64,000 nucleotides of DNA. Source: Phycisphaerae bacterium. GTDB lineage: Bacteria; Planctomycetota; Phycisphaerae; UBA1845; Fen-1342. The notes beneath the pieces were generated by a model. The model was given only the letters and a program-made list of their open reading frames with translations, had not been told where the DNA came from and did not search any database. The DNA is taken from assembly GCA_022072445.1 (NCBI GenBank), contig JAJVHV010000010.1:124001-188000 (forward strand). The letters are read 5' to 3'. Positions within the stretch are counted from its first letter, which is position 1, and each line of letters begins with the position of its first letter. The position numbers were made by a program, and so were the translations under genes. This document shows, piece by piece, positions 1 through 64,000 of the stretch.

Positions 1-1047
1 GGCCCGGTTCGTCGCCGCGATGACGATCACCTGATCGGACGTGTCGAAGCCGTCCATCTCGACCAGGATCGCGTTCAGCGTCTGCTCGCGCTCGTCGTGC
101 CCGCCGCCGTTATAGCCCATGCCGCGGCGGCGTCCGACGGCGTCGATCTCGTCGAGGAAGATGATGCAGGGCGCGTTTTCCTTGGCCTGCTTGAAGAGGT
201 CGCGGACGCGCGACGCGCCCACGCCGACGAACATCTCGACGAAATCGGAGCCGCTGATGCTGAAGAACGGCACGTCGGCTTCGCCGGCGATGGCCTTGGC
301 CAGCATGGTCTTGCCGCAGCCCGGCTCGCCGATCAGCAGCACGCCGCGCGGAATGCGCCCGCCGAGCCGCTGGAAGCGCTTCGGGTTCTTGAGGAACTCG
401 ACGATCTCGGCGACTTCCTCCTTGGCCTCGTCGACGCCGGCGACGTCGGCGAACGTGACGTGCGTGTGCTCCTTGGTGGTGATGCGGTGGCGGCTGCGGC
501 CGAAATTGCCGAGCATGCCGGCGCCCGCGCCGGTCTGTCGCAACTGCCGGAAAACGAAGAACCAGCCGACCGCGAAGACGAGAATCCACGGGATCAGCGA
601 GATCATCATGTTGAACAGCAGGTTGTTCTCGGGCTGATACTCGATCTTCACCGCCCCGTCGGTCTTCTCGACCCGCTTGCGCACGTCCTCGAAATTCTGG
701 GCGGCAAACGGATAGTTGCACTCGAAAAGCTTCGACTGATTGGTCGACGTGGCCGGCGCTTCCTTCAATTCGCCGACGATCGAGTGCTCCTTCACCACGA
801 TCTTGCGGATCGCGTGATTCGCCAGGTAGTTGTCAAAGTCCGAAATGCTGATGCGGTTCGCCGCCGTCCGCGACTGGTTCAGCAGGAACAACAGCATCAG
901 CACCAGCCCGAAAATCACCACCCAACTGAACGCCCCGCCGCGCGGCAGGCGCACCGGCGGCTTGGGCGGGGGATTTTCCCCGTTGGGCGTGCGAGGCGGT
1001 TTGGGATCCGGGCTGTCGTCAGGCATATCCGTACTACCTTGGGTCAT
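1..1047 (-). CDS. ftsH: FtsH, ATP-dependent zinc metalloprotease (C-terminal part beyond left edge)
   Basis: Membrane-anchored AAA+ protease that degrades misfolded and regulatory membrane proteins. The visible 349 residues contain a Pro-rich cytoplasmic start, a first membrane segment near residues 39-57, a periplasmic domain, a second segment near 145-165, then the AAA module with Walker A GEPGCGKT (about 240-247), Walker B IIFLDEID (about 295-302) and the start of the second region of homology. The HExxH protease part lies outside the window. Two in-frame ATGs are possible, at 1047 and at 1026; the second has AAGG about nine bases upstream. It lies 30 bp downstream of lptE on the same strand, so it is probably the last visible gene of an envelope operon. 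The family is certain; the start is not. Confidence 0.95.
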
Positions 1048-1077
1048 GGGCTGCGCCGGGAGCGGTTCACGCGACGG

Positions 1078-1602
1078 CTACCACTCCTCATCGTACATTT
1101 TAGACACGATTCTGGCGGCCAACCGGTCGATAACCTTCTGCTGCGCGTACTTTTCGGTCTCGCCGGTGGGCGTGAGATAGTCCACGGCCTGGAGCAGGAC
1201 GGGCTGCTCGACCAGCAGCTTTCCGTTGCGAATGTCCTGCCAGCGCAGCCGCACGCCGAGCGTCAGTTGCTTCTCGCGCGGCAGCCGCGAGATGAAGTCG
1301 GGCGCGAACGCCGCCTGGCGCTCCTCCAGAATCTCCCCACTCAGGATGGTATCGGCCTTTTCCTTGGTCGCGAGGCGATAGGGCGTATCGGTTCCGATGC
1401 GCTTTTTGACGGCCTCGGTGAGCATGAATTCGAGGTCGCGGCGGAATTCGTGCGATTCGAACATTTCGACGTAGATCGAGCGGATGCCGCCGCGGTAGGC
1501 CCCGTTGAACTGGTAGCCGCAGCCGGAGAGCAGCACGAGCCCGGCGCAGGCCGCCAGAGCGTGGGCGAGAGTGCGGGGCGCGAATCGCGATGCGCGGGTC
1601 AT
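1078..1602 (-). CDS. lptE: LptE-like LPS-assembly lipoprotein
   Basis: Predicted outer-membrane lipoprotein that with LptD inserts lipopolysaccharide. The 174-residue protein has a signal peptide ending in the lipobox LLSGC (Cys28), followed by GYQFNG, a start typical of the LptE family (GYxF right after the lipidated Cys), then a compact alpha/beta domain of normal length. Its start codon overlaps the stop of the BamD-like gene by four bases (ATGA), so the two are translationally coupled. Family assignment rests on the lipobox-GYxF start, size and neighbours; no LptD gene is in the window. Confidence 0.75.
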   Translation of the reverse strand: MTRASRFAPRTLAHALAACAGLVLLSGCGYQFNGAYRGGIRSIYVEMFESHEFRRDLEFMLTEAVKKRIGTDTPYRLATKEKADTILSGEILEERQAAFAPDFISRLPREKQLTLGVRLRWQDIRNGKLLVEQPVLLQAVDYLTPTGETEKYAQQKVIDRLAARIVSKMYDEEW

Positions 1603-2597
1603 GGGGCGGCGGCCTCCTCGATCGCTTCTCCCAAGGCCCGCAGACGGCTGCGCGATTGTTCGGCGGAGAGCGTGCCGGGCCAGTCGCGCAGGATACGGTG
1701 GTAGTAAAAGCGGGCCGCGTCGGGCTGATCGGTTCGCTCGTACCAGCGCGCGATGGAGAAGTCCTTCTGCGCGCGGCGGTCGCGGATGGAATCGCGCAGC
1801 GTGCCGACGCCGTTTCGCTCGGCGTAGGCCGGAAACGCGTCCTGCAACTGGCGGTAGCGCTCGTCGGCCTCGATCAGCGGGCGATCGTCGTAGAGGATGC
1901 CGGCGGAGGCGTTCTCGGCGGCGAGCGCGCTGCGGAACATGGCGAATTGGGCGTAGCGGCCGCGGGGATACTCGCGGGCGAGCTGGGCGTATTCGAGCTG
2001 AGCCTCGGGAAAGTTGCCGCGGTTGTAGTAGAAGTCAGCCTTCAGGCGCGAGGCGTCCTCGCCCATGCGTGTGCCGGGGACGCGCTGCCAGACGCGGTCG
2101 AGAATTTCGACGCCGTCGTCCTGCGCCGGCAGCGGCAGAAATCCCCAGACGAGCCGGGGCTTGCCGGCGAAGAAGGCCCGCGCGACGTCCATTTCGCGGC
2201 GGAGCGACTTTTGAAAGAGGTCGCCCGACGCGTTTTCGGCGACGTATTCGTAGCGCTTGTAGGCGCCCCAGAAGTTCCCGGACTCGAAGTAGGCTTCGCC
2301 GAGCAGATACATCGCCTCGCGGTAGCGCTCGTGGTCGCGGTTGTTCTTGACCCACTCTTTCAGCAGGCGTTTGGCCTCGCGGCCGCGTCCGCGCGCCAGC
2401 AGCGAGCGGCCTTCTTCCAGCAGCGCTTCGGGCGTGCCGGGCTCGGGCGGGGGGACCTCGACCCATTCGCCGCGCTCGCGATCAAGCACCTCGCGCTCGC
2501 GAAAACGCTGTTCCTGAGCGCTCCCCGCGCTGGCGAGCGCGAGGGCCGACGCGGCGACGAGGGCCAAGGAGGCGGTATTCTGGAAGCTGATGCCCAT
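1599..2597 (-). CDS. BamD/YfiO-like TPR outer-membrane assembly factor
   Basis: Periplasmic TPR protein resembling BamD, which supports outer-membrane protein assembly. The 332 residues start with a signal peptide (hydrophobic run to about residue 27, no lipobox Cys, unlike classical BamD). Tetratricopeptide-like helices follow: an EALLEEGRSLLARGRG repeat near 60, a YLLGEAYFESGNFWGAYKRY repeat near 105, and RGNFPEAQLEYAQLAREYP near 195, where the YP-type repeat ending is typical of YfiO. It is longer than BamD (about 245 residues). It is first in a run with lptE and ftsH, and a good promoter sits immediately upstream. It could also be a general tol-pal type TPR protein (CpoB-like). Confidence 0.65.
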   Translation of the reverse strand: MGISFQNTASLALVAASALALASAGSAQEQRFREREVLDRERGEWVEVPPPEPGTPEALLEEGRSLLARGRGREAKRLLKEWVKNNRDHERYREAMYLLGEAYFESGNFWGAYKRYEYVAENASGDLFQKSLRREMDVARAFFAGKPRLVWGFLPLPAQDDGVEILDRVWQRVPGTRMGEDASRLKADFYYNRGNFPEAQLEYAQLAREYPRGRYAQFAMFRSALAAENASAGILYDDRPLIEADERYRQLQDAFPAYAERNGVGTLRDSIRDRRAQKDFSIARWYERTDQPDAARFYYHRILRDWPGTLSAEQSRSRLRALGEAIEEAAAP

Positions 2598-2605
2598 GCG
2601 GCGCG

Positions 2606-2634
2606 ATTATAGGTCGCCGCCGCCGCGTGAACAA
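2606..2634 (-). promoter_or_regulatory. Sigma-70-type promoter of the bamD-like/lptE/ftsH operon, apparently leaderless
   Basis: On the minus strand TTGTTC (2629-2634) and TATAAT (2606-2611) are separated by exactly 17 bp. The ATG at 2597 lies only eight bases after the -10 box, so transcription would begin within a few bases of the start codon. Seen in the sequence; activity is inferred. Confidence 0.6.
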
Positions 2635-2784
2635 CGCGACGGGTTTTCGGCGGTGGCGCGCGTCAAATCGCTGCCGACGCGACGTCCAGCGTGGTTCAGC
2701 TTCTTCCGGCCGAGCTATTCGCCTGAGGCCCGTCACTTGCGACGAACCTGAGCGCACGGTGCGATGCCGACCCCGCGGACCGCC

Positions 2785-4305
2785 TTATTTGCGTACCGCC
2801 TCCAAGGCCGGATGATCAAACCCGGCCGCTTCGCCGTGAAGCGGCACAAAGCGGATCGGCGGCGCGTCGACGCGCATGTCCTTTGCAGCGCCGGACTTGA
2901 GGAACTCGACGGCGCCGTCGCGAACGCCGTCGATCAGGAGCAAATCCTCATGGCCGCCGTTTTCCACCAGCATCTGCGCGGCACGTGGGAATCCCGCGCG
3001 GATCGACGCGGCCTGCGCCGCCGGCGTGTTCGCGTCCAACGTGCCGTTCACGAACAACACCGGCATCTCGCCGCGCACCGGTGCGCGGAACGTGTCGCCC
3101 AAGTCGCGAATCCCCAGCGCGGCCGTGACCGCACGCGGCGGCCAACTGCGAACGTCGCCGAACAGCGACGTGGGCGCCTGGTCCTCGATTAACTTCCAAC
3201 GCTCCGCCGTAGCGCCCGACGCACCGCGCATGGCCCACGTCATCACCGGGACATAACGCATCTGGTTGTAGCGCTTTTCGACGAACCAGCGCAAAAGGTC
3301 GACGTCGCCGCGATCGACGTCATAGAGCAGCCGCGGAATAACCGGAATGTCGGCGGCGTCACCCAGATCTCGGAGCACGAGAAACTGCAAACCTTGCGGA
3401 CCGACCAGCACCCGCACCAACGCGTTGCTGTCGGCGTCCTTCACCGACACGGCGACCGGCTTTTTGGCGAGCCGTTCGAGAAGGCGGCCGAACAACGCCG
3501 CGAGGTCGGGGATCTCCTTGCCCAGATCGGCGTCCGCCGCCACGAGGTCACTCAGGCGGCGAAAGCTCTCGTCGGATTCGGCGGGCGGCTTGTAGAGGTC
3601 GTTCGGGCCGGCGGCGCCGAGAAGGACGACGCGATCGACGTGCTCCGGAAATCGCCGCATGACCTCCAGAGCCAGGTGGGTGCCGTAGCTGTGCCCGATG
3701 AGCGAGATTTTTTCGCAGCCGAGCGCCTTTCGCACGTCCTCCACGTCGAGGGCGCTTTCGACCGTGTTGTAGGCGGATAGATCGACGCCCATTTTCTCGA
3801 AGTGCGTCCTGGCTCGTTTGGCCAGACCGACTTGCAGCCGATTCGCCGCCGGCGCGTTGAGGAAAAGATCAACGGGCTTGGCGCCGTCGGGTTTCCAAAG
3901 GAGCCGGGGGTTCGATCGTCCCGCGCCGCGCTGATCCAGGAGCACAACGTCCGCACATTCGAGGAATGGAGTCCACGTCGGGGTTGTGGCGAGATTCGTG
4001 CCCGAATCGCCCGGTCCACCTGCAAGATAGACGATGGGCGAACCGGGATTCGAGGCGCTGGTCCGCAGCCGCACGAGGGCCAGCTCGATAAGCCGCGAAT
4101 CCGGCTTCGAATGGGCTTCCGGGACCCAGATTCTCATCGTCTGGGCGCGATATTCCCCCGCGCTGTGCCGGAATGTGTGCTCCTCCGATTCAACGTCCCC
4201 GGCCTTGCGGTCCTGGCCAAGCGCCAGGGGCAGCGGAAGAAAGACGGCCGCGACGAAAGTCGCAAAGTGACATAACGGACTGTCTGGCAGGCGCAGTCGT
4301 ACCAT
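2785..4305 (-). CDS. Secreted alpha/beta hydrolase, tripeptidyl-aminopeptidase-like
   Basis: Predicted exported serine peptidase or esterase of the proline-iminopeptidase/tripeptidyl aminopeptidase group, about 506 residues. The start at 4305 is chosen because GGAG lies 11 bases upstream and a hydrophobic signal segment (FATFVAAVFLPLPLALG) follows; the reading frame is open further upstream but that part has no coding character. Visible motifs: oxyanion-loop AGGPGDSG, LLDQRGAGRS, nucleophile elbow GHSYG, the acid in NGTLDANTP and the base in ENGGHEDL, giving the full Ser-Asp-His triad in the order expected. The C-terminal part after NGTLD matches the TAP-like C-terminal domain arrangement. 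It stands alone between two unrelated genes. Substrate is unknown. Confidence 0.85.
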   Translation of the reverse strand: MVRLRLPDSPLCHFATFVAAVFLPLPLALGQDRKAGDVESEEHTFRHSAGEYRAQTMRIWVPEAHSKPDSRLIELALVRLRTSASNPGSPIVYLAGGPGDSGTNLATTPTWTPFLECADVVLLDQRGAGRSNPRLLWKPDGAKPVDLFLNAPAANRLQVGLAKRARTHFEKMGVDLSAYNTVESALDVEDVRKALGCEKISLIGHSYGTHLALEVMRRFPEHVDRVVLLGAAGPNDLYKPPAESDESFRRLSDLVAADADLGKEIPDLAALFGRLLERLAKKPVAVSVKDADSNALVRVLVGPQGLQFLVLRDLGDAADIPVIPRLLYDVDRGDVDLLRWFVEKRYNQMRYVPVMTWAMRGASGATAERWKLIEDQAPTSLFGDVRSWPPRAVTAALGIRDLGDTFRAPVRGEMPVLFVNGTLDANTPAAQAASIRAGFPRAAQMLVENGGHEDLLLIDGVRDGAVEFLKSGAAKDMRVDAPPIRFVPLHGEAAGFDHPALEAVRK

Positions 4306-4600
4306 ATTCGAGTGAACTCCAGCAGCTCGTTTGTGCCGTACTTGATGCGACTTGATCGAGCGATCGGCGATCAGAGGGTATTCGCGAGCCACAAGCGGAT
4401 ATTCACGGTTCCCGTGCGGGTTCAAGTCAGAACCGATCGCGCGCACGATCCGCAAGCTCGAGCCGCCTTTGAGCCGCTGGGCTGCCATTCGGCTTCGCTG
4501 ACTGCTCCGGAGCGCTGGCCGCGGCGGGCACCCTCGAGATCTTGGGCGGTTTCGAAGGCGCGAGCATGAAACCACGAAGCGAGCCACCCTCAGAGTGCGG
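4306..4600. other. Intergenic stretch, no gene recognised
   Basis: About 295 bp between the hydrolase start and the 3' end of the first MpsC-like gene. I see no convincing reading frame, RNA gene or repeat. The hydrolase ribosome-binding site is at its left end. Confidence 0.5.
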
Positions 4601-4981
4601 CTACTTTCGTTTGACGTCGCGGAAAGCGGGAGGTGCAACCAGCGAGAAGATCACGACCTCTTCGCCGATGACGGTGCTGATGTCGTGGTGCAGACTGCGG
4701 ACCTGGGAGCCGGTAACCTCCAGGACGATGGCTTCGAGCGTTGCCCGCGCGGTTTCGATCAACTGCGAGCGGACCTGCTTGAGCAGGTCGCGGCCTTTTT
4801 CGGCGGGCAGCGTGCCGACGAGTTGCTGCTCGGCGGCGGTGAGAACACCCCGCAACCGAACCACGACCAGATCGCCGATCAGGTGGGTGTGAATGTCGGT
4901 CGGGCCGCGGCCCATGTACTCCTGCTCGAAACGACTTATCCGCTGGCTGATGGCGGCTTCGATTTCACCTTGCGATTTCAT
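4601..4981 (-). CDS. MpsC-family protein (DUF2294), copy 1
   Basis: Small 126-residue protein of the DUF2294 family, named after MpsC of a sodium-dependent membrane-potential/bicarbonate system in Firmicutes. An amphipathic N-terminal helix (GEIEAAISQRISRFEQEY) is followed by the family core: GRGPTDIHTHLIGDLVVVRLRG, then LTAAEQQL, and a C-terminal VIGEEVVIFSL strand. No signal peptide or membrane segment is present, so it is probably cytoplasmic. The start has GGAAG seven bases upstream. It is divergent from a second, diverged copy at 5295. No MpsA/MpsB (NuoL-like/DUF2309) partner is in the window, so a role in ion transport is not shown. Confidence 0.75.
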   Translation of the reverse strand: MKSQGEIEAAISQRISRFEQEYMGRGPTDIHTHLIGDLVVVRLRGVLTAAEQQLVGTLPAEKGRDLLKQVRSQLIETARATLEAIVLEVTGSQVRSLHHDISTVIGEEVVIFSLVAPPAFRDVKRK

Positions 4982-5104
4982 CGAGCTTCCGGATGCGCGC
5001 CAGGTGTCTGAGGACGGCGATGATGGGTCGGCGAACGCCGCCGCAGTCGGGGCTGATTATAGCGGCGTGCTGGCGTGCCGGGCAGATGGCGGCTATGCTG
5101 TTGG

Positions 5105-5246
5105 GTGGAGATCGTGGGCGGACCGCTCGGCGGATCTCCGTCGGATGACTGATTGAAGGGCACCCCGGCCAGCTTCGGGAGGCCCGTTGACGAGTAAGCC
5201 GACGCGGCCGGACGCTTACAGGCGTCTGGCCGCGTCGGCTCGTTTT
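5105..5246 (+). promoter_or_regulatory. Structured 5' leader of the second MpsC-like gene (candidate cis-regulatory RNA or small RNA)
   Basis: The divergent gap holds about 190 bp of plus-strand sequence before the start at 5295. It can fold a first stem (GGAGATC at 5107-5113 with GATCTCC at 5133-5139, further pairing inside), a GC-rich middle part around 5160-5185, and then an intrinsic terminator (5197-5246). A TATGCT -10-like box lies near 5094. I do not recognise a known riboswitch class. A leader ending in a terminator before a gene is the arrangement expected for transcription attenuation, but a free-standing small RNA gene would look the same. Confidence 0.45.
5197..5246 (+). terminator. 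Strong intrinsic terminator hairpin inside the leader
   Basis: Arms at 5197-5215 and 5222-5240 pair over all 19 positions (18 Watson-Crick, one G-U) around a six-base loop, and are followed by TTTT at 5243-5246. The T run is present only in the plus orientation. It sits 49 bp upstream of the start codon at 5295 and not downstream of any plus-strand gene. Confidence 0.75.
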
Positions 5247-5294
5247 GTGCCCGGCCTGCCGGGCAGTCCGATTGACGTCGAAGAGGTGCAGCGG

Positions 5295-5726
5295 ATGAAG
5301 AAACCGGCCGCGAGCATGGCGCAGGAGATCGCGCAGGCAGCGCGGCTGTTTGAGCAGCGGCGGACGGGACACGGTCCGCAGTCGGTCACGGTCGTGTTGC
5401 GCGACGACGTGGTGGTCATCACGCTGCACGGCGCCTTGTCGCAGGCCGAGAGGAAGCTGGCGAAAGACCCGGACGGCGCCGCCCAGCTTCAGGAGTTTCA
5501 TCGGCAGCTCTTCGCCAGCACGTCGGCGTCGCTGCGGAGCGAGGTTGAACGGATCTGCGGCGTGAAGGTCGGCGAGTCGGGTGCCGAGATCGAACCCGGC
5601 ACGGGCACCGTGCTGAAGGTCTTCACGACGGGCACGATCGTTCAGGTGTTTCTGCTGGCGGATCGAGTCGAGGCGGATGCGTGGGCCGATGGCGGCCGCG
5701 CGGCTGGACCGCGGCGAACCGGCTGA
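5295..5726 (+). CDS. MpsC-family protein (DUF2294), copy 2
   Basis: Second DUF2294-family protein, 143 residues. The ATG at 5295 is chosen because AAGAGG lies eight bases upstream and because the resulting N-terminus (MAQEIAQAARLFEQRRTGHGP) aligns with copy 1; an upstream TTG at 5187 would place the terminator hairpin inside the gene. The core VTVVLRDDVVVITLHGALSQAE matches the family pattern GDLVVVxLRGxLTxAE of copy 1. The C-terminus has an additional tail (about 20 residues) rich in Ala, Asp and Gly. It is preceded by a structured leader. The two copies are clearly diverged paralogues. Function unknown. Confidence 0.7.
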   Translation: MKKPAASMAQEIAQAARLFEQRRTGHGPQSVTVVLRDDVVVITLHGALSQAERKLAKDPDGAAQLQEFHRQLFASTSASLRSEVERICGVKVGESGAEIEPGTGTVLKVFTTGTIVQVFLLADRVEADAWADGGRAAGPRRTG

Positions 5727-5778
5727 GCGGCGGACGGGCGCGATCGGTGCTGATGAGCGTCTGGATGAGGGTCGCGGG

Positions 5779-6141
5779 ATGATGCCGGATGAGAAGGTGA
5801 AGCTGCTCGAGCTTCTCGATCAGAACGGCCGGTGGTGTCAGCACGCCGAGGCGCAAGACGCCGGCGGCGATCCGGTTCACTGCGACGACGCGTCGGCGGC
5901 CGCCTGGGACGTTACTGGCGCGCTGTATTGCCTTTTCGGCGCGAAGCGCGCCGGCGTTCTGTGCGTGCAGCTTGACCGGCACATTCATGGCAAACGACGC
6001 GACTTTGGCTGGCCGCAGCAAGACCCGGAGCTGGTGGCGATGGTCGCGCTACAGTCGTTCAACGACCGGCCGGAAACGACGTTTGAGGTGATTCGATCGT
6101 GGCTGGAGTCGCTGCCCGTCTGGTCGGGCAAGCGACATTGA
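5779..6141 (+). CDS. Small protein resembling the DUF6197 family
   Basis: A 120-residue protein that begins at the first of two adjacent ATGs, with GAGG about nine bases upstream. It has GRWCQHAEA near residue 18, an Ala-rich DVTGALYCLFGAK segment near 45, and a C-terminal FNDRPETTFEVIRSW segment. This order (RGWCQ, small-residue helix, ND.P.TT.EV) resembles DUF6197, a family of unknown function found in phages and bacteria; the assignment is tentative. It lies 52 bp after the second MpsC-like gene on the same strand and may share its transcript. Confidence 0.5.
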   Translation: MMPDEKVKLLELLDQNGRWCQHAEAQDAGGDPVHCDDASAAAWDVTGALYCLFGAKRAGVLCVQLDRHIHGKRRDFGWPQQDPELVAMVALQSFNDRPETTFEVIRSWLESLPVWSGKRH

Positions 6142-6213
6142 GATGGGAGTGCCGTACCCCGGCGCAGAGTTGACTTCGGTGCCGCCCGAGCGCGCGGTTC
6201 CGATGGAGCCCAG

Positions 6214-6387
6214 ATGGCAAAACGACGACCATCCATGCAGAAACGGGAACGCGAATTCAAGAAACGCGAGCGCCAGCTCAGGAAAGCCGCCAAGTCGGCG
6301 GAGAAGCGCGCCGCGGCGCTGGCCGACGCGCAGCGCGCCGCGGCCGACGCCGCGCCGCGCGGCGACGACGCGCCCGGTGAGCCGTAA
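6214..6387 (+). CDS. Short Lys/Arg-rich protein (57 aa)
   Basis: ATG at 6214 opens a 57-codon frame ending at TAA 6385-6387. The product begins MAKRRPSMQKREREFKKRER and continues as a highly charged helix ending in an Ala/Asp-rich tail. Short basic helical proteins of this pattern (MAKRR...QKREREKKR) are found widely next to unrelated genes in Planctomycetota and Proteobacteria; their function is not known. Composition and the downstream position within a run of plus-strand genes support it as a real gene, but there is no clear ribosome-binding site (the upstream GGAGCC lies five bases from the ATG). Confidence 0.6.
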   Translation: MAKRRPSMQKREREFKKRERQLRKAAKSAEKRAAALADAQRAAADAAPRGDDAPGEP

Positions 6388-6461
6388 CGCCGACGCCGAA
6401 AAGTGTTGCTCCCGGAGTACGCCTCGCCCGCGTATCATTGCAGCTCCGGGCTGCCCTAGCG

Positions 6462-6479
6462 CCTGCGGCGTGCCGCAGG
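6462..6479. other. Perfect hairpin upstream of the HesB-like gene
   Basis: CCTGCGG at 6462-6468 pairs with CCGCAGG at 6473-6479 around a four-base loop, 27 bp before the next ATG. No T run follows. It may end transcription weakly or act in the leader. Confidence 0.35.
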
Positions 6480-6505
6480 TACCTGCGCCGAATGGAGAAT
6501 GAGTC

Positions 6506-6784
6506 ATGCTTACCGTGACCGCCGCCGCCCTCGAACGTCTCGCGCAGAAACTACTGGGCCGGGAGGCCGGCGACGGCTTCGCCCTGCGTTTCAAGCGTGC
6601 GGAGGGCCGCTGGCGGCTGCGCGTGGGCCGCGAACGGCCCGACGACGCGACGTTCACGCATGGCGGCCGCAAAGTGCTGCTGCTCGACAAGTCCGCGTCG
6701 AACGCGATGTCGGCCCTGACGCTTGACGTGCGGCAGACGAAGCGCGGGCCGCGTCTGCGCCTGTCCGAATCCGCCGTTTCCTAG
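6506..6784 (+). CDS. HesB-like small protein lacking cysteines
   Basis: A 92-residue protein with the overall order of an A-type (HesB/IscA) fold: MLTVTAAALERLAQKLL helix, FALRFKR and WRLRVGRER strands, then VLLLDKSASNAMSALTLDV. The iron-sulfur ligands of true carriers are absent: the protein has no Cys at all. Such degenerate HesB-like proteins are known but have no assigned role. It is 11 bp upstream of the radical SAM gene and is probably co-transcribed. The fold assignment is tentative; a bona fide IscA is encoded at 38771-39211. Confidence 0.5.
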   Translation: MLTVTAAALERLAQKLLGREAGDGFALRFKRAEGRWRLRVGRERPDDATFTHGGRKVLLLDKSASNAMSALTLDVRQTKRGPRLRLSESAVS

Positions 6785-6795
6785 AGAAGCTCGCC

Positions 6796-8670
6796 ATGGA
6801 ACTTCCTCGCCGAAACCGGGGCGATGAGCTGTTGCGGCCCGGTGAATTTCTGGAACTTCGAAACCGGCTGCGGACGGCCGCGCGGCAGCACGATCTGAGC
6901 AGCGTGATCGCCTGCGCATTCGACCACCGCACGCGGATGCTGCCGTTCGTCTACGCCGACATGCGCATGGCTCCGGCGGGGGTGCGCGCCGTAGGCTCGG
7001 CGCTGGTGGACGCCGGCTTTGCGCGGACGCGGATCGTCCTGCAGCAGTGGAATCCGAACTTCCGCCCGTCGCAGATGCGGCTGGACGGGCGCATGCCCGA
7101 TCTCTTCCTGATATCGAGCATGCAGTTGCACACGGCGGCGTGCCAGGCGCTGATCCGTGACGCGTGCCGGATCGACGCGTCCTGTCGCCCGCTGATCATC
7201 GTGGGCGGACCGAAGGTGGTCTACGAGCCCTGGGACGTGTTCGGGGTCGACCCGCGCGACCCGTGGGCCGCGGACGTGGCGGTGACCGGCGAGGAGTATG
7301 TGCTGCTGAGCCTGCTGGAAGTCGTGCTGGCGGCGCGCGGGCGTCATGAATCGCCGCGCGCCGCCTTCATGCGCGCGCGGGACAGCGGGCTTCTGGATGG
7401 CGTTCCCGGGCTGGTCTACGCGCGGACGAGCAGGGGCGTCGCGCAGGAACTGGTCGACACGGGCGTGCAGCGGTTGCTGGGCGACCTCGATGAGCTTCCT
7501 GATCCGCTGCACGGATTCAGAATCCTCGAGGCCCCCAGCCGCTCCGCGACGCTCGCGTCCCGGCCGCTGGGACCGAGCCAGGTGCGGCGTTACAGCCCGC
7601 TCGGTTCGCTGGTGCTCACGTTCGGGTGCAAGTTCGCCTGTCCGTATTGTCCGATTCCGGCGTATAACCAGCGGCAGCACCGTGTCAAGAGCGGGGCACG
7701 GATCGCGGAGGAGATGGTGCATCTCTACCACGAGTTCGGGCTGCGCTACCACTTCGGCGCGGACGACAACTTCTTCAACAACAAGTCGCGCACGCTGGAC
7801 ATTGTCGAGACGCTGGCACGCACGCAAATCGATGGCGCTCCGATCCGCAAACGGATTCGCTGGGCGACCGAGGTGACCGTTCACGATACGCTTCAGCTCC
7901 GCGAGCACCTGCCGGACGTTCGCCGCGCCGGTGTTCGATCGCTGTGGCTGGGCGTGGAGGACATGACGGCGACGCTGGTCAAGAAAGGCCAGTCCGTCGA
8001 CAAGACGCAGGAAGCGCTGCGCCTGCTCAGCACGCACGGCATCAGCCCGATGCCGATGATGATGCACCACGACGAGCAGCCGCTCGTCAGCCGCGGTCCG
8101 ACGCCGTACGGCCTGCTGGATCAGGTGCGGCTGCTGCGCAAGGCCGGCGCGATCAGCATGCAGGTGCTCATGCTCGTCCCGGCCACCGGCTCGAAACTCT
8201 ATTCGGGAACCTACACCTCCGGCATGGCGTACGAGAGCGCCGGCGGCCGCCGCGTCGAGGAGCACATGCTCGGCGGGAACTACGTTGTCGCGTCGCATCA
8301 TCCCAAGCCATGGCGCAAGCAGCTCAACATCCTGGTGGCGTACGCCTACTTCTATAACCCGCTGCGCCTGGCGCTCGCCATGGTGCGCCCGAAGTCCAAG
8401 CTCTACCTGGCCGACGCCATGTGGCAGTGTCTGGGAATGTGGGGCCTGCTGCACACGATCCGGCGGACGTTCGGATGGCTGCTCCGGCTGCGATTCGGGA
8501 CGATCACGCGCATGTCGGCGCCACCGCTCAGCCGCGTCCCGATGCGGGCGCCCGGCGGCGGGCCGGCGTCCCACGCGCTTCCTGGAGTTGTCGCGGAGCG
8601 CGGCGCCCGATCGGACCAGCCCGAGCAGCAAGCCCCGGTCGCCAACGCCGCGCTCGCGAGCAGCGGCTGA
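6796..8670 (+). CDS. B12-binding-type radical SAM protein
   Basis: Large (624 aa) radical SAM enzyme. Residues about 60-175 form a Rossmann-like region of the cobalamin-binding type (LVDAGFARTRIVLQQ, PDLFLISSMQLHTAA, RPLIIVGGPK, DVAVTGEEY). The radical SAM core follows with the [4Fe-4S] ligands Cys278, Cys282 and Cys285 (FGCKFACPYCP), a GADDNFF segment and SLWLGVEDM, as in the family's TIM barrel. The C-terminal 100 residues are hydrophobic and basic (YFYNPLRLALAMVRPKSKLY) and may sit on the membrane. The His of a DxHxxG base-off motif is not evident, so cobalamin use is unproven. The start at 6796 is supported by its position 11 bp after the HesB-like gene. Substrate unknown; methyltransferase or lipid-modifying roles are typical for the class. 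Confidence 0.85.
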   Translation: MELPRRNRGDELLRPGEFLELRNRLRTAARQHDLSSVIACAFDHRTRMLPFVYADMRMAPAGVRAVGSALVDAGFARTRIVLQQWNPNFRPSQMRLDGRMPDLFLISSMQLHTAACQALIRDACRIDASCRPLIIVGGPKVVYEPWDVFGVDPRDPWAADVAVTGEEYVLLSLLEVVLAARGRHESPRAAFMRARDSGLLDGVPGLVYARTSRGVAQELVDTGVQRLLGDLDELPDPLHGFRILEAPSRSATLASRPLGPSQVRRYSPLGSLVLTFGCKFACPYCPIPAYNQRQHRVKSGARIAEEMVHLYHEFGLRYHFGADDNFFNNKSRTLDIVETLARTQIDGAPIRKRIRWATEVTVHDTLQLREHLPDVRRAGVRSLWLGVEDMTATLVKKGQSVDKTQEALRLLSTHGISPMPMMMHHDEQPLVSRGPTPYGLLDQVRLLRKAGAISMQVLMLVPATGSKLYSGTYTSGMAYESAGGRRVEEHMLGGNYVVASHHPKPWRKQLNILVAYAYFYNPLRLALAMVRPKSKLYLADAMWQCLGMWGLLHTIRRTFGWLLRLRFGTITRMSAPPLSRVPMRAPGGGPASHALPGVVAERGARSDQPEQQAPVANAALASSG

Positions 8671-8709
8671 TGACGGCCCCGGGGGGGTGACTGGCGCGGC
8701 GCCTCGCCC

Positions 8710-9981
8710 TCAGGGCTTCGACGACGGGATGCACGTGCCCGGATCGACACACGCGGCGATCGCGCCGTGGATCGCAGCGTGTAGCTGGGCTTCCGGCTGC
8801 GATGCGGGAGGCGGACCGGCGTAGCGCTGGGCGAGCTCCGAGCGATCGAAGCTCGCTGGCGCGGCGCGGGAGCGGGGTGACGTCGAGAGCTCAAGCGAAT
8901 CCTGCGTCACGGTCGCACCAACCCCGCCCATCCGCTGAAGCACACCCGGCGTAGTCACCGCGCCGTTCAATCTCAGCCGCTCAAGATCGTCGAGCATCGT
9001 GACGATCCGGCCCAGCCGCTCGGGCGTGGCCTCCGCGTCGATCTGAACGCTGACACGGGCCACTTCCTCTGACCTGCCGGCTCGCCACTGCCGCTCGACC
9101 CAGCCCAACCAGCGTGAAACGGGATCTTGCGCCGGCGTGCAACCGGCGGTCTCGACGGCGCGCCCCGTCATGTCGGCGGAGCGGGCCGGCGTTCTCGATG
9201 CGGCCGCGGCCGCGGGCCCAGGGAGCACGCTGCCGGATGAGGCCGGGAAATCGAGCAGTGTCATGTTCTGCCCGCGGATCAAGCGCGCAGCTTCCGGGCT
9301 GACACGTGGCAGCAACGCCAACTGCACCGGCCGGCTCGTTGCAAACTTCAACCCCACCGTCGCCGAAGTCGCCGCGCGGGCGCAGAGCGGCAGCGCTGCA
9401 AACAGTGTCGCGAGCGTGTTGGCGGACGCTGTCGGCAAGTGCGCCACGAAGCGCTCGCCGCCGAGGACGCTCCCCGCCAGCCGCATGAGCGCCGCGATAT
9501 TCTCGGGTGCGGCGGCGCGCCCGCCAGCCACCAGTTCGGGCGGTGCGCCGAGATCAAGCCGCTCGAGCTTTGGCGGCGGCTTGAGCAGCGGCTCGCGGCC
9601 GGCGGCGGCGAGCATGCGCTGCGCGACGAGCGCGGGGTCGCAAGCCAGAGCGCAGTACGCAGCCGGCTCAAGAATGGCGATCAGCGTGTAGACGCGCATC
9701 CCGCCGCGGGCGGTGTGCTCGGCGCCGGCGTGCCGGGAGTGCGCCACGCAGATGCGCCCGCTGCGCAAGCGCCAGACGGCGAGTCCTTCGGCGGATTCGC
9801 CCGGGTCGCACAGGCTGTCGTGCGACGGTGAGCGCTGCGTGATCTCCTGTTTTTCATCCGGCGCGATCCCGCCGCTGGCGGCGACGACGCGGTAGCCCTC
9901 GCCCATGGGTGTCCGGATCGAGGTGAAGATGGCGTGTTCGGCGGTGAGTGTCGTGGTCGGCGCGGTGAGCGTGGCGGTCAC
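8710..9981 (-). CDS. GAP1-like protein (GTPase-associated), last gene of a four-gene operon
   Basis: A 423-residue protein beginning at a GTG (9981) that overlaps the stop of the GTPase gene (GTGA), so the two are translationally coupled. The N-terminus (HAIFTSIRTPMGEGYRVVAA followed by GGIAPDEKQEI) matches the pattern of the GAP1 N-terminal domain, a family defined by its linkage to GTPases in predicted NTP-dependent conflict or signalling systems. A middle alpha-rich region (about 180-290) and a Pro/Ala-rich C-terminal half with no recognised domain follow. No enzyme motif is visible. Its association with a GTPase supports the assignment. The family name comes from memory of comparative genomics and needs a profile search. 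Confidence 0.6.
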   Translation of the reverse strand: MTATLTAPTTTLTAEHAIFTSIRTPMGEGYRVVAASGGIAPDEKQEITQRSPSHDSLCDPGESAEGLAVWRLRSGRICVAHSRHAGAEHTARGGMRVYTLIAILEPAAYCALACDPALVAQRMLAAAGREPLLKPPPKLERLDLGAPPELVAGGRAAAPENIAALMRLAGSVLGGERFVAHLPTASANTLATLFAALPLCARAATSATVGLKFATSRPVQLALLPRVSPEAARLIRGQNMTLLDFPASSGSVLPGPAAAAASRTPARSADMTGRAVETAGCTPAQDPVSRWLGWVERQWRAGRSEEVARVSVQIDAEATPERLGRIVTMLDDLERLRLNGAVTTPGVLQRMGGVGATVTQDSLELSTSPRSRAAPASFDRSELAQRYAGPPPASQPEAQLHAAIHGAIAACVDPGTCIPSSKP

Positions 9982-10904
9982 GATTCCTCCGCGAAGTGAT
10001 CGATGATCCACTGGAACGGTTCGAGCACGCCGCGCAGCGCGGTGTGCAGCGGGACGGGCACGACGGTGTCGTCGATGTTCGAGGTGGCGTAGGCCAGCGA
10101 GCCGATGACGCTGGAGGCGAAGAACTCGTAGCGTTCGAAGCGGCTTTCGCACAGGTTCCAGAGGCGGTTGAGGTTGGCCTTGGCGAACTGGGCCGGGTCG
10201 TCGAAGCACTCCGGGCAGTAGTCGGCCTTGCAGAGCACGATCGCGACCGGCGACTCGATCTTCTCGTCATGCTTGTTGCCGTGCATGGCGTCGATGTAGC
10301 TGAGCGTCTTGACGCTGAAGAAGTCGGGTTGGGGCGAGCCGTTGGCGGCCATGCCCGCGTCGACCAGCATCAGCAACCCCGACGATTTGCTCAGCAGCTT
10401 GCGAATGACGCGAAAGGTCTTCGGCGTGGCCACTTCAGCCGCCAGTGCTTCGCCCGCCATGTCGGGCATGATCAGATCGACCCAGGTCGGGTTCTGGGCG
10501 CGCTGGCAGACCTGGTAATACGCCCACTTCCACTCGTTGGCCTCCATCGGCGTCTTGGGCGGAAACGTGCGGCGGGCCATGTGATTGATGACGGTCTGCT
10601 GGAGATCGACGGAATACGCACCCTTCGGGATGGCCTCGAAGTCGCCGGCGCGATGCGCCAGCATGTCGAGCAGGAAGCCGAGGTAGACGGTTTTGCCGAC
10701 GTTGCTCTCGCCGATGATGCTGACGATCTGCGGCTCGCGCTGCTGGGCGATGACGTCCTGGGCGATGAGCAGCGGTGCCGAGCACTCCTTGCACAACATC
10801 GCGTCGAGCGGATTGTGCGCGTCGCAGATCAGGCACGGGATCGTCGGAATGTCGTCGACGATCAGCTCGGGCTGATTCTTGAGTCCGAACAGATTGCTGA
10901 GCAT
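9978..10904 (-). CDS. Zinc-ribbon GTPase of the DO-GTPase2 type
   Basis: A 308-residue protein. An N-terminal zinc ribbon (Cys24, Cys27, Cys38, Cys41 in CLICDAHNPLDAMLCKEC) is followed by a P-loop GTPase domain: G1/Walker A GESNVGKT at 65-72, a G3-like DMAGE near 150, and a G4-like CKAD in IVLCKADYC. The segment after the P-loop (VYLGFLLDML) is typical of the double-GTPase group that is encoded next to GAP1 proteins. No membrane segment. It lies 80 bp downstream of the FGE-like gene, and its stop overlaps the GAP1-like start. The domain family is a confident GTPase; the exact subfamily is inference. Confidence 0.75.
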   Translation of the reverse strand: MLSNLFGLKNQPELIVDDIPTIPCLICDAHNPLDAMLCKECSAPLLIAQDVIAQQREPQIVSIIGESNVGKTVYLGFLLDMLAHRAGDFEAIPKGAYSVDLQQTVINHMARRTFPPKTPMEANEWKWAYYQVCQRAQNPTWVDLIMPDMAGEALAAEVATPKTFRVIRKLLSKSSGLLMLVDAGMAANGSPQPDFFSVKTLSYIDAMHGNKHDEKIESPVAIVLCKADYCPECFDDPAQFAKANLNRLWNLCESRFERYEFFASSVIGSLAYATSNIDDTVVPVPLHTALRGVLEPFQWIIDHFAEES

Positions 10905-10984
10905 CTCTCACACCCGCTTTCGGCTTGATGTTCAACGCCGCGCACGCCCACCGGCGGCGCCGCGGCACGCCTTGCCTGCTGCGC

Positions 10985-12034
10985 TCAGGGTGACTCACCG
11001 GCGTGCTCAATCCGGTCGAGATCGAGCGCGCAGCGCACGCCGACGTTGTGCACCCGTGCCAGGCCGACCAGCCCGGTGCGAAACGTGCTCGTCGCCTGCG
11101 ACGCGAAATAGGTATCAAACGCGCCGCCGCGGATCGACTTCAGCACCATGTCGCCGATGATCGAGCGGCCGTCGTCGTCGGCGGCGATGAAATCCGAATC
11201 GGTCCACTCCCAGACGTTGCCGATCAGTTGCAGCACGCCGTTGGGAGCGGCGCCGCTGGCATACTCGCCGACGGCGACCGTGCGTCCGATGCCGCTTGAC
11301 CAGATGTTGCAATGCCGCACGTCGAGCGCGTCGCCCCAGGGGTATCGCCGGATGGTCTGAGCCGAGCTGCGGATGCGCCAACTGGCGGCCATCTGCCATT
11401 CGGCTTCGCTGGGCAGCCGGTAACCCGCCCACGCGGCGTACGCCGCCGCTTCGTAGTAGCAGATTCCCACCACCGGGTGATCGGCGAGTCGCCGGTCGTG
11501 CCGGCCGTCGCGCCAGTAGCGCGGCGCCGCGACGCCGGCGAGGTCCTTCATGTCGATCAGGTGCGGCCAGATGTCCTGCGGCCACAGATCGAGGTTCTCA
11601 TAGCCGTCGTCGTCGACGAAGCCCTGATAGTCGGCGTTGGTGACGGGGTGCCGCGCGAGCAGGAAGGCCGCGGTGGCGTGATCGGTTTCCGGGCAGCCCG
11701 GGGTGTCATGCACAGTTTCGGGGATCGATGCAAACCCCTCGGGGACCAGGCCGAAGCGTTCATCGACGGTTTCGAGCACACGTGCGATCGCCGCGGCGCC
11801 GCCGGCCTCCGACTTCCAGCGCGGCACGTCGGCCAGGATGGCGCCCAGGCGACCGAGCTTTTCGCAGCGATCCAGCGGACGATCGGGAAACTTCTGCGGC
11901 GGGGCGGGATCGTAGGCGTCGTCGCGGCGGCGGAGAATGCGCTTCAGCAGCGGACGCCGCGGCTGGGCCGGCCCGCTGGCGGCGTGGGGTGGCGCGGGCT
12001 CGTGCGATTTCTTCGAGAAAAGCTTGATCGACAT
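10985..12034 (-). CDS. FGE-sulfatase-fold protein without the catalytic cysteines
   Basis: A 349-residue protein starting at ATG 12034. After a basic N-terminal region of about 100 residues it has a formylglycine-generating-enzyme fold: HPVTNADYQGF near 135, GYRLPSEAEWQMAA near 215, YPWGDALD, GNVWEWTDS near 280 and a final NVGVRCAL. In active FGE the segment after RGGSF contains two copper-binding Cys; here RGGAFDTYFASQATSTFRTG has none, so formylglycine formation is not expected. FGE-fold proteins without catalysis often act as binding or sensor modules (for example C-type-lectin-like) in signalling and conflict operons. It is second in the operon with the GTPase and GAP1-like genes. Confidence 0.8.
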   Translation of the reverse strand: MSIKLFSKKSHEPAPPHAASGPAQPRRPLLKRILRRRDDAYDPAPPQKFPDRPLDRCEKLGRLGAILADVPRWKSEAGGAAAIARVLETVDERFGLVPEGFASIPETVHDTPGCPETDHATAAFLLARHPVTNADYQGFVDDDGYENLDLWPQDIWPHLIDMKDLAGVAAPRYWRDGRHDRRLADHPVVGICYYEAAAYAAWAGYRLPSEAEWQMAASWRIRSSAQTIRRYPWGDALDVRHCNIWSSGIGRTVAVGEYASGAAPNGVLQLIGNVWEWTDSDFIAADDDGRSIIGDMVLKSIRGGAFDTYFASQATSTFRTGLVGLARVHNVGVRCALDLDRIEHAGESP

Positions 12035-12089
12035 AGTCTGCGTATCCCCGGCGCTGCTCTGACGGTCCGCGAAAAAGCGGCAAGTGGCG

Positions 12090-13010
12090 CTATCCGGCGC
12101 CGATCGCCTTGCGTTTGGCGTCGCGCCGCAGTTTCTGCAAGCGCTCGATGGAGTCGCCGCCGCCGCGCTCGCCGCGCGCCGGCGCGCCCACGCCGGCGCC
12201 GACCAGTTCCGCCTCTTGCTCGACGGAGGCGGGTCGGCGGGTCGTGGCCTTCTGCAGCTCGCGATCGAGCTGCCGCTGCAACGCCGCGAGGCTTTCGCGG
12301 GCCGCGTCGACTTCGCGCATCCGCTGTTGCCACTCGTCCTCGGCCTGCCGCAACCGCTCGCGCTCCTGTTCGAGCTCGGAACGGCTCTCCTCGAGCGAGC
12401 CGGCCAGGCGGGCCAGGTCGTGCTCGCGGTGCTGAATCTCCTGCATCTGCCGCTGCACGGCCTCACGCTGCTGCGCGAGGGCCTGCTGCTCTTCGGCCAG
12501 GCGAGACTGCTCTTTCTTGAGCCGCGTTTCGAGTTCGCCGGCCTCGCTCCGCCGCGCTTCCCACTCGCGGTGCTCGTGCTCCAGCCGCGCCGACGCCTCG
12601 GCGAGCTGCGACTCGTATTCGGTGAGGCTGGCGCGGCGGCGCTCGATCTCGTCGAGCTTGTCCTGCACGTCGGCCATCTCGCGCTCGACGCGCGTCTGGG
12701 CTTCGGCGACGGTCGCTTCGCGCTGATTGATTTCCTGCTCGCGGGCCGCCATCTGCTCGGCGATCAGTTCCTGCGAGTCTTCCAGCTCGACCTGCGTCAT
12801 TTCGACGCTGGCCTGCTGCTGCGAGATTTCGCTCAGTTTGGCGCGCAGCTCGGTGCGGTCGCGCGCCAGGTTTTCGGCCCGCGATTTCAGGACCGTCCGG
12901 AATTTGTGCAGCGTCTGAATCAGGTCGCGACCCATCTCGTCGATGCGGGCCGAATCCAGTTCCTGCTGCGACGGTCGCGCCACCGGCGGGGTGGACGAAT
13001 CCTGACTCAT
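12090..13010 (-). CDS. Long coiled-coil protein, first gene of the GTPase operon
   Basis: A 306-residue protein, start ATG at 13010. About residues 30-250 are an almost uninterrupted coiled coil rich in Gln, Glu, Arg and Ala (RTELRAKLSEISQQQASVEM, QEINQREATVAEAQTRVERE and similar). The C-terminal 50 residues are Gly/Arg-rich (APARGERGGGD) and end in a short basic helix. No signal peptide, membrane segment or enzyme motif is visible. The reading frame stays open upstream to 13622 but that part overlaps the divergent glycosyltransferase and is not coding. It probably provides a scaffold for the GTPase module. Homology is not assignable from sequence alone. Confidence 0.7.
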   Translation of the reverse strand: MSQDSSTPPVARPSQQELDSARIDEMGRDLIQTLHKFRTVLKSRAENLARDRTELRAKLSEISQQQASVEMTQVELEDSQELIAEQMAAREQEINQREATVAEAQTRVEREMADVQDKLDEIERRRASLTEYESQLAEASARLEHEHREWEARRSEAGELETRLKKEQSRLAEEQQALAQQREAVQRQMQEIQHREHDLARLAGSLEESRSELEQERERLRQAEDEWQQRMREVDAARESLAALQRQLDRELQKATTRRPASVEQEAELVGAGVGAPARGERGGGDSIERLQKLRRDAKRKAIGAG

Positions 13011-13066
13011 GATGCTCCGATCTGCGTCCGCGCGGCCCTCACGGCGCGCGGCTGGCCGCATTCTGG

Positions 13067-13099
13067 AATATACGTTTAGTTTCGGTCCGATGCGGACCG
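13067..13099 (-). promoter_or_regulatory. Putative promoter and operator of the GTPase operon
   Basis: A TATATT box (minus strand, 13067-13072) lies about 57 bp before the coiled-coil start. The -35 position has no good match (CCGCAT). A perfect inverted repeat, CGGTCCG-ATG-CGGACCG at 13083-13099, covers that -35 region, which is where a repressor or activator site would be placed. Seen directly; the regulatory role is inferred. Confidence 0.35.
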
Positions 13100-13165
13100 G
13101 AGCGTAATAGCACGGGGCGCGCCGCGGTCGCACCGCGGCGGCTGCGGCCGATACAATCTGCGGCG

Positions 13166-13279
13166 ATGAACGCACTTCCGCACGAGCGCCTGGCTGCTGA
13201 CGTTCTCGGACGGCCGGGCCGTCCGGAGCGTGTATCGGGCGTTGAGCGCTGGGCGCGGCATGGACCGTGGATCTCATGA
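13166..13279 (+). CDS. Possible 37-aa upstream reading frame coupled to the glycosyltransferase
   Basis: ATG at 13166 opens 37 codons ending in TGA at 13277-13279, which overlaps the ATG of the glycosyltransferase (ATGA). A TACAAT box at 13152-13157 lies just upstream, so the transcript could begin at or next to this ATG. The peptide (starts MNALPHERLAADVLG) has no recognisable domain. It may be a leader that couples translation, or chance. Confidence 0.25.
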   Translation: MNALPHERLAADVLGRPGRPERVSGVERWARHGPWIS

Positions 13280-14490
13280 GCGCGCCGCGCGACGAAGCTC
13301 CCGCCCACCACGTGGCCGGCGCCGCCCCGCCTGCGGCGCCCGTCCGCCTGTGCGTGATGGCGACGCTCGACATCTCGATCCAGAACCTGTTCCGCGGGCG
13401 GCTCGAATATCTGACGCAGCGCGGTTTCGACATCACGGTCGTGTGTGGTCCGACGCGGATCGCCGACGAGATCACCGCCCGTGGCGTGCGCCTGTTCGTC
13501 GTGCCGATGGGCCGCTGGTTCTCGCCCTGGCGCGACGTGCAGTCGGTGACGCGGCTGGCCCGCTTCCTGCGCCGCGAACGGTTCGACATCGTCGAAGTCA
13601 GCACGCCCAAGGCGGCGTTCATCGGCGCCCTGGCGGCACGGTTGGCGGGCGTCCGCCGCCTGGTTCACATCCTGCACGGACTGGTCTATCAGAGCCGGCG
13701 CGGCATGGCCCGGCGATTCCTCCAGAACGTCGCGGCCGCTCCCTGCCGCCTGGCGCACTGCAACATCGCCGTCTCACACTCGGTCCGCGAGCAGGCCCAC
13801 CGCGACCGCATCTGCGACCGGTCGCGCTTGCACGTCCTCGACCGCGGAAGCTGCAACGGCATCGACCTGGAACGCTTCCACCCGAAGCTGCGCAAGGCAT
13901 CGGCGGCGGTGCGGGCGGAGTGCGGCGTTCCCGCCGACGCGCTGGTGATCGGCTTCGTCGGCCGAATGGTCCGGGACAAGGGCTTGGTTGAGTTGATGGA
14001 CGCGTGGATGCGGCTGCGCGAGGCGCATCCGTCACTGCGGCTGCTCATGCTCGGCGATTACGAGCCGCGCGACCGCCCGCCGGCGCGCGTCGTGCGGGCC
14101 GTCGCCAGCGACCAGCGCGTCCGCCACCTCGGTTGGCTGAAGGACCCGTCGCGCCTCTACGGTGCCATGGACCTGCTCGTGCTGCCCAGCTACCGCGAGG
14201 GTCTGGCGACGGTGCTGCTCGAAGCGGCGGCCATCGGTCTGCCGATCGTCACCACGGAAGCAGTCGGCTGCCGCGACGCGATAGACCCCGGACAAAGCGG
14301 GCTGTGCGTGCCCGTCGGCGACAGCCACGCCTTGCACGACGCGCTCGACACGCTCATTCGCGACGCCGGCCGACGGGCCGAAATGGGCGCCGCCGGACGC
14401 CGCTGGGTCGAGGCGCACTTCGAACAGCGGAAGATCTGGGAGCTGTACGAGCAGACCTACCGGCGGCTGATGGCGACCATCGCCGGCTAG
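13276..14490 (+). CDS. Glycosyltransferase family 4
   Basis: Retaining GT-B glycosyltransferase of about 404 residues. The N-terminal domain starts at VRLCVMATLDIS with the acceptor-side FRGRLEYLTQRGFDITVVC; the linker leads to the nucleotide-sugar domain with VIGFVGRMVRDKGLVELMDAW (about 215-240), LMLGDYE, RVRHLGWLKDPSRLYGAMDLLVLPSYREGLATVLLEAAAIGLPIV in which E-x7-E type residues of GT4 are visible (SYREGLATVLLEA), and AIDPGQSGLCVPVGD. No membrane segment. Typical roles are in polysaccharide or LPS synthesis. Start uncertain between ATG 13276 and GTG 13267. No other sugar genes are adjacent, so the pathway is unknown. Confidence 0.85.
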   Translation: MSAPRDEAPAHHVAGAAPPAAPVRLCVMATLDISIQNLFRGRLEYLTQRGFDITVVCGPTRIADEITARGVRLFVVPMGRWFSPWRDVQSVTRLARFLRRERFDIVEVSTPKAAFIGALAARLAGVRRLVHILHGLVYQSRRGMARRFLQNVAAAPCRLAHCNIAVSHSVREQAHRDRICDRSRLHVLDRGSCNGIDLERFHPKLRKASAAVRAECGVPADALVIGFVGRMVRDKGLVELMDAWMRLREAHPSLRLLMLGDYEPRDRPPARVVRAVASDQRVRHLGWLKDPSRLYGAMDLLVLPSYREGLATVLLEAAAIGLPIVTTEAVGCRDAIDPGQSGLCVPVGDSHALHDALDTLIRDAGRRAEMGAAGRRWVEAHFEQRKIWELYEQTYRRLMATIAG

Positions 14491-14624
14491 CGGCGCATCC
14501 GGCGGAAGCGGTGCGCGGCTACGATCGTGAAGGCAAGACAGCGCGAGGCGCGCATGTTGCTTATTCGTTTCTTGAGATAGCTTGTGAAATCCCATGAGGC
14601 GTGACGAAACCTGGAGAAACCGGC

Positions 14625-16295
14625 ATGACCGACACAGAATTGCGACAGCTTATCGAAGCCGCGGCGGAGCTCTTACGTCCGCATTTGAAGCGCTCCGAGC
14701 CCCTACGGCGCGCTGTTTCCCTGCTAGGCAAGTGGCTTTGTGAAGAAGTCGATGGGATTTCGATAGGCGCTCCGGGCGTCGAACCAGTCCGTGCAGACGA
14801 CCGACCCATGGCTGAAGTCGGCCCGGCGCTCGATCAAGCCGAGACACGCGCACCGGCGGCGGAAGCGGTCGCCAGGCACGCGCCGGCCCCGCCCGCCAGC
14901 GCCCGAAGCAGGCCGCCGGCGTCAGCGGTTGTCCCGTTGAGGTTGGGCGGCGAGTCGGTGCAATTAGCCGTCCCGGGCACGAGTGAGGAGGCGGAGCGCG
15001 CTCGCCGGGCCGCTGAGCCCCCGCCGTCGTCGAACGGGTGGGCGACGACACTGGCACAGCGGCTGAGCCTCGATCTGGCACTGGTGGAACGGCGCTGCCG
15101 GCTCAAGGCCGACTCGTGCCGGCTGTACGTCGAACGGCTCGCCGCTCCGCCAGGCTCCGAAACGGAACACGAGCTTCGCCGCCGGATGGACGCGATGATC
15201 GCGCAGGCCAAGGCGCTTCCGGCCTGCTTTCTCTGGGTCTTCTGGCGCGAGCGGCCTCAGCCCGACCCCCAGAGCGTGCCCACGATCGCTCAAGCCTACG
15301 AAGTTCACGCCGATGCTGCCGCGGCGATGCGCAAGGTCGATGAAGAGCTGACGCCTGCGGCCGAAGACGTCAGCGAAGCGCTGCGTCTGCTGGCCGAGGC
15401 CAACTCCGCGCTACGGGTCGCGCTCGAAAAGACCTGGTTGGGCAACGACCGCGATCAGGAAGGCGTTCACTATTGGCTGAGGCACGAGACCTCACGCCGC
15501 CACATGTTCATCCAGCGCCACATGACGCTCGACGACCGCGCCGACCCGCAGAACGCGCGCGACTTGCAGGAGCGCATTGGCCGTCTGGTGACCCGCGTCG
15601 AGCAGCGCGCCCAGCGCGACAAAGCCATCAAGACCGCCATCAGCCAGGTCCGCTATCACTCGGGATTGGTCTCCCGACACCGAGCAGAGTCCGCCACCAC
15701 GCACTGGACTCGCACCGCCCAGGCGATCGAAACGCTGCGCGAGCTCGGCATTCCGGCGTCGGATCGCCGGATCATCGACGCGCTCGACCGCGACGCCGTC
15801 CGCGCGTGGTCTGCCGAACTGGCCAACTCGATCGACCTGACGACGGCCATCGAGGCGCGCCGGGCGCTCGACGAGCGCCCCGCGGACGACGAACTCGATG
15901 AGCCAGACGGCTCGCCGGCGCGCTGGAGCCCGGCGGTCGAGGAAGTCCGCGATCTCCTTCGCGGACGGCACCTGGTGCTCATCGGAGGACAGCGAAACGA
16001 CCAGGCCGTCGCCCGCATGGTCGGCGCGTTTGAGCTCGGCGACGTCGAGTGGGTGGAGCTCGTCGAGCACGGCAGTGGCGAGCCGATGCGCGCCCCGATC
16101 TGGCGGGCTGAGACCGCCGTCGTCGTCGTGATCGTCAAGCTGACCGGTCACCAGCACGCCGACGAAGCGCGTGCCGCGGCGGAAGCCGCGGGCAAGCCGT
16201 GCGTGTACCTGTCGGGCGGTTATAACCCCGAGCGCGTCGCGCGGGCGATCCTCGATCAGGCCAGTCAGCGGCTCGCCGTCGTCGAGGGCCATTGA
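14625..16295 (+). CDS. Coiled protein with C-terminal DUF2325-like domain
   Basis: A 556-residue protein of unknown function. The ATG at 14625 is preferred over a GTG at 14601 because GGAG lies eight bases upstream. Residues 1-30 form a helix (TELRQLIEAAAELLRPHL); a low-complexity Ala/Pro/Arg region follows (about 55-130), then a long helical region (about 140-430). The last 110 residues resemble DUF2325: VLIGGQRND, VEWVELVEHG, AVVVVIVKLTGHQHADEARA and GKPCVYLSGG, the pattern of a Rossmann-like fold with a conserved His after a hydrophobic strand. DUF2325 proteins are uncharacterised. No partner is obvious; it lies between a glycosyltransferase and a HEAT-repeat lipoprotein. Confidence 0.65.
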   Translation: MTDTELRQLIEAAAELLRPHLKRSEPLRRAVSLLGKWLCEEVDGISIGAPGVEPVRADDRPMAEVGPALDQAETRAPAAEAVARHAPAPPASARSRPPASAVVPLRLGGESVQLAVPGTSEEAERARRAAEPPPSSNGWATTLAQRLSLDLALVERRCRLKADSCRLYVERLAAPPGSETEHELRRRMDAMIAQAKALPACFLWVFWRERPQPDPQSVPTIAQAYEVHADAAAAMRKVDEELTPAAEDVSEALRLLAEANSALRVALEKTWLGNDRDQEGVHYWLRHETSRRHMFIQRHMTLDDRADPQNARDLQERIGRLVTRVEQRAQRDKAIKTAISQVRYHSGLVSRHRAESATTHWTRTAQAIETLRELGIPASDRRIIDALDRDAVRAWSAELANSIDLTTAIEARRALDERPADDELDEPDGSPARWSPAVEEVRDLLRGRHLVLIGGQRNDQAVARMVGAFELGDVEWVELVEHGSGEPMRAPIWRAETAVVVVIVKLTGHQHADEARAAAEAAGKPCVYLSGGYNPERVARAILDQASQRLAVVEGH

Positions 16296-16442
16296 CGGCC
16301 ATGTTCCACAGTCGACCTTCAGTGGTCAAGCGCATCCCATGGCGCTCACCTCGCCCTTCAAGATCTCCACGGAAGCGTTGACCTCCGGCGACGTTTGGGC
16401 GAAAAACAGGCACGATCCAGCAGGCGACAAGGAGGTCGAATC

Positions 16443-17627
16443 GTGAAACACCCGACTTCAACCCCGGTCCGTGCCATCAGCCCCGCCGGCTGCCGCCCAG
16501 CCATGAGCGTGCGCGACCGTCTGACGATTCGAACGCCCGCCGCCGCACGCCCATCGTGGCGGCACGATTGCGGCGTCCGGCGTCGCGCCTGCGCCGCGCT
16601 CGCGCTGGCGTCCGCGCTGCTCGCCGGCTGCTCGCAGACTCCGGCCCCCAGCGCGGCGCGCATGAGCGTGCTGGAGCAGGCTCAGCTTCGCCAACGGGCG
16701 CTGGACTTCATCCATCGCGCCGCGCGCAGCGAAATCGACGTCGTCTGCTGCAACGCCATCGAAGCGCTCGTGCAGCTCGATCCCGACGGCGGCGCGCGCC
16801 ACTTCCGCGCTGCGCTCGGCTCGCCCGTGCCGATGGTCCGCTTCGCCGGCTGCGTCGCCCTGGGCGAAATTCGCGACACTGGCGAAGTCGACCGCCTGCG
16901 ACGGCTCATCAGCGATGCCGATCCGCACGTGCAGTTGGCCGCGGCGTACGGGACCTATCGCTGCGGCGGGCGCGACGCGGGCTGGCAACTGGCCGGAGCG
17001 CTGCGCACGCACGCCGACGAAAACGTGCGGGCCGACGCCGCCTACCTGATCGGCAAGCTGGGCGAGCCCGAGGCGGCCGAGCATCTGCGGCTGGCGGCGA
17101 CGAACGACAAATCCAGCAAGGTGCGCGTGCTGGCGATCGCGGCGATGGCGCGGCTCGGCGATCGGGAGGGAATCGAGCGGCTGATTCAAGTTGCCCAGGG
17201 CGACGCGACCTCGCGGGTCGTCGCCCTTCAGAGCATCGCCGAGTTGGCGACGGAGCGGATGTGCGACGCGCTGCTCTTCGCCCTCAGCAAGGACGCCAAA
17301 GACGAATACCTTGAGAACCGGCTGATCGCGGCCCGCGGCCTGGGCAAGCTCAACGACAAGAGCGGGTTTGACCTCGCCTTTTGGGCGCTGACCCACCGGC
17401 ACGCCGACCCCAAGGACGATGAGAAGGACACGCGCATCCGCGTGCTGGCGGCCATGGCGCTGGGCGACATCGCTGACATGCGTGCCTTGGCCGAGCTCGA
17501 GAAGGCCGCCGCCGGCCAGGACGACGCGCGCGTCCAGCTTGCCGCCAGCTATGCCATCTGTCGCATCGTTCCCGCGCCGATGGGCACCGGCGGCGGCCGC
17601 TCAGCCGCCGCCGACCGGCCGCGTTGA
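16443..17627 (+). CDS. HEAT-repeat lipoprotein
   Basis: A 394-residue exported protein. The GTG at 16443 has a perfect GGAGG seven bases upstream. The N-terminus is long and basic; a hydrophobic segment (CAALALASALLAGC) ends in a lipobox at Cys63, so an internal ATG at 16503 is an alternative start. The rest is built of HEAT/PBS-lyase-type helical repeats (for example VRFAGCVALGEIRD, VRADAAYLIGKLGEPEAAEHL, VRVLAIAAMARLGDREGIERL, LENRLIAARGLGKLND), a protein-binding solenoid. Its last 27 bases overlap the convergent lipoprotein gene. No specific role can be deduced. Confidence 0.75.
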   Translation: MKHPTSTPVRAISPAGCRPAMSVRDRLTIRTPAAARPSWRHDCGVRRRACAALALASALLAGCSQTPAPSAARMSVLEQAQLRQRALDFIHRAARSEIDVVCCNAIEALVQLDPDGGARHFRAALGSPVPMVRFAGCVALGEIRDTGEVDRLRRLISDADPHVQLAAAYGTYRCGGRDAGWQLAGALRTHADENVRADAAYLIGKLGEPEAAEHLRLAATNDKSSKVRVLAIAAMARLGDREGIERLIQVAQGDATSRVVALQSIAELATERMCDALLFALSKDAKDEYLENRLIAARGLGKLNDKSGFDLAFWALTHRHADPKDDEKDTRIRVLAAMALGDIADMRALAELEKAAAGQDDARVQLAASYAICRIVPAPMGTGGGRSAAADRPR

Positions 17628-18323
17628 GATCGCGGCACCGGCCGCGGAGGGCACGTCGCGCTCGAAACCATCGGTCTCGGTACGCTCGGCGATGGCTCGT
17701 CCGCGGACCTCATCATGCTCGGCGACGAACGAGCCGAGCATCAGGTAGCGCGTCGGCTGCGTCCAGCCCGTCAACATCGCGTTGACCTGCCGCGCCACTT
17801 GCAGCCTCAGACTGCCACGCAGCCGGTCGCCGGACTCGCGGTAGACGGCCAGAATTCCGGCCAGGCTCGAAAAGCGGCTCTCGGCCGGCCCGACGCGCGC
17901 CGCCGCCCGCAGCTCCGCGTCGCGCACGGTGTAATTTCTGGCTTTGCCCTGCGGCGGCCTGTCGAGCCGCAGGGAGAGCTGAAATTCGAAATCGACGTTC
18001 GAAAGAAACGGGATCTGGACGATGCGCTCCATCGCCAGCCAGAGCCGGCCGCTTTCGTCGGTCCACCAGAAGCATCGGTCGAGCGGCAACCGCGTGACCT
18101 GGGCCGCGGGCGGATCGATCGAGCGGAAGTCGAGCGACACCAGTTCGAGATTACCCGCCGAGCACCCGCACAGCAGAATGACGAATGCAGAAGGCAGAAT
18201 GCAGCGGGCGAAGCCGCGCCCGTAAGGAAGCGGCGGGCGACGCCCCTGCCCTTCCGCGCACCGACGCCCCTGCCCAACCCGCTCCTTGCGCTTTGAGAAG
18301 TTCAGGCTATGACCCGTTTTCAT
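17601..18323 (-). CDS. Small putative lipoprotein of unknown function
   Basis: A 240-residue frame, start uncertain. Residues about 43-54 give a hydrophobic segment and lipobox (PSAFVILLCGC), followed by NLELVSLDFRSIDPP. The mature part contains FWWTDESGRLWLAMER, LSLRLDRPPQGKARNYTV and a C-terminal YLMLGSFVAEHD segment: a compact soluble domain I do not recognise. The DNA for the signal segment is a copy of a dispersed repeat (18173-18204), and the basic region before it is also repeat-like, so the true start may lie downstream or the secretion signal was acquired from a repeat. It overlaps the convergent HEAT-repeat gene by 27 bp. Confidence 0.55.
   Translation of the reverse strand: MKTGHSLNFSKRKERVGQGRRCAEGQGRRPPLPYGRGFARCILPSAFVILLCGCSAGNLELVSLDFRSIDPPAAQVTRLPLDRCFWWTDESGRLWLAMERIVQIPFLSNVDFEFQLSLRLDRPPQGKARNYTVRDAELRAAARVGPAESRFSSLAGILAVYRESGDRLRGSLRLQVARQVNAMLTGWTQPTRYLMLGSFVAEHDEVRGRAIAERTETDGFERDVPSAAGAAISTRPVGGG
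18173..18204. repeat. Dispersed repeat family A (GAATGCAGAA type), copy inside a gene
   Basis: Contains GAATGCAGAAGGCAGAATGC, the same words (GAATGCAG, AGAATG) that make up the copies at 18499-18536 and 32702-32808. It overlaps the signal-peptide codons of the minus-strand lipoprotein gene. Confidence 0.6.
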
Positions 18324-18421
18324 CGCTTCAGCGCACCGGAACCTGGCATGCGGATTTCACACTTCGCTCCGCATGTTGCAACGCCATTCTTCGGCCCGCG
18401 TTTTTTTGAGCGCCTATCCGA

Positions 18422-18441
18422 ACCCCGCACGCGAGTGCGGG
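18422..18441. repeat. Short perfect palindrome between genes
   Basis: CCCCGCAC and GTGCGGGG pair around a GCGA loop; a second inverted pair (CCACGCGCGTGG) follows about 15 bp later. Both lie in the 217-bp gap after glyA, and may serve as transcription terminators or be mobile REP-like units. Confidence 0.45.
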
Positions 18442-18498
18442 GCGGCTGAACCCTCCACGCGCGTGGTGGGTGCTGTTAGCGGTTCCTTGTTCGGCGTT

Positions 18499-18536
18499 CT
18501 CGTTCTGCATTCTGCATTCTTCATTCTGCATTGCCG
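18499..18536. repeat. Dispersed repeat family A (TGCATTCT type), intergenic copy
   Basis: Tandem TGCATTC/TTCATTC words just after the glyA stop codon, matching (in inverted orientation) the array at 32702-32808. Confidence 0.65.
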
Positions 18537-18540
18537 TTCT

Positions 18541-19803
18541 TCAGTCCGGAATCACAAACCGCGCGCACAGCTCCCGCACCCGTGCCCGCACGCGCTCGAT
18601 CGTCCCCGCGTCGCCGCCGCTGCCGATCACCTCGTGAATCAGTTCGGCGACGCGCGTCATTTCGAGCGCCTTCATGCCGCGCGAGGTCAGCGCCGGCGTG
18701 CCGATCCGCAGACCCGACGTGTGTACCGGCTTGCGCTCGTCGAATGGGATCATGTTCTTGTTTACGATGATGCCGGCCTGCTCCAGCCAGCCTTCGGCGT
18801 CCTTGCCGGTCACGTTCGGATGGTTCGAGCGCAGATCGACCAGCATGAGGTGGTTGTCGGTCCCGCCGGAGACGAGCCGGTAGCCGCGTTGCTGAAGCGC
18901 CGCGGCCAGCGCCTGCGCGTTGTCGAGGGTTTGCTGCTGATAGCTCCTGAACTCCGGCCGCAGGGCCTCGCCGAACGCCACCGCCTTGGCCGCGATGGTG
19001 TGCATGTGCGGCCCGCCCTGCGTTCCCGGAAACACCCAGCGGTCGACGAGCTTCGCGTCCGCTTCGCCGCACAGGATCAACCCGCCACGCGGCCCACGCA
19101 GCGTCTTGTGCGTCGTCGTCGTCACGAAATCCGCGTGCGGCAGCGGCGACGGATGCAGGCCCACCGCCACCATTCCCGCGATGTGCGCGATGTCGGCCAT
19201 CAGCCGCGCGCCACACTCCCGCGCGATCTCGCCGAACGCGGCGAAGTCGATCGTTCGCGGATAAGCCGACGCGCCGCAGATGATCAGCTTGGGCTTGCAC
19301 TCCTGCGCCAGCCGGCGGATCGCCGCCATGTCGCAGCGCTCCGTCTGGCGATCCACGCCGTAATGCACGATTTTGTACGTCGCGCCGCTGAAGTTCAGCT
19401 TCATGCCGTGCGTCAGGTGACCGCCGTGCGCCAGGTCGAGCGACAGCACCGTGTCGCCGGGCTGAAGCACGACCAGGTACACCGCCGTGTTGGCCTGCGC
19501 GCCGGAGTGCGGCTGCACGTTCGCGTGCGCGGCGCCGGGAAAGAGCTTCAGCGCCCGTTCGATCGCCAGGCTCTCGACCGTGTCCATGTTCACGCAGCCG
19601 CCGTAGTAGCGCTTTCCGGGATAGCCCTCGGCGTACTTGTGCGCAAAAACCGAGCCTGACGCCTGGCGGACGGCCAGCGAGGTGTGATTCTCCGAGGCGA
19701 TCAGCTCGAGCGTGCTCTGCTGGCGATCGATCTCGGCCCTCAGGGCGGCGGCGACGGCCGCGTCGGATTCAAACAGCGGACGGGAGAGAATTCCTGCACT
19801 CAT
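18541..19803 (-). CDS. glyA: Serine hydroxymethyltransferase
   Basis: PLP enzyme interconverting serine and glycine with transfer of a one-carbon unit to tetrahydrofolate, in the cytoplasm. The 420-residue protein has normal length, with [13 protein letters not shown] near the N-terminus, [26 protein letters not shown], a [10 protein letters not shown] segment and the PLP-lysine motif [14 protein letters not shown]. The start at 19803 (MSAGIL) fits the family; the frame is open upstream but without homology. The gene is followed by repeat DNA. It lies 38 bp downstream of a lipoprotein gene on the same strand. Confidence 0.97.
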
Positions 19804-19841
19804 GTCTTCCACTCTGCCACAAAACGGTTGATTGGCCCAAC

Positions 19842-20414
19842 CTACGGCGCCGACCCCGTCGACTCCGAACCGCCCGGCGCGGCGCGCGACAGCGCCCATT
19901 CGCGCAGCTCGTTGAGTAGCGAGCGCTCCAGCGCGCGGTCGCGACGCACGCGCGACCAGACCGTATTCTGCCGGTCCGTCGTCGCCGCGTCTCGCTCGAT
20001 CGGCGTATAACCCGGCCGGTCGCCCAGGCGAGAGTCGTTCGCCGGCGAGAGGCTGGTCGTCGTCTCCCGGCGCTCCAGATCGACCCGCACCTCCGCGACC
20101 GATCCGTCGCCCGAGGGACGGATGCGCAGCCGCGCGCTGCGGCGGACGGTGGTCGGACCGCCGACGAGGTCGCGGGCCGAGCCCGTGTCGCGCGTCACGA
20201 CGTATTCGCTGGGTGGAACGTCGATGGTCAGCGCGTCGCGATCCGCCGAGACGCGGCCGAACTCACGCCGGAAGATCGTCACGGCGCCGTCGAACGCTTC
20301 CTGCGGCGCCACCGCCACCATCACGCGCGATTCGTAGGTCACAACCTCGGTTGACTCGGCGCAGCCGGCGGCGGCGGCGCTCAGTCCCGCCAGCAGAATC
20401 AGAATCCCACGCAT
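19842..20414 (-). CDS. Small lipoprotein of unknown function
   Basis: A 190-residue exported protein. The ATG at 20414 has GGGAGCAAGG directly upstream and gives a clean signal peptide, [18 protein letters not shown], with lipidated Cys18. The mature part has [31 protein letters not shown] and [20 protein letters not shown], a small alpha/beta domain, then a charged C-terminus. I do not recognise the family. It lies between glyA and a TPR protein, all on the minus strand, and may belong to one transcript. Confidence 0.7.
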
Positions 20415-20487
20415 CCTTGCTCCCAGATCGCCGGACCGTCGCCGAACCGCGGCCGCGCCGCAAGACGCGACCGCGCCGCTGGCCCTT

Positions 20488-22161
20488 TCATGGGCGGCGC
20501 GGCGACTCAACGCCGGAGCCGCCTTCCGGCGCTGGCGGCAGCTTGGGCGGCGGCAACGTCGCCTCGCGGCGGATCATCGCCGGAAACTTCGCCATGAACG
20601 AGTCGGGCGCCGCTTCTTCGGCCGCTTTCCGCAGGTTGTCCAGCCCGCGTTCCGGCTGGCCCGAATGATACTCCAGATAGCCCAGCAGGAAGCGCAGCGT
20701 CGCATCTTCGCGCGTATTGAGCAGTTTCATCAGGTCGGCGCGGCGCAGATCGATGGTCTCGCCGCCCATGAACGCGGCCAGGTCGAACCTGAAGCGGCTG
20801 AATTCCGGAAAGCGCTGCAGTCCCGCCACCAGGTTGTACGCCGCCGTGCGGTAGTCCCCGGCGGCCAGGCTGGCGTTGGCCTTGCCCAGCAGCGGCAGCG
20901 GATTATTGGGATCGAAAACGCGGGCGTGCTCGTACTGCTGGGCCGCGTCGAGGTACTTGCCGCTGTGCATCAGGGCTTCGGCCTTGCCGAGCGAATCGTT
21001 GGTCGCGTCGGCGCCCTTGCCGACAAAGGTCTGAATCGGCGCGTCCATCACCTTGGCGCGGAACGACTCGGCGCTGAGCTGCGCGATCTCGTTTCGCTGG
21101 CCGGCCAGCGTCGGATTCCGCATGCTGGCCGACTTCATCTGGTCGAACCACTTGGCGCCCGGATCGCGCGCCAGGGCGGCGGCGATCTGCAAGTCGACAA
21201 ACACATCGAGCCCCGGCGCGACCGGCAGCTCGGAGGGTGCCGCCGCGGCGGTCTCGGCCGCGGCCGGCTGCTCCGGCGACGCCCGGCGATCGATGCTGCG
21301 GAATCCGAGCTTTTCGGACTTGTCCTCTTCGGTCAGCCGGTTGAGTCGTCGATCCAGCAGCGATCCGCCGGCGGCCCCGCTGAGCACAAGGTCATAGGCG
21401 CCGCGCGCCTCGGCCGCGGCGGCTTCGAGCGGCTGGTTCATGTTGATCGCCGGCGGAAGTGTCGGCGTGATGCGCGTGTCGATCGGCCCGCTGACCTGCG
21501 GCACGCTGCTCTGCGCCTGAAGCGCGTCGGCCTGCCCGCCGCGCAGCGTCGAGCCGGCAGTGGGCGGCTCGGTGATGAGACTCTGGCTGTTGTCGGGAGC
21601 GCGCGGCGCGACACCCAGAATCTGATCACGCAGCCGCGCGCCGGAGTCGATGCGGCTCTCGAGCCGCTGATCCAGCGGCTGCGGCACGTTCGCCGCCGGT
21701 TGGCCGGTGGTCGGTGCCGCGGCGGTGCGGTCGGCGATCAGCGTCGAACGCTGCGATTCGTAGAGCTGACGGCTGAAGGCCGTCTGCGACGGGTCGAAGT
21801 AGAGCCGCGGCGCCAGCCCGCCATAGCGCGAGTAGGAGTCGGCGGCGCTGACCGAGTCGCGCAGGAAATTACTGAGGCTGCCGCTGCCGAGCGTGGTGCG
21901 CAGTGCGTTGGGGTCGCGGATCGTCGAGAAGCTCCGCAGCGAAAGTCCGCGGCCCACGTTGCCGCTGGCCAGCGCGTTGCCGCCGAGCAACGGCGACCCA
22001 GGTCCGTAGAAATCATTCGACGCGCCGTCCAGCAGCGACGTGTTGCGATCGAACGAGCGCTGTCCCGGGAGCGTTCGCTGCGTCTGGCCGCTGGAAAGGG
22101 CGGCGAGCACCGCGGTCAGGAGCATCGCGGCGCCGAGGTGTTTGGCGTTCGGTTGGCGCAT
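20488..22161 (-). CDS. Secreted TPR-containing protein
   Basis: A 557-residue exported protein. The ATG at 22161 has AGGAGG six bases upstream. A signal peptide (AAMLLTAVLAALSSGQ) is followed by a long Ser/Gly/Pro/Gln-rich low-complexity region (about 30-330), then a helical C-terminal part with tetratricopeptide-like repeats (AEALMHSGKYLDAAQQYEHA, ANASLAAGDYRTAAYNLVAG, LLGYLEYHSGQPERGLDNLR). The frame is open much further upstream (to 24024), but that part runs antisense to rlmI and is not coding. Function unknown, probably an envelope scaffold. Confidence 0.75.
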   Translation of the reverse strand: MRQPNAKHLGAAMLLTAVLAALSSGQTQRTLPGQRSFDRNTSLLDGASNDFYGPGSPLLGGNALASGNVGRGLSLRSFSTIRDPNALRTTLGSGSLSNFLRDSVSAADSYSRYGGLAPRLYFDPSQTAFSRQLYESQRSTLIADRTAAAPTTGQPAANVPQPLDQRLESRIDSGARLRDQILGVAPRAPDNSQSLITEPPTAGSTLRGGQADALQAQSSVPQVSGPIDTRITPTLPPAINMNQPLEAAAAEARGAYDLVLSGAAGGSLLDRRLNRLTEEDKSEKLGFRSIDRRASPEQPAAAETAAAAPSELPVAPGLDVFVDLQIAAALARDPGAKWFDQMKSASMRNPTLAGQRNEIAQLSAESFRAKVMDAPIQTFVGKGADATNDSLGKAEALMHSGKYLDAAQQYEHARVFDPNNPLPLLGKANASLAAGDYRTAAYNLVAGLQRFPEFSRFRFDLAAFMGGETIDLRRADLMKLLNTREDATLRFLLGYLEYHSGQPERGLDNLRKAAEEAAPDSFMAKFPAMIRREATLPPPKLPPAPEGGSGVESPRRP

Positions 22162-22410
22162 ATCAACCTCCTGCGGCCCGGCGGGCCGGCTGGCGAGACT
22201 TATCAGACGATTATATCCGTTCCACGCGGCGGCCGGGCATGCGGGCACGATCGCCGCCGGCCTGTCGCAAGCGGCGCGCCAGCCCGAGGGGTGCTCGCTG
22301 CCGCGTGGGGCGCGGGATCGGCCCTGCCGGTGCGTGGCAAGCGCTGCGCCGCGGCGGCAGAGGTTGCGCGTCCGTTTGCGTAATGCCGCGGGCCGCGTGA
22401 CGATGTCGGC

Positions 22411-23799
22411 ATGACGCGATCCGACGAGCCGCGGGCCGCCCGCCCGAACCGCCGACCGCCGCGGCCCGCGACACCATCCGGCCGGGGAGGGGCGGCGTCG
22501 CGCCGGGGCGGTCCGGGGACCGAACGGAGCGAGAAGGACGCACCGCCGCCGCCGGTGGATACGTTTGAGCGTCCCTGGGTGCTGCTCCGCTCGGCGACGC
22601 TGCACCCGTTTGTTTATCGCAAGATGGTGCGCGAGGTGGACACGTCGGCGCGGCCGGGCGACGTGGTCAGCGTGTATGACCGGCACGGCGCGCTGTATGC
22701 CCGCGGGCTGTACAACCCTCATTCGCAGATTGTGGTGCGGCTGCTGGGCTTCGGCCCCGCGCCGATCGACGCCGAGTTCTGGCGGCAGCGGCTGTCGGCC
22801 GCCGTGCAGCTCCGCCGCGACCTGCGGATCGACGAGCAGACGGATGCGTACCGGCTCGTGCACGCCGAGGGTGACGGCGTGAGCGGGCTGGTGGTGGAGC
22901 GATTCGCGGACTGTCTGGTGTGCGAGGTTTTCTCGCTGGGGATCCATCAGCGACTGCCGATCATCGTGCCGGAGCTGGCGGGGCTGCTGGGCCAACCGGG
23001 GAGCCTGGACCGGCCGGGGCGCAGCATGCCCGCATGGCGCGCGTTCGCGCGGGCCGACGCGCGCAGCGAGGCGCTCGAGGGCTTCTCGTGCCGGGGCGTG
23101 CGGCGGGTGGCGACGTCGCCGGGCGAGATCGCGAGCGAGGAGACGGTTGAGTCGCCGCCGAACCTGGTGATTCGCGAGCACGGCGTGCGGTACCGCGTGG
23201 ACATCGGGGCGCAGAAGACCGGGTTTTTCTGCGATCAGCGTGAGAACCGGCGGCGCTTCGCGGCGCTGTGTCGTGACGCGGACGTTCTGGACGTGTGCTG
23301 CTACACGGGTGGATTCGGGCTGTGCGCGAAGCTGCTGGGCGGAGCGCGGGCGGTGACGGCAGTCGATCTGGACGAGGCGGCGCTGGGTGTGGCGCGTGAG
23401 AACGTGAATCTGAATCAGACGCGGATCGACCTGGCGCACGCCGACGCGTTCATCTATCTGCGGCAGATGATCGCGATATCGCGGACTTTCGACGCGGTGG
23501 TGCTCGATCCGCCGAAGCTGGCGTTGTCGCGTGCGGACTACGACGAGGCGATGCGGAAGTATCACGATTTGAACGTGCTGGCGCTGCAGGTGGTGCGGCC
23601 GGGCGGTTTCCTGGTGACGTGCAGTTGCAGCGGGCTGGTTTCGGCGGCAGCGTTCGTCGAGTGTGTTCTGCGGGCGGCGAAGCGTGTGGGGCGGGTGGTG
23701 CAGATGATCGACTTGACGGGTGCGGGTCCGGACCATCCGGTGATGCTGAGTTGTCCGGAGTCGTCCTATCTGAAGGCGGCCTGGCTGCGGGTCGGCTGA
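22411..23799 (+). CDS. rlmI: RlmI-like 23S rRNA (cytosine) methyltransferase
   Basis: Class I SAM-dependent RNA methyltransferase of the RlmI/RlmK COG1092 group, which makes m5C in 23S rRNA. The 462-residue protein has a basic Pro/Arg-rich N-terminal extension of about 48 residues, a PUA domain (VLLRSATLHPFVYRKMV, GDVVSVYD, YARGLYNPHSQIVVRLL), the EEHG-like central part, and a Rossmann domain with DVCCYTGGFGLCA as SAM motif, AVDLDEAAL and VVLDPPKLA as the catalytic DPPK segment, plus a C-terminal SCSGLV strand. A segment near residues 195-245 is longer than in E. coli. It is divergent from the TPR protein gene. Confidence 0.88.
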   Translation: MTRSDEPRAARPNRRPPRPATPSGRGGAASRRGGPGTERSEKDAPPPPVDTFERPWVLLRSATLHPFVYRKMVREVDTSARPGDVVSVYDRHGALYARGLYNPHSQIVVRLLGFGPAPIDAEFWRQRLSAAVQLRRDLRIDEQTDAYRLVHAEGDGVSGLVVERFADCLVCEVFSLGIHQRLPIIVPELAGLLGQPGSLDRPGRSMPAWRAFARADARSEALEGFSCRGVRRVATSPGEIASEETVESPPNLVIREHGVRYRVDIGAQKTGFFCDQRENRRRFAALCRDADVLDVCCYTGGFGLCAKLLGGARAVTAVDLDEAALGVARENVNLNQTRIDLAHADAFIYLRQMIAISRTFDAVVLDPPKLALSRADYDEAMRKYHDLNVLALQVVRPGGFLVTCSCSGLVSAAAFVECVLRAAKRVGRVVQMIDLTGAGPDHPVMLSCPESSYLKAAWLRVG

Positions 23800-24162
23800 G
23801 GCGTGGCGGGGCGCTGGGCGTGCGGCCGGTTTGTGGCGGGTTCGATAACGGTGGGCGATGGCGTTCAGGTTTCTCATGCTGATAGTGTAGCACAGATTTC
23901 TAGAAATGCAAGGTGCGACGCGAGCGGATGAAAAAACGTCTGCGGGTGTTATCGGGCGCGAGCTTGCGCGAAGGGGCGCCGCCAACCGAGCCCCGACCGT
24001 CAGGGAGGGGCCCGGGGCGGACACAGGTGTTCATGTCTCGGTGTATTGGCGGCGTTCGCGCGGGCGCGATGCGCCGAGTCCGTAGGCACGTTCTGGTCGC
24101 ACCGGCATTCGCCCTCCGAACGCCTCCATTCAGGCTCGCTTCTCGCTCGCGTGCTGGCAGAG
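23800..24162. other. Non-coding stretch with an inverted copy of repeat family C
   Basis: No gene recognised. At about 23991-24013 GAGCCCCGACC...GGGAGGGG is the inverse complement of the core found seven times in the following array. The stretch also has a short palindrome TTTCTAGAAA near 23897. Confidence 0.55.
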
Positions 24163-24638
24163 TTTGTGCGCTCGACGGTGGCGTTCGCCGTACGAACCCC
24201 TCCCTCACGGTCGGGGCTCGGCTGGCAGGGTTTGTGCGCTCGACGGTGGCGTTCGCCGTTCGAACCCCTCCCTCACGGTCGGGGCTCGGCTGGCAGGGTT
24301 TGTGCGCTCGACGGTGGCGTTCGCCGTACGAACCCCTCCCTCACGGTCGGGGCTCGGCTGGCATGGTTTGTGCGCTCGACGGTGGCGTTCGCCGTACGAA
24401 CCCCTCCCTCACGGTCGGGGCTCGGCTGGCAGAGTTTGTGCGCTCGACGGTGGCGTTCGCCGTTCGAACCCCTCCCTCACGGTCGGGGCTCGGCTGGCAG
24501 AGTTTGTGCGCTCGACGGTGGCGTTCGCCGTTCGAACCCCTCCCTCACGGTCGGGGCTCGGCTGGCAGGGTTTGTGCGCTCGACGGTGGCGTTCGCCGTA
24601 CGAACCCCTCCCTCACGGTCGGGGCTCGGCTGGGGACG
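24163..24638 (+). repeat. Seven tandem copies of a 68-bp repeat
   Basis: The word TTTGTGCGCTCGACGGTGGC recurs at 24163, 24231, 24299, 24367, 24435, 24503 and 24571, exactly 68 bp apart. Each unit also has CCCCTCCCTCACGGTCGGGG, the family C core. The copies differ at few positions (for example TACG/TTCG, AGAG/AGGG/ATGG). There are no spacers, so it is not CRISPR. Because 68 is not a multiple of three, all plus frames stay open by chance; none is a gene. Confidence 0.9.
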
Positions 24639-24660
24639 TCCCTGCGCAAAGGGCTGTGCT

Positions 24661-24788
24661 GCAGCCGAGGGCGGCTGTGCCACATTCACAGCCACATTCA
24701 CAGCCACATTCACAGCCACAGCCACAGCCACAGCCGGGGGCGGCTGTGCCACATTCACAGCCACAGCCACAGCCGGGGGCGGCGGTGC
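24661..24788. repeat. Palindromic family D units and CCACATTCACAG microsatellite
   Basis: Three copies of the GCAGCC-GAGGGC-GGCTGTGCC type palindrome (24661-24684, about 24731-24751, about 24771-24788) alternate with short CCACATTCACAG/CCACAG tandem units. They lie directly after the stop of the first Ser/Thr kinase gene. Confidence 0.75.
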
Positions 24789-27659
24789 CTATGGTCCGGC
24801 GTCGGGTTGGGACGACGGTGGGGCGTCGGGTTGGGACGACGGTGGGGCGTCGGGTTGGGACGACGGTGGCGCGTCGGGTTGGGACGACGGTGGCGCGTCG
24901 GGTTGGGACGACGGTGGGGCGTCGGGTTGGGTCGCGGGCGGGGCGACGGGTCGCGTTGACGGGGCGTCGGGGGACTTGCCGGCGCGGGACTGCCAGATCC
25001 GCACCTGGTCGGGCTGGTCCCAGAGCTGATAGAGCTTGACCAGCCCGTCGGCGGCGGCGCGGGTGCGGGTGTGCTCTGAACCCAGGTTGCGCTGAATCAG
25101 CTCATAGGCTCGGCAGAAGGCCCGCTCGGCTTCGTCAAAGCGCCCCAGGTCTTGCAGACAGATTCCCAGCGACTGCTGGAACGTGCCGTGCATCCAGTGT
25201 CCGGGCGGATGGACGCGCGGCGCGGCGGCGACGACCTGTTCATGCATTGCGAGCGCTTCGTCGAGGCGGTTCAGCTTCTGCAACGCGCGGCCCAGGCTGG
25301 AGAGCGCATTGAGCGTGTCGCGGTGCGACTCGCCGACGGTGCGGCGGGCCTGCTCGAGCGCCTCGCGGCAGAGCGGCTCGGCTTCGTCGGCGCGGTCGGT
25401 CCGCAGCAGCAGGTCGGCGAGCGTCTGCAACGACACGCCCAGTCCTGACTCATTGGGCGCGTGGGCGCGGCGTACGGCGATGAGGTCGATCAGGATGGCC
25501 TCGGCTTCGTCGAACTGTCCGATCTCGATCAGCAGCGCTGCGAGACTCTGCCGGGTGCTGAGCACCTGTGCATTGCTGGGATCCAACTTGCTCAGGCCGC
25601 CGGTCAATTCATCGCGATAGAGCATCAGGGCCTCCTCGCGCTGGCCGCGCTCGCGGAGCAGCGCCGCCAGATTCATGCGCGCCGACATTCCGTAGGGCTG
25701 GGCGGGATCGAGCCGGCGGCTGGCGTCGGCGGCGACACGGAGGTACTGCTCGGCCTCGTCGAGGCGGCCCTGGCGGCGCAGGCACAGGCCCAGGGCGGTG
25801 GTGGACAGCACGGTCAGCGGATGGGCCTCTCCCAGGGTGCGCTGGCGAAAGGCGAGCGCCTCGCGTTGGAGCGTCTCGGCCTCGGGCAGACGATTCAGCG
25901 CCAACAGGAGTTGGGCATGATTGTGGGCTGAGGTGATGGTGTCGCGGTGCTCGCCGAGCAGCTTGCGCCGCCGCTCCAGAACGTCGCGCGAGAGCGGCTC
26001 GGCCTCGGCCAGGCGTCCCTGTTCCTGGACGATCAGCGCGAGGTTGTTGAGCGTGGTGAGCAGGTCGTTGTCCGTCTCGTCGCGCGTCGCGTGCAGCAGC
26101 TCGAGTGCGCGGCGCCATTCGCGTTCGGCGTCGGCGGATCGGCCGAGGCCGCGGTAGGTGCGTCCGAGGAGCATGCGGATGCGCGATTCGAGCTCGGGCT
26201 GCTGCGTGAACTTTGCGGCGCGCTGCGAGGCGTGGTCGAGCAGGTCGCTGATGCGTGCGTCGGCCGCCTTGGAGGAGCCCAGCGCCGACGAGATGGCGTC
26301 GGGCGAAGAGATGAATTCGCTGAGAAACGTGTTCATTCCCTCGGCCAGCTCGGTTTGACGTTCGGCGCGGCGCTGCGCGTCGGCGGCCTGAGTGGCGCGC
26401 TGCTCGGCGAGCCGCTGGTTGCGGCGCGCGTCGCCCTCGGCGCGGGTAGCGCGGACCGCCAGCCAGGTCGAGACCCCCGCCGCCGCGATCAGCAGGACGG
26501 TGGCGACGGAGCCGGTGACGACCAGGGCGGTGTGGCGGCGGGCGAACTTGCGCAGCCGATAGACGGCGGTTGCGGGCCGGGCGGCGATGGGCTGGTGGCT
26601 GAGGTGAGCGCGGAGGTCGTCGGCGAGCTGTGCGGCGGAGGCATAGCGCGCGTCGCGCTCCTTGCAGAGCGCTTTGGCGAGAATGACGTCGAGATCGCCG
26701 GCCAGTTCGGGGCGCAGCGTCGAGGCCCTGCGCGGCTCGTCCTCGCGGATGGCGCGCAGCATCGTCGCGGCGCCCGGCGTCGGGACGACGTAGGGCAGTT
26801 CGCCGGTGAGGATTCCGAAGCCGACCACGCCCAGGGCGTAGACGTCGCTGCGAAGATCGACCTGCCGCGGGTCGCCGGCGACCTGTTCGGGGCTCATGTA
26901 GGGCAGCGTTCCGACCAGCTCTCCGAGCTGAGTCTGCCCCGTGGCGCCCAGGTCGGCATCGGCCAGGCGCGCCACGCCGAAGTCGAGGACCTTGGGCTGG
27001 CTGTCGGCGGCCACCAGGATGTTTCCGGGCTTCAGGTCGCGGTGAATAACGCCATTCTGATGGGCGTGGGCGACGGCGTCGCAAATCTGAATCCAGAGTT
27101 CGACGCGTGCGCGCAGGGTGGGGTCGGCGCGCTCCAGGTAGCGGCCCAGCGGCTCGCCGCGCACCAGCTCCATGGCCAGGAACGGGCGGCGGACGCCGTC
27201 GCACGGGTCGGTTCCGGCTTCGAAGATCTGGGCGATGCCCGGGTGCTGGAGCCGGCCGAGCACTTCGGCCTCGTACTCGAAGCGCTTCAGCATGCCGGGC
27301 GTGGCGAGCTCGGGGCGTATGAGCTTCAGCGCGACCTTTCGGCGGGGGCTCTCCTGCTCGGCTTCATAGACGACGCCCATGCCGCCGCGGCCGATTTCAG
27401 CGACGATGCGATAGCCCGCGACGCGCTCGGGCGGGGCGAGCAAGCGCGTCAGCGGCACGTCGCCGGCGGCGCGGGGGTCGCCGCCGGTCGACAAGAGGCC
27501 GAGCGTGTCGTCGTGCGCCGCGACGAGGCGTTCGACGGCGTCGCGGAGCGCCGCGTCGTGGCCGCAGGACTTCTCGAGGTGGCGGGCGCGCTCGCCTGGC
27601 GGGAGCTCCAGCACCGCGAGGAATTGCTCCTTGACGCGTGCATATAGCGCGGCGTTCAT
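24789..27659 (-). CDS. Membrane Ser/Thr protein kinase with TPR domain (module 1)
   Basis: A 956-residue PknB-type kinase. ATG 27659 overlaps the stop of the sigma gene (ATGA). The kinase domain (about 83-350) has GRGGMGVVYEAE, the catalytic loop HRDLKPGN, DFGVAR and GTLPYMSPEQ. A single membrane segment (VVTGSVATVLLIAAAGVSTWLAV, about 375-400) is followed by a coiled part and many tetratricopeptide repeats of the LGxxHPxTL kind (about 500-900). The C-terminus is a Pro-rich tail with about five copies of PDAPPSSQ, encoded by a 24-bp tandem repeat. It should act with the preceding ECF sigma factor in a signalling pathway. The residue numbers are approximate. Confidence 0.9.
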   Translation of the reverse strand: MNAALYARVKEQFLAVLELPPGERARHLEKSCGHDAALRDAVERLVAAHDDTLGLLSTGGDPRAAGDVPLTRLLAPPERVAGYRIVAEIGRGGMGVVYEAEQESPRRKVALKLIRPELATPGMLKRFEYEAEVLGRLQHPGIAQIFEAGTDPCDGVRRPFLAMELVRGEPLGRYLERADPTLRARVELWIQICDAVAHAHQNGVIHRDLKPGNILVAADSQPKVLDFGVARLADADLGATGQTQLGELVGTLPYMSPEQVAGDPRQVDLRSDVYALGVVGFGILTGELPYVVPTPGAATMLRAIREDEPRRASTLRPELAGDLDVILAKALCKERDARYASAAQLADDLRAHLSHQPIAARPATAVYRLRKFARRHTALVVTGSVATVLLIAAAGVSTWLAVRATRAEGDARRNQRLAEQRATQAADAQRRAERQTELAEGMNTFLSEFISSPDAISSALGSSKAADARISDLLDHASQRAAKFTQQPELESRIRMLLGRTYRGLGRSADAEREWRRALELLHATRDETDNDLLTTLNNLALIVQEQGRLAEAEPLSRDVLERRRKLLGEHRDTITSAHNHAQLLLALNRLPEAETLQREALAFRQRTLGEAHPLTVLSTTALGLCLRRQGRLDEAEQYLRVAADASRRLDPAQPYGMSARMNLAALLRERGQREEALMLYRDELTGGLSKLDPSNAQVLSTRQSLAALLIEIGQFDEAEAILIDLIAVRRAHAPNESGLGVSLQTLADLLLRTDRADEAEPLCREALEQARRTVGESHRDTLNALSSLGRALQKLNRLDEALAMHEQVVAAAPRVHPPGHWMHGTFQQSLGICLQDLGRFDEAERAFCRAYELIQRNLGSEHTRTRAAADGLVKLYQLWDQPDQVRIWQSRAGKSPDAPSTRPVAPPATQPDAPPSSQPDAPPSSQPDAPPSSQPDAPPSSQPDAPPSSQPDAGP

Positions 27660-28222
27660 GCCGGCGCCCCGTCGTCGTCGCGGAGTGCGTCGCGCAGCCA
27701 GGCGCGCGCCATGGCCCAATCGTTGCGGACGCTGCGCTCGGAGACACCCAGGTGCGCAGCGGCTTCCGGCTCAGTCAGGCCGCCGAAGAAGCGCAGCTCG
27801 ACGACCTGAGCGGCGCGCGGGTCGAGGGCGGCGAGGCGGTCGAGGGCGTCGGACAGGTCGCCGAAGTCGGCGCGGAGCGTGACTCCCGGGGCGAGTCGGG
27901 TGCTGAAGTGGACGTGCTTCAGGTCTCCGCCGCGCTTGGCTCGGCCCTTGGCGCGGACGTGATCGATGAGCGCGTGTCGCATGCAACGGGCGGCGAGGGC
28001 GAAGAAGTGCTGGCGGTCGTTGACGTGGGCGAGGGACTGGTCGACGAGTTTCAGATAGAGTTCGTGCACGAGGGCGGTGGGCTCGAGGGTCTGACCCACC
28101 CAACTGTCGAGCAGCCGGCCGGCGAGTTCGTGCAGCTCGCGGTAGAGAACTTCCATCAGGCGGCTGACCGCTTCGGGCTCGCCCTGCTGCGCGTGTTTGA
28201 GCAACACCGTCAGGTCTGACAT
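27656..28222 (-). CDS. ECF sigma factor (TIGR02999-like), module 1
   Basis: A 188-residue sigma-70 family factor. Region 2 covers LMEVLYRELHELAGRLL and NDRQHFFALAARCMRHALIDHVRAK; region 4 is LPRAAQVVELRFFGGLTEPE-like (LDPRAAQVVELRFFGG) with AAAHLGVSERSVRNDWAMARAWL as helix-turn-helix. It belongs to the group common in Acidobacteria and Planctomycetota (HALIDHAR-type signature) that is encoded next to Ser/Thr kinases and controlled without a classical anti-sigma factor. Its stop overlaps the kinase start, so they are coupled. Confidence 0.9.
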   Translation of the reverse strand: MSDLTVLLKHAQQGEPEAVSRLMEVLYRELHELAGRLLDSWVGQTLEPTALVHELYLKLVDQSLAHVNDRQHFFALAARCMRHALIDHVRAKGRAKRGGDLKHVHFSTRLAPGVTLRADFGDLSDALDRLAALDPRAAQVVELRFFGGLTEPEAAAHLGVSERSVRNDWAMARAWLRDALRDDDGAPA

Positions 28223-28349
28223 CGTTTTCCGCCGGGATTCGTTCGATTTCAGTGGATTTGCCGGTTCGGGGATCGATTATCGTGCTGAGAGGTGAGCGAC
28301 GCAACGCGATCAAACGGATCGGCGTGGCGCGTGAACCAGGAGAGACCGT

Positions 28350-29801
28350 ATGTTGAACGCACGACCGGTAACAAGGAAATGGACTGCTGTTCCACGGCTG
28401 GCCGCGCTGGCCGCCTTGATCGCCGTCTGCCCGGCCCTGCACGCGACCGACTGGCTCGAGGTGCAGAAGCTGGCGCAGGGCGACCTCGATGAGGGCGATC
28501 ACTTTGGAATCAACTGTGCGATCGACGGCGAGACGATCGTGATCGGATCGTGGGAAGACGACCTGGGCGCGAATACGGAAGCGGGCAGCGCGTACGTTTT
28601 CGTCCGCGATTCGGGCGGCTGGACGCAGGAGGCCAAGCTGGTTGCATCCGATAACGCCGCGGATGACCACTTCGGCTGGTCGGTGGCGATTCGGGGCGAC
28701 CTGGTGGCGGTCGGCTCGGTCTGGGACGATCACACCGGCCTGACCGACGCGGGCTCGGTGTATCTGTTCAAGCGTACGGCGGGCGTGTGGGCTCAGGTTG
28801 GGAAGCTGACCGCGTCCGACGCCGCCGCGGGCGACTACTTCGGTTCTTCGCTTGCGTTTCGCGGGCCGACGCTCGTGATCGGTGCCAGCGATGACACGCA
28901 CTCGGGCGTCAGCTTCGCGGGTTCGGCCTACGTGTTTACGGAGTCGGGCGGCGGCTGGACGGAGACGGCCAAGCTGATCGCGTCCGATCCGGACGCGTTC
29001 GGAAAGTTCGGCTCGGCGGTTGGAATCGTGGATGCCGACACGATCGTGGTTGGATCGCCGGCCGACGATCACAGCACGCACCTGCAGGCCGGTTCGGTGT
29101 ACGTCTTTACGCGGAGCGGCGGCGTGTGGAGCGAGGACGTCAAGATCGTCTCGTCTGTTCCGGGTGATTCGTTCCGGTTCGGCGCGAGCATCGCCACCGG
29201 TTTCGATCGCTTTCTGACGGGCGAGTACAACAGCGAGCAGGGCGGCCTGGCCGGAGCCGGTGCGACGCACGTCTTCGTGCGTGGGACGTCCGGCTGGTCG
29301 CTCGAGGCCACGCTGACGCCTTCCGACGCCGCCGAGCTCGATGGTTTTGGAATCGACGTGGCGTTTGACGGTGGCGTGGCGGTGATTGGTGCCGTTTTTG
29401 GCGACGGCGTCGCGACGGACAGTGGTGCCGCGTACGTTTTTCGTCGCGGTGTCTCGGGCTGGACCGAGGAGGCCAAGTTCTACGCGACGGACGGGGCCGC
29501 GAACAACTGGTTCGGCTACGGCGTGGCGATCGAAGGCGGCACCGCGGTGGCCGGCGCGCCGTTTCACACGAATGGCGTGTATACGGGTTCGGGTGCGGCG
29601 TACGTTTTCGAGGTGTGCAGTCCGTGCGACACGAACTGCGACGGCAGCCTGAACGGGTTTGACGTCGACAGCTTCACCGACCTGCTGGTGGGCTCGGGAA
29701 CGCCCTGCTCTTCGTGCGCCGGCGACGCGAACGGCGACGGAACGGTGAACGGCTTCGACGTTGACGATTTCGTTCTCGCGTTGACGACGGGCGGCTGCTG
29801 A
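28350..29801 (+). CDS. Secreted FG-GAP repeat protein with dockerin-like C-terminus
   Basis: A 483-residue exported protein. AGGAGA lies seven bases before the ATG. A signal peptide (about 1-31) is followed by seven beta-propeller-like repeats of the FG-GAP type (DHFGWSVAIRGDLVAVGS, DYFGSSLAFRGPTLVIGA, NNWFGYGVAIEGGTAVAGA), each with AGSAYVF-like strands. The C-terminus is the Cys-rich tail CDTNCDGSLNGFDVDSF...GDANGDGTVNGFDVDDF, two dockerin-like calcium loops (DxNxDGxxNGFD) with pairs of Cys, a hallmark of secreted proteins in Phycisphaerae. It probably sits on or outside the cell surface; its ligand is unknown. Confidence 0.85.
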   Translation: MLNARPVTRKWTAVPRLAALAALIAVCPALHATDWLEVQKLAQGDLDEGDHFGINCAIDGETIVIGSWEDDLGANTEAGSAYVFVRDSGGWTQEAKLVASDNAADDHFGWSVAIRGDLVAVGSVWDDHTGLTDAGSVYLFKRTAGVWAQVGKLTASDAAAGDYFGSSLAFRGPTLVIGASDDTHSGVSFAGSAYVFTESGGGWTETAKLIASDPDAFGKFGSAVGIVDADTIVVGSPADDHSTHLQAGSVYVFTRSGGVWSEDVKIVSSVPGDSFRFGASIATGFDRFLTGEYNSEQGGLAGAGATHVFVRGTSGWSLEATLTPSDAAELDGFGIDVAFDGGVAVIGAVFGDGVATDSGAAYVFRRGVSGWTEEAKFYATDGAANNWFGYGVAIEGGTAVAGAPFHTNGVYTGSGAAYVFEVCSPCDTNCDGSLNGFDVDSFTDLLVGSGTPCSSCAGDANGDGTVNGFDVDDFVLALTTGGC

Positions 29802-30093
29802 GGCGGCGCGTCTGCGATCTGACACCCCCGATGTTGCGACTACGACCCGGGCTGGCTGCGGCGCCGCGAGCGGTGCCGCGGTCAGCCCGTCGCCTCACTG
29901 CGGCGGCAACGGGTGCGTGACCGGTTTGCGGACGGCGCGGCGCATTTCATGCGCGTTGCGGCCGCGCGCGTGGTGCGAGGTTGCGCAGCGGGTTCAATCC
30001 GGCGGTGCAACGGCCCGATACGAATAGCGTTCGTTCGCCGGCCCGCGTTGATCGGCGTTCATCGAGGCATGACCGCGCAGTAAGGAGTTTCAC
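29802..30093. other. Intergenic stretch
   Basis: About 290 bp with no gene recognised. It contains GC-rich inverted repeats (for example GGCGCCGCGAGCGGTGCC near 29860) that could end transcription of the FG-GAP gene, and a strong ribosome-binding site for the next gene at its right end. Confidence 0.4.
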
Positions 30094-30336
30094 GTGCGAC
30101 AGTCCGTTCATCGCTTTCGCAGGCGTCTGGCGTTGCTGGCGGCCACCGGCGCTTTCGTCCTGACCGGCTGCGACCCGGCCGTGCGGGATACGGTTCTATC
30201 GGGGGTCGAGTCGGCCACGTCGGGCCTGATTGCGACCTTCGTCTCGGCGTTCTTTGAAGGACTGAATCAGGACACGCAGGGTACGGTTTCGACCGTTCAG
30301 GCGATCAACACGTCGCCGGTCGAATATTTGGCCTGA
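30094..30336 (+). CDS. Small lipoprotein (80 aa)
   Basis: GTG start with TAAGGAG seven bases upstream. The signal peptide (RRRLALLAATGAFVLTGC) ends in a lipobox at Cys26; the remaining 54 residues (VRDTVLSGVESATSGLIATF, FFEGLNQDTQG) form an amphipathic or short hydrophobic helix. Small lipoproteins of this type are common and uncharacterised in Planctomycetota. A strong palindrome follows 32 bp after the stop. Confidence 0.7.
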   Translation: MRQSVHRFRRRLALLAATGAFVLTGCDPAVRDTVLSGVESATSGLIATFVSAFFEGLNQDTQGTVSTVQAINTSPVEYLA

Positions 30337-30368
30337 ACCCGGCATTGCGTATTCAGACGTGAATTCAT

Positions 30369-30396
30369 CGCACCCGGCGCGGCCGCGCCGGGTGCG
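30369..30396. terminator. Perfect 28-bp palindrome, probable terminator
   Basis: CGCACCCGGCGCGG and CCGCGCCGGGTGCG are exact inverse complements with no loop. It follows the small lipoprotein gene. No T run on either side, so termination is inferred from position and stem strength. Confidence 0.5.
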
Positions 30397-30570
30397 TCTG
30401 CGCGCGCTGCGTACGAACCGCGCCGCACGGATTTCAGCGGGCGGCGCGCCTGATCCGGCCTCTGGCGGCGGCGTTCCCCACCGGGCCACCGCCGGTCGCA
30501 CGCGCGGACTCGGCAGCGGTGGCGCCGCTATAATCGCGACCTCACAGACGAATCGCTGGGAGGTGTCGCG

Positions 30571-32700
30571 ATGACCCGAGTGCTACTTGCCCTGATTTCG
30601 AGTCTGATTCTGCCGCCCGCGGGTGCCGCGCCGACGGACGCCGCTTCGCCGGCCAGCGCGGCGCAAGCGCCGCTCAGCACGGCGACGTTTCTGGCGGAAA
30701 TGCACGACCTGCGGCGTCTGGCCCGCTGGCCGTCGCCGCCGTACAAGCTTGTCCAGTTCTCCAGCTACGACCGCCGCTCGAATCTGCCGCAGGGTCCGCA
30801 CTGGTTCGCGAACGCGGACGGTTTCGGCGGCGAGCAGGTGCCGTCGTTTGCGGGTGTGCTGGAGGCGGCGCAGAACGGCGGGGAGACGGGCTATCTGATC
30901 TGCGACGTGCAGCAGCCCGGCGTGATCGTGCGGACCTGGTCGGCGGCGATCGAGGGCCGGCTGCGGGTTTTTCTCGATGACGCGGCCGAGCCGATCTACG
31001 ACGGCGCCGCTGATGAGTTTCTGATGCGTCGCTACCGGTATTACGCGGGGTTGCTGAACATTGATCCGGCGGCGGCGGGGGGCGCATTCGAGCAGCGGCA
31101 GGCGAACTATTTTCCGATTGCGTTCGCGAAGCGCTGCCGGATGATCTGGATCGGGAACATCAACAAGGTGCACTTTTACCAGGTGCAGGTCCGCACGTAC
31201 CCGGCGGGCACGCCGATCCGCTCGTTCGCGCCCGACGATCTTCGGGCCTATGCGGCCGAGGTTGGGGCGACGGTCGAGGCGCTGCGGCCGCGCGAGCAGG
31301 CCGAGCCGCCGGCGGACGCTCAGAAAGTGGAATTCCGCTACAACCTGTTTGCCAACCGCAGCACGGACGCGCTGCGCATCGAGGATGGGCCCGGCGCGCT
31401 GGGTATGCTCCAGATCCGGTTGCTGTCGCACGACGTGGAGGCGGCGCTGCGCGGCGTGGTGATGCGGATTTATTTTGACGACTTTTCGTCGCCGCAGGTG
31501 CAATGCCCGGTGGGGGACTTTTTCGGGCTGGCGCCCGGCCGGGTCGCGTATGAGACGCTGCCGTTTCACGTGACGGCGGACGGGCTGATGACGTGCCGCT
31601 TCGTGATGCCCTTTGCGCGCAGTTGCAGCATCCGCTTTGACAACACGACCAGCAGCCCGATCCAGCTTCAGGGCGTGGCGTGGCGCGTGCCGTGGGGCTG
31701 GGACGAGAATGCGATGCACTTTCGCGCCAAGTGGCGCGTGCAGCACGATCTGCTGGCGCAGCCGCGCGACGCGGCCTGCGACCTGCCGTTTCTGGTGGCG
31801 CGGGGCCAGGGCGTCTACGTGGGGACGGCGGTGTACCTGATGAATCCTTCGCCGATCCCGACGTGTGCGGGGAACTGGTGGGGCGAGGGTGACGAGAAGG
31901 TGTTCGTCGACGACGACCGCCTGCCCTCGGCCTTCGGCACGGGCTCGGAGGACTACTTCAACTATGCCTGGAGCAGCCCGGACATCTTCGAGTACGCCTA
32001 TTTCTCGCAGCCGATCTGCAGCGGGCCGGACACGCGCGGCTACATCACGAACAACCGCTGGCACATCGCCGATGCCATTCCGTTCCAGAGCTTCCTGGCG
32101 TTCTACATGGAGCTCTGGTCGCACGTGGATACGCCGGGCCTGAGCTATGCGCGGATCGGTTATCACTACGCCCGCCCGGGACTGATCGACGATCACGTGC
32201 CGCCGCAGCACGCCGACCTGCGCGTGCCGCCCGTTCCGGCGTGGGCGCCGGTGGCGCTGGGGGCGGCGGCTCACGCGACGTTTTTCGAGGCGGAGCAGGC
32301 GGCGCTGCTGGAAACTGGCGGCGAGGGGCAGGAGGCGCCCGCCAGCGTCGAAAGCGATCCGCTGGCCTCGGGCGGCAAGCTGGTGTCGCTGAAGCGCCGC
32401 GCTGAGGGCGCGGCACAGCTTCGGCTGAAGATCGCGGCACCCGCGGCCGGGCGCTACGCCGTCATTCTGACGTGCCAGTCGGGTCCGCTGGCGTGCGAGA
32501 TCGGCGGGCGCATCGCCGACCAGCCGCTGACTTCGGGCAATGGCGAGACCTCGCGGCGGCTGCATTCGCCGAAAGGGCCGCGGCTGGTGAATCTGTGGTA
32601 TGAGCCGGTTGATCTGCCGCAGGGCGATTCGACGCTGACGCTGGACGTGACGAGCGGTCCGCTGCGGATCGACTTTGTGTGGATTCAGCCGCGGGAATAG
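30571..32700 (+). CDS. Secreted GH172 (DUF2961) glycoside hydrolase
   Basis: A 709-residue exported protein with a good ribosome-binding site (GGGAGG, seven bases before ATG) and a signal peptide ending near residue 20. The DUF2961 region (about 45-540) has FANADGFGGEQVP, GVIVRTWSA, WWGEGDEKVFVDDD and FGTGSEDYFNYAW. DUF2961 enzymes form family GH172, exo-acting alpha-fructofuranosidases and D-arabinofuranosidases. The two Glu in GEG and SED are 21 residues apart, which matches my memory of the catalytic pair of the founding enzyme. The C-terminal 150 residues are a beta-sandwich-like domain beginning ATFFEAEQAALLE, probably carbohydrate-binding. A TATAAT box lies at 30529-30534 without a good -35. 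Substrate not determined. Confidence 0.88.
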   Translation: MTRVLLALISSLILPPAGAAPTDAASPASAAQAPLSTATFLAEMHDLRRLARWPSPPYKLVQFSSYDRRSNLPQGPHWFANADGFGGEQVPSFAGVLEAAQNGGETGYLICDVQQPGVIVRTWSAAIEGRLRVFLDDAAEPIYDGAADEFLMRRYRYYAGLLNIDPAAAGGAFEQRQANYFPIAFAKRCRMIWIGNINKVHFYQVQVRTYPAGTPIRSFAPDDLRAYAAEVGATVEALRPREQAEPPADAQKVEFRYNLFANRSTDALRIEDGPGALGMLQIRLLSHDVEAALRGVVMRIYFDDFSSPQVQCPVGDFFGLAPGRVAYETLPFHVTADGLMTCRFVMPFARSCSIRFDNTTSSPIQLQGVAWRVPWGWDENAMHFRAKWRVQHDLLAQPRDAACDLPFLVARGQGVYVGTAVYLMNPSPIPTCAGNWWGEGDEKVFVDDDRLPSAFGTGSEDYFNYAWSSPDIFEYAYFSQPICSGPDTRGYITNNRWHIADAIPFQSFLAFYMELWSHVDTPGLSYARIGYHYARPGLIDDHVPPQHADLRVPPVPAWAPVALGAAAHATFFEAEQAALLETGGEGQEAPASVESDPLASGGKLVSLKRRAEGAAQLRLKIAAPAAGRYAVILTCQSGPLACEIGGRIADQPLTSGNGETSRRLHSPKGPRLVNLWYEPVDLPQGDSTLTLDVTSGPLRIDFVWIQPRE

Positions 32701-32701
32701 C

Positions 32702-32975
32702 GGCAATGCAGAATGCAGAATGAAGAATGCAGAAGCAATGCAGAAGCAATGCAGAATGCAGAATGAAGAATGCAGAAGCAATGCAGAATGGGGCGTGAAG
32801 AATGCAGAAGGCCGGCGCTGGGACCTGGCGCTTCGCACCGTGACATCCGAGCACGAAGCGCCAGCGAGTGACAGCGAGTGAGCGGGAGTGCAGCCGAGGG
32901 CGGCTGCTCTCCATAGACTCAAGGCAGCCGAGGGCGGAGTGCAGCCGGGGCGGCTGCCTTACATGATCGTTCCTG
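32702..32975. repeat. Repeat families A and D in the GH172/mgtE gap
   Basis: From 32702 to about 32808 AATGCAGAATGCAGAATGAAG words recur many times (family A). From about 32890 to 32962 three units of the AGCCGAGGGCGGCT type (family D) follow. No gene is seen in the 275 bp. The sequence sits between convergent genes. Confidence 0.75.
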
Positions 32976-34301
32976 TCAGAGCAGTGTGTTGTGCAGGACG
33001 GCGGCCGCGACGGCGAAGTAGATCACCAGGCCGGTGACGTCGACGAGTGTGGCGACGAAGGGTGCCGAGCTGGTGGCCGGGTCGAGGCCGAGGCGGCGGA
33101 GGACGAAGGGTAGCATGCTTCCTGCGACGGTGCCGCAGACGACGACGCCGAGCAGGCTCAGCATGACCGTGGCGCCGATCAGGATGCTGTGGGGGCCATA
33201 GTCGTAGAGTCCGAGCTGCTGCCAGAGCAGCACGCGGACGAATCCGAGCAGGCCGAGCCAGGCGCCGAGCGTGGCGCCGGCGCGGATTTCGCGGCCGCAG
33301 ACGCGCCACCAGTCGGCCAGGCGCAGCTCGCGGAGGGCCAACGAACGGACGATGAGCGTGGCGGCCTGGGAACCGGAGTTTCCGCCGCTGCTGATGATCA
33401 GCGGCACGAACATGGCCAGGACGACGGCGCGGGCGATCTCGTGCTCGAAGTAGCCCATCGCGGTGGCGGTGAGCAGCTCGCCGACGAAAAGTACCGACAG
33501 CCACACGCCGCGCTTGCGGATCATGCTCAGGAAGCCGACGTCGAGGTAGGGCGCGCCGAGGGTTTCGACGGCGCCGAGCTTGTGGATGTCTTCAGTGGCT
33601 TCTTCCTGCACGACGTCGACGATGTCGTCGACCGTGATGACGCCGCGCATGCGTCCCTCGGCGTCGACGACGGGCAGGGCGGTGAGGTCGTGGGCGGCGA
33701 TGGTGCGGGCGACGCTTTCCTGGTCGGTGTGCTCGACGACGGAGACGACGTTGGTGCGCATGATTTCGTCGACGCGCTTGTCTCCGGGCGCGCCGAACAG
33801 CTCGCGGAAGGAGACGACGCCGAGCACGCGCTGCTCCTGGTCCAGCACGTAGGCGTAGTAGAACGTGGCGAGGTTCTGCTGGGTCTGGCGGCGGAGGTAG
33901 CGGATGGCGACGTCGACGGAGACGTCGGGGCGGACGCGCGCGAAGCGCGGGTTCATCAGGCCGCCGGCCTCGTCCTCGGCGTAGGCCAGCAGGGCCTTGG
34001 CCTCGCGGAGCGTGCTGGCGTCGAGCAGGGCTTCGAAGCGTTCGCGTTCTTCCGGTGCGATGACCTGGAGGAGGTCGGCGGCGTCGTCGGGCGGCAGGAC
34101 GCGCATCCAGATCAGCGCTTCGGGGTGCGAGAGCTGGCGGATCAGGTCGGCCTGGTCGGGCGAGGAGAGACCGTCGAACAGGTCGCGCGCGTCTTCGGGC
34201 GAGAGCAGGCGAAAACCGTCGACGCGCTCGTCGTCGGACAGCGCTGGCCAGAGCGCGAGCATCGAGTCGGCTGTCAGGCGCTCCGCCACTTCCATCGACA
34301 T
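32976..34301 (-). CDS. mgtE: Magnesium transporter MgtE
   Basis: Divalent cation (Mg2+) channel of 441 residues, normal length. The N-terminal superhelical domain (ARDLFDGLSSPDQADLIRQL, LPPDDAADLLQV) is followed by tandem CBS domains (NVVSVVEHTDQESVARTIAAHDLTALPVVD, MRGVITVDDIVDVVQEEATED) that sense Mg2+, a plug helix, and five membrane segments that include the pore signature IISSGGNSGSQAATLIVRSLA. The TM part ends with VDVTGLVIYFAVA. CTGGAGAG lies before the start. No M-box riboswitch could be recognised in the 150 bp upstream, which holds the tRNA-Glu gene. Confidence 0.95.
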   Translation of the reverse strand: MSMEVAERLTADSMLALWPALSDDERVDGFRLLSPEDARDLFDGLSSPDQADLIRQLSHPEALIWMRVLPPDDAADLLQVIAPEERERFEALLDASTLREAKALLAYAEDEAGGLMNPRFARVRPDVSVDVAIRYLRRQTQQNLATFYYAYVLDQEQRVLGVVSFRELFGAPGDKRVDEIMRTNVVSVVEHTDQESVARTIAAHDLTALPVVDAEGRMRGVITVDDIVDVVQEEATEDIHKLGAVETLGAPYLDVGFLSMIRKRGVWLSVLFVGELLTATAMGYFEHEIARAVVLAMFVPLIISSGGNSGSQAATLIVRSLALRELRLADWWRVCGREIRAGATLGAWLGLLGFVRVLLWQQLGLYDYGPHSILIGATVMLSLLGVVVCGTVAGSMLPFVLRRLGLDPATSSAPFVATLVDVTGLVIYFAVAAAVLHNTLL

Positions 34302-34449
34302 GTGCTGGCTCTCCAGGTGTCGTGAGACGCCGATGAGCTCGGTGCCGCGCGACCGATGCGGGTGACGCGGCCGCGCGACGCGCGGGATTGTAACGGCGGT
34401 CCGCCGCGATGCGTGGGGTGCCGGGCAGGAGGCGGGGACGTCTGGCGAC

Positions 34450-34522
34450 TACCCCCACGGGGATTCGAACCCCGGTCGCCGGCTTGAAAAGCCGGTGTCC
34501 TAGGCCTCTAGACGATGGGGGC
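34450..34522 (-). tRNA. tRNA-Glu (anticodon TTC)
   Basis: The minus strand folds as a 73-nt tRNA: acceptor arm 7 bp (GCCCCCA with TGGGGGT, first pair G-U), anticodon stem CCGGC/GCCGG with loop TTTTCAA (anticodon TTC), T arm CGGGG-TTCGAAT-CCCCG. CCA is not encoded. Confidence 0.95.
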
Positions 34523-34733
34523 ACGGCCGCGCGACGGCGACGCGTGGGGCAGGATAATAGAGACGGGGGCGGAAGTGGTCAACTCGGCGGGACGAGGCGC
34601 GAATGGGTGCCCGGCTGGGGACGCGATGGACGAAGGTGATTTCGCTGGCCGCCGCTCCCTCAACGGTCGCGGCTCTGGCGGACAAGGACTGGCGGCAGCC
34701 GGCTCCGATGGACGGCTGGGGCTCGGCTGGGAG

Positions 34734-35144
34734 TCACTCGCGGGCGAGGTTGCGATTCCAGCTCGGAATCTCGATGACGACGTCGGACTCGCCGTTGGGC
34801 ACGCACTGGCAGCCGAGGCGCGAATTGGGCGTCAGGCCGTAGGCTTCGTCGAGCTGATCCAGCTCGTCGTCGGTCGCGTCGTTGCAGCTCTCCAGGCCCT
34901 TCTTGACCACCACGTGGCAGGTGCTGCACGCGCAGACGCCGCCACAGGCGTGATCGAGCTCGATGCCGTGGGCCATGCAGACGTCGAGGATGCTGCCGGG
35001 CAGGCCGTGGTCTTCGTAGGGGATTTTGGCCGGATCGACCTCGATGACGTGCTCTTTGCGGCTCTCGTCGATGACGGTGAGCTTGTACTTTCTGGCCGGC
35101 AGCTTGACGTTTGAATCGGCGATGTAGGGATTCTGGCCGCCCAT
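34734..35144 (-). CDS. fdx: ISC-type [2Fe-2S] ferredoxin
   Basis: A 136-residue adrenodoxin-like ferredoxin, the electron donor of the ISC pathway. An N-terminal extension of about 20 residues is followed by YKLTVIDES, then the cluster loop CGGVCACSTC (Cys-x5-Cys-x2-Cys), the fourth Cys in RLGCQC about 35 residues later, and DLDEAYGLTPNSRLGCQ-like surroundings typical of Fdx. It is last in the isc operon; only one base separates its start (35144) from the stop of the Uma2 gene (35146). Confidence 0.93.
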   Translation of the reverse strand: MGGQNPYIADSNVKLPARKYKLTVIDESRKEHVIEVDPAKIPYEDHGLPGSILDVCMAHGIELDHACGGVCACSTCHVVVKKGLESCNDATDDELDQLDEAYGLTPNSRLGCQCVPNGESDVVIEIPSWNRNLARE

Positions 35145-35145
35145 G

Positions 35146-35802
35146 TCAGACTCCTTTCTCCAGCAGGCAATCGCGGACGGCGGGCAGCGGATCGCGCCAG
35201 AACCACGCGACGTCGAGCGTCAAACCCGTAATGCTCGCCGGCTGGTGCGTCCCGCTGGTCAGCTCGCTGCGGCGATATTGATCGGAGGACAGGACGTGCG
35301 CCTCGAAGGACTTTGTCGCCGGATCGATCAGCCAGATTTCGGGCACGCGGCCCTCGCAATAGGCGGCCAGCTTCGGTCCGCGGTCGTAGTCGCGCGTGCT
35401 GCGGGAGATCACCTCGACCGCCAGGTCGACCGGGCCGTGAATGCGTCCGTCCCGAACGGCGTCGAGCCGGCGGTTCAGCAGCACGGAGACATCGGGGCAG
35501 AAGGCGCGCTGGTCGGAGAGCTGCATCACGACGTTCGATCCGCACACGCGGCCGAGACGATGCTGCGTGACGTATTCACGTAGCAGCGACAGAACAAACG
35601 CCACGATATCTTCGTGTTGAAACGACGCAGGCGAGTGCACGATCAGTTCTCCATCCGTGTATTCGCACTTGAGGTCTTCGTCGGCGACGCGCTCGAAGTC
35701 CGCAAACGTGGCCTCGAACTGGCGCAACAGAAACGGCGGATCGATTCCGCGGATGGCCGCTCGCGTGCGATCAACGTCGATTTCGTGAGCTTGTCGAATC
35801 AT
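35146..35802 (-). CDS. Uma2 (DUF820)-family PD-(D/E)xK protein inside the isc operon
   Basis: A 218-residue protein of the Uma2 group (PF05685), restriction-endonuclease fold of unknown function. ATG 35802 has AGGAG about nine bases upstream. Visible core: CEYTDGELIVHSPAS (conserved ExxDGxLxxxSP), AFCPDVSVLLN (PD motif), VDLAVEVISRSTRDYDRGPKLAAYCEGRVPEIWLIDP (the ExxSPSTxxxDxxxKxxxYxxxGVxExWxxD pattern). It lies between hscA and fdx on the same strand with short gaps. Uma2 genes are often mobile or multi-copy; no link to iron-sulfur assembly is known. Confidence 0.88.
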   Translation of the reverse strand: MIRQAHEIDVDRTRAAIRGIDPPFLLRQFEATFADFERVADEDLKCEYTDGELIVHSPASFQHEDIVAFVLSLLREYVTQHRLGRVCGSNVVMQLSDQRAFCPDVSVLLNRRLDAVRDGRIHGPVDLAVEVISRSTRDYDRGPKLAAYCEGRVPEIWLIDPATKSFEAHVLSSDQYRRSELTSGTHQPASITGLTLDVAWFWRDPLPAVRDCLLEKGV

Positions 35803-35917
35803 CGGCACTCTCCTGCCCTGCACAAAGCGTGCTTCTGCGCCGGCGGCAGACGTCCTTTGTCGGCGTCGTCGGCACGACATTCTACCGTTAAGCATCGCCG
35901 CCGATCCGCCGAAACGC

Positions 35918-38050
35918 TCACGGTTTGAGCGCCTCGGCGATTCCCAGCTCCGCCAGCCTCAGCGTGCTCTTGCCGAAGCGATCGAGCGCCGCGTGCAGCT
36001 CGTCCAGGTCTGTCACACTCTCCGCCAGGGCGCGCAGCGCCGCGATGTCGCGCTCGATCCGCCGGCGCTCGTTGGCGTCCAGGCGGTCGCCGACGCGGGC
36101 CAGCATCTGCTCGGTCTTGTGCGTGTCGAACGCGACCTGGTTGGCCAGGTCGATGCGGCGGTGCGCGGCGATGTCCTGCCGCGCGAAGCGCAGGCTTTCG
36201 TCGGCCATTCGGCGGACTTCGTCGCGCGTCAGGCCATGGCTGGGGATGATCTGAATGCCGGCCTGCTGCCCGCTGCGCTGCTCGCGGGCCGAGACGTTCA
36301 GGATTCCGTTCGCGTCGATCAGGAACTCGACCTCGATCTTCGGCAGGCCGGCGGGCATTGGCGGAATGCCGCGCAGCTCGAATTCGCCCAGGCTGCGGCA
36401 GTCGGCCGCCAGCTCGCGCTCGCCTTGCAGGACATGAATCTTGATCGCGGTCTGCCCGTCGACGAACGTCGTGAACATCTCGGTGGCGCGGCACGGGATG
36501 GTCGTGTTGCGCAAAATGAGCTTGCCCATCGCTCCGCCCATCGTCTCGATTCCCAGTGAAAGGGGCGTCACGTCGAGCAGCAGCATGTCGCGCCGCCCGC
36601 CGGCCAGCACCGATGCCTGAATCGCCGCGCCGATCGCGACCACTTCGTCGGGGTTCAGCGCCGTGTAGGGCGTGCGACCGAACAGCTCCTGCACGCGCCG
36701 CCGCACCAGCGGCATGCGCGTCGATCCGCCCGCCAGCACGACCTCCGCGACGTCGCCGGGCGCGAGTTTCGCATCGGCCAGCGCACGGCGGCAGGCGTCG
36801 ATCGTCCGCTCGATCAGCGGCGAGGCGAGTTGCTCGAATTCGTCGCGCGTCAGCGTGCGGCGATAGACGCGGCCGCGTCCGAGGTCGATCTCGATCGCCG
36901 CAGTCGGCTGGTCGCTCAGGCGGACTTTCACGTTTTCGCTGAGCGTGCGCAGGAGCTGCCGCGTGGCGGGCGATTCGATGGCGACGTCGAATTGCGCGCG
37001 CACCTCGCGCTGCACGAGTGTGATGATTTCGTGATCCAGGTCGTCGCCGCCCAGGTGCGTGTCGCCGGCCGTGCTGAGCACCTGGAAGACGTCGCCTTCG
37101 AGCCGCAGGATCGAAACGTCGAAGGTTCCGCCGCCCAGGTCGTAGACCGCGACGATTTCGCCGGCGGAGTCGGGATTGGAATGGCGTAGGGGCGGCGATT
37201 CGACCGCCGGGTCGGCCCCAGCCGCCTTCGGCTCATGGCAGTGCGGCAAGGGCAGCGACACGCGCTGCTCGGCCGGAGCGCGGCGCGCCGCCGTCGCGTC
37301 GTGGCTGCTTCGCCGCGCCACTGGGTTGCTGTCGAACGGCGGTTCATTGGGACCCGCGCGGCGCTCGCCCTCATCTTCGTGGCTTCGTGGCTCCGTGGCT
37401 CCGTAGCTTCGCGGCCCGCCCCGCAACCCGATCCCATACGCCAGCGCCGCGGCCGTCGGTTCGTTGATGATCCGGACGACCTCGAGGCCAGCAATCTCCG
37501 CCGCATCGCGCGTCGCCTGCCGCTGCGCGTCGTCGAAGTAAGCCGGCACCGTGATGACAGCCCGCCGCACGGCGCGGGCCAGATGCCGCCCGGCGCGCTC
37601 GCGCAGGGCGACGAGGATGGATGCGGAAATCTGCTCGGGCGTGTAGCGCCGCCCGTCGATGTCGACCGCGACGCCGGCGCGGTCGTTCGAGCCGACGGCA
37701 TAGGACAGGAAGGGCAGATCGCCGCGAATGTCGTCGAGTCCTTTGCCGATCAGCCGCTTCACCGAGTAGACGGTGGCGCGCGGATTCTCGACCGCGTGGG
37801 CGCGGGCCTGCCAGCCGACGGTGACGTGCGGCGGCGCTGCGTCCTGCCGCTGACCTGCGGTCGGCTGGGCCGCGCCCGGCGCGTCGTGCGCGGCTGAAAA
37901 CGCGATGACCGAGGGCACGCGCCCGTCGCCGTTCTCGTCACGGATGACGTGCGGACCGCGCTCGTCGGCGTAGGCGACCAGCGAGAAGGTCGTTCCCAGG
38001 TCGATGCCGACGATGATGTCGTCGCCCGTCGCGGGCGCTGGCTGGATCAA
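35918..38050 (-). CDS. hscA: HscA-like Hsp70 chaperone with an inserted region
   Basis: Hsp70-type ATPase that, with HscB, drives transfer of clusters from IscU. The 710-residue protein has phosphate loops ([27 protein letters not shown]), [24 protein letters not shown] and the substrate-binding domain with [12 protein letters not shown] and [18 protein letters not shown]-like segments ([14 protein letters not shown]). It is about 90 residues longer than typical HscA (about 620). The excess is mainly a low-complexity stretch at residues 210-297, between AYGIGL and [12 protein letters not shown], encoded by 37160-37423. Start ATG 38050. It is preceded by hscB and followed by a Uma2 gene. The reading frame is intact, so the protein may still be functional. 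Confidence 0.92.
37160..37423. repeat. Repeat-like insert in the hscA coding region
   Basis: About 264 bp, a multiple of three, containing CTTCGTGGCTTCGTGGCTCC and GGCTCCGTGGCTCCGTAGC words, and CGGCGATTCGACCGCC. The encoded peptide is rich in Arg, Ala, Pro, Ser and His, unlike either flank. The boundary positions are approximate. Confidence 0.7.
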
Positions 38051-38062
38051 CGCAGGTTCCGA

Positions 38063-38707
38063 TCAGATTTCGCGCAGGAGGCTCGCATAGTACTTGATCG
38101 TGTTGAGCGCCGCGCGGAGCGACCGCCGCGCTGCGTCGTCGCCGGGCATGGAGCGCGCCAGTTCGGCGATCCGCGCGGCCTGCGCGTCGTAGCGCTGCCG
38201 CACGTCGGCCCCGATGGCCGCGCGGCGGTCAGCGCCGGCGCCCTCTTCGAGTTCTTCGCGCGTCATGAGCGCCCAGGTGAGCACATCCTGCGGCACACTC
38301 TTGTCCTCCGCGGCCGACTTTCCGCCGCTCAGCTCCAGCACGTATTCGGCGCGGAGCAGCGGGTTCGAGAGCACTTCGTAAGCGCGGTTGACGCGGGCCG
38401 AGAGCTCCAGGCTCGTGCGGACAGTGTCGTCCGGGCGGCCGACGAATCGGTCCGGGTGCGTCTCGCGCGACGCCGCCAGAAACCGCCGCCGAAGCTCGCT
38501 TTCGTCCAGCGTGTAGCTGGGCGGCAGGCCGAAGAGGTCGAAGTGCGTGGCCTGCGGCGCGGGTGCGTAGAGCTGATGGCAACCGGTGCAGGCGATCGGC
38601 AGCTCCATCGGCCGGTCGCAGGCGTGGCATTTGAGCGGCAGGGTGGCTCGAGGCTGCGGACCGCTCATCGTCGGGTCAGGGGCACTGTCGCAGGCGGCGC
38701 GCATCAT
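38063..38707 (-). CDS. hscB: HscB co-chaperone with N-terminal zinc motif
   Basis: J-domain partner of HscA. The 214-residue protein (start 38707; ATG 38704 and 38668 are alternatives) has a Cys pair motif CHACDRPMELPIACTGC near residue 27, as in some HscB that bind zinc, then the J domain: HFDLFGLPPSYTLDESELRRRF, the HPD motif in ETHPDRF, and ARVNRAYEVLSNPLLRAEYVL. The C-terminal helical domain holds the IscU-binding part. 12 bp separate it from hscA. Confidence 0.93.
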   Translation of the reverse strand: MMRAACDSAPDPTMSGPQPRATLPLKCHACDRPMELPIACTGCHQLYAPAPQATHFDLFGLPPSYTLDESELRRRFLAASRETHPDRFVGRPDDTVRTSLELSARVNRAYEVLSNPLLRAEYVLELSGGKSAAEDKSVPQDVLTWALMTREELEEGAGADRRAAIGADVRQRYDAQAARIAELARSMPGDDAARRSLRAALNTIKYYASLLREI

Positions 38708-38770
38708 CGCTTCCTCGGGCGGCGCCGCGGGTGCGCGGGTTGGCGGTGGCGCGTCGCGGAAGGCGACGCA

Positions 38771-39211
38771 TCAGGCGGTGTAGCTCGACCCGCAGCCGCA
38801 CGTGTGCTTCGCATTCGGGTTATGGAAGGTGAAGCCGGCGCCCATCATGCTTTCCTGGTAGTCGATCGTCGTGCCGCTCAGGTTGCCGACCACGTAACTC
38901 TTCAGGTCGCTGACGACGACGATTCCTTGCGACTCGAACACCTCGTCGGTGTCCGCGACGGCGGCATGCGCCTCGTCGCGCAGATCGAGCTGGTACTGCA
39001 GGCCGCTGCACCCGCCGCCCTTCACGCCCACGTAGAGATACATCGTGTCGGGGTAGTTGTCTTTGGCGATGATTTCCTTGATCTTGCCGGCCGCGGTCTC
39101 CGTCAGGTGAATGTCGCGTCCTTCGCGTGCCGTTTTGGCGCGCTGCCGGGCGCTGACCGCGGAGGCGGGCTCGCCGATGGGGGTGGTCTTCGTTTCCGGT
39201 GCAGCACTCAT
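38771..39211 (-). CDS. iscA: A-type iron-sulfur carrier (IscA/ErpA)
   Basis: Cluster carrier of 146 residues. ATG 39211 has AAGGA seven bases upstream. An unstructured 45-residue N-terminal extension precedes the HesB core: IHLTETAAGKIKEII, LYVGVKGGGCSGLQYQ, and the C-terminal HTCGCGSSYTA with the second and third cluster Cys. All three ligands are present. The sequence could equally be ErpA; position in the isc operon favours IscA. The frame is open 31 codons upstream but without homology. Confidence 0.93.
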   Translation of the reverse strand: MSAAPETKTTPIGEPASAVSARQRAKTAREGRDIHLTETAAGKIKEIIAKDNYPDTMYLYVGVKGGGCSGLQYQLDLRDEAHAAVADTDEVFESQGIVVVSDLKSYVVGNLSGTTIDYQESMMGAGFTFHNPNAKHTCGCGSSYTA

Positions 39212-39272
39212 GCTGAAATCCTTATGTTCGCTTGTCCGTCGTCTTCGCGCGATCCGGCCGGCCGCGGGTGCG

Positions 39273-39704
39273 TCAGTTCGAGGCCGCGGCGACTTCGTTT
39301 TCATCGGCCGGCAGCACGCCGTTCTTGCGGAGCTTCTGCTTCAGGTCGGCGACCGCCGCCCGGATCGAGTCCTCCGCCAGCACGCTGCAGTGGATTTTCA
39401 CCGGCGGGAGGGCCAGTTCCTTGACGATCTCGGTGTTCTTGATTTCGAGCGCCTCGTCGAGTTTGCGGCCCTTGAGCCACTCGGTGGCCAGCGAGCTGGA
39501 GGCGATCGCCGATCCGCAGCCGAAGGTTTTGAACTTGGCGTCGACGATGTTCAGGTCTTCATCGACCTCGATCTGGATGCGCATGACGTCGCCGCACTCG
39601 GGCGCGCCGACGATGCCCGTCCCGACGCGGTCGCTGTTCTTGTCCAGCGTGCCGACGTTGCGGGGGCGTTCATAGTGTTCGACGACCTTGTCGCTGTATG
39701 CCAT
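39273..39704 (-). CDS. iscU: Iron-sulfur scaffold IscU
   Basis: Scaffold for cluster assembly, 143 residues. MAYSDKVVEHYERPRNVGTLD is a classical IscU start. Ligand Cys occur in APECGDVM, FGCGSAIASSS and KIHCSVLAEDSI, with the Asp of CGD that controls cluster release. LPPVK, the recognition site for HscA, is present directly before the last Cys. It is 105 bp downstream of iscS. Confidence 0.97.
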   Translation of the reverse strand: MAYSDKVVEHYERPRNVGTLDKNSDRVGTGIVGAPECGDVMRIQIEVDEDLNIVDAKFKTFGCGSAIASSSLATEWLKGRKLDEALEIKNTEIVKELALPPVKIHCSVLAEDSIRAAVADLKQKLRKNGVLPADENEVAAASN

Positions 39705-39809
39705 GTTCGCTTATCTCCTCTACGGCCGTACGCTTCGCCGCGCCGCCGTCATGTTCCTGCGGTTCCTTCTCACTTTCTCACATTCTCACATTCCCATCAT
39801 CACACTGTC

Positions 39810-41021
39810 TCAATGGTGCGCCCACTCGACCTTCGAGAGATCGACACCGTCCTTGGCCATTTCGTAGAGCGGGCTCATCCCGCGCAGGTGATTCACGGCC
39901 CTGGCGACGCGCTCGATCGTATAGTCGATCTCCTCGATCGTGTTGAAGCGCGAGACCGAGAAGCGGATGCTGCTGTGCGCCAACTCGTCGCCCACGCCGA
40001 GCGCCTTGAGCACGTAGCTCGGCTCCAGCGACGCGCTGGTGCAGGCCGAGCCGCTCGACACCGCGATGTCGTTGAAGCCCATCATCATGCTCTCGCCCTC
40101 CACGTAGGCGAACGAGAGATTGAGGTTGTTGGGCGTGCGCTGCGTCGGGTGCCCGTTCAGGTACACCTCGTCGAGCCGGCTCTCCAGCCCGCTGCGCAGG
40201 CGGTCGCGCAGCGCCATGAGCTGCTTGGGCTCGGTGTCGCGGTGCTCCCAGCAGATTTCGGCGGCCTTGCCCAGGCCGACGATTCCGGGCACGTTCAGTG
40301 TGCCGCTGCGCATGCCGCGCTCGTGCCCGCCGCCGTGAATCACCGCCTCGCAGCGGACGCGTGGTTTCTTGCGCCGGACGTAGAGCGCGCCCACCCCCTT
40401 CGGCCCGTGGATTTTGTGCGCGCTGCACGTCAGGAGATCGATGCCCATGGCCTCGACGTCGATCGGGACCTTGCCGAACGTCTGGCAGCAGTCGGTGTGG
40501 AAAATCACGCCGCGCTGCTTGCACAGCCGCCCGATCTCGGCGACCGGCTGAAGCGTGCCGATTTCATTGTTGCCGTGCATGATCGACACCAGGATCGTGT
40601 CGTCAGTCATCGCGTCGCTCAGCTCGTTGAGATCGACGAGCCCGTACTTGTCGACCGGCATGATCGTCACGCGATAACCGTGCTGCTCGAGGTACTTGCA
40701 CGGGTCGATCACGGCCTTGTGCTCGGTCACCTGCGTGATGACGTGCTTGCCCTTTTCGGCGTACATCGCGGCGATACCCTTGATCGCGATGTTGTTCCCC
40801 TCGGTCGCGCCGCTGGTGAAGATGATTTCCTTCGAATCGGCCCCGATCACCCGCGCCACCTGCCCGCGGGCCGCCTCGACGGCTTCCTCGGCCTCCCAGC
40901 CATAGTGATGACTGCGCGAGGCCGCGTTGCCGAACTTCTCGCAGAAGAAGGGCAGCATCGCGTCCAGAACCGCCGGGTCGACGCGCGTGGTCGCGTTGTT
41001 GTCAAGATAAATGGACCGCAT
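39810..41021 (-). CDS. iscS: Cysteine desulfurase IscS
   Basis: PLP enzyme that takes sulfur from cysteine for cluster synthesis, 403 residues. It begins [18 protein letters not shown], has the PLP-lysine segment [27 protein letters not shown] and the mobile-loop catalytic Cys in [10 protein letters not shown], a group I (IscS/NifS) signature. Its first 20 bases overlap the end of iscR. The SD (GAGG) is within iscR. Confidence 0.97.
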
Positions 41022-41481
41022 GTCCTCGCACCTCGTTGGTCAACTGATGGTAGACCCCGTCCGCCGTCGACGCGTCCGTCGCGATGTCGGCGATCGTGAT
41101 CGCATCCAGAAACGTCCGCAGCTTCTCGTGCACGCGCAGCATCGGCGCGCGAACCTGGCAACTGCCACGCAGCTCGCAGCTCTCCACAGCCGCCGGATGA
41201 TCCACGCAGCGAACCAGCCGCACGGGTCCCTCGATCGCGTCGACGACGTCGTGCAGCGAAATCTGGTCGGCGGCTCGCGCCAGGGCATAGCCGCCGCGGG
41301 CACCGCGCACCGACCGCACCAGCCCGCGCTGCGTGAGCGTCTTGAGAACGTTCATCAGCAGCGTCAGCGGCATGCAGTGTCGGCTGGCGATCTCGCGCGC
41401 GCTGCCCAGCTCGCCGTCGCGACGGGCCAGTTCGCAGAGTGCGATCACGCCGTACTCAGTTTTTCGCGTCAGCGCCAGCAC
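41002..41481 (-). CDS. iscR: IscR, Rrf2-family iron-sulfur regulator
   Basis: Transcription regulator that senses cluster status and controls the isc operon, 159 residues from GTG 41481. That start is preferred over ATG 41508 because GGAG lies six bases upstream, because the protein then begins [19 protein letters not shown] like family members, and because the promoter places the transcript start close to 41503. Winged-helix core: [23 protein letters not shown] and [10 protein letters not shown]. Cluster ligands are Cys92, Cys102 and Cys108 ([18 protein letters not shown]), the first at the position used in E. coli IscR. It overlaps iscS. Confidence 0.93.
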
Positions 41482-41509
41482 GGTTGGCTCCGATACAAGC
41501 TGCACCATG

Positions 41510-41538
41510 GATATAGCACAGATTCAGTCCCATTTCAA
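41510..41538 (-). promoter_or_regulatory. Promoter of the isc operon
   Basis: On the minus strand TTGAAA (41533-41538) and TATATC (41510-41515) are 17 bp apart, upstream of iscR GTG 41481. The spacer contains GGACTGAATCTGTGC, which could carry an IscR site, but I cannot match it to the known consensus with certainty. Confidence 0.65.
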
Positions 41539-41576
41539 GCCCGAAAATCATCCGTGCGCGATTTCGGAGATATGTT

Positions 41577-42497
41577 CTAGGATACAATCCCATCGATCGC
41601 GCCGGCGAGCAATTCGCGCGGGTTCGTGGTGGGCGTGACCAACTCGTCAAACAGGGCCGATATCGCCGCAAACTCAGCCGCCGCATGGCGTACCATCACC
41701 GGGGTCGAGTTCTTGTCGAGCTTCAGCCGTTCCGAAAACAATGCGAATCGCGCGGCATTGTGCGTGCAGCCAGGCGCGGCGCCGAACGTGAGTCCGCCGG
41801 CGACGACGGCGATCGATTCAAGACCGGCCATGTCGGATTGTGGCGCTTTGAGTGAATGATGAACCGCGATCGGTCGGGTGAGTGACGGCGGGAGGCCCCA
41901 GGAATCGAGCACTTTCGCGGCGGCGTCGGGATGGTTGTAGCCGAACTCGGACGTTTCCCACGCGAACAGCGCATTGTGATCGACCACGTCACCCGCGACG
42001 TGCGGCGCGTAGCGGTCCGGAAACGCCGTTGCCAGCAGCGGCACGCCCACGTCCTGAAGCAGGCCGACCAGGAATGCCTTGGAGTAATCGATGTCGCCGG
42101 CGATGCGGGCCGCGTGCCGCGCGAGCGAGGCGCGCAAGACGGCGTCGCGCCACAGGATGCCGACGTCGACGCCGGCGCGTTTCCACGACTTGAAGGGCGC
42201 GGTCAACTGCACGGCCAGGCAGATCACCTTCAGATAGTCGAGGCCGAGCACGACGGCGGCGCGGTCGATCGAATCGACCTGCCGCCGCTGGCCATAGGCC
42301 GAGCTGTTCGCCAGCTTCAGCAGTCGCGCGCAAAGCGAGGGATCGACACCCATGACGGCGGCGATGTCACGCACCGAGACGGTGGGGTCGTCGATCATCT
42401 GAAGCAGCACGAGGGCGACTTTCGGCGGTGAGGGCAGCTCTACGTCCTGAAAGATGCTGGCGACGTCGGCTGTACCCGTGTTTTCCGCCACGCTCAT
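41577..42497 (-). CDS. HDOD-domain signalling protein
   Basis: A 306-residue cytoplasmic protein consisting of one HDOD domain (a non-catalytic HD-like domain): VELPSPPKVALVLLQMIDDPTVSVRDIAAVMGVDPSLCARLLKLANS-like start, VDSIDRAAVVLGLDYLKVICLAVQ, AFLVGLLQDVGVPLLATAFP, and ESSEFGYNHPDAAAKVLDSW-like WETSEFGYNHPDAAAKVL. HDOD proteins act in regulation of two-component and c-di-GMP networks. AGGGGAC precedes the ATG. It is upstream of the isc operon, which has its own promoter. Confidence 0.88.
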   Translation of the reverse strand: MSVAENTGTADVASIFQDVELPSPPKVALVLLQMIDDPTVSVRDIAAVMGVDPSLCARLLKLANSSAYGQRRQVDSIDRAAVVLGLDYLKVICLAVQLTAPFKSWKRAGVDVGILWRDAVLRASLARHAARIAGDIDYSKAFLVGLLQDVGVPLLATAFPDRYAPHVAGDVVDHNALFAWETSEFGYNHPDAAAKVLDSWGLPPSLTRPIAVHHSLKAPQSDMAGLESIAVVAGGLTFGAAPGCTHNAARFALFSERLKLDKNSTPVMVRHAAAEFAAISALFDELVTPTTNPRELLAGAIDGIVS

Positions 42498-42564
42498 CGT
42501 GTAGTCCCCTGCGGCGTCATGCGGCAGACTGCTGCGTTGGTTATCGACGCGCAGTGGTTGAAGC

Positions 42565-44406
42565 TTACGTAGACGACTGAAGCCATTTCGGCAGCGTCGT
42601 CGTCAGGGCCGGCCAGTAAGTTATCAGGAGTACGCCGATAAACTGGACGACCAGGATGGGGAAGGCGGCGCGGGTGACTTCGGGAATGGAACGTCCGAAT
42701 CGGTAGGAGGAGAGGAAGAGGTTCATGCCGACGGGCGGGGTCAGATAACCGAGCTCCAGGTTGGCCAGGAAGATGATGCCGAGGTGCAGCGGGTCGATGT
42801 TGAATGCGACGCCGATCGGGATGATGAGCGGCACCACGACAACGATGGCGGAGTAGATGTCCATCAGGCAGCCGACCACGAGCAGAAAGAGGTTCAACAT
42901 CAACAGGAACACGAGCGGCGATCGGACCGAGCCGACGACCCACGCCACCATCTGGTCGGGCACCTGCGCGTAGATCAGATAATTCGTGAAGCCCTGCGCG
43001 ACTCCCAGAATCAGCAACACACCGCCAATCACCAGGCCGCACTCGACAAAGACGCGCGGCAGATCGCGATGCGGCGAGAGATCGCGGTTCAGCAGCGTCT
43101 GACTCAAGACGGCGTAGAGCGCCGTGACCGCGGCGGCTTCGACGGGCGTGGCGAATCCGCCGAAGAGCGACACCAGGCAGACGACGGGAAGTACGAGCTC
43201 CCACTTCGCGGCCCAGACGGCGGCGCAGGCTTCGCGGACTCGGAAGGGCGGGCGGTGCGATGTGCCGCGTGGCCCCAGCCAGATACCGAGCAGCGTGGTG
43301 AGCAGCAGCAGCACGACGCCAGGCAGGGCGGCGGCGAGGAAGACGTCTTCGATCGGGTGCTGGGCGATGATGGCGTAGAGGATGAGTGGCAGGCAGGGCG
43401 GGAAGAGCATTCCGAGCGAGCCGGCGCCCGTGAGCAGGCCGAGTGCGGCGCGATCGGAAAAGCCGGCACCGGTCAACACGGGCAGCAGCAATCCGCCGAG
43501 TGCCAGGATGGTGACGCCGGAAGCGCCGGTGAACGAAGTGAAGAACGCGCAGACCAGCACGGTGATGATCGCGGGGCCGCCGCGGATGGCTCCGAAAAGG
43601 GCGGTGAACACGCGTACGAGGCGGGCGGACGCGCCGCCTTCAGCCAGGACGTAGCCGGCGAGCGTGAAGAGCGGGACGGTGGGCAGCGACGGGCTGATGA
43701 CGAGGCGATAGTGATCGACGGCGATGGAGGCGATGGGCGAACCTTCGCCCCAGAAGAGGATCAGCGCGGCGCCGCCCAGGACGGTGAAGATCGGCGCACC
43801 GAGGATCGTCGCGAGCAACAGCAGACCGAACGCGGGCCAGACGAGTCGCGCGGGCGCGATCGGCGACCACCAGGCCAGCGCGAGCAGGGCGGCGGCGGCG
43901 AGCAGGGCGACGCCGCGCGGCGGCCAGCGCGTGCCCGCGTGCCAGATGATGCGCAGAGCCACGAGGCCGAAGCCGACGGGTAGCGCCAATTGCAGAAACC
44001 AGACCGGCACGCCGTAGGCGATGATCTTTCCGACTTCGTATTCGTCGCGGACGAGCAGCGCGCTGCCGAGGCAGAGCGCGGTGCTGATGGCTGCCGCGGC
44101 CGACGCGGACGCGACGCGCGCTACGCTGGCGGGCCAGCCCTTCGGGAAAAACTGTGCGGCGGCGAGGGAGAGCAGGCGATTCTCGCGTGCGGCGATGGCG
44201 CCGCCGACGAGTCCGACGATCAGTGTGCCGTGCTGGACGAATGTGGAGGAGGCGGCGACACCGACGTGAAATGCCCTTCGCAGGACGATTTCGAGCAGCG
44301 GCAGGATGACCATCGCGGCGAGGGCGAAGACGGCGACGCCGTTTTCGGCGAGGTTGAGCGCTGCGCGTGCGCCGCGCAGCTTGGGGTGCGGTGTGCGCGG
44401 CGGCAT
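42565..44406 (-). CDS. TRAP transporter permease, fused small (DctQ) and large (DctM) subunits
   Basis: A 613-residue inner-membrane permease for uptake of organic acids by a TRAP system. The first about 160 residues form the four-helix DctQ part (AENGVAVFALAAMVILPLLEIVLRR, LIVGLVGGAIAARENRLLSLA, with the RENRHL-like turn). The DctM part follows with LLLATILGAPIFTVLGGAALIL, FTLAGYVLAEGG, LVCAFFTSFTGASGVTILALGGLLLP and GYLTPPVGMNLFL. Many membrane segments. ATG 44406 is chosen because the open region further upstream is a repeat array. No DctP binding protein gene is in the window, so the system is an orphan here. Confidence 0.9.
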   Translation of the reverse strand: MPPRTPHPKLRGARAALNLAENGVAVFALAAMVILPLLEIVLRRAFHVGVAASSTFVQHGTLIVGLVGGAIAARENRLLSLAAAQFFPKGWPASVARVASASAAAAISTALCLGSALLVRDEYEVGKIIAYGVPVWFLQLALPVGFGLVALRIIWHAGTRWPPRGVALLAAAALLALAWWSPIAPARLVWPAFGLLLLATILGAPIFTVLGGAALILFWGEGSPIASIAVDHYRLVISPSLPTVPLFTLAGYVLAEGGASARLVRVFTALFGAIRGGPAIITVLVCAFFTSFTGASGVTILALGGLLLPVLTGAGFSDRAALGLLTGAGSLGMLFPPCLPLILYAIIAQHPIEDVFLAAALPGVVLLLLTTLLGIWLGPRGTSHRPPFRVREACAAVWAAKWELVLPVVCLVSLFGGFATPVEAAAVTALYAVLSQTLLNRDLSPHRDLPRVFVECGLVIGGVLLILGVAQGFTNYLIYAQVPDQMVAWVVGSVRSPLVFLLMLNLFLLVVGCLMDIYSAIVVVVPLIIPIGVAFNIDPLHLGIIFLANLELGYLTPPVGMNLFLSSYRFGRSIPEVTRAAFPILVVQFIGVLLITYWPALTTTLPKWLQSST

Positions 44407-44584
44407 CTCGCTCACGTGCGGTCGGCTCCTTCCGGTGGCCGGCCCGGCGGGGTCGGCGCGGCGCGATTCTACGGCGGCGGGGGCGGGTGCGGGAACCGAG
44501 CCGCGCGCGTCAGCAAGCGGTTTCCTGGTCGAGCCGGAGTGCGAGCGGCGGTCGGAGGGTCCGCGCGCGGGGCTGAGAAACCGC

Positions 44585-44825
44585 TCCCTTACGGTCGCGG
44601 CTCGGACAGGCACGGTCGCGGCTCGGGCAGACGCGGTCGCGGCTCGGACAGGCACGGTCGCGGCTCGGGCAGACGCGGTCGCGGCTCGGACAGGCACGGT
44701 CGCGGCTCGGGCAGACGCGGTCGCGGCTCGGACAGGCACGGTCGCGGCTCGGACAGGCACGGTCGCGGCGCGATCGCGCTGCCGCGGCTCGGACAGGCGC
44801 GGGCGCGGCTCGGACAGGTGGGCGA
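44585..44825 (+). repeat. 21-bp tandem repeat array, about ten copies (family C core)
   Basis: CGGTCGCGGCTCGG recurs at 44592, 44613, 44634, 44655, 44676, 44697, 44718, 44739 and 44760, 21 bp apart, with alternating ends GACAGGCA and GCAGACG, then degenerates to about 44825. Its core is related to that of the 68-bp repeat at 24163-24638 (CACGGTCGGGGCTCGG). No gene occupies this gap between divergently arranged ends; the open frames across it are due to the multiple-of-three unit. Confidence 0.85.
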
Positions 44826-44842
44826 GGCACGTGCTGGAAAAC

Positions 44843-46729
44843 TCACGGAGGCGTCACGCCCACGGCGCCGGCGGCGGGCTTGTGACTTCCGCCCACGCTG
44901 TCGGCCGCAACGACGTTCAGCGTGACGGCGGTGCCGCCGTAGGTGATGCTCCAGCGGCGGTCCGCGGGCAGTCGCGGCAAGACCTTTGCGTCAAATTCGC
45001 CATCGACGAGCAGCGTGGTCAGGATGGTGAAGCTATCGCCGATGGCGGGTGCGAAGCCGCCCACGAGCGAGACGCGGAGCGTGCCGCCGAGCGTCGCGAC
45101 GCCGGTGACGACGAGCTGGTCGTGCTGCGTGCCGGGGGTTGTGCCGGCGATTTCGATGCGGAGCGTACCTGCGGCCGTCTGCGTGTATTGACCGGCGATG
45201 ATGTTGTCGGCGATGGCGAGCGTTCCGACGCCCAGGCCGGGCCGCAGCTCGCCGCCGTCGATCAGCACCTTTCCCATGACGCTGCCGTCGCCCTCGAGGA
45301 CTCCACCCTCGATGCGCATGGGACCGCTGCCCGGGTAAACGGCGATGTCGCCGCCGGCGAGTCGCGTGACGCCTGCGGTCTGCGTGAAGGAGGTGAAGTC
45401 GAGCACGCCGGTCTCGGCGGAGACCAGACCGGCGTTGTCAAACAGCACTTCGATCTTGGATGTTCCCGCGCCAGCGCTCTTGTGGAGTTCACCGGCGTTG
45501 TGGAAGGGTCCGATGCCGGCGCAGCAGGTCGCGAGCACGCCGACGTCGGCGACGACATTGAGCACGCCGCCAGCGAGGTTCGACAGTTCGCCGGGCCCCA
45601 TGTAAATGTCGCCGCCCGACCAATTGAGCTCGCCGGCATTGTGCAGCGTTCCGAAGGCCAGAGACTTGCCGTCGCTCGTGCTGATGCTCGCGACACAGCC
45701 GGCCTCGAGCGTGACCAGCGGCGCCGGCAAGGTGTTGCCGATGGTTCCGCTCCGCCAGTCAAACGTGTCGGTGACGCGCAGCTCGCCGTCGCCGGAGATC
45801 GCGCCGCCGCTCAGCTCGAAGTTCGGGATGCTCACCGACCCGCCGCCGGCGCGCTGGAGTATGTGCAGCCATGGAATGCGTACGAGCCCGGCGCCGGTGA
45901 TCGTCGCGCCATCAAGCAGCGTGTGCGAGAGTTCGAGCACGGCGCCGGCTTCGACGTTGAATGCGCCGTCGCTGGCGCCCGTCACGTCCTTGAGGCGCAG
46001 CGTGCCGACCTGAACGTCGACGCTGCCGCTGTTGTTGAACGGCACGCCGTCGAACGTCAGCGTCCCCGCGCCGGCGGATTTCACGAACGTGCCGAGGTTG
46101 TTGAAGATGCCGGTGCTCGTGCCGCCCGGGTTGGGGACGAAGAGTGCGTCGGCCTGGGCGTCGAATGTGGCTCCGTCGAGGATATTGAAAACGGAATCGG
46201 TAAACGCACTGTTCTGGAAGTACATCGTCCCGCCGCCGGTCTGCGTGCAGGTCGAGCCAGTGCCGACGTTGAGCGTGGCGAGCAGCGACTTGCCTTCGGT
46301 GCCGCGAATTTCCATGTGCGCCCCGCCGACGGCGTCGACGTTGAACACGCCGCGCACCAGCGCGCCGCCTTCCCAGATAAACGTGCCGCCGAGCGTGCCG
46401 ACGGTATGGACGCCAAGTTGCGTCATGCCTGGTTTGAGCGTGAAGACGCCGTAGCTTTCCAGCTCGTTCACCTCGGCGAAGCCTTCGAGGAAGACGGTGT
46501 AGCTGGCGAGCGAGGTGAAGTCGTCGGGTCCGGGAAAGGCGCCCGAGCAACTGCCTTCGAAGGTTATGGCGTGCCAATTGTTCTTGAACTGATTGCCGCC
46601 GACGTCGCAACAATGATACCAACTGTCGGTGGCGCAGCTTCCGAGCCAGTAGGCGTCGGCGTGGGCGGCGCCGGCGCTGGCGGCGGCGGCAATCAGCGAG
46701 CTCAGCAGGCGAATCGTACGCGTGTTCAT
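44843..46729 (-). CDS. Secreted beta-helix-like (autotransporter passenger-type) protein
   Basis: A 628-residue exported protein. The ATG at 46729 has GGAGGAG upstream and yields a signal peptide (LLSSLIAAAASAGAAHA). The mature part consists of many short beta strands of the passenger-repeat type: FNVDAVGGAHMEI, LTFDGVPFNNSGSVDVQVG, TLHNAGELNWSGGDIYMG, PFHNAGELHKSAGAGTS, QYTQTAAGTLRIEIAG and HDQLVVTGVATLGGTLRVSLVGGF. These resemble the autotransporter-associated repeat and PEP-type proteins. No C-terminal beta barrel, dockerin tail or sorting signal is evident, so the mode of surface attachment is unknown. Divergent from the sigma factor at 46944. Confidence 0.8.
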   Translation of the reverse strand: MNTRTIRLLSSLIAAAASAGAAHADAYWLGSCATDSWYHCCDVGGNQFKNNWHAITFEGSCSGAFPGPDDFTSLASYTVFLEGFAEVNELESYGVFTLKPGMTQLGVHTVGTLGGTFIWEGGALVRGVFNVDAVGGAHMEIRGTEGKSLLATLNVGTGSTCTQTGGGTMYFQNSAFTDSVFNILDGATFDAQADALFVPNPGGTSTGIFNNLGTFVKSAGAGTLTFDGVPFNNSGSVDVQVGTLRLKDVTGASDGAFNVEAGAVLELSHTLLDGATITGAGLVRIPWLHILQRAGGGSVSIPNFELSGGAISGDGELRVTDTFDWRSGTIGNTLPAPLVTLEAGCVASISTSDGKSLAFGTLHNAGELNWSGGDIYMGPGELSNLAGGVLNVVADVGVLATCCAGIGPFHNAGELHKSAGAGTSKIEVLFDNAGLVSAETGVLDFTSFTQTAGVTRLAGGDIAVYPGSGPMRIEGGVLEGDGSVMGKVLIDGGELRPGLGVGTLAIADNIIAGQYTQTAAGTLRIEIAGTTPGTQHDQLVVTGVATLGGTLRVSLVGGFAPAIGDSFTILTTLLVDGEFDAKVLPRLPADRRWSITYGGTAVTLNVVAADSVGGSHKPAAGAVGVTPP

Positions 46730-46943
46730 GGTTTGACTCCTCCGAAGGCCGGTCGACTCCTCCGCTTCCTCACGGTCGCGGCTCTGGCCGGACGACGGCC
46801 TTCGGATGTGTCTCGCTGGCGCGGGTGAGTTCTTACACGCTCCAGCCAGATATTTCCGAGAATTGTGCCGCGGGCGGGTTTCGTTGCCGCCGCGCGGTCT
46901 CAGTCGTATCGTATGCCGGCAGGACATCCCGGACCGCAGGCCC

Positions 46944-47522
46944 ATGGAAAAAACGCAGACCACGCTGCTGGTGCGGCTGTGCGATCGGTCGGATCAGGCC
47001 GCGTGGCGGACGTTCGACGAGCTTTATCGGCCGTTGATGTGGTCGTATGCGCGGGCGCGCGGCCTGGAGGGCGCCGATGCGGACGACGTCGTTCAGCAGT
47101 GCGTGACCGCGGTGCTGGAGCAGATCGGGGATTATCAGCACCGGGCCAGCTTCAAGAGTTGGTTGCGGGCCATCGTCGAGCACAAGATCGTCGATCTGAT
47201 TCGGAGCCGGCGGCGCGAGGTGCCCGCCGGCAGTGACGTGCAGCGCGTGGCCGCGGACGCGACCTGCAGCCCGGACGAGCTATGGGACCGGCAGTGGTCG
47301 CTGGCGCATCTGCGGCACTGCGCCGAAGTCGTGCGGCGCGAAGTCGCCGAATCCACGTATGCCGCGTTCGCGGGTTATGCCCTGGAAGGGCGCGAGGCGT
47401 CGGCGGTGGCGGCGGAGCTGGGGCTGACGGTGAACCAGGTGTATGTGGCCAAGCATCGCGTCGTGGAGCGCATTCGAGCGCTGATGCTCGAGCTGAGCGG
47501 CGAAGCGGATATCGGGCTGTGA
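46944..47522 (+). CDS. ECF sigma factor, module 2
   Basis: A 192-residue sigma-70-type factor. Region 2: FDELYRPLMWSYARARGLEGADADDVVQQCVTAVLEQIGDY; RASFKSWLRAIVEHKIVDLIR matches the FRxWLxxIxxxxxxDxxR pattern. Region 4: EGREASAVAAELGLTVNQVYVAKHRVVERIR. It is diverged from the ECF factor of module 1 and belongs to the general ECF class with FxxWL. Its stop overlaps the start of the kinase gene (GTGA). The ATG at 46944 gives a normal length; upstream in-frame codons lack homology. Confidence 0.88.
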   Translation: MEKTQTTLLVRLCDRSDQAAWRTFDELYRPLMWSYARARGLEGADADDVVQQCVTAVLEQIGDYQHRASFKSWLRAIVEHKIVDLIRSRRREVPAGSDVQRVAADATCSPDELWDRQWSLAHLRHCAEVVRREVAESTYAAFAGYALEGREASAVAAELGLTVNQVYVAKHRVVERIRALMLELSGEADIGL

Positions 47523-50113
47523 GCGCGGATCCGTGTCCAGACATTTCGGCGTGGGAAGCGCTGATCGGCGAGCGCGGCACGGAGGACGCGCGTGCGTCCG
47601 AGCTCCGCGCGCACCTGGCGACGTGTGCGAGCTGCCGCGAGCTGCACAGCCGCATGTTGCTCAATCAGCGCGTGCTGGGTTCGCTGCGCAGCGCGTTGCG
47701 CGCCCCGGACGATGCGGGCACTGACGCACTTGTCGGCCGACGACTTGGCGCGTACGTGCTGGAGAGCCTGCTGGGCGTGGGCGGCATGGCGCGGGTCTAT
47801 CGAGCGCGGCAGGAACACCCGCGCCGCACCGTCGCCGTCAAGCTGCTTCAGGCCCAGCGGCTGGCGCCGTCGAGCCTGCGGCGATTCCGGCTTGAGGCGG
47901 AGTTCCTCGGCCGGCTGCAACACCCCAACATCGCGCAGATTTTCGAAGCCGGGACGGCGGAGATCGAGCCGGCGGCCGGCGGCGAGCTGAGCGGCGCGCA
48001 GCCGTTCTTCGCGATGGAGCTGGTGGCGGGCAGACCACTGGGCGAGCACGTGTCGCAGGCGCGGCTGGGCGTGCGCGAACGCCTGGCGCTTTTCGTGAAA
48101 ATCTGCGACGCCGTCCAGTATGCCCACCAGCAGGGCGTGATCCACCGCGATCTGAAGCCGGGCAACATCCTGGTCGACGAGCGCGGCGAGCCGAAGATTC
48201 TCGATTTCGGCGTGGCCCGCGCCACCGATGCCGACGTGCAGGTCACCACGCAGCAGACCGACGTGAACCAGCTCATCGGCACGCTGGCGTACATGTCGCC
48301 CGAGCAGGTCAGCGGCGATCCCGCGGCGCTCGACGCACGGTCGGACATCTACACGCTGGGCGTCGTGTGCTACGAGCTGCTGACCGGACGGCGGCCGCAT
48401 GATCTGCGCCAACGGTCGATTCCCGAGGCGGTGCGCGCCATTCGCGAGGATGATCCCGCGCCGCTCAGCTCGATCGAGCGCTCGTTCCGCGGCGACCTGG
48501 ACACGATCGTCGCCAAGGCGCTCGAGAAGGACCGCACGCGGCGCTACGCGTCGGCCGCGGAGCTGGCGGCCGACGTTCGGCACTACCTGGCGCACGAGCC
48601 GATCTCGGCCCGCCCCGCCAGCACGATCTATCAACTGCGGAAATTCGCGCGGCGGAACGCGGCGCTGGTGAGCGGCGTGGCGCTGGCGTTCGTCGGGCTG
48701 CTCATCGGACTGATTGTCTCGACCTGGCAGGCCTGGCGCGCCACCGTCGCCGAGCACGAAGCCCGCCAGCAGACCGTGCTGGCCGAGCAGCGGCTGCGCG
48801 AGGCGCAAAAGGCGCGGGCCGCGGCCGACGAGCAGCGTCGCGCCGCGGAGCGCTCGCGCGACGAAGCCGACGCGGCGACGCGCTTTCTGGCGGAGATGCT
48901 GGAGTCGGCGGCGCCGGGCGCGCTGGGTCGCGAGGCGACGATCCGCGAGGTGCTCGACTGGGCGACGAAGCGCGTCGAGAGCGAGTTGCCCGATCAGCCG
49001 GCGATCCAGGCCCGGGTGCGCGACGCGCTGGGCGTTACGTACATGGGGCTTGGCGAGCTGGATGCCGCCGGCGGGCTGCTTCAGCAGGCGCTCGACGCGC
49101 GGCGCCGCCTGCTGGGCGACGAGCATCCCGACACGCTGCGCACCACCAACAACCTCGCCAACCTGCTCGCTCAACAGGATCGGCTCGAAGAGGCCGAGGC
49201 GCTGTATGCCCACGTGCTGAGCGTGCGGCGCCGGCTGCTCGGAGCGGACGCGGCCGAGACGCTCGTCACGCAGAATGATCTGGCGATGCTGCAACTGGCG
49301 CAGGGCCGCTTCGACGAGGCCCGCGCGCTGCTCGAAGACGCGCTTGCGGTCAGCCGCCGCGCGCTGGGCGACACGCATGCCGACACCATCGTCGCGTTGA
49401 ACAATCTCGCACTGGCACACATGAACCGCGGCGACGCGGCCGCCGCCGAGCCGCTGCTGCGCGAAGCGCTCGAGGCGGCGCAGCGCGAGGCGGGCGCGGA
49501 TCATCCGGCGGCGATCAAGGCGTCGCTGAATCTGGGGCTGCTGCTGACGTCGGATGGGCGCTGGGACGAGGCGGAGCGGCTGCTGCGCGGCGCGCTGCCG
49601 CGCGGACGGCGCGTGCTGGGCGAGGCGCATCCCGACACGCTGCGGATGATGACCGGGTTGGCGATGCTGCAACATCAGCAGGGGCGCGGGGCCGAGGCCG
49701 AGCCGCTCTACGTCGAGGCGCTGGCGGCGTGCCGCCGAACGCTGGGCGATGAGCATTCCGAGACGCTGCGCGTGATGAATAACTTGGGCCGGCTGTACAG
49801 CGACCTGGACCGGTTGGACGAAGCCGAGCCGCTGCTGGCGGCGGCGGTCGCGCGGGCGCGCGTCGAGAAGGTGCCGGAGTGGCTGCTGGGGGCGTTTCTG
49901 ACGAGTCACGCGCACTGCCTGGTGAAGCAGGGGCGCGCGGCGGCGGCCGAGCCGCTGCTGGTCGAGGCGGTCGAGCTGCTGAAGCGCTCGCTGGGAGCTG
50001 GTCATGGCCAGACGGCGCAGGCGGCGCGCGAGCTGCTGGCGATCTATGAGGCGGACGGGCGGGAGGCGCTGGCGGAGCCGCTGAGGAAGATGCTGGCGGG
50101 GGCGGGGGAGTGA
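47519..50113 (+). CDS. Ser/Thr kinase with anti-sigma zinc motif and TPR domain (module 2)
   Basis: An 864-residue protein. The GTG at 47519 overlaps the sigma stop. Residues 1-50 contain HLATCASCREL (His32, Cys36, Cys39), the zinc-binding anti-sigma (ZAS) motif. A PknB-type kinase domain follows (GVGGMARVYRARQ, HRDLKPGN, DFGVAR, GTLAYMSPEQ), then a single membrane segment (VSGVALAFVGLLIGLIVSTWQAW), a coiled part rich in Glu/Arg and about seven TPRs of the LGDEHPDTLRTTNNLA type. So one protein joins anti-sigma, kinase and TPR. Paralogous to the kinase at 24789-27659, which lacks the zinc motif. Confidence 0.9.
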   Translation: MSADPCPDISAWEALIGERGTEDARASELRAHLATCASCRELHSRMLLNQRVLGSLRSALRAPDDAGTDALVGRRLGAYVLESLLGVGGMARVYRARQEHPRRTVAVKLLQAQRLAPSSLRRFRLEAEFLGRLQHPNIAQIFEAGTAEIEPAAGGELSGAQPFFAMELVAGRPLGEHVSQARLGVRERLALFVKICDAVQYAHQQGVIHRDLKPGNILVDERGEPKILDFGVARATDADVQVTTQQTDVNQLIGTLAYMSPEQVSGDPAALDARSDIYTLGVVCYELLTGRRPHDLRQRSIPEAVRAIREDDPAPLSSIERSFRGDLDTIVAKALEKDRTRRYASAAELAADVRHYLAHEPISARPASTIYQLRKFARRNAALVSGVALAFVGLLIGLIVSTWQAWRATVAEHEARQQTVLAEQRLREAQKARAAADEQRRAAERSRDEADAATRFLAEMLESAAPGALGREATIREVLDWATKRVESELPDQPAIQARVRDALGVTYMGLGELDAAGGLLQQALDARRRLLGDEHPDTLRTTNNLANLLAQQDRLEEAEALYAHVLSVRRRLLGADAAETLVTQNDLAMLQLAQGRFDEARALLEDALAVSRRALGDTHADTIVALNNLALAHMNRGDAAAAEPLLREALEAAQREAGADHPAAIKASLNLGLLLTSDGRWDEAERLLRGALPRGRRVLGEAHPDTLRMMTGLAMLQHQQGRGAEAEPLYVEALAACRRTLGDEHSETLRVMNNLGRLYSDLDRLDEAEPLLAAAVARARVEKVPEWLLGAFLTSHAHCLVKQGRAAAAEPLLVEAVELLKRSLGAGHGQTAQAARELLAIYEADGREALAEPLRKMLAGAGE

Positions 50114-50185
50114 TGAGTCATGTGGTCGAGTGTCAGGCGCCGGACGGCATGCGCATGTCGAGGCGTTGGCTGCGCTGCGTTACGT

Positions 50186-50312
50186 AGGGTGCATCCCTGA
50201 TGCACCGCACGACCTTCGGACGCGGGTTGTGTGGTGCGTCGAGGGACGCACCCTACGTTACTGAGCCACGCAGGGTGCATCCCTGATGCACCGCACGACC
50301 TCAGCACGCGCC
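50186..50312. repeat. Palindromic repeat family E between convergent genes
   Basis: GTAGGGTGCATCCCTGATGCACCGCACGACC occurs at about 50185-50215 and again near 50272-50302; between them GGTGCGTC-GAGG-GACGCACCC with its flank (CCCTACGTTACTG) lies in the opposite sense. The unit is a palindrome with pairing arms. It may stop transcription from both convergent genes, and is probably a dispersed element. Confidence 0.65.
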
Positions 50313-51740
50313 CTGCATCACGCTTGCGACGAGCAGCTCAATATCGAATGCATCCAACGCCCCGTCGCCGTTCACGTCGCCTGCCACGGGCGAACAGCGC
50401 GGCGCCGCGGGATCGGTCAAAAGCTCCACAAAATCGTCGATGTCGAAACCGTTGACCGACCCGTCGCAATTGACGTCGCAGGGCAGGCAGGCGTCTTCGC
50501 GAACGACGAGCGCCGCCGGCAGGCTGACAATCTCGCCGCAAGGATTGGCCAGCAGCAGGTCGTATTCGCCGCCGTCGGCCGTCGCGACGTCGCGAATCAG
50601 CAATCTGGGCGTCGCAGCACCTTGAATCCGCGGATCGTCGACGAGCGCCACACCGTCGCGCCGCCATTGATACGTCGTGTCGGGCTCGTCGTCCGCGGGC
50701 ACGGAAAACAGCGCGCTGCCGCCAATGCAGCAAATGGCCGAACTCGGGTCCTCGACAATCCGGGGCTGTCGCAGGTTCAGCGAACTGAAGATGTAAGGCT
50801 GCGGATCGGATCTACTTCCATAGCCGCCGTAGACCAGAAACTCGTCTTGCTGCACGTTGTAGGTCATCGCGTGGTCCCCGCGCGGCTGTACGTGTACGTC
50901 CAGCAGCCGCCACTCCCGTCCGTCGTAGCTCCAGGTATCGGCGCGATACGGGGCTCCGGGACCGTAGCCGCCGGTCATGAGTGAAATCCGGCGCGTCGGA
51001 TCATATTCCATTGCATGAGAAATGCGACGGGTTGGTGACGTGGGCGTCACGATCTGTCTCCAGAGGACGCCATCCCACTCCCACGTATCGCCAAACATCG
51101 TCGTACTCGACTCACCGCCAAACAGCACACACACGCGTCGCGCGGAGTCGTAGACCAGCGTGTGGTCGGAACGCGGTGCGGGGCCGCCGGTGGCGCGCAG
51201 TAGCCACCCTTTTCCGTCCCATTCCCACGTGTCGCCGAAACGCGGCTGGTTTGTGGTACCGTCGACGCCGCCGAACAGCACCACGACGCCGCGTGTGCTG
51301 TCGTACGCGGTTGCACAACGGTGCCGTCGGCCGGGTCCGGTCGTTGCGACACGCCGCCAGGCTTCGCCGTCCCACTCCCACGTGTTCCCGGCCTCGGGCC
51401 AACTGTCATACGATCCGAACGCCACCGCGACATTCCGACGTGTGTCGAATGACATCGAAACCTCGCTGCCCAGTCTGCCGGAGGAGGGCAGTTGCTCCCA
51501 GACACTGTCCCAGCGCCACAGTTCGTCGTACCCGGAGTGCGATCCGGGCCGAATGTAGCCGGAGAAGAGCAGCACATGATCCCACGCTGGACAGTACACC
51601 ATTTGCGACCAGATGCGCTCGCCCGGCTCGGTCGCCTCGATGGTTCTCCAGTCGCCGCACCATTGACCCGTGGCCGGCGCGGCCGCGGACACCACCATCG
51701 CGAAAGCTGCAGTGCGAGTTGACATGCGTGCCATACACAT
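50301..51740 (-). CDS. Secreted Kelch/Ig-like protein with dockerin-like tail
   Basis: A 479-residue exported protein (start ATG 51740 or 51725, no good Shine-Dalgarno). Signal peptide to about residue 26. Six Kelch-type repeats of the form RHRCATAYDSTRGVVVLFGG...DTWEWDG (also DHTLVYDSARRVCVLFGG, SHAMEYDPTRRISLMTGG) should form a beta-propeller. An Ig-like segment (ALFSVPADDEPDTTYQWRRDG) follows, then the dockerin-like tail CDVNCDGSVNGFDIDDF...GDVNGDGALDAFDIEL. The same C-terminal tail occurs in the FG-GAP protein at 28350-29801. Surface role; ligand unknown. Confidence 0.85.
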   Translation of the reverse strand: MCMARMSTRTAAFAMVVSAAAPATGQWCGDWRTIEATEPGERIWSQMVYCPAWDHVLLFSGYIRPGSHSGYDELWRWDSVWEQLPSSGRLGSEVSMSFDTRRNVAVAFGSYDSWPEAGNTWEWDGEAWRRVATTGPGRRHRCATAYDSTRGVVVLFGGVDGTTNQPRFGDTWEWDGKGWLLRATGGPAPRSDHTLVYDSARRVCVLFGGESSTTMFGDTWEWDGVLWRQIVTPTSPTRRISHAMEYDPTRRISLMTGGYGPGAPYRADTWSYDGREWRLLDVHVQPRGDHAMTYNVQQDEFLVYGGYGSRSDPQPYIFSSLNLRQPRIVEDPSSAICCIGGSALFSVPADDEPDTTYQWRRDGVALVDDPRIQGAATPRLLIRDVATADGGEYDLLLANPCGEIVSLPAALVVREDACLPCDVNCDGSVNGFDIDDFVELLTDPAAPRCSPVAGDVNGDGALDAFDIELLVASVMQGAC

Positions 51741-51853
51741 TCCACGTTCTCAGGCGTCAGGAAATATCGAGATCGGCTTCACACCCATCTGACGGTATTT
51801 GGCATTGAGCGGGCCATCCACGAGGTGTTCGCCTGAATTCGGCGGTAACGGAC

Positions 51854-51936
51854 TGGGCGCGGCAGGATTCGAACCTGCGTAGGCGTAAGCCAACGGGTTT
51901 ACAGCCCGTCTCCTTTGGCCGCTCGGACACACGCCC
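51854..51936 (-). tRNA. tRNA-Tyr (anticodon GTA)
   Basis: The minus strand folds as an 83-nt class II tRNA: acceptor GGGCGTG/CGCGCCC, anticodon stem ACGGG/CCCGT with loop CTGTAAA (anticodon GTA), a long variable arm (TGGCTTACGCCTAC) and T arm GCAGG-TTCGAAT-CCTGC. CCA not encoded. Confidence 0.93.
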
Positions 51937-52169
51937 GCGAGTGGCACATCCTGCGGCGGCCGGCGCCGCCGCAAGCGGGTAGTTTCAACGACGATCGGGC
52001 AAAAATCAACGCGCCTCGCGGCGGCGACATCCAGCCGCCGGCGTGATTCGCCGATAGAAATTCTGCCGGGTCGCGGGGCATCTGCGGCCAATAAAATGCT
52101 GTTTGGCGAGTTCTGGAGCGACGGAAATCGCGATCGCCCAGAAATCTCGCTCCCGCCGCGCTTTTCCTC
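51937..52169. other. Intergenic stretch upstream of flgM
   Basis: No gene recognised between tRNA-Tyr and the flgM promoter. The 391-bp gap before the flgM start also contains the sigma-28-like promoter and two hairpins (CGGCTGA/TCAGCCG near 52215 and GTGCCGG/CCGGCAC near 52238) in the presumed leader. Confidence 0.4.
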
Positions 52170-52196
52170 AAGAAATTATCACCATCCGGCCGATAT
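52170..52196 (+). promoter_or_regulatory. Putative sigma-28 (FliA) promoter of flgM
   Basis: GCCGATAT at 52189-52196 agrees in seven of eight bases with the flagellar -10 GCCGATAA; AAGAAATT at 52170-52177, 11 bp upstream, is a weak match to TAAAGTTT. It is about 130 bp before flgM. Biological sense is good because flgM is often a late flagellar gene, but the -35 is poor. Confidence 0.4.
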
Positions 52197-52327
52197 CAGT
52201 CCTAGAGCGACCGCGGCTGAGGGATCAGCCGACCAGGTGCCGGGCCGGCACCGCCGTTCTGTCACGGATGATCGTGAGGCAACAGAGCCTCGGTGTCGAT
52301 TGCGAGCGTTCCGTGGAGGCGGCACTC

Positions 52328-52609
52328 ATGATGAAAGAGCTTGTGACCATTCAGACGAGTCGAATTGCCACGCCCTTTTCGGCGGTTTATCGGCACGAGG
52401 GCGGTGGACGTACGGCGGCGTTGCCGCCGGGCGTAGGAACCGTTGATCCGATCGAGATTTCCGACGACGCGCGGACGAGCGCCGACGAAAGCGCGGTGCG
52501 TGACGAGCTGGTGGCTCGCATTCGCGCCGAGATCGCGGCGGGCCGTTACGAGACGCGCGAGAAGGTCGAAGTCGCGGTGGATCGGCTGATTCAGGACCTG
52601 GACTTGTAA
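52328..52609 (+). CDS. flgM: FlgM-like anti-sigma-28 factor
   Basis: A 93-residue protein; ATG 52328 has GGAGG eight bases upstream. The first half is disordered; the second half (PIEISDDARTSADESAVRDE followed by LVARIRAEIAAGRYETREKVEVAVDRLIQDL) matches the FlgM C-terminal motif (VxxIRxxIxxGxYxxxxxxxAxxLL), which binds and inhibits sigma-28 and is exported through the flagellar hook-basal body. No flagellar genes are in the window, so this is an isolated regulator. A terminator-like hairpin follows. Confidence 0.8.
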   Translation: MMKELVTIQTSRIATPFSAVYRHEGGGRTAALPPGVGTVDPIEISDDARTSADESAVRDELVARIRAEIAAGRYETREKVEVAVDRLIQDLDL

Positions 52610-52646
52610 CACGGACGACCGTCTTTTGAGGACCATGGAGTCCGAA

Positions 52647-52677
52647 CGGCCGGGCCTGCCGAGTGCGGGCCCGGCCG
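52647..52677. terminator. Hairpin after flgM
   Basis: CGGCCGGGCC (52647-52656) pairs perfectly with GGCCCGGCCG (52668-52677). It stands 38 bp after the flgM stop. No T run follows. Confidence 0.5.
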
Positions 52678-52683
52678 CTATGT

Positions 52684-52867
52684 TGAATGGCGAATAGCGA
52701 GTTGAGAATAACGAGTTGAACTGCGACGGCGCCTTGAACCGCATGGCCACGGAGGGCCGACGCGACGGCCGACGCGACGGCCGTAATAGCGAATAGCGCG
52801 TTGAACTGCGACGCCGCCGTGTTCGCCAAGCGGCACAATTCGTTATTCGCTATTCGACATTCGCTAT
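52684..52867. repeat. Repeat family B (CGAATAGCGA type) between flgM and the MutS-like gene
   Basis: GGCGAATAGCGAGTTGA, GCGAATAGCGCGTTGAAC, and the inverse GTTATTCGCTATTCGACATTCGCTATTC form a set of direct and inverted short repeats of low GC content, unlike the flanking genes. It also holds two GGCCGACGCGAC units. It ends at the stop codon of the MutS-like gene. Confidence 0.65.
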
Positions 52868-54777
52868 TCCATGACGCGGGCGGCGTCGGGGCTGGCGTGC
52901 GCGACGCGGTCGTGGGCGTCGCGGATGACCGGCTCGGGATAGCCTTCGTGCTCGAGAATGCGGAGGGCGTTGCGCGTATGGGCCGGGCCGCTGCGAATCC
53001 GATAGTCGAAGACCAGGCCGTGCGAGCCGAGGTCCTCGCGAAAGTGGAAATTGCGGGCGCTGTCGCCGTCGGCCAGCTCGGTCAGGGCGCGGTCGTGCGT
53101 GGCGAGCAGAAAAAAGTGCGGCGTCGATCGCAGCAGGTGCCGGGCGACGGCGACGCTGGCCGCGGTCTGCTCGGTCGAGTTCGTGCCGCGGAACGGCTCG
53201 TCGATCAGCCCGAGGATCGGAGTCGGCCCGGCCGGGGGGAGTACCATGCGGCGTAACTGGCGCACCTCGGCCATGAAGTAGCTCTCGTGCCGCGCCAGGT
53301 TGTCGCGGGCGCGCAGGTCGCTGATCAGGCGGACGGGCGCCCAGCACATCTCGTCGGCCAGCACAGCTCCGCCGCACTGCGCCAGCAGGACGTTGGCGCC
53401 GGTCATGCGCAGGAAGGTGCTTTTGCCGGCCATGTTGGAGCCGGTGATGATCCAGGTGCGGACGCGGGCGTCGAGGTCGAGGGAATTGCCGACGGCCTCG
53501 GCGGGCGGGATGAGCGGGTGGCGGCCGCTGGCGAGCTGGAGGCGGTATTCGTCGGAGAGCCGCGGAAAGACGGCCCCGGGCTGTTCGGCCGCGTAGCAGG
53601 CCAGGCTGAGCAAGGTTTCGAGATCGGCCAGCGCGGAGAGCCCGGTGACGAGCTCGTCGCGGTGCGGCAGGGCGCGGTGCAGGATGGCGCCGACGACGTG
53701 CGCATCCCAGAACACGATGCGGTTGAGGATGGCGTGGACGATTCCGCCGCTCTCGGACCAGGCGATGCGTCGCGCCAGGCTGGGGAGCACGGGCGCGGCG
53801 CGCGCCAGGCGTTCGCGGAGCTGCGCGAGTTCGGCGTCGGCGGGCAGGAGGCGGGCGGCGGTCTGCGCGACGGCGCCGTAACCCCGGGCGGCCCAGCCGA
53901 CGCTCTGCCAGAGCGCCAGGAACTCGCGCATCGGTCCGGCGGCCAGTGCCAGCAGGAAGCTGCTGACGACCAGAACCGCGAGGATGAGCAGCAAGCCGAG
54001 CAGTGCCGATCCGCCGCCGGTCCAAGAGAGCGCGACGACGGTGACGAGGAAAGTCGGGATCGAGAGCCAGCGCAGGACGCGGATGGGCGGGCGGGTATGC
54101 AAGGCGCGCGTTTCGCGCACGGCGCGGATGAACTGCGCCAGTTCGGCGTCGTGCCCGCGAAGCTGGGCGGCGGCGGCCAGCAGCTCCATGCGGGCGGCGT
54201 GCTGCTGCGCGAGCCAGCGGACCGACTCCTGCCGGGCGCGGATGTGCGCGGCCGCCAGCAGCGGGTGATCCAGCGCGTCGCGCAGGCGCAGCGCGCCCAG
54301 GTGCGTCGAGGTGCGGTTCAGCAGGCTGAACAACCCGAGCGGCGTCGCGTAGACGTCGAGGTCGTCGCGCTCCTGATCGGTCAGCGGCCAGGTCGGGCCG
54401 GGATCGAGCACCGAGTGCAGCACGTCCTCGGCGTCCGCCGGCCGGGACGCAGATCGGATGGTCACGGGCTCGCCGGCAGCGCGCTGCTGCGCCTCGGCGA
54501 TGATCACGAGTGTGCGATCGGCCTGGTCGCGGACGGCGCGGACGCGCAGATGCCGGACGACTGAAGCGACGAAGGCGATCAGGCCGACCAGCGCGATGCC
54601 GCCGGTGAGCGGGACGTTTCCGTTGTAGAAGAACCAGGGCAGGACGACGATGACGAACGTCAGGAGGCGCGTCCAAGACCAGGTGGACTCGCGGCGGTGC
54701 CATTCGTCGCGATGCCGTCGGGCGGCGCCATGAAAGCCGCCGAGCCAGGATTGGAAGTCGGTGAATGCGGGTTCCAT
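52864..54777 (-). CDS. Membrane-anchored MutS-family ATPase
   Basis: A 637-residue protein from ATG 54777. Two hydrophobic segments near 37-50 and 58-75, and another pair near 245-290 (FLVTVVALSWTGG, LLGLLLILAVLVVSSFLLALA), indicate an inner-membrane protein. The C-terminal part is a MutS domain V ATPase: Walker A GSNMAGKST near 455, a Walker B/signature DEPFRGTNSTEQTA, and ATHDRALTELA. A helical core resembling domain III lies between. Known soluble MutS proteins have a mismatch-binding domain I, absent here. The family (MutS-like with TM segments) is widespread in Bacteroidetes and Planctomycetota, role unknown. Confidence 0.85.
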   Translation of the reverse strand: MEPAFTDFQSWLGGFHGAARRHRDEWHRRESTWSWTRLLTFVIVVLPWFFYNGNVPLTGGIALVGLIAFVASVVRHLRVRAVRDQADRTLVIIAEAQQRAAGEPVTIRSASRPADAEDVLHSVLDPGPTWPLTDQERDDLDVYATPLGLFSLLNRTSTHLGALRLRDALDHPLLAAAHIRARQESVRWLAQQHAARMELLAAAAQLRGHDAELAQFIRAVRETRALHTRPPIRVLRWLSIPTFLVTVVALSWTGGGSALLGLLLILAVLVVSSFLLALAAGPMREFLALWQSVGWAARGYGAVAQTAARLLPADAELAQLRERLARAAPVLPSLARRIAWSESGGIVHAILNRIVFWDAHVVGAILHRALPHRDELVTGLSALADLETLLSLACYAAEQPGAVFPRLSDEYRLQLASGRHPLIPPAEAVGNSLDLDARVRTWIITGSNMAGKSTFLRMTGANVLLAQCGGAVLADEMCWAPVRLISDLRARDNLARHESYFMAEVRQLRRMVLPPAGPTPILGLIDEPFRGTNSTEQTAASVAVARHLLRSTPHFFLLATHDRALTELADGDSARNFHFREDLGSHGLVFDYRIRSGPAHTRNALRILEHEGYPEPVIRDAHDRVAHASPDAARVME

Positions 54778-54940
54778 GCGTGCGTGCGAGCGCTCCGAGC
54801 GCGCCGCGCGGGGCTGCGAAGGCCCGCGGGGCTGGTGGGATTGTAAGCGGGGGGAGCGGCGATGGGCATGTTTTTCGGTGGGCGCGCACCTGAGCGGGAA
54901 TTTTCGATGCACCGGCGCTTCGTCGCGCGTGCGGCGGGAA

Positions 54941-55270
54941 TCAGCGGCCCATGAAGACGAGGTAGGCACCCATGACGATGAGGGCGAAGCCGGCGGCGTG
55001 GTTCCACGTGACGCGTTCGCCGAGGTAGGTGGCCGAGAAGACGCAGAAGACGGTGAGCGAGACGACTTCCTGGATGGTCTTGAGCTGGGCGGCGTTGAAT
55101 CGGCCGTGGCCGAAGCGATTGGCCGGGACCTGGAAGCAGTACTCGGGCAGGGCGATGAGCCAACTGACCAGGACGGCCTGCCACAGCGCCGTCTCGCGGA
55201 ACTTGAGGTGTCCGTACCAGGCGACGGTCATGAAGACGTTCGAGAGGGTCAGCAGCACGACGGTGAGCAT
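54941..55270 (-). CDS. DMT-family small membrane protein (DUF486)
   Basis: A 109-residue protein with four membrane segments (VVLLTLSNVFMTVAWYGHL, AVLVSWLIALPEYCFQVPANR, TVFCVFSATYLGER, AAGFALIVMGAYLVFMG). The words VPANR, QLKTIQE and VTWNHAAG are characteristic of DUF486. Function unknown; the fold resembles small drug/metabolite transporters. It lies 163 bp downstream of nothing else but upstream of the MutS-like gene on the same strand. Confidence 0.88.
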   Translation of the reverse strand: MLTVVLLTLSNVFMTVAWYGHLKFRETALWQAVLVSWLIALPEYCFQVPANRFGHGRFNAAQLKTIQEVVSLTVFCVFSATYLGERVTWNHAAGFALIVMGAYLVFMGR

Positions 55271-55359
55271 GGGGCCTCCGAAACGGGCGGTTCAGACGTT
55301 GATTTGTCGGCGGCCGAGCGGCCGGGGAGTGCACGCGGAGGCGGCGGCTCTACATGTGA

Positions 55360-56094
55360 TCATCGTCCGAACCAGCCGCCGTCGATCGCGACGATCGTTC
55401 CGCTGATGTAGTCGCCCTCGGCGAGCAGGAAGTGAATCAGTTCGGCGACTTCTTCGGGCGTTCCGGCGCGGCCGAGCGGGATGCGTTCGAGCAGGCGTTG
55501 CCGCAGGGCCGGGTCGAAGGACTCGGGCCAGCCGGCGACGCCGGGCGCCACACCGACCACGGTTACGTCGGTCGCCAGGCTGCGCGCCAGCGCGCGGGTT
55601 TGCGTCTCCAGCGCGCCTTTCGTGATGCAATAGCCGAGGTAGGCCGGGGCCGGCTGTGCGACGGCGGCGTCGCAGAGGTTGATGATGCGCCCGCCTCCCA
55701 CGGCGCGAAACGACTCGTTTGCGGCCAGCGCCAGCAGCAGTGGGGCGGTGACGTTGACGGCCATCATCCGCTCCCAGCGCCGCAGAGCGAAGTCGTCGAC
55801 GGACATGCGCTCGAAGATCGACGCGTTGTTGATCAGGACGTCGAGCCGGCCGAAGCGTTCGACGACCTCGGCCGGCAATCGCCGCACCGCCTCCGGCTCG
55901 GCGAGGTCGCACGAAAAGGTCTCGGCGCGGACACCGTCGGCACGGCATAGCGCCGCGCAGGACGCGGCGTCGGCTGCGGAAGTGAGGTAGTGCACAGCGA
56001 CATGGCATCCGGCCCGCGCCAGGCGCAGCGCCGTAGCGCGGCCGATGCGCCGTGCGCCGCCGGTGATCAGGGCGACTTTATCGCGCAGTTCCAC
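55360..56094 (-). CDS. SDR oxidoreductase, pteridine-reductase-like
   Basis: Short-chain dehydrogenase of 244 residues. NAD(P) site TGGARRIGRA (TGxxxxIG with two Arg), NNASIF, and the catalytic YLGYCITKGAL (Tyr-x3-Lys) with an upstream Asp/Ser region DAAVAQPAPAY in which the usual Ser is not evident. VGVAPGVAGWPE and DGGWFGR complete the fold. The TGGARRIG word and the pattern after it resemble pteridine reductase FolM/PTR1. It is encoded 18 bp after the ABC ATPase gene. Confidence 0.82.
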   Translation of the reverse strand: MELRDKVALITGGARRIGRATALRLARAGCHVAVHYLTSAADAASCAALCRADGVRAETFSCDLAEPEAVRRLPAEVVERFGRLDVLINNASIFERMSVDDFALRRWERMMAVNVTAPLLLALAANESFRAVGGGRIINLCDAAVAQPAPAYLGYCITKGALETQTRALARSLATDVTVVGVAPGVAGWPESFDPALRQRLLERIPLGRAGTPEEVAELIHFLLAEGDYISGTIVAIDGGWFGR

Positions 56095-56112
56095 GGAGCG
56101 GGGCCTTTCGAT

Positions 56113-56865
56113 CTACACGCGGGCGGATGCGATGGCGCCGTCGCGCAGCTCGCAGACGCGGTCGGCGCAGGCGGCCACGCCGCTGTCATGCGTCACCATG
56201 ACAATCGTCTGGCCGTCGCGATGCAACCCGCGGAGCAGCGCGAGGATCGAAGACCCCGTTTCGGCGTCGAGATTGCCGGTGGGCTCGTCGGCGAAAAGCA
56301 CGCGCGGGCGGTGAACCAGAGCGCGGGCGATGGCGACGCGCTGCCGCTCGCCGCCGGAGAGTTCGGCCGGCCGGTGCGACAGGCGGCCGGCCAGACCGAC
56401 GCGGTCGAGGATCTCGTGGGTGTCGCGGTTTGCGGCGGCGCGGGCGCCCGGCCAGGCGAAGAGCGAGCAGCCGACCATTCGCGCGAGCAGTACGTTCTCC
56501 AGCACGTTCAGCTCGGGCAGCAAGTGATAGAACTGGAAGACGAATCCGAAAGCGCGGCGGCGGAGCTCGACCATGCGGCGTTCGACGCCGCTGAAGCTGT
56601 CGTCGAACTGCGAGCGCTGCGGCCGCGGCTGGGCGGTGGAGAAGGTGGGCGTGCGTTCGAACCAGACCTGGCCGCGCTGCGGCACATCCAGCGCGCCGAG
56701 GACGTGCAGCAGCGTGCTCTTGCCGCAGCCGGATTTTCCCATGATGGCGACGAATTCGCCCGCGGCGACGGACAGGCTGCACTCGCGCAGGACGGTCAGC
56801 GCGCCGCGGCCCATCTGAAAGCTGCGATGCAACCCCTCGGCGCGAAGCAACGCGGCCTCACTCAT
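56113..56865 (-). CDS. lolD: Lol-type ABC transporter ATP-binding protein
   Basis: ABC ATPase of the MacB/LolD group, 250 residues. Walker A GKSGCGKSTLL near 43, signature LSGGERQRVAIARAL, Walker B RVLFADEPTGNLD and a switch His in VTHDSG. A GALDVPQRGQVWFER segment is typical of LolD. It overlaps the permease gene by eight bases and forms the ATPase of a lipoprotein-release or related exporter. Assigned as LolD by the neighbouring LolC/E-like permease. Confidence 0.9.
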   Translation of the reverse strand: MSEAALLRAEGLHRSFQMGRGALTVLRECSLSVAAGEFVAIMGKSGCGKSTLLHVLGALDVPQRGQVWFERTPTFSTAQPRPQRSQFDDSFSGVERRMVELRRRAFGFVFQFYHLLPELNVLENVLLARMVGCSLFAWPGARAAANRDTHEILDRVGLAGRLSHRPAELSGGERQRVAIARALVHRPRVLFADEPTGNLDAETGSSILALLRGLHRDGQTIVMVTHDSGVAACADRVCELRDGAIASARV

Positions 56866-58435
56866 GGCGCAGCGCCTCCACCGGGTGCATCGTGCCGGCC
56901 CGCCAGGCGGCGGCGACGGCGCCGAACGTCGAGGCCAGGATCGCGACGAGAAAGATGCGGGCGAGATCCTCGGGGCGGACGGTGCTGGGGATGTCGTCGA
57001 AGGAGTAGACGCTGCGATCCCAGACGCGCCAGCCGAAGGCGTCGGTCAGGATGGTCTGAAAGTCGTTGATGTGCCGGACGAAGATGTATCCGAAGCCGGC
57101 GCCCATCGCCCCGCCGACCACGCCGACCGCCGCCCCGTAGCAGAGGAAGATCGACGCGACGCCGACGGACGACCCGCCGATGCTTTTGACGATGCCGATG
57201 TCGCGGGTTTTCTGGAGAGCGATCATGTAAAGGATGCACATGACCAGCACGATGGCGACGATCGAGATGATGCCGAAGAGCATGGTGACGAGATTACGCT
57301 CGTTCTCGACCGGTCCGATGACGTGTACCTGCGACTGTTCCCACGTGACGGCTTCGATGTCCTGCACCAGGCCCCACTCGGTCGTGGTCAGGGCCACGCC
57401 GATGCGGTTGGGCAGCTCGCGGTAGGCGGCGGTCAGCCGGGTGCAGAGCGCGTCGGCGTCGACGCCCGGCTTGATCTTGATCTGAATCTGCGAGCAGCGG
57501 CCGGGCGAGCGGCCGCTCCCGTCGGCACGCTCGGCGGCGTCCCAGAGCAGCAGGCCTTGCAGGTTCTCGAAATCGACGTAGCTGTGCTTGGAGTCGATTT
57601 CGAAGATGCCCGTGCGCGAGTCGTCGGCGTAGCGGAAGGCCAGTTTCTTGGGTGTGTCGATCGAACCGCTCAGGCTGGTCGGCACGATGGTCAGCGCGAC
57701 CTCTTCGCCGCGCGGGTACCAGCGCGTGTAGCGCCCGTCGGGCTGGCGGCGGGCGACGATGTCGCGGCCGATGATGATACCGGGTGACGGGACGCCGGCC
57801 AGCGCCGGTGGGCCGATGCCGTCGGGCGTCTCGTTGGCGGCATAGAAACCGGGAATGCCGGGGTGGCCGCGCTCGTGAAGCAGGCGATTGACGATGTTTG
57901 GCGTCGCGTCGTCGTCCTGGACGCCCGCGCGGTGAGCGGCGGCCCCGGCCGACCGGTAGGGTTCCGGCAGGTCGATGCCGCTCGCCGCCGAACGGCCGAG
58001 CAGCGGCTGCTGCTGGTCGGCGAGCGTGGTCGTGCCGGGGTACATGCGATCGTAGTACAGGCCGGCGCCAAACGCGCTGACGTTGCGCACTTCGTCCAGC
58101 CGCACGCCGACCACGCTGACCGGATGCGTCGCGCCCGTCGACGGAAATCGCAGCAGGCCGAAGGTGTAGATGATCGGCGTGGCCTTGGCGATCTCCGGCC
58201 ATTTTGAGATTTCGGCGATGAACTCGTCGTAGAGCGGGAAGCCGCCGAAGCGCTTGTTGTCGACGATGATGTCGCCCAGCAGGCCGCGGGCGCGCTGCTT
58301 GACGGTGTCGAGAAAGCCGCCCATGACGGACATGACGATCAGAACCATCGCCGTGCAGAGCATGATGGCGGCGATCGCGAAGAAGGCGATCTGGCGCTTG
58401 CGCAGGTAGCGAAGGGTCAGAAAAAGGCGATACAC
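56858..58435 (-). CDS. LolC/E-like ABC permease
   Basis: A 525-residue inner-membrane permease of the FtsX/MacB type. The N-terminal segment (FFAIAAIMLCTAMVLIVMSVMGGF) begins LRYLRKRQIAFFAIA, then a large periplasmic domain of about 330 residues with SVVGVRLDE and IIIGRDIVA, and three C-terminal membrane segments with VTMLFGIISIVAIVLVMCIL, IALQKTRDIGIVKSIGGSSVGV (the FtsX-type coupling motif) and a final HPVEALRHE. It is longer than LolC/E of E. coli (about 400). Only one permease gene is present, so the transporter may be a homodimer. Confidence 0.88.
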   Translation of the reverse strand: MYRLFLTLRYLRKRQIAFFAIAAIMLCTAMVLIVMSVMGGFLDTVKQRARGLLGDIIVDNKRFGGFPLYDEFIAEISKWPEIAKATPIIYTFGLLRFPSTGATHPVSVVGVRLDEVRNVSAFGAGLYYDRMYPGTTTLADQQQPLLGRSAASGIDLPEPYRSAGAAAHRAGVQDDDATPNIVNRLLHERGHPGIPGFYAANETPDGIGPPALAGVPSPGIIIGRDIVARRQPDGRYTRWYPRGEEVALTIVPTSLSGSIDTPKKLAFRYADDSRTGIFEIDSKHSYVDFENLQGLLLWDAAERADGSGRSPGRCSQIQIKIKPGVDADALCTRLTAAYRELPNRIGVALTTTEWGLVQDIEAVTWEQSQVHVIGPVENERNLVTMLFGIISIVAIVLVMCILYMIALQKTRDIGIVKSIGGSSVGVASIFLCYGAAVGVVGGAMGAGFGYIFVRHINDFQTILTDAFGWRVWDRSVYSFDDIPSTVRPEDLARIFLVAILASTFGAVAAAWRAGTMHPVEALRHE

Positions 58436-58493
58436 GCGGGCGATCCGTGGGTGGGTCGGGGGGGTTGTTTCGGCGGACGCGGGCGCGGTGCGG

Positions 58494-58895
58494 TCACGGG
58501 CGCGCTCCCCCGAATGCCTGCCGCGGAAGACTGAGGACGACGCCGATACCGACGATCAGCCAGATCGCGGCGCCCAACAGGATGGCGAGGGTTGAGAACG
58601 CGCCGCTCACGCCCTCGCCGAACCACGCCGCGCCTGGAGCCCGGAACGGCAGCACCAGCCCGGTCAGCAGGCAGAAGTACGCGAAGTAGCCGCGGATGGC
58701 GAGCCGCAGGATGAACGCCGCGACGCGCAGTGCGACGCGTGCCACGGCGGGGAGCCAGATCAGCACACCGATCGACACGGCGGCAGCGGCCACGACCCAC
58801 GGCCATTGCGCCGCGAGGGGCCGCGCGGCGCGGACGACGGCGTAGATCGGCCCCATCAGGGCCCAGAGCCACAGGTGTGCCAGCCAATCGCCCAC
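58494..58895 (-). CDS. Small membrane protein of unknown function
   Basis: A 133-residue protein with about four hydrophobic segments (LWLWALMGPIYAVV, WVVAAAAVSIGVLIWLPAV, FAYFCLLTGLVLPF, LAILLGAAIWLIVGIGVVLSL). No conserved motif is recognised. It precedes the LolC/E gene by 58 bp on the same strand. Coding potential is supported by composition and by the regular membrane helices, but homology is unknown. Confidence 0.6.
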   Translation of the reverse strand: MGDWLAHLWLWALMGPIYAVVRAARPLAAQWPWVVAAAAVSIGVLIWLPAVARVALRVAAFILRLAIRGYFAYFCLLTGLVLPFRAPGAAWFGEGVSGAFSTLAILLGAAIWLIVGIGVVLSLPRQAFGGARP

Positions 58896-59045
58896 AGGTT
58901 CGGCCTTCTGTCGTCAGCGTTCGTCAGCGTTCGTTCGTCGGCGTTCGTTCGCGGCGCTAGCGCGGTCGTTCGCGGACGGGGGATCATATCCGCGAGTCGG
59001 CACGGAATCGAAGCGCCCGGGGCGGGGCGGCGCGCTTGCATGTGT

Positions 59046-59069
59046 GGCACAGCCGCCCTCGGCTGTGCC
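59046..59069. repeat. REP-like palindrome (family D)
   Basis: GGCACAGCC-GCCCTC-GGCTGTGCC: nine-base arms with a six-base loop. The same element occurs at 24661-24684, about 24731-24751, and (shorter) near 32890-32962. It stands in the gap before the PilT-like gene. Confidence 0.75.
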
Positions 59070-59172
59070 GGCTCGGCAGGACCCTCGCCCCCCGCCCAAG
59101 CGTCCCGCCCGCGCGGGGCCGCGTCCGGGATACAATGGTCCAAAAAGTTGCGCTCCAGCCGGAGGATGGTGC

Positions 59173-60267
59173 ATGGAACAGCTCACGTTTCGACGATTGC
59201 TGCGGACGGCGATCGCCTGCGGTGCTTCCGACTTGCACCTTCAGGCCGGCGCCGCGCCGCTCGTGCGGATCGACGGCCGGTTGCACGCGGTGGCGTGTCA
59301 GGCCCTTTCCGCCGAGCAGTTGCACGCCTGCGCCGGCGAAGTGCTGGACGACATTTCAGCGGGCATCCTGGCGACCGAAGGAAGCTGCGACCTGGCTTAT
59401 GTGCTGGACGGGGCGGAGCGCTTTCGCGTCAACGTGTTCATGACGATGGGCGTGCCGGTGCTGGCGATCCGCCGCGTCAGCGACCGCATCCCGTCGTTCG
59501 AGGAGATGCACCTGCCGGAGAGCCTGGCGGATATCGCCAGCGTGCAGCGCGGACTGGTGCTGGTGGCGGGCATGACCAGCAGCGGCAAAAGCACGACCAT
59601 CGCCGCCATGCTGGGACACATCAACCGCAATTATGCCCGGCGGATCATCACGATCGAGGACCCGATCGAGTTCGTGCACCGCAGCGACCGCTCGCTGGTG
59701 GCGCAGATCGAGGTCGGCCGCGACACGCGCAGCTACGAAGACGCCATCCGGCACGTGCTGCGGCAGGACCCGAACGTCATCATGGTGGGCGAGATGCGCG
59801 ACCTGGCGAGCATCCGCGTGGCGCTGCGGGCGGCGGACACGGGGCATCTGGTCTTCGCCACGGTGCACGCCACCAACGCCCAGCAGACCGTCGAGCGCAT
59901 CATCGCCATGTTCGACCCGCAGCAGCACAATCTGCTGCTGACACAACTCGCGTTGAACGTCGAGGCCGTGATCGCGATGCGGCTGGCTTACGCCCGCGAG
60001 GGCGGTCGGCTGCCGGTGTGCGAGATCATGCGCGGCACGGGCACGGTGCGCAAGCTGATCCTGGAGAATCGCGTGACGGCGATCCCGCAGGCGCTGATCA
60101 ACCGCGACAACGGCATGCAGTCGTTCGACCAGCACCTCGACGATCTGTTCAAGACGCGCAAGATTACGGCCGACGAGGCCATCCGTCTGGCGACCAACCC
60201 CGAGGCGCTCACGATGGCCATGCGCGGATTTACAACCAGCGACATGTCACGCGGGCTGGTGCGCTGA
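59173..60267 (+). CDS. PilT/PilU-like type IV pilus ATPase
   Basis: Secretion ATPase for pilus retraction, 364 residues; start ATG 59173 with GGAGG eight bases upstream. N-terminal domain (CGASDLHLQAGAAPLVRIDGRL), Walker A GMTSSGKST at 133-141, Asp box IITIEDPIEF, Walker B VGEMRDL, His box ATVHATNA, and the PilT-type C-terminal CEIMRGTGTVRKLILE in place of the AIRNLIRE of classical PilT. Length agrees with PilT. No other pilus gene except the pseudopilin at 61216 is in the window. PilT versus PilU cannot be decided. Confidence 0.9.
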   Translation: MEQLTFRRLLRTAIACGASDLHLQAGAAPLVRIDGRLHAVACQALSAEQLHACAGEVLDDISAGILATEGSCDLAYVLDGAERFRVNVFMTMGVPVLAIRRVSDRIPSFEEMHLPESLADIASVQRGLVLVAGMTSSGKSTTIAAMLGHINRNYARRIITIEDPIEFVHRSDRSLVAQIEVGRDTRSYEDAIRHVLRQDPNVIMVGEMRDLASIRVALRAADTGHLVFATVHATNAQQTVERIIAMFDPQQHNLLLTQLALNVEAVIAMRLAYAREGGRLPVCEIMRGTGTVRKLILENRVTAIPQALINRDNGMQSFDQHLDDLFKTRKITADEAIRLATNPEALTMAMRGFTTSDMSRGLVR

Positions 60268-60303
60268 GCGGACTGGGCTTGGCCGCCTTTGGCATGATGA
60301 TCG

Positions 60304-60780
60304 ATGTTAGACCAGGTCCGTGGCATTGTCGTCCGGCGTTGTGTTGAACGATCGCGTTCGCGACTTCGCGCGCTATTCGTGTGCCTGATCGCGCTCCTCG
60401 GCGTACCGCTGGCGCTGTGGTTCAGCGACGTCATCGAAGACCTCTTGGCGGTCCATTATCTAGCTGCAATTTGTGTCTCATTCCTTGTCTACGCCGTCTT
60501 TCTCATCGCGGCGGCGTTCTTACTATTTCGCCGCGCCGTGTACAGGCACCTGACCGAAGCGGTCGTCGACTGCCGCTATCCGCTCTGCGTCCACTGCGGC
60601 TACGATCTGCAGGGTCTGGCCGAACCGCGCTGCCCGGAGTGCGGCGCGACGTTCGATACGCGGTTGCTGACGCCTTCTCAGGAAACGCACGCGGCGCACG
60701 GCCAGACGAGGCGCAGTGATCGCCGCAATCCGCACGACAGCAGCACGCACGATGCGAGTAACGACGCGAGCACACGATGA
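60304..60780 (+). CDS. Membrane protein with zinc-ribbon-like CxxC motif
   Basis: A 158-residue protein with two hydrophobic segments (LFVCLIALLGVPLALWF; LAAICVSFLVYAVFLIAAAFLLF) followed by CVHCGYDLQGLAEPRCPECG (two Cys pairs, CxxCGYxLxGL...CPxCG), a signature common in membrane proteins of Planctomycetota, then a disordered Ser/Thr/Asp-rich tail. The ATG at 60304 has a weak upstream site. Its stop overlaps the next start (ATGA). Function unknown. Confidence 0.75.
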   Translation: MLDQVRGIVVRRCVERSRSRLRALFVCLIALLGVPLALWFSDVIEDLLAVHYLAAICVSFLVYAVFLIAAAFLLFRRAVYRHLTEAVVDCRYPLCVHCGYDLQGLAEPRCPECGATFDTRLLTPSQETHAAHGQTRRSDRRNPHDSSTHDASNDASTR

Positions 60781-61154
60781 CCGACTCCCCGATGCGTGAC
60801 GACCATACGACCGTTGCCCAACTCCGCGGCTTGCTGACCCAATTCGTCGCCGAGCGCGACTGGCACGTCTATCACGACGCCAAGAACCTCTCGATGTCGA
60901 TCGCGATCGAAGCCGCCGAGCTGATGGAGCACTTCCAGTGGGTCCGCAACGAGGATGTCGCCGCTCTGCGCGCCGACGGCGCCAAGCTGGCGGAAGTCCG
61001 TGAAGAGCTGGCCGACGTCGTCGCCTATGCGCTCGCCCTGGCTAACGTCCTCGAGATCGACCTCGCCTCCGCCATCCAGGACAAGATGCGCAAGAACGAG
61101 CAGAAGTATCCGGCGGCGCAGTTTCGGGGCGTGTGGTACAAGCCGAAGGCGTGA
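60777..61154 (+). CDS. MazG-like nucleotide pyrophosphohydrolase
   Basis: A 125-residue all-alpha NTP-PPase (MazG superfamily), probably acting on dNTPs such as dCTP. LTQFVAERDWHVYHDAKNLS, MSIAIEAAELMEHFQW (the metal-binding ExxE pattern in EAAEL), VREELADVVAYALALANVLEID (second ExxD) and KMRKNEQKYPAAQFRG show the family order; KYP...F is typical of the C-terminus. The start overlaps the previous stop (ATGA), so translation is coupled. Its final codons occur again at 62178-62226. Confidence 0.88.
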   Translation: MTDSPMRDDHTTVAQLRGLLTQFVAERDWHVYHDAKNLSMSIAIEAAELMEHFQWVRNEDVAALRADGAKLAEVREELADVVAYALALANVLEIDLASAIQDKMRKNEQKYPAAQFRGVWYKPKA

Positions 61155-61172
61155 GTGGGGGGCGGGAGTCGG

Positions 61173-61178
61173 TATAAT
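61173..61178 (+). promoter_or_regulatory. Probable -10 box upstream of the pseudopilin gene
   Basis: TATAAT at 61173-61178, 37 bp before the start. The -35 position holds no good match. Similar TATAAT boxes lie before the BamD-like (2606-2611) and GH172 (30529-30534) genes. Confidence 0.4.
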
Positions 61179-61215
61179 CGGTGAATCGGGTCGGAGCGCA
61201 GAGCGGTGGCGAAGA

Positions 61216-62136
61216 ATGCGCCCGAGGAACCACGGCCAACGCACGGCATTCACGCTCATTGAGCTGCTGGTCGTGATCGCGATCGTCACCATCCTGATCG
61301 CGGTCCTGGCGGGCAGTCTGGGGCGCGCTCGCGAGCAGGCCCGCACCACCCGGTGTCTCGCCAACCTGCGCTCGATCGGCCAGGCGATGTGCATGTACTT
61401 CGGCGAGTGGAACGACTGGTTTCCGTTCGCACGAAGCAACTGGCCGGGGGGCGGCCTCCCGCTGCACCCGTTCTATTACGGCGGTCACCCGGGGCGGCCG
61501 GGCTGGCCGGGCTACGACCGACCGGAGCTGCGCGACTCGCCGCAGGGCCGGCCGTTCAACGCGTATCTGTATTCGAATCTCTCCGAGACGTGCGATGATC
61601 CGAGCCAGGTCGGCCGGCCCGAGTTCGAGCAGCGCCGCAATCTGCCGGTCTTCGCGTGTCCCTCGGACATCGGCGGGATTTCCCATACGCAGAGCGCGGA
61701 TGAGATCGTCGGTCCGCCGGCCTACTTCAAGTTCGGCAGCAGCTACGACATGAACTATCACTTCGTCTGGCACTGGGCAGCGGCGTCGGACCCGGACGAT
61801 CCGCAGCGTTTCGTCGAGCGGCCGGCGGAGCTGAAGGCGGTCTACCTGCAGGCGAGCAATCACTTTCTGTCGCGGCAGATGGCGGCGCATTCCTCGCGAT
61901 TCGTCATTCTGTTCGAAGACCCGTTCGACTCAGCGCAGTGGAACAACGTCCGCCGCCACGGCTGGCACCGGCAACTGGATCGTCATTCGTTTCTGTTTCT
62001 GGACGGGCACGCGGCATACGTTTTGGCGGACGCGTCGCGCGGGAACTCGGGTCTGGGCTGGAAAACCTCGGCGGGCGCGTGGTTCTACGATCCGAACGAT
62101 CCGGACTACCTGTATCGCGAGTTGGGGCCGAAGTAG
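61216..62136 (+). CDS. Type IV pilin-like / type II pseudopilin with N-methylation motif
   Basis: A 306-residue protein, ATG 61216. The N-terminus (AFTLIELLVVIAIVTILIAVLAGSL) is a prepilin peptidase site (TFTLIE) with Glu5 of the mature helix, followed by the coiled helix RAREQARTTRCLANLRSIGQAM typical of the planctomycete H-X9-DG (DUF1559-like) group. The periplasmic part has ACPSDIGG, MNYHFVWHW and FLDGHAAYV. Very large numbers of such genes occur in Planctomycetota and are not clearly pilins. It sits between the MazG gene and a duplicated fragment of it. Confidence 0.85.
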   Translation: MRPRNHGQRTAFTLIELLVVIAIVTILIAVLAGSLGRAREQARTTRCLANLRSIGQAMCMYFGEWNDWFPFARSNWPGGGLPLHPFYYGGHPGRPGWPGYDRPELRDSPQGRPFNAYLYSNLSETCDDPSQVGRPEFEQRRNLPVFACPSDIGGISHTQSADEIVGPPAYFKFGSSYDMNYHFVWHWAAASDPDDPQRFVERPAELKAVYLQASNHFLSRQMAAHSSRFVILFEDPFDSAQWNNVRRHGWHRQLDRHSFLFLDGHAAYVLADASRGNSGLGWKTSAGAWFYDPNDPDYLYRELGPK

Positions 62137-62177
62137 TCGGTATCAGCAGCACCCTGCCGCTGTGGCATCCGAACGGG

Positions 62178-62226
62178 CAGAAGTATCCGGCCGCGCCGTT
62201 TCGGGGCGTGTGATACCAGCCGAAAG
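62178..62226 (+). pseudogene. Duplicated 3' fragment of the MazG-like gene
   Basis: CAGAAGTATCCGGC-GCGC-GTTTCGGGGCGTGTG... repeats 61101-61149 with few changes. In the frame of the original the product reads QKYPAAPFRGV, then TGA in place of the Trp codon TGG. No start or upstream MazG sequence precedes it, so only the last about 16 codons were copied. Confidence 0.7.
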
Positions 62227-62299
62227 GATGAGGGCCGCTCGCTTTGCACGTCATTGGCAGGGCAGGTCGCTGTTGGGCGACCTGCCGTCCGAACCGAGT

Positions 62300-63244
62300 T
62301 CAGCGACCGGTGCACGCCAGCCAGCTCAGCAGCTCATCCGCGACCGCGTACATCCGCGCCAGGGCGCCGTGCGTCCGGGCCGCGACGTGCGGCGTGAGAA
62401 TGCAATTCGGACACGTCCACAGCGTGTGCGTCCGCGGCAGCGGCTCCGGATCAGTCACGTCGAGCGCCGCCCCCGCCAGCGCGGCACTGCGCAGCGCGTC
62501 AGCCAGCGCGCCGGCTGCGACCACCGCGCCGCGCGCCGTGTTGACCAGGTACGAGCCGGGGCGCATTCGCGCCAGGGCGGCGGCGTCGATCATGCCGCGC
62601 GTCTCGGCCGTCAGAGGAACGTGCAGCGTGACGACGTCGCTGCCCGCCAGCAGCTCGGCTTGCTCCACCGCCGTGGCGCCGAACGCGAACGGCCCGACCG
62701 GGACGATGTCGTTATAGAGCACGCGGGCGCCGAAGCCGGCCGCGCAGATTCGCCCCACGCGGCTGCCGACGCGCCCCATGCCGATGATGCCGACCGTCAG
62801 CTCGCGCAACTCCCGGCCGTGCGGCCGCTCGCGCGCCGCGGCAAACCACCCCTCGGCGTATTGCCCGGCGAGCCGCGGAATCGGCCGCAGCATTTGCAGC
62901 ATCAACCCGACCGTGAACTCCGCCACGCTGTCCGCGTTCGCCAGCGGGGCGTTGATCACGTGGATGCCGCATGCTTCGGCGGCGGCCACGTCGATGTGGT
63001 CGGTGCCGACGCTGGCGGTCGCGACGACGCGCAGCGCGCCGCCGGCTTCGAGCACGCGGCGCGTGACGCGCGTGCTGCTGCGCACCAGCAGCGCGTCGCA
63101 CGCCGCCGCGAGCCGGACCAGCTCGTCTTCGTCGCGCGACGCGGCCCGCAGCAGCTCGGCTCCGGCCGCGAGCCGCCCTTCGGCCGCGGCGTCGAGCGGC
63201 TCGCTCAATCCGATCCGCCAGCGCACGCTCATCGCCGTCGCCAC
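62300..63244 (-). CDS. D-2-hydroxyacid dehydrogenase (SerA-like)
   Basis: NAD-dependent dehydrogenase of the D-isomer family, 314 residues, as in phosphoglycerate dehydrogenase without the regulatory ACT domain. Motifs: LLVRSSTRVTRRVLEA, VATASVGTDHIDV, TVGIIGMGRVGSRVG (NAD-binding GxGxxG), LVNTARGAVV and DVTDPEP with Glu in the catalytic triad (ARG, DPEP, TPHVA: Arg, Glu, His). It follows rlmN by 21 bp on the same strand. Substrate could be 3-phosphoglycerate or another 2-oxoacid. Confidence 0.88.
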   Translation of the reverse strand: MATAMSVRWRIGLSEPLDAAAEGRLAAGAELLRAASRDEDELVRLAAACDALLVRSSTRVTRRVLEAGGALRVVATASVGTDHIDVAAAEACGIHVINAPLANADSVAEFTVGLMLQMLRPIPRLAGQYAEGWFAAARERPHGRELRELTVGIIGMGRVGSRVGRICAAGFGARVLYNDIVPVGPFAFGATAVEQAELLAGSDVVTLHVPLTAETRGMIDAAALARMRPGSYLVNTARGAVVAAGALADALRSAALAGAALDVTDPEPLPRTHTLWTCPNCILTPHVAARTHGALARMYAVADELLSWLACTGR

Positions 63245-63265
63245 CTCATGTCCGCACCCTTCCCG

Positions 63266-64000
63266 TCATGCCGCACCCGGACCGTTGAGGGGCACGAGCG
63301 ACGCGCGCCGCAACTGGCCGCAGGCGGCGTTCGCATCGCGGCCGCGCGACGTGCGGACATGAGCATTCACGCCCTGCCGCCGCAGGATGGATTGAAACTC
63401 GAACGCCGACTCGGCCGACGGTCGCTCGAACGGAAGCGTGGGGACGGGGTTGTAGCGCAGCAGGTTGACGTTGCAGCGCAGGCGGCGCGCCAGCTCCGCC
63501 AGCCGCAGGGCGTGCGCCGGCAGGTCGTTGACACCGGCGAGCAGCACGTACTCGAGCGTGATCTCGCGGCCCGTGCGGTCGAAGTACTCGCGGCAGGCGT
63601 CGATCAATTCGGCGATCGGCACGCCCTTGCCCCAGGGGATCAGCTCGCGGCGCAGGTCGTCGTCGGGCGCGTGCAGCGAAAGCGCCAGGTTGATCGCCAG
63701 GTGCTCGCCGGCCAGCCGGCGAATCTGCGCCGGCAGCCCCACGGTGCTGAGCGTGATCCGCCGGGCGCTGATGCCCATGCCGTCCGGCGCCATGATAATG
63801 CGAATGGCGTGCACGACCTGCTCGTAGTTGGCCAGCGGCTCGCCCATGCCCATCAGGACGACGTTCGAGAGCCGCGCCGCGTCCGCCCCGGTGTCGCCGC
63901 GCGTCACGAGCCGCCGGACGCGCATGGCCTGCTCGACGATCTCGCCGGCCGACAGGTTGCGCTCGACGCCGTCGAGCCCGCTGGCGCAGAACCGGCAGCC
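63266..64000 (-). CDS. rlmN: RlmN, 23S rRNA/tRNA adenine C2 methyltransferase (N-terminus beyond right edge)
   Basis: Radical SAM enzyme methylating A2503 of 23S rRNA and A37 of some tRNAs. The visible 244 residues begin GCRFCASGL, the end of the CxxxCxxC cluster motif, then NLSAGEIVEQ, VVLMGMGEPLANYE (typical RlmN), ITLSTVGL, LALSLHAPDDDLRRELIPW and the catalytic Cys in DANAACGQL. The 3' end is complete. It is immediately upstream of the dehydrogenase gene. Confidence 0.96.
   Translation of the reverse strand, partial: GCRFCASGLDGVERNLSAGEIVEQAMRVRRLVTRGDTGADAARLSNVVLMGMGEPLANYEQVVHAIRIIMAPDGMGISARRITLSTVGLPAQIRRLAGEHLAINLALSLHAPDDDLRRELIPWGKGVPIAELIDACREYFDRTGREITLEYVLLAGVNDLPAHALRLAELARRLRCNVNLLRYNPVPTLPFERPSAESAFEFQSILRRQGVNAHVRTSRGRDANAACGQLRRASLVPLNGPGAA

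What the first reader, a model, noticed from the sequence alone, without database searches (positions are those of the whole stretch)
8710..13010. Four-gene operon: coiled-coil, catalytically dead FGE-fold, zinc-ribbon GTPase, GAP1-like protein
The genes run in one direction with gaps of 55 and 80 bp and a GTGA overlap between the last two. The GTPase (zinc ribbon, GESNVGKT, DMAGE, CKAD) and the GAP1-like partner resemble members of predicted NTP-dependent conflict or signalling systems. Adding a 300-residue coiled coil and an FGE-like protein without its catalytic cysteines is a combination I do not know. A scaffold, a ligand-binding module, a GTP switch and an associated regulator make a plausible sensor system. 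Function is inference; the domains are seen.
Basis: partly seen in the sequence, partly recalled or inferred. Interest (0 to 1): 0.8.

Follow-up and report, generated by a model that had tools for sequence, protein, structure and literature searches.

The report
Bacterial GTPase switch with DENN-like regulator
A fixed set of four neighbouring genes, plus a usual fifth partner, encodes a bacterial GTP-driven switch on a coiled-coil scaffold; the protein that probably turns the switch off is predicted to look like the DENN/longin regulators that control membrane traffic in animal and yeast cells.

Summary
Pfam confirms FGE fold, DO-GTPase and GAP1-N2. The set is a GAP1-N2-type GTPase system of Kaur et al. 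2020, who already noted FGE ("FGS") partners in planctomycetes, so the core combination is not wholly new. New here: (1) the order coiled coil-FGE-GTPase-GAP1 is kept in every locus whose contig allows a test, including eight in other planctomycete classes. (2) The FGE lacks both catalytic cysteines in all 38 aligned members yet keeps 39 invariant residues. (3) A fifth protein (coiled coil or linker, sometimes FHA, with a conserved tail) adjoins the set in 32 of 34 testable same-class loci; in the window's genome it is unlinked. (4) The GAP1 model has longin topology; its best structural matches are all longin/DENN GTPase regulators or TagF, and an arginine conserved throughout GAP1-N2 sits in the beta4-beta5 loop, where DENN-type GAPs carry their arginine finger. 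I read it as a constant, membrane-proximal GTP switch acting on a coiled-coil scaffold, rather than a variable conflict system. Biochemistry is untested; the DENN link rests on one AlphaFold model with moderate scores.

The parts
12090..13010 (-). Coiled-coil protein, 306 aa; predicted scaffold
   Evidence: ORF; homologue directly upstream of the FGE gene in 41 of 41 loci with enough contig
12093..12146 (-). C-terminal basic motif ERLQKLRRDAKRKAIGAG of the coiled-coil protein, its best conserved part
   Evidence: Same motif or a close variant at the C-terminus in all 41 upstream coiled-coil ORFs, other classes included
10985..12034 (-). FGE (sulfatase-modifying factor) fold protein, 349 aa, without catalytic cysteines
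   Evidence: Pfam PF03781 6.6e-37; 39 invariant columns in 38 homologues
11105..11116 (-). Invariant/near-invariant DTYF (residues 307-310) where the active enzyme has DSYC; the first catalytic Cys falls in a gap
   Evidence: Alignment A3 and HMMER alignment to solved FGE 6muj
9978..10904 (-). DO-GTPase, 308 aa, one N-terminal zinc ribbon, Ras-like GTPase fold
   Evidence: Pfam; 44 invariant columns; AlphaFold2 model pLDDT 88, best matches Rap/Ral/Ras/Rab/Arl, Z 14-15
10782..10835 (-). Zinc-ribbon cysteines C24, C27, C38, C41
   Evidence: Invariant in all 30 aligned homologues
10689..10712 (-). P-loop GESNVGKT (residues 65-72)
   Evidence: G65, G70, K71, T72 invariant
10449..10463 (-). Walker B/G3 motif DMAGE (residues 148-152) with the invariant Glu that defines DO-GTPases
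   Evidence: D148, A150, G151, E152 invariant; definition in PMC7159879
8710..9981 (-). GAP1 protein, 423 aa: N-terminal longin-topology domain (about residues 9-151), then an alpha/beta and a helical part; predicted GTPase regulator
   Evidence: Pfam GAP1-N2 (32 of 32 homologues); AlphaFold2 model and structure comparison
9706..9708 (-). Arg92 of GAP1, candidate arginine finger, in the loop between strands beta4 and beta5
   Evidence: Invariant in alignment A2 and present in every GAP1-N2 domain checked; loop position from DSSP of the model

Best explanation
The operon encodes a constant GTP-switch complex acting close to the membrane. The zinc-ribbon GTPase, of Ras-like fold, binds GTP. GAP1, a protein with a longin domain and probably a DENN-like remainder, docks on it and ends the signal by inserting Arg92 as an arginine finger. 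The cysteine-less FGE domain is a binding module with a conserved pocket, soluble here and membrane-anchored in other classes. The coiled-coil protein and its usual fifth partner form the scaffold on which the switch acts: the GTP state would set assembly of the scaffold or recruitment through its conserved C-terminal tails. Shown: gene order, conservation, missing cysteines, motifs, predicted folds, co-inheritance. Inferred: physical complex, GAP activity, scaffold function, membrane proximity in this organism.
For: Order kept in every testable locus. FGE, GTPase and GAP1 pairwise identities co-vary (Mantel r 0.94 for FGE-GTPase and about 0.8 with GAP1, more than with the unlinked-in-relatives glyA). 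GTPase and FGE average 61% and 53% identity within the class against 70% for GlyA; GAP1 and the coiled coil about 30%. GAP1 model: strand-strand-helix-three strands-helix topology of a longin domain. VIA-align ranks 1-22 are all longin/DENN proteins or TagF (Loki longin Z 8.2, NPRL2/3 about 8, DENND1A 7.9, DENND10 7.5, Lst4, FLCN, C9orf72); unrelated PAS/LOV rows start at 4.7; Foldseek's top three are FLCN-FNIP complex chains. Arg92 lies between beta4 (77-87) and beta5 (95-104), the place reported for the arginine finger of DENN GAPs (PMC12803157), and is conserved in all 43 set members and 24 other GAP1-N2 domains checked. FGE has an N-terminal hydrophobic helix in seven of eight other-class loci. 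Fifth partner adjacent in 32 of 34 loci.
Against: The longin/DENN match comes from one AlphaFold2 model built on 32 sequences. The best Foldseek E-value is only 1.8e-3, and Z about 8 is near what unrelated models reach; the case rests on the consistency of the hits and on the arginine. No Pfam longin or DENN match at sequence level. Most characterised DENN proteins are GEFs. No biochemical or localisation data. The fifth partner is unlinked in the window's genome and was not found in the other classes.
Confidence: 0.5

Rival explanations
1. It is a biological-conflict (immunity) system as proposed for GAP1-N2 systems in general: the GTPase-GAP1 pair is a threshold switch and the cysteine-less FGE is an effector or decoy that binds an invader.
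For: DO-GTPase, GAP1-N2 and FGE are components named in Kaur et al. 2020, who report FGS effectors in planctomycete GAP1-N2 systems. Distribution is patchy: 21 of 34 sampled genomes of the order.
Against: No component is swapped between loci; the FGE is strongly conserved rather than diversified; one DO-GTPase and one GAP1-N2 in the genome; none on plasmids, phages or viral contigs; no PADLOC match for the FGE, GTPase or GAP1 proteins and no obvious defence neighbourhood; the other GAP1-N2 loci of the phylum have no FGE nearby in 19 of 20 cases.
Confidence: 0.2
2. GAP1 is a guanine-nucleotide exchange factor for the GTPase, as most DENN proteins are, so it switches the system on.
For: DENND1A/1B Rab GEFs match the model over 239-290 residues, Z 7.4-7.9.
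Against: The conserved arginine sits in the beta4-beta5 loop that marks DENN GAPs, not GEFs.
Confidence: 0.15
3. A T6SS-like phospho-signalling relay: GAP1 acts like TagF by binding an FHA protein, and the GTPase is secondary.
For: TagF is among the structural matches (Z 6.8 over 244 residues). TagF represses T6SS by binding Fha (PMC5995506). The fifth partner has two FHA domains in L006 and in the window's genome.
Against: FHA was found in only two of the few fifth-partner proteins scanned; no T6SS link was looked for; the gene next to GAP1 is the GTPase in every locus.
Confidence: 0.1

Closest known systems
GAP1-N2-type DO-GTPase (GTPase-centric) systems, Kaur et al. 2020 eLife (PMC7159879)
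   Same: DO-GTPase with zinc ribbon and Walker-B Glu, GAP1-N2 directly downstream, FGE-domain partner in planctomycetes
   Different: No FNIII partner or second GTPase found next to it; one zinc ribbon; short GAP1; partners constant rather than variable; coiled coil and fifth protein not described there; that paper does not mention longin or DENN
Eukaryotic DENN/longin GTPase regulators (Avl9 and DENND6 DENN GAPs; FLCN-FNIP, C9orf72-SMCR8, GATOR1)
   Same: Predicted longin topology; conserved Arg in the beta4-beta5 loop; partner is a Ras-like-fold GTPase
   Different: Bacterial; no detectable sequence similarity; partner GTPase is a zinc-ribbon DO-GTPase; only partial match beyond the longin domain; activity untested
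MglA-MglB (bacterial Ras-like GTPase and roadblock-domain GAP)
   Same: Bacterial GTPase-GAP pair; MglA is among the GTPase fold matches
   Different: The partner matches longin/DENN proteins; extra FGE and coiled-coil partners
TagF-Fha of type VI secretion
   Same: TagF resembles the GAP1 model; an FHA protein is part of the wider set in two genomes
   Different: No secretion genes seen in the set; GTPase always present
SUMF2 and GldK/PorK (FGE-fold proteins)
   Same: FGE fold; for SUMF2 and GldK/PorK a non-enzymatic role is known from the field (my knowledge)
   Different: Linked to a GTPase and its regulator; predicted cytoplasmic

Membership tests
GAP1-N2-type DO-GTPase system | DO-GTPase domain | tested here: met
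   DO-GTPase1 46 bits and DO-GTPase2 39 bits, both above the cut-off of 27
GAP1-N2-type DO-GTPase system | Conserved Glu in the Walker B motif | tested here: met
   DMAGE, E152 invariant in 30 sequences
GAP1-N2-type DO-GTPase system | GAP1 with an N2-type N-terminal domain, encoded downstream of the GTPase | tested here: met
   PF20013 33.9 bits, cut-off 24; 32 of 32 homologues match; 4-bp overlap with the GTPase gene
GAP1-N2-type DO-GTPase system | GAP1-M and GAP1-C domains | tested here: inconclusive
   GAP1-M matched in 1 of 32 members only; a helical region follows the alpha/beta part in the model
GAP1-N2-type DO-GTPase system | FNIII-repeat partner | tested here: inconclusive
   Pfam scan of the four proteins and four neighbouring genes shows none; neighbours in relatives were not scanned for FNIII
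GAP1-N2-type DO-GTPase system | Variable effector component | tested here: not met
   FGE and coiled coil are the same in every locus with enough contig
Formylglycine-generating enzyme | FGE fold | tested here: met
   PF03781 6.6e-37; matches solved FGE structures
Formylglycine-generating enzyme | Two catalytic cysteines | tested here: not met
   Aligned to solved FGE 6muj, DSYC becomes DTYF and the first Cys falls in a gap; absent in all 38
EgtB/OvoA sulfoxide synthases | N-terminal iron-binding DinB domain | tested here: not met
   No DinB-type Pfam match; only about 85-100 residues precede the FGE domain; NCBIfam EgtB match is partial and far below cut-off
DENN/longin GTPase regulator | Longin topology at the N-terminus | tested here: met
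   DSSP of the model and matches to longin structures, Z up to 8.2; a predicted model only
DENN/longin GTPase regulator | Central DENN and d-DENN domains | tested here: inconclusive
   DENND1A/1B/10 align over 239-290 residues at rmsd 5.3-8.7
DENN/longin GTPase regulator | Arginine finger between beta4 and beta5 (DENN-GAP criterion) | tested here: met
   Arg92, conserved in all GAP1-N2 domains checked; criterion from PMC12803157; position only, not activity
DENN/longin GTPase regulator | GAP or GEF activity on the cognate GTPase | not testable with these tools
   Needs purified proteins
MglA-MglB | Roadblock-fold GAP partner | tested here: inconclusive
   Structure matches are longin/DENN; stand-alone roadblock proteins are not among the rows shown
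Known anti-phage defence system | Match to a defence protein model | tested here: not met
   No PADLOC match for FGE, GTPase or GAP1; the coiled coil has only coiled-coil composition matches

The most novel reading that the evidence does not exclude
GAP1-N2 proteins, known so far only as proteins of unknown fold associated with DO-GTPases, are prokaryotic longin-DENN-type GTPase-activating proteins with an arginine finger. The module long described as a eukaryotic invention would then exist, with a cognate Ras-like-fold GTPase and coiled-coil scaffold, in bacteria, and here forms a constant cell-organising switch in planctomycetes.
Probability: 0.42. Interest if true: 0.9.

Novelty: new variant of a known kind. 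Interest (0 to 1): 0.72.

Why it matters
It gives an uncharacterised bacterial GTPase family a concrete, testable biochemistry: which protein is the GAP, and which residue. If the longin-DENN link holds, it bears on where the DENN regulators of membrane traffic came from, a question so far answered only through MglB-type roadblock proteins. It also separates one GAP1-N2 branch that looks like a constant cell-biology module from a family so far interpreted as conflict systems, in a phylum known for unusual membranes and division.

Tried and rejected
NCBIfam gave nothing useful for the GTPase or GAP1. The apparent SMC/Rad50/JetC/ZorA matches of the coiled coil are coiled-coil composition, not membership. 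Sequence profiles against solved structures found no relative of GAP1 and only zinc-finger or marginal matches for the GTPase. The fifth gene has no Pfam family; a first whole-length profile missed its copy in the window's genome, and a tail-only profile found it (E 3.4e-4). Flanking genes of the window (radical SAM, glycosyltransferase, DUF2325-like, HEAT) are not conserved next to the set in relatives and were left out. One GlyA match (G492) held stop codons and some were fragmentary, so those genomes were left out of the identity comparison. Roadblock proteins did not appear in the structure rows, which does not exclude them.
Full report
What is there. Pfam assigns FGE-sulfatase (6.6e-37), DO-GTPase1/2 (5.4e-12 and 9.2e-10) and GAP1-N2 (3.8e-8), each above its curated cut-off. 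The genome holds only one GAP1-N2 and one DO-GTPase2 match, both here. The nearest named relatives of the GTPase are MAGs labelled Planctomycetota or Phycisphaerae.

Conservation of the set. The GTPase has strong relatives in 18 of 41 sampled near genomes, 21 of 34 sampled genomes of the order, few others in the class, and 8 genomes of other classes of the phylum at 36-40% identity. I fetched the surroundings of these loci. FGE, GTPase and GAP1 follow one another in the same order and strand wherever the contig is long enough. Directly upstream of the FGE gene, 41 of 41 loci with enough contig have a coiled-coil ORF, 18-150 bp away; in the other two the contig ends there. The coiled coils share little sequence, but all end in one basic motif of the type FQKLCRDAKRKAIG, which in the other classes reads FAKLQRDVNKRRG. 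The flanking genes of the window are not conserved near the set. Gene calls in relatives come from a simple script of mine and are approximate at the starts.

Rates and co-inheritance. Mean pairwise identity within the class is 61% for the GTPase, 53% for FGE, 29% for GAP1 and 30% for the coiled coil, against 70% for GlyA, a housekeeping enzyme encoded in the window. Pairwise identities of FGE and GTPase correlate at r=0.94 over all genomes, and each with GAP1 at about 0.8; within the class the correlation with GlyA is only 0.43-0.48. The three genes therefore travel together. This constancy is unlike the variable effectors that define conflict systems. The GTPase has no relative in 72,556 plasmids, 50,697 phages or the viral contigs.

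FGE. Across 38 homologues 39 columns are invariant. Aligned to the solved FGE 6muj, the segment DSYC becomes DTYF and the first catalytic cysteine falls in a gap. All 38 lack both cysteines, so the formylglycine chemistry is excluded while a conserved pocket remains. In seven of eight other-class loci the protein begins with a hydrophobic helix, which suggests a membrane anchor there; in the window there is only a short basic N-terminus. The class-wide N-terminal consensus MAL-LF-RK may be a substitute, but this is a guess.

GTPase. Invariant are the four zinc-ribbon cysteines, the P-loop, D148/A150/G151/E152 and K226/D228. The AlphaFold2 model (pLDDT 88) has a Ras-like fold, with Rap, Ral, Ras, Rab and Arl structures at Z 14-15.

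GAP1. The AlphaFold2 model (pLDDT 78) shows strands 12-24 and 27-35, helix 41-50, strands 65-71, 77-87 and 95-104, then helices: the order of a longin domain. An alpha/beta part with five short strands and a helical part follow. Foldseek gives only weak scores, but its first three rows are chains of FLCN-FNIP complexes. The second aligner ranks 22 longin/DENN proteins or TagF first (Z 8.2 to 4.9): a Lokiarchaeal longin, NPRL2/3 of GATOR1, the Rab GEFs DENND1A and 1B over 239-290 residues, DENND10, Lst4, FLCN, C9orf72, a COP subunit bound to Arf1, and TagF. PAS/LOV proteins follow from Z 4.7. A top Z near 8 can be chance, so the weight lies on the agreement of the rows and on one further fact. 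A 2026 preprint on Avl9 defines DENN GAPs by an arginine finger between beta4 and beta5 of the longin subdomain (PMC12803157); for SMCR8 the longin arginine finger has been seen in a structure (PMC8213707). In GAP1 the loop between beta4 and beta5 reads EHTARGG. Its Arg92 is invariant in alignment A2, and the pattern acidic-x-Ser/Thr-x-Arg is found in all 43 set members and in 24 other GAP1-N2 domains of the phylum (three sequences needed reading by eye). Kaur et al. do not mention longin or DENN, and Zhang et al. 2012 treat the DENN module as eukaryotic, with longin derived from MglB-like domains (PMC3521125).

A fifth partner. In 32 of 34 same-class loci where it could be seen, the next gene upstream of the coiled coil encodes a protein with a conserved tail, LDxETxxxxRxxRRL...KSxxELL...K-W-W-R. 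It is either a linker protein on the same strand (open frames of roughly 160-570 aa, mostly 170-330) or a large coiled-coil protein (open frames of about 860-1670 aa) on the opposite strand. It has no Pfam family of its own. In the window's genome it is not next to the set: the best match is a 743-aa protein on another contig (L173:8486-10717) with two FHA domains, a long coiled coil and the same tail; L006 has the same FHA arrangement next to its set. It was not found in the other-class loci.

Mechanism. The evidence fits a GTP switch (GTPase) with its own regulator (GAP1, probably a GAP through Arg92), a binding module (FGE) and a coiled-coil scaffold whose conserved tails are likely docking or membrane-contact sites. 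That the parts form one complex, that GAP1 is a GAP, and that the scaffold is the output are inferences.

Place among known systems. By domain content this is a GAP1-N2-type DO-GTPase system, and Kaur et al. already saw FGS-domain partners in planctomycetes. It differs in having constant partners, a coiled coil and fifth protein not described there, and no FNIII partner seen in the window. Of 20 other GAP1-N2 loci of the phylum, only one has a BLAST-detectable FGE nearby, so this is a distinct branch. I rate it a new variant of a known kind; the longin-DENN reading, if right, would reach the whole family.

Noticed in passing
24153-24633 (also 23988, 44586, 46767): A 68-bp unit repeated 7 times (97% matches) carries the core CCCTCACGGTCGGGGCTC. 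The core occurs 116 times in the genome (control 0), often as clusters and opposed pairs: a dispersed repeat family.
   Followed up: partly
L173:8486-10717 (own genome, contig C32): FHA-FHA-coiled-coil protein with the WW tail, the unlinked fifth partner of the window's genome.
   Followed up: yes
14601-16295: 564-aa protein with only a weak, below-cut-off DUF2325 match at its C-terminus and otherwise no Pfam family.
   Followed up: no
32703-32817: Array of AATGCAGAA-type short repeats.
   Followed up: no
44591-44818: 21/42-bp tandem array, 11 copies of ACGGTCGCGGCTCGGACAGGC, related to the dispersed repeat core.
   Followed up: partly
L184:4991-5752: The one other GAP1-N2 locus of the phylum with an FGE-like neighbour (22% identity); possibly the FGS type described by Kaur et al..
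   Followed up: no
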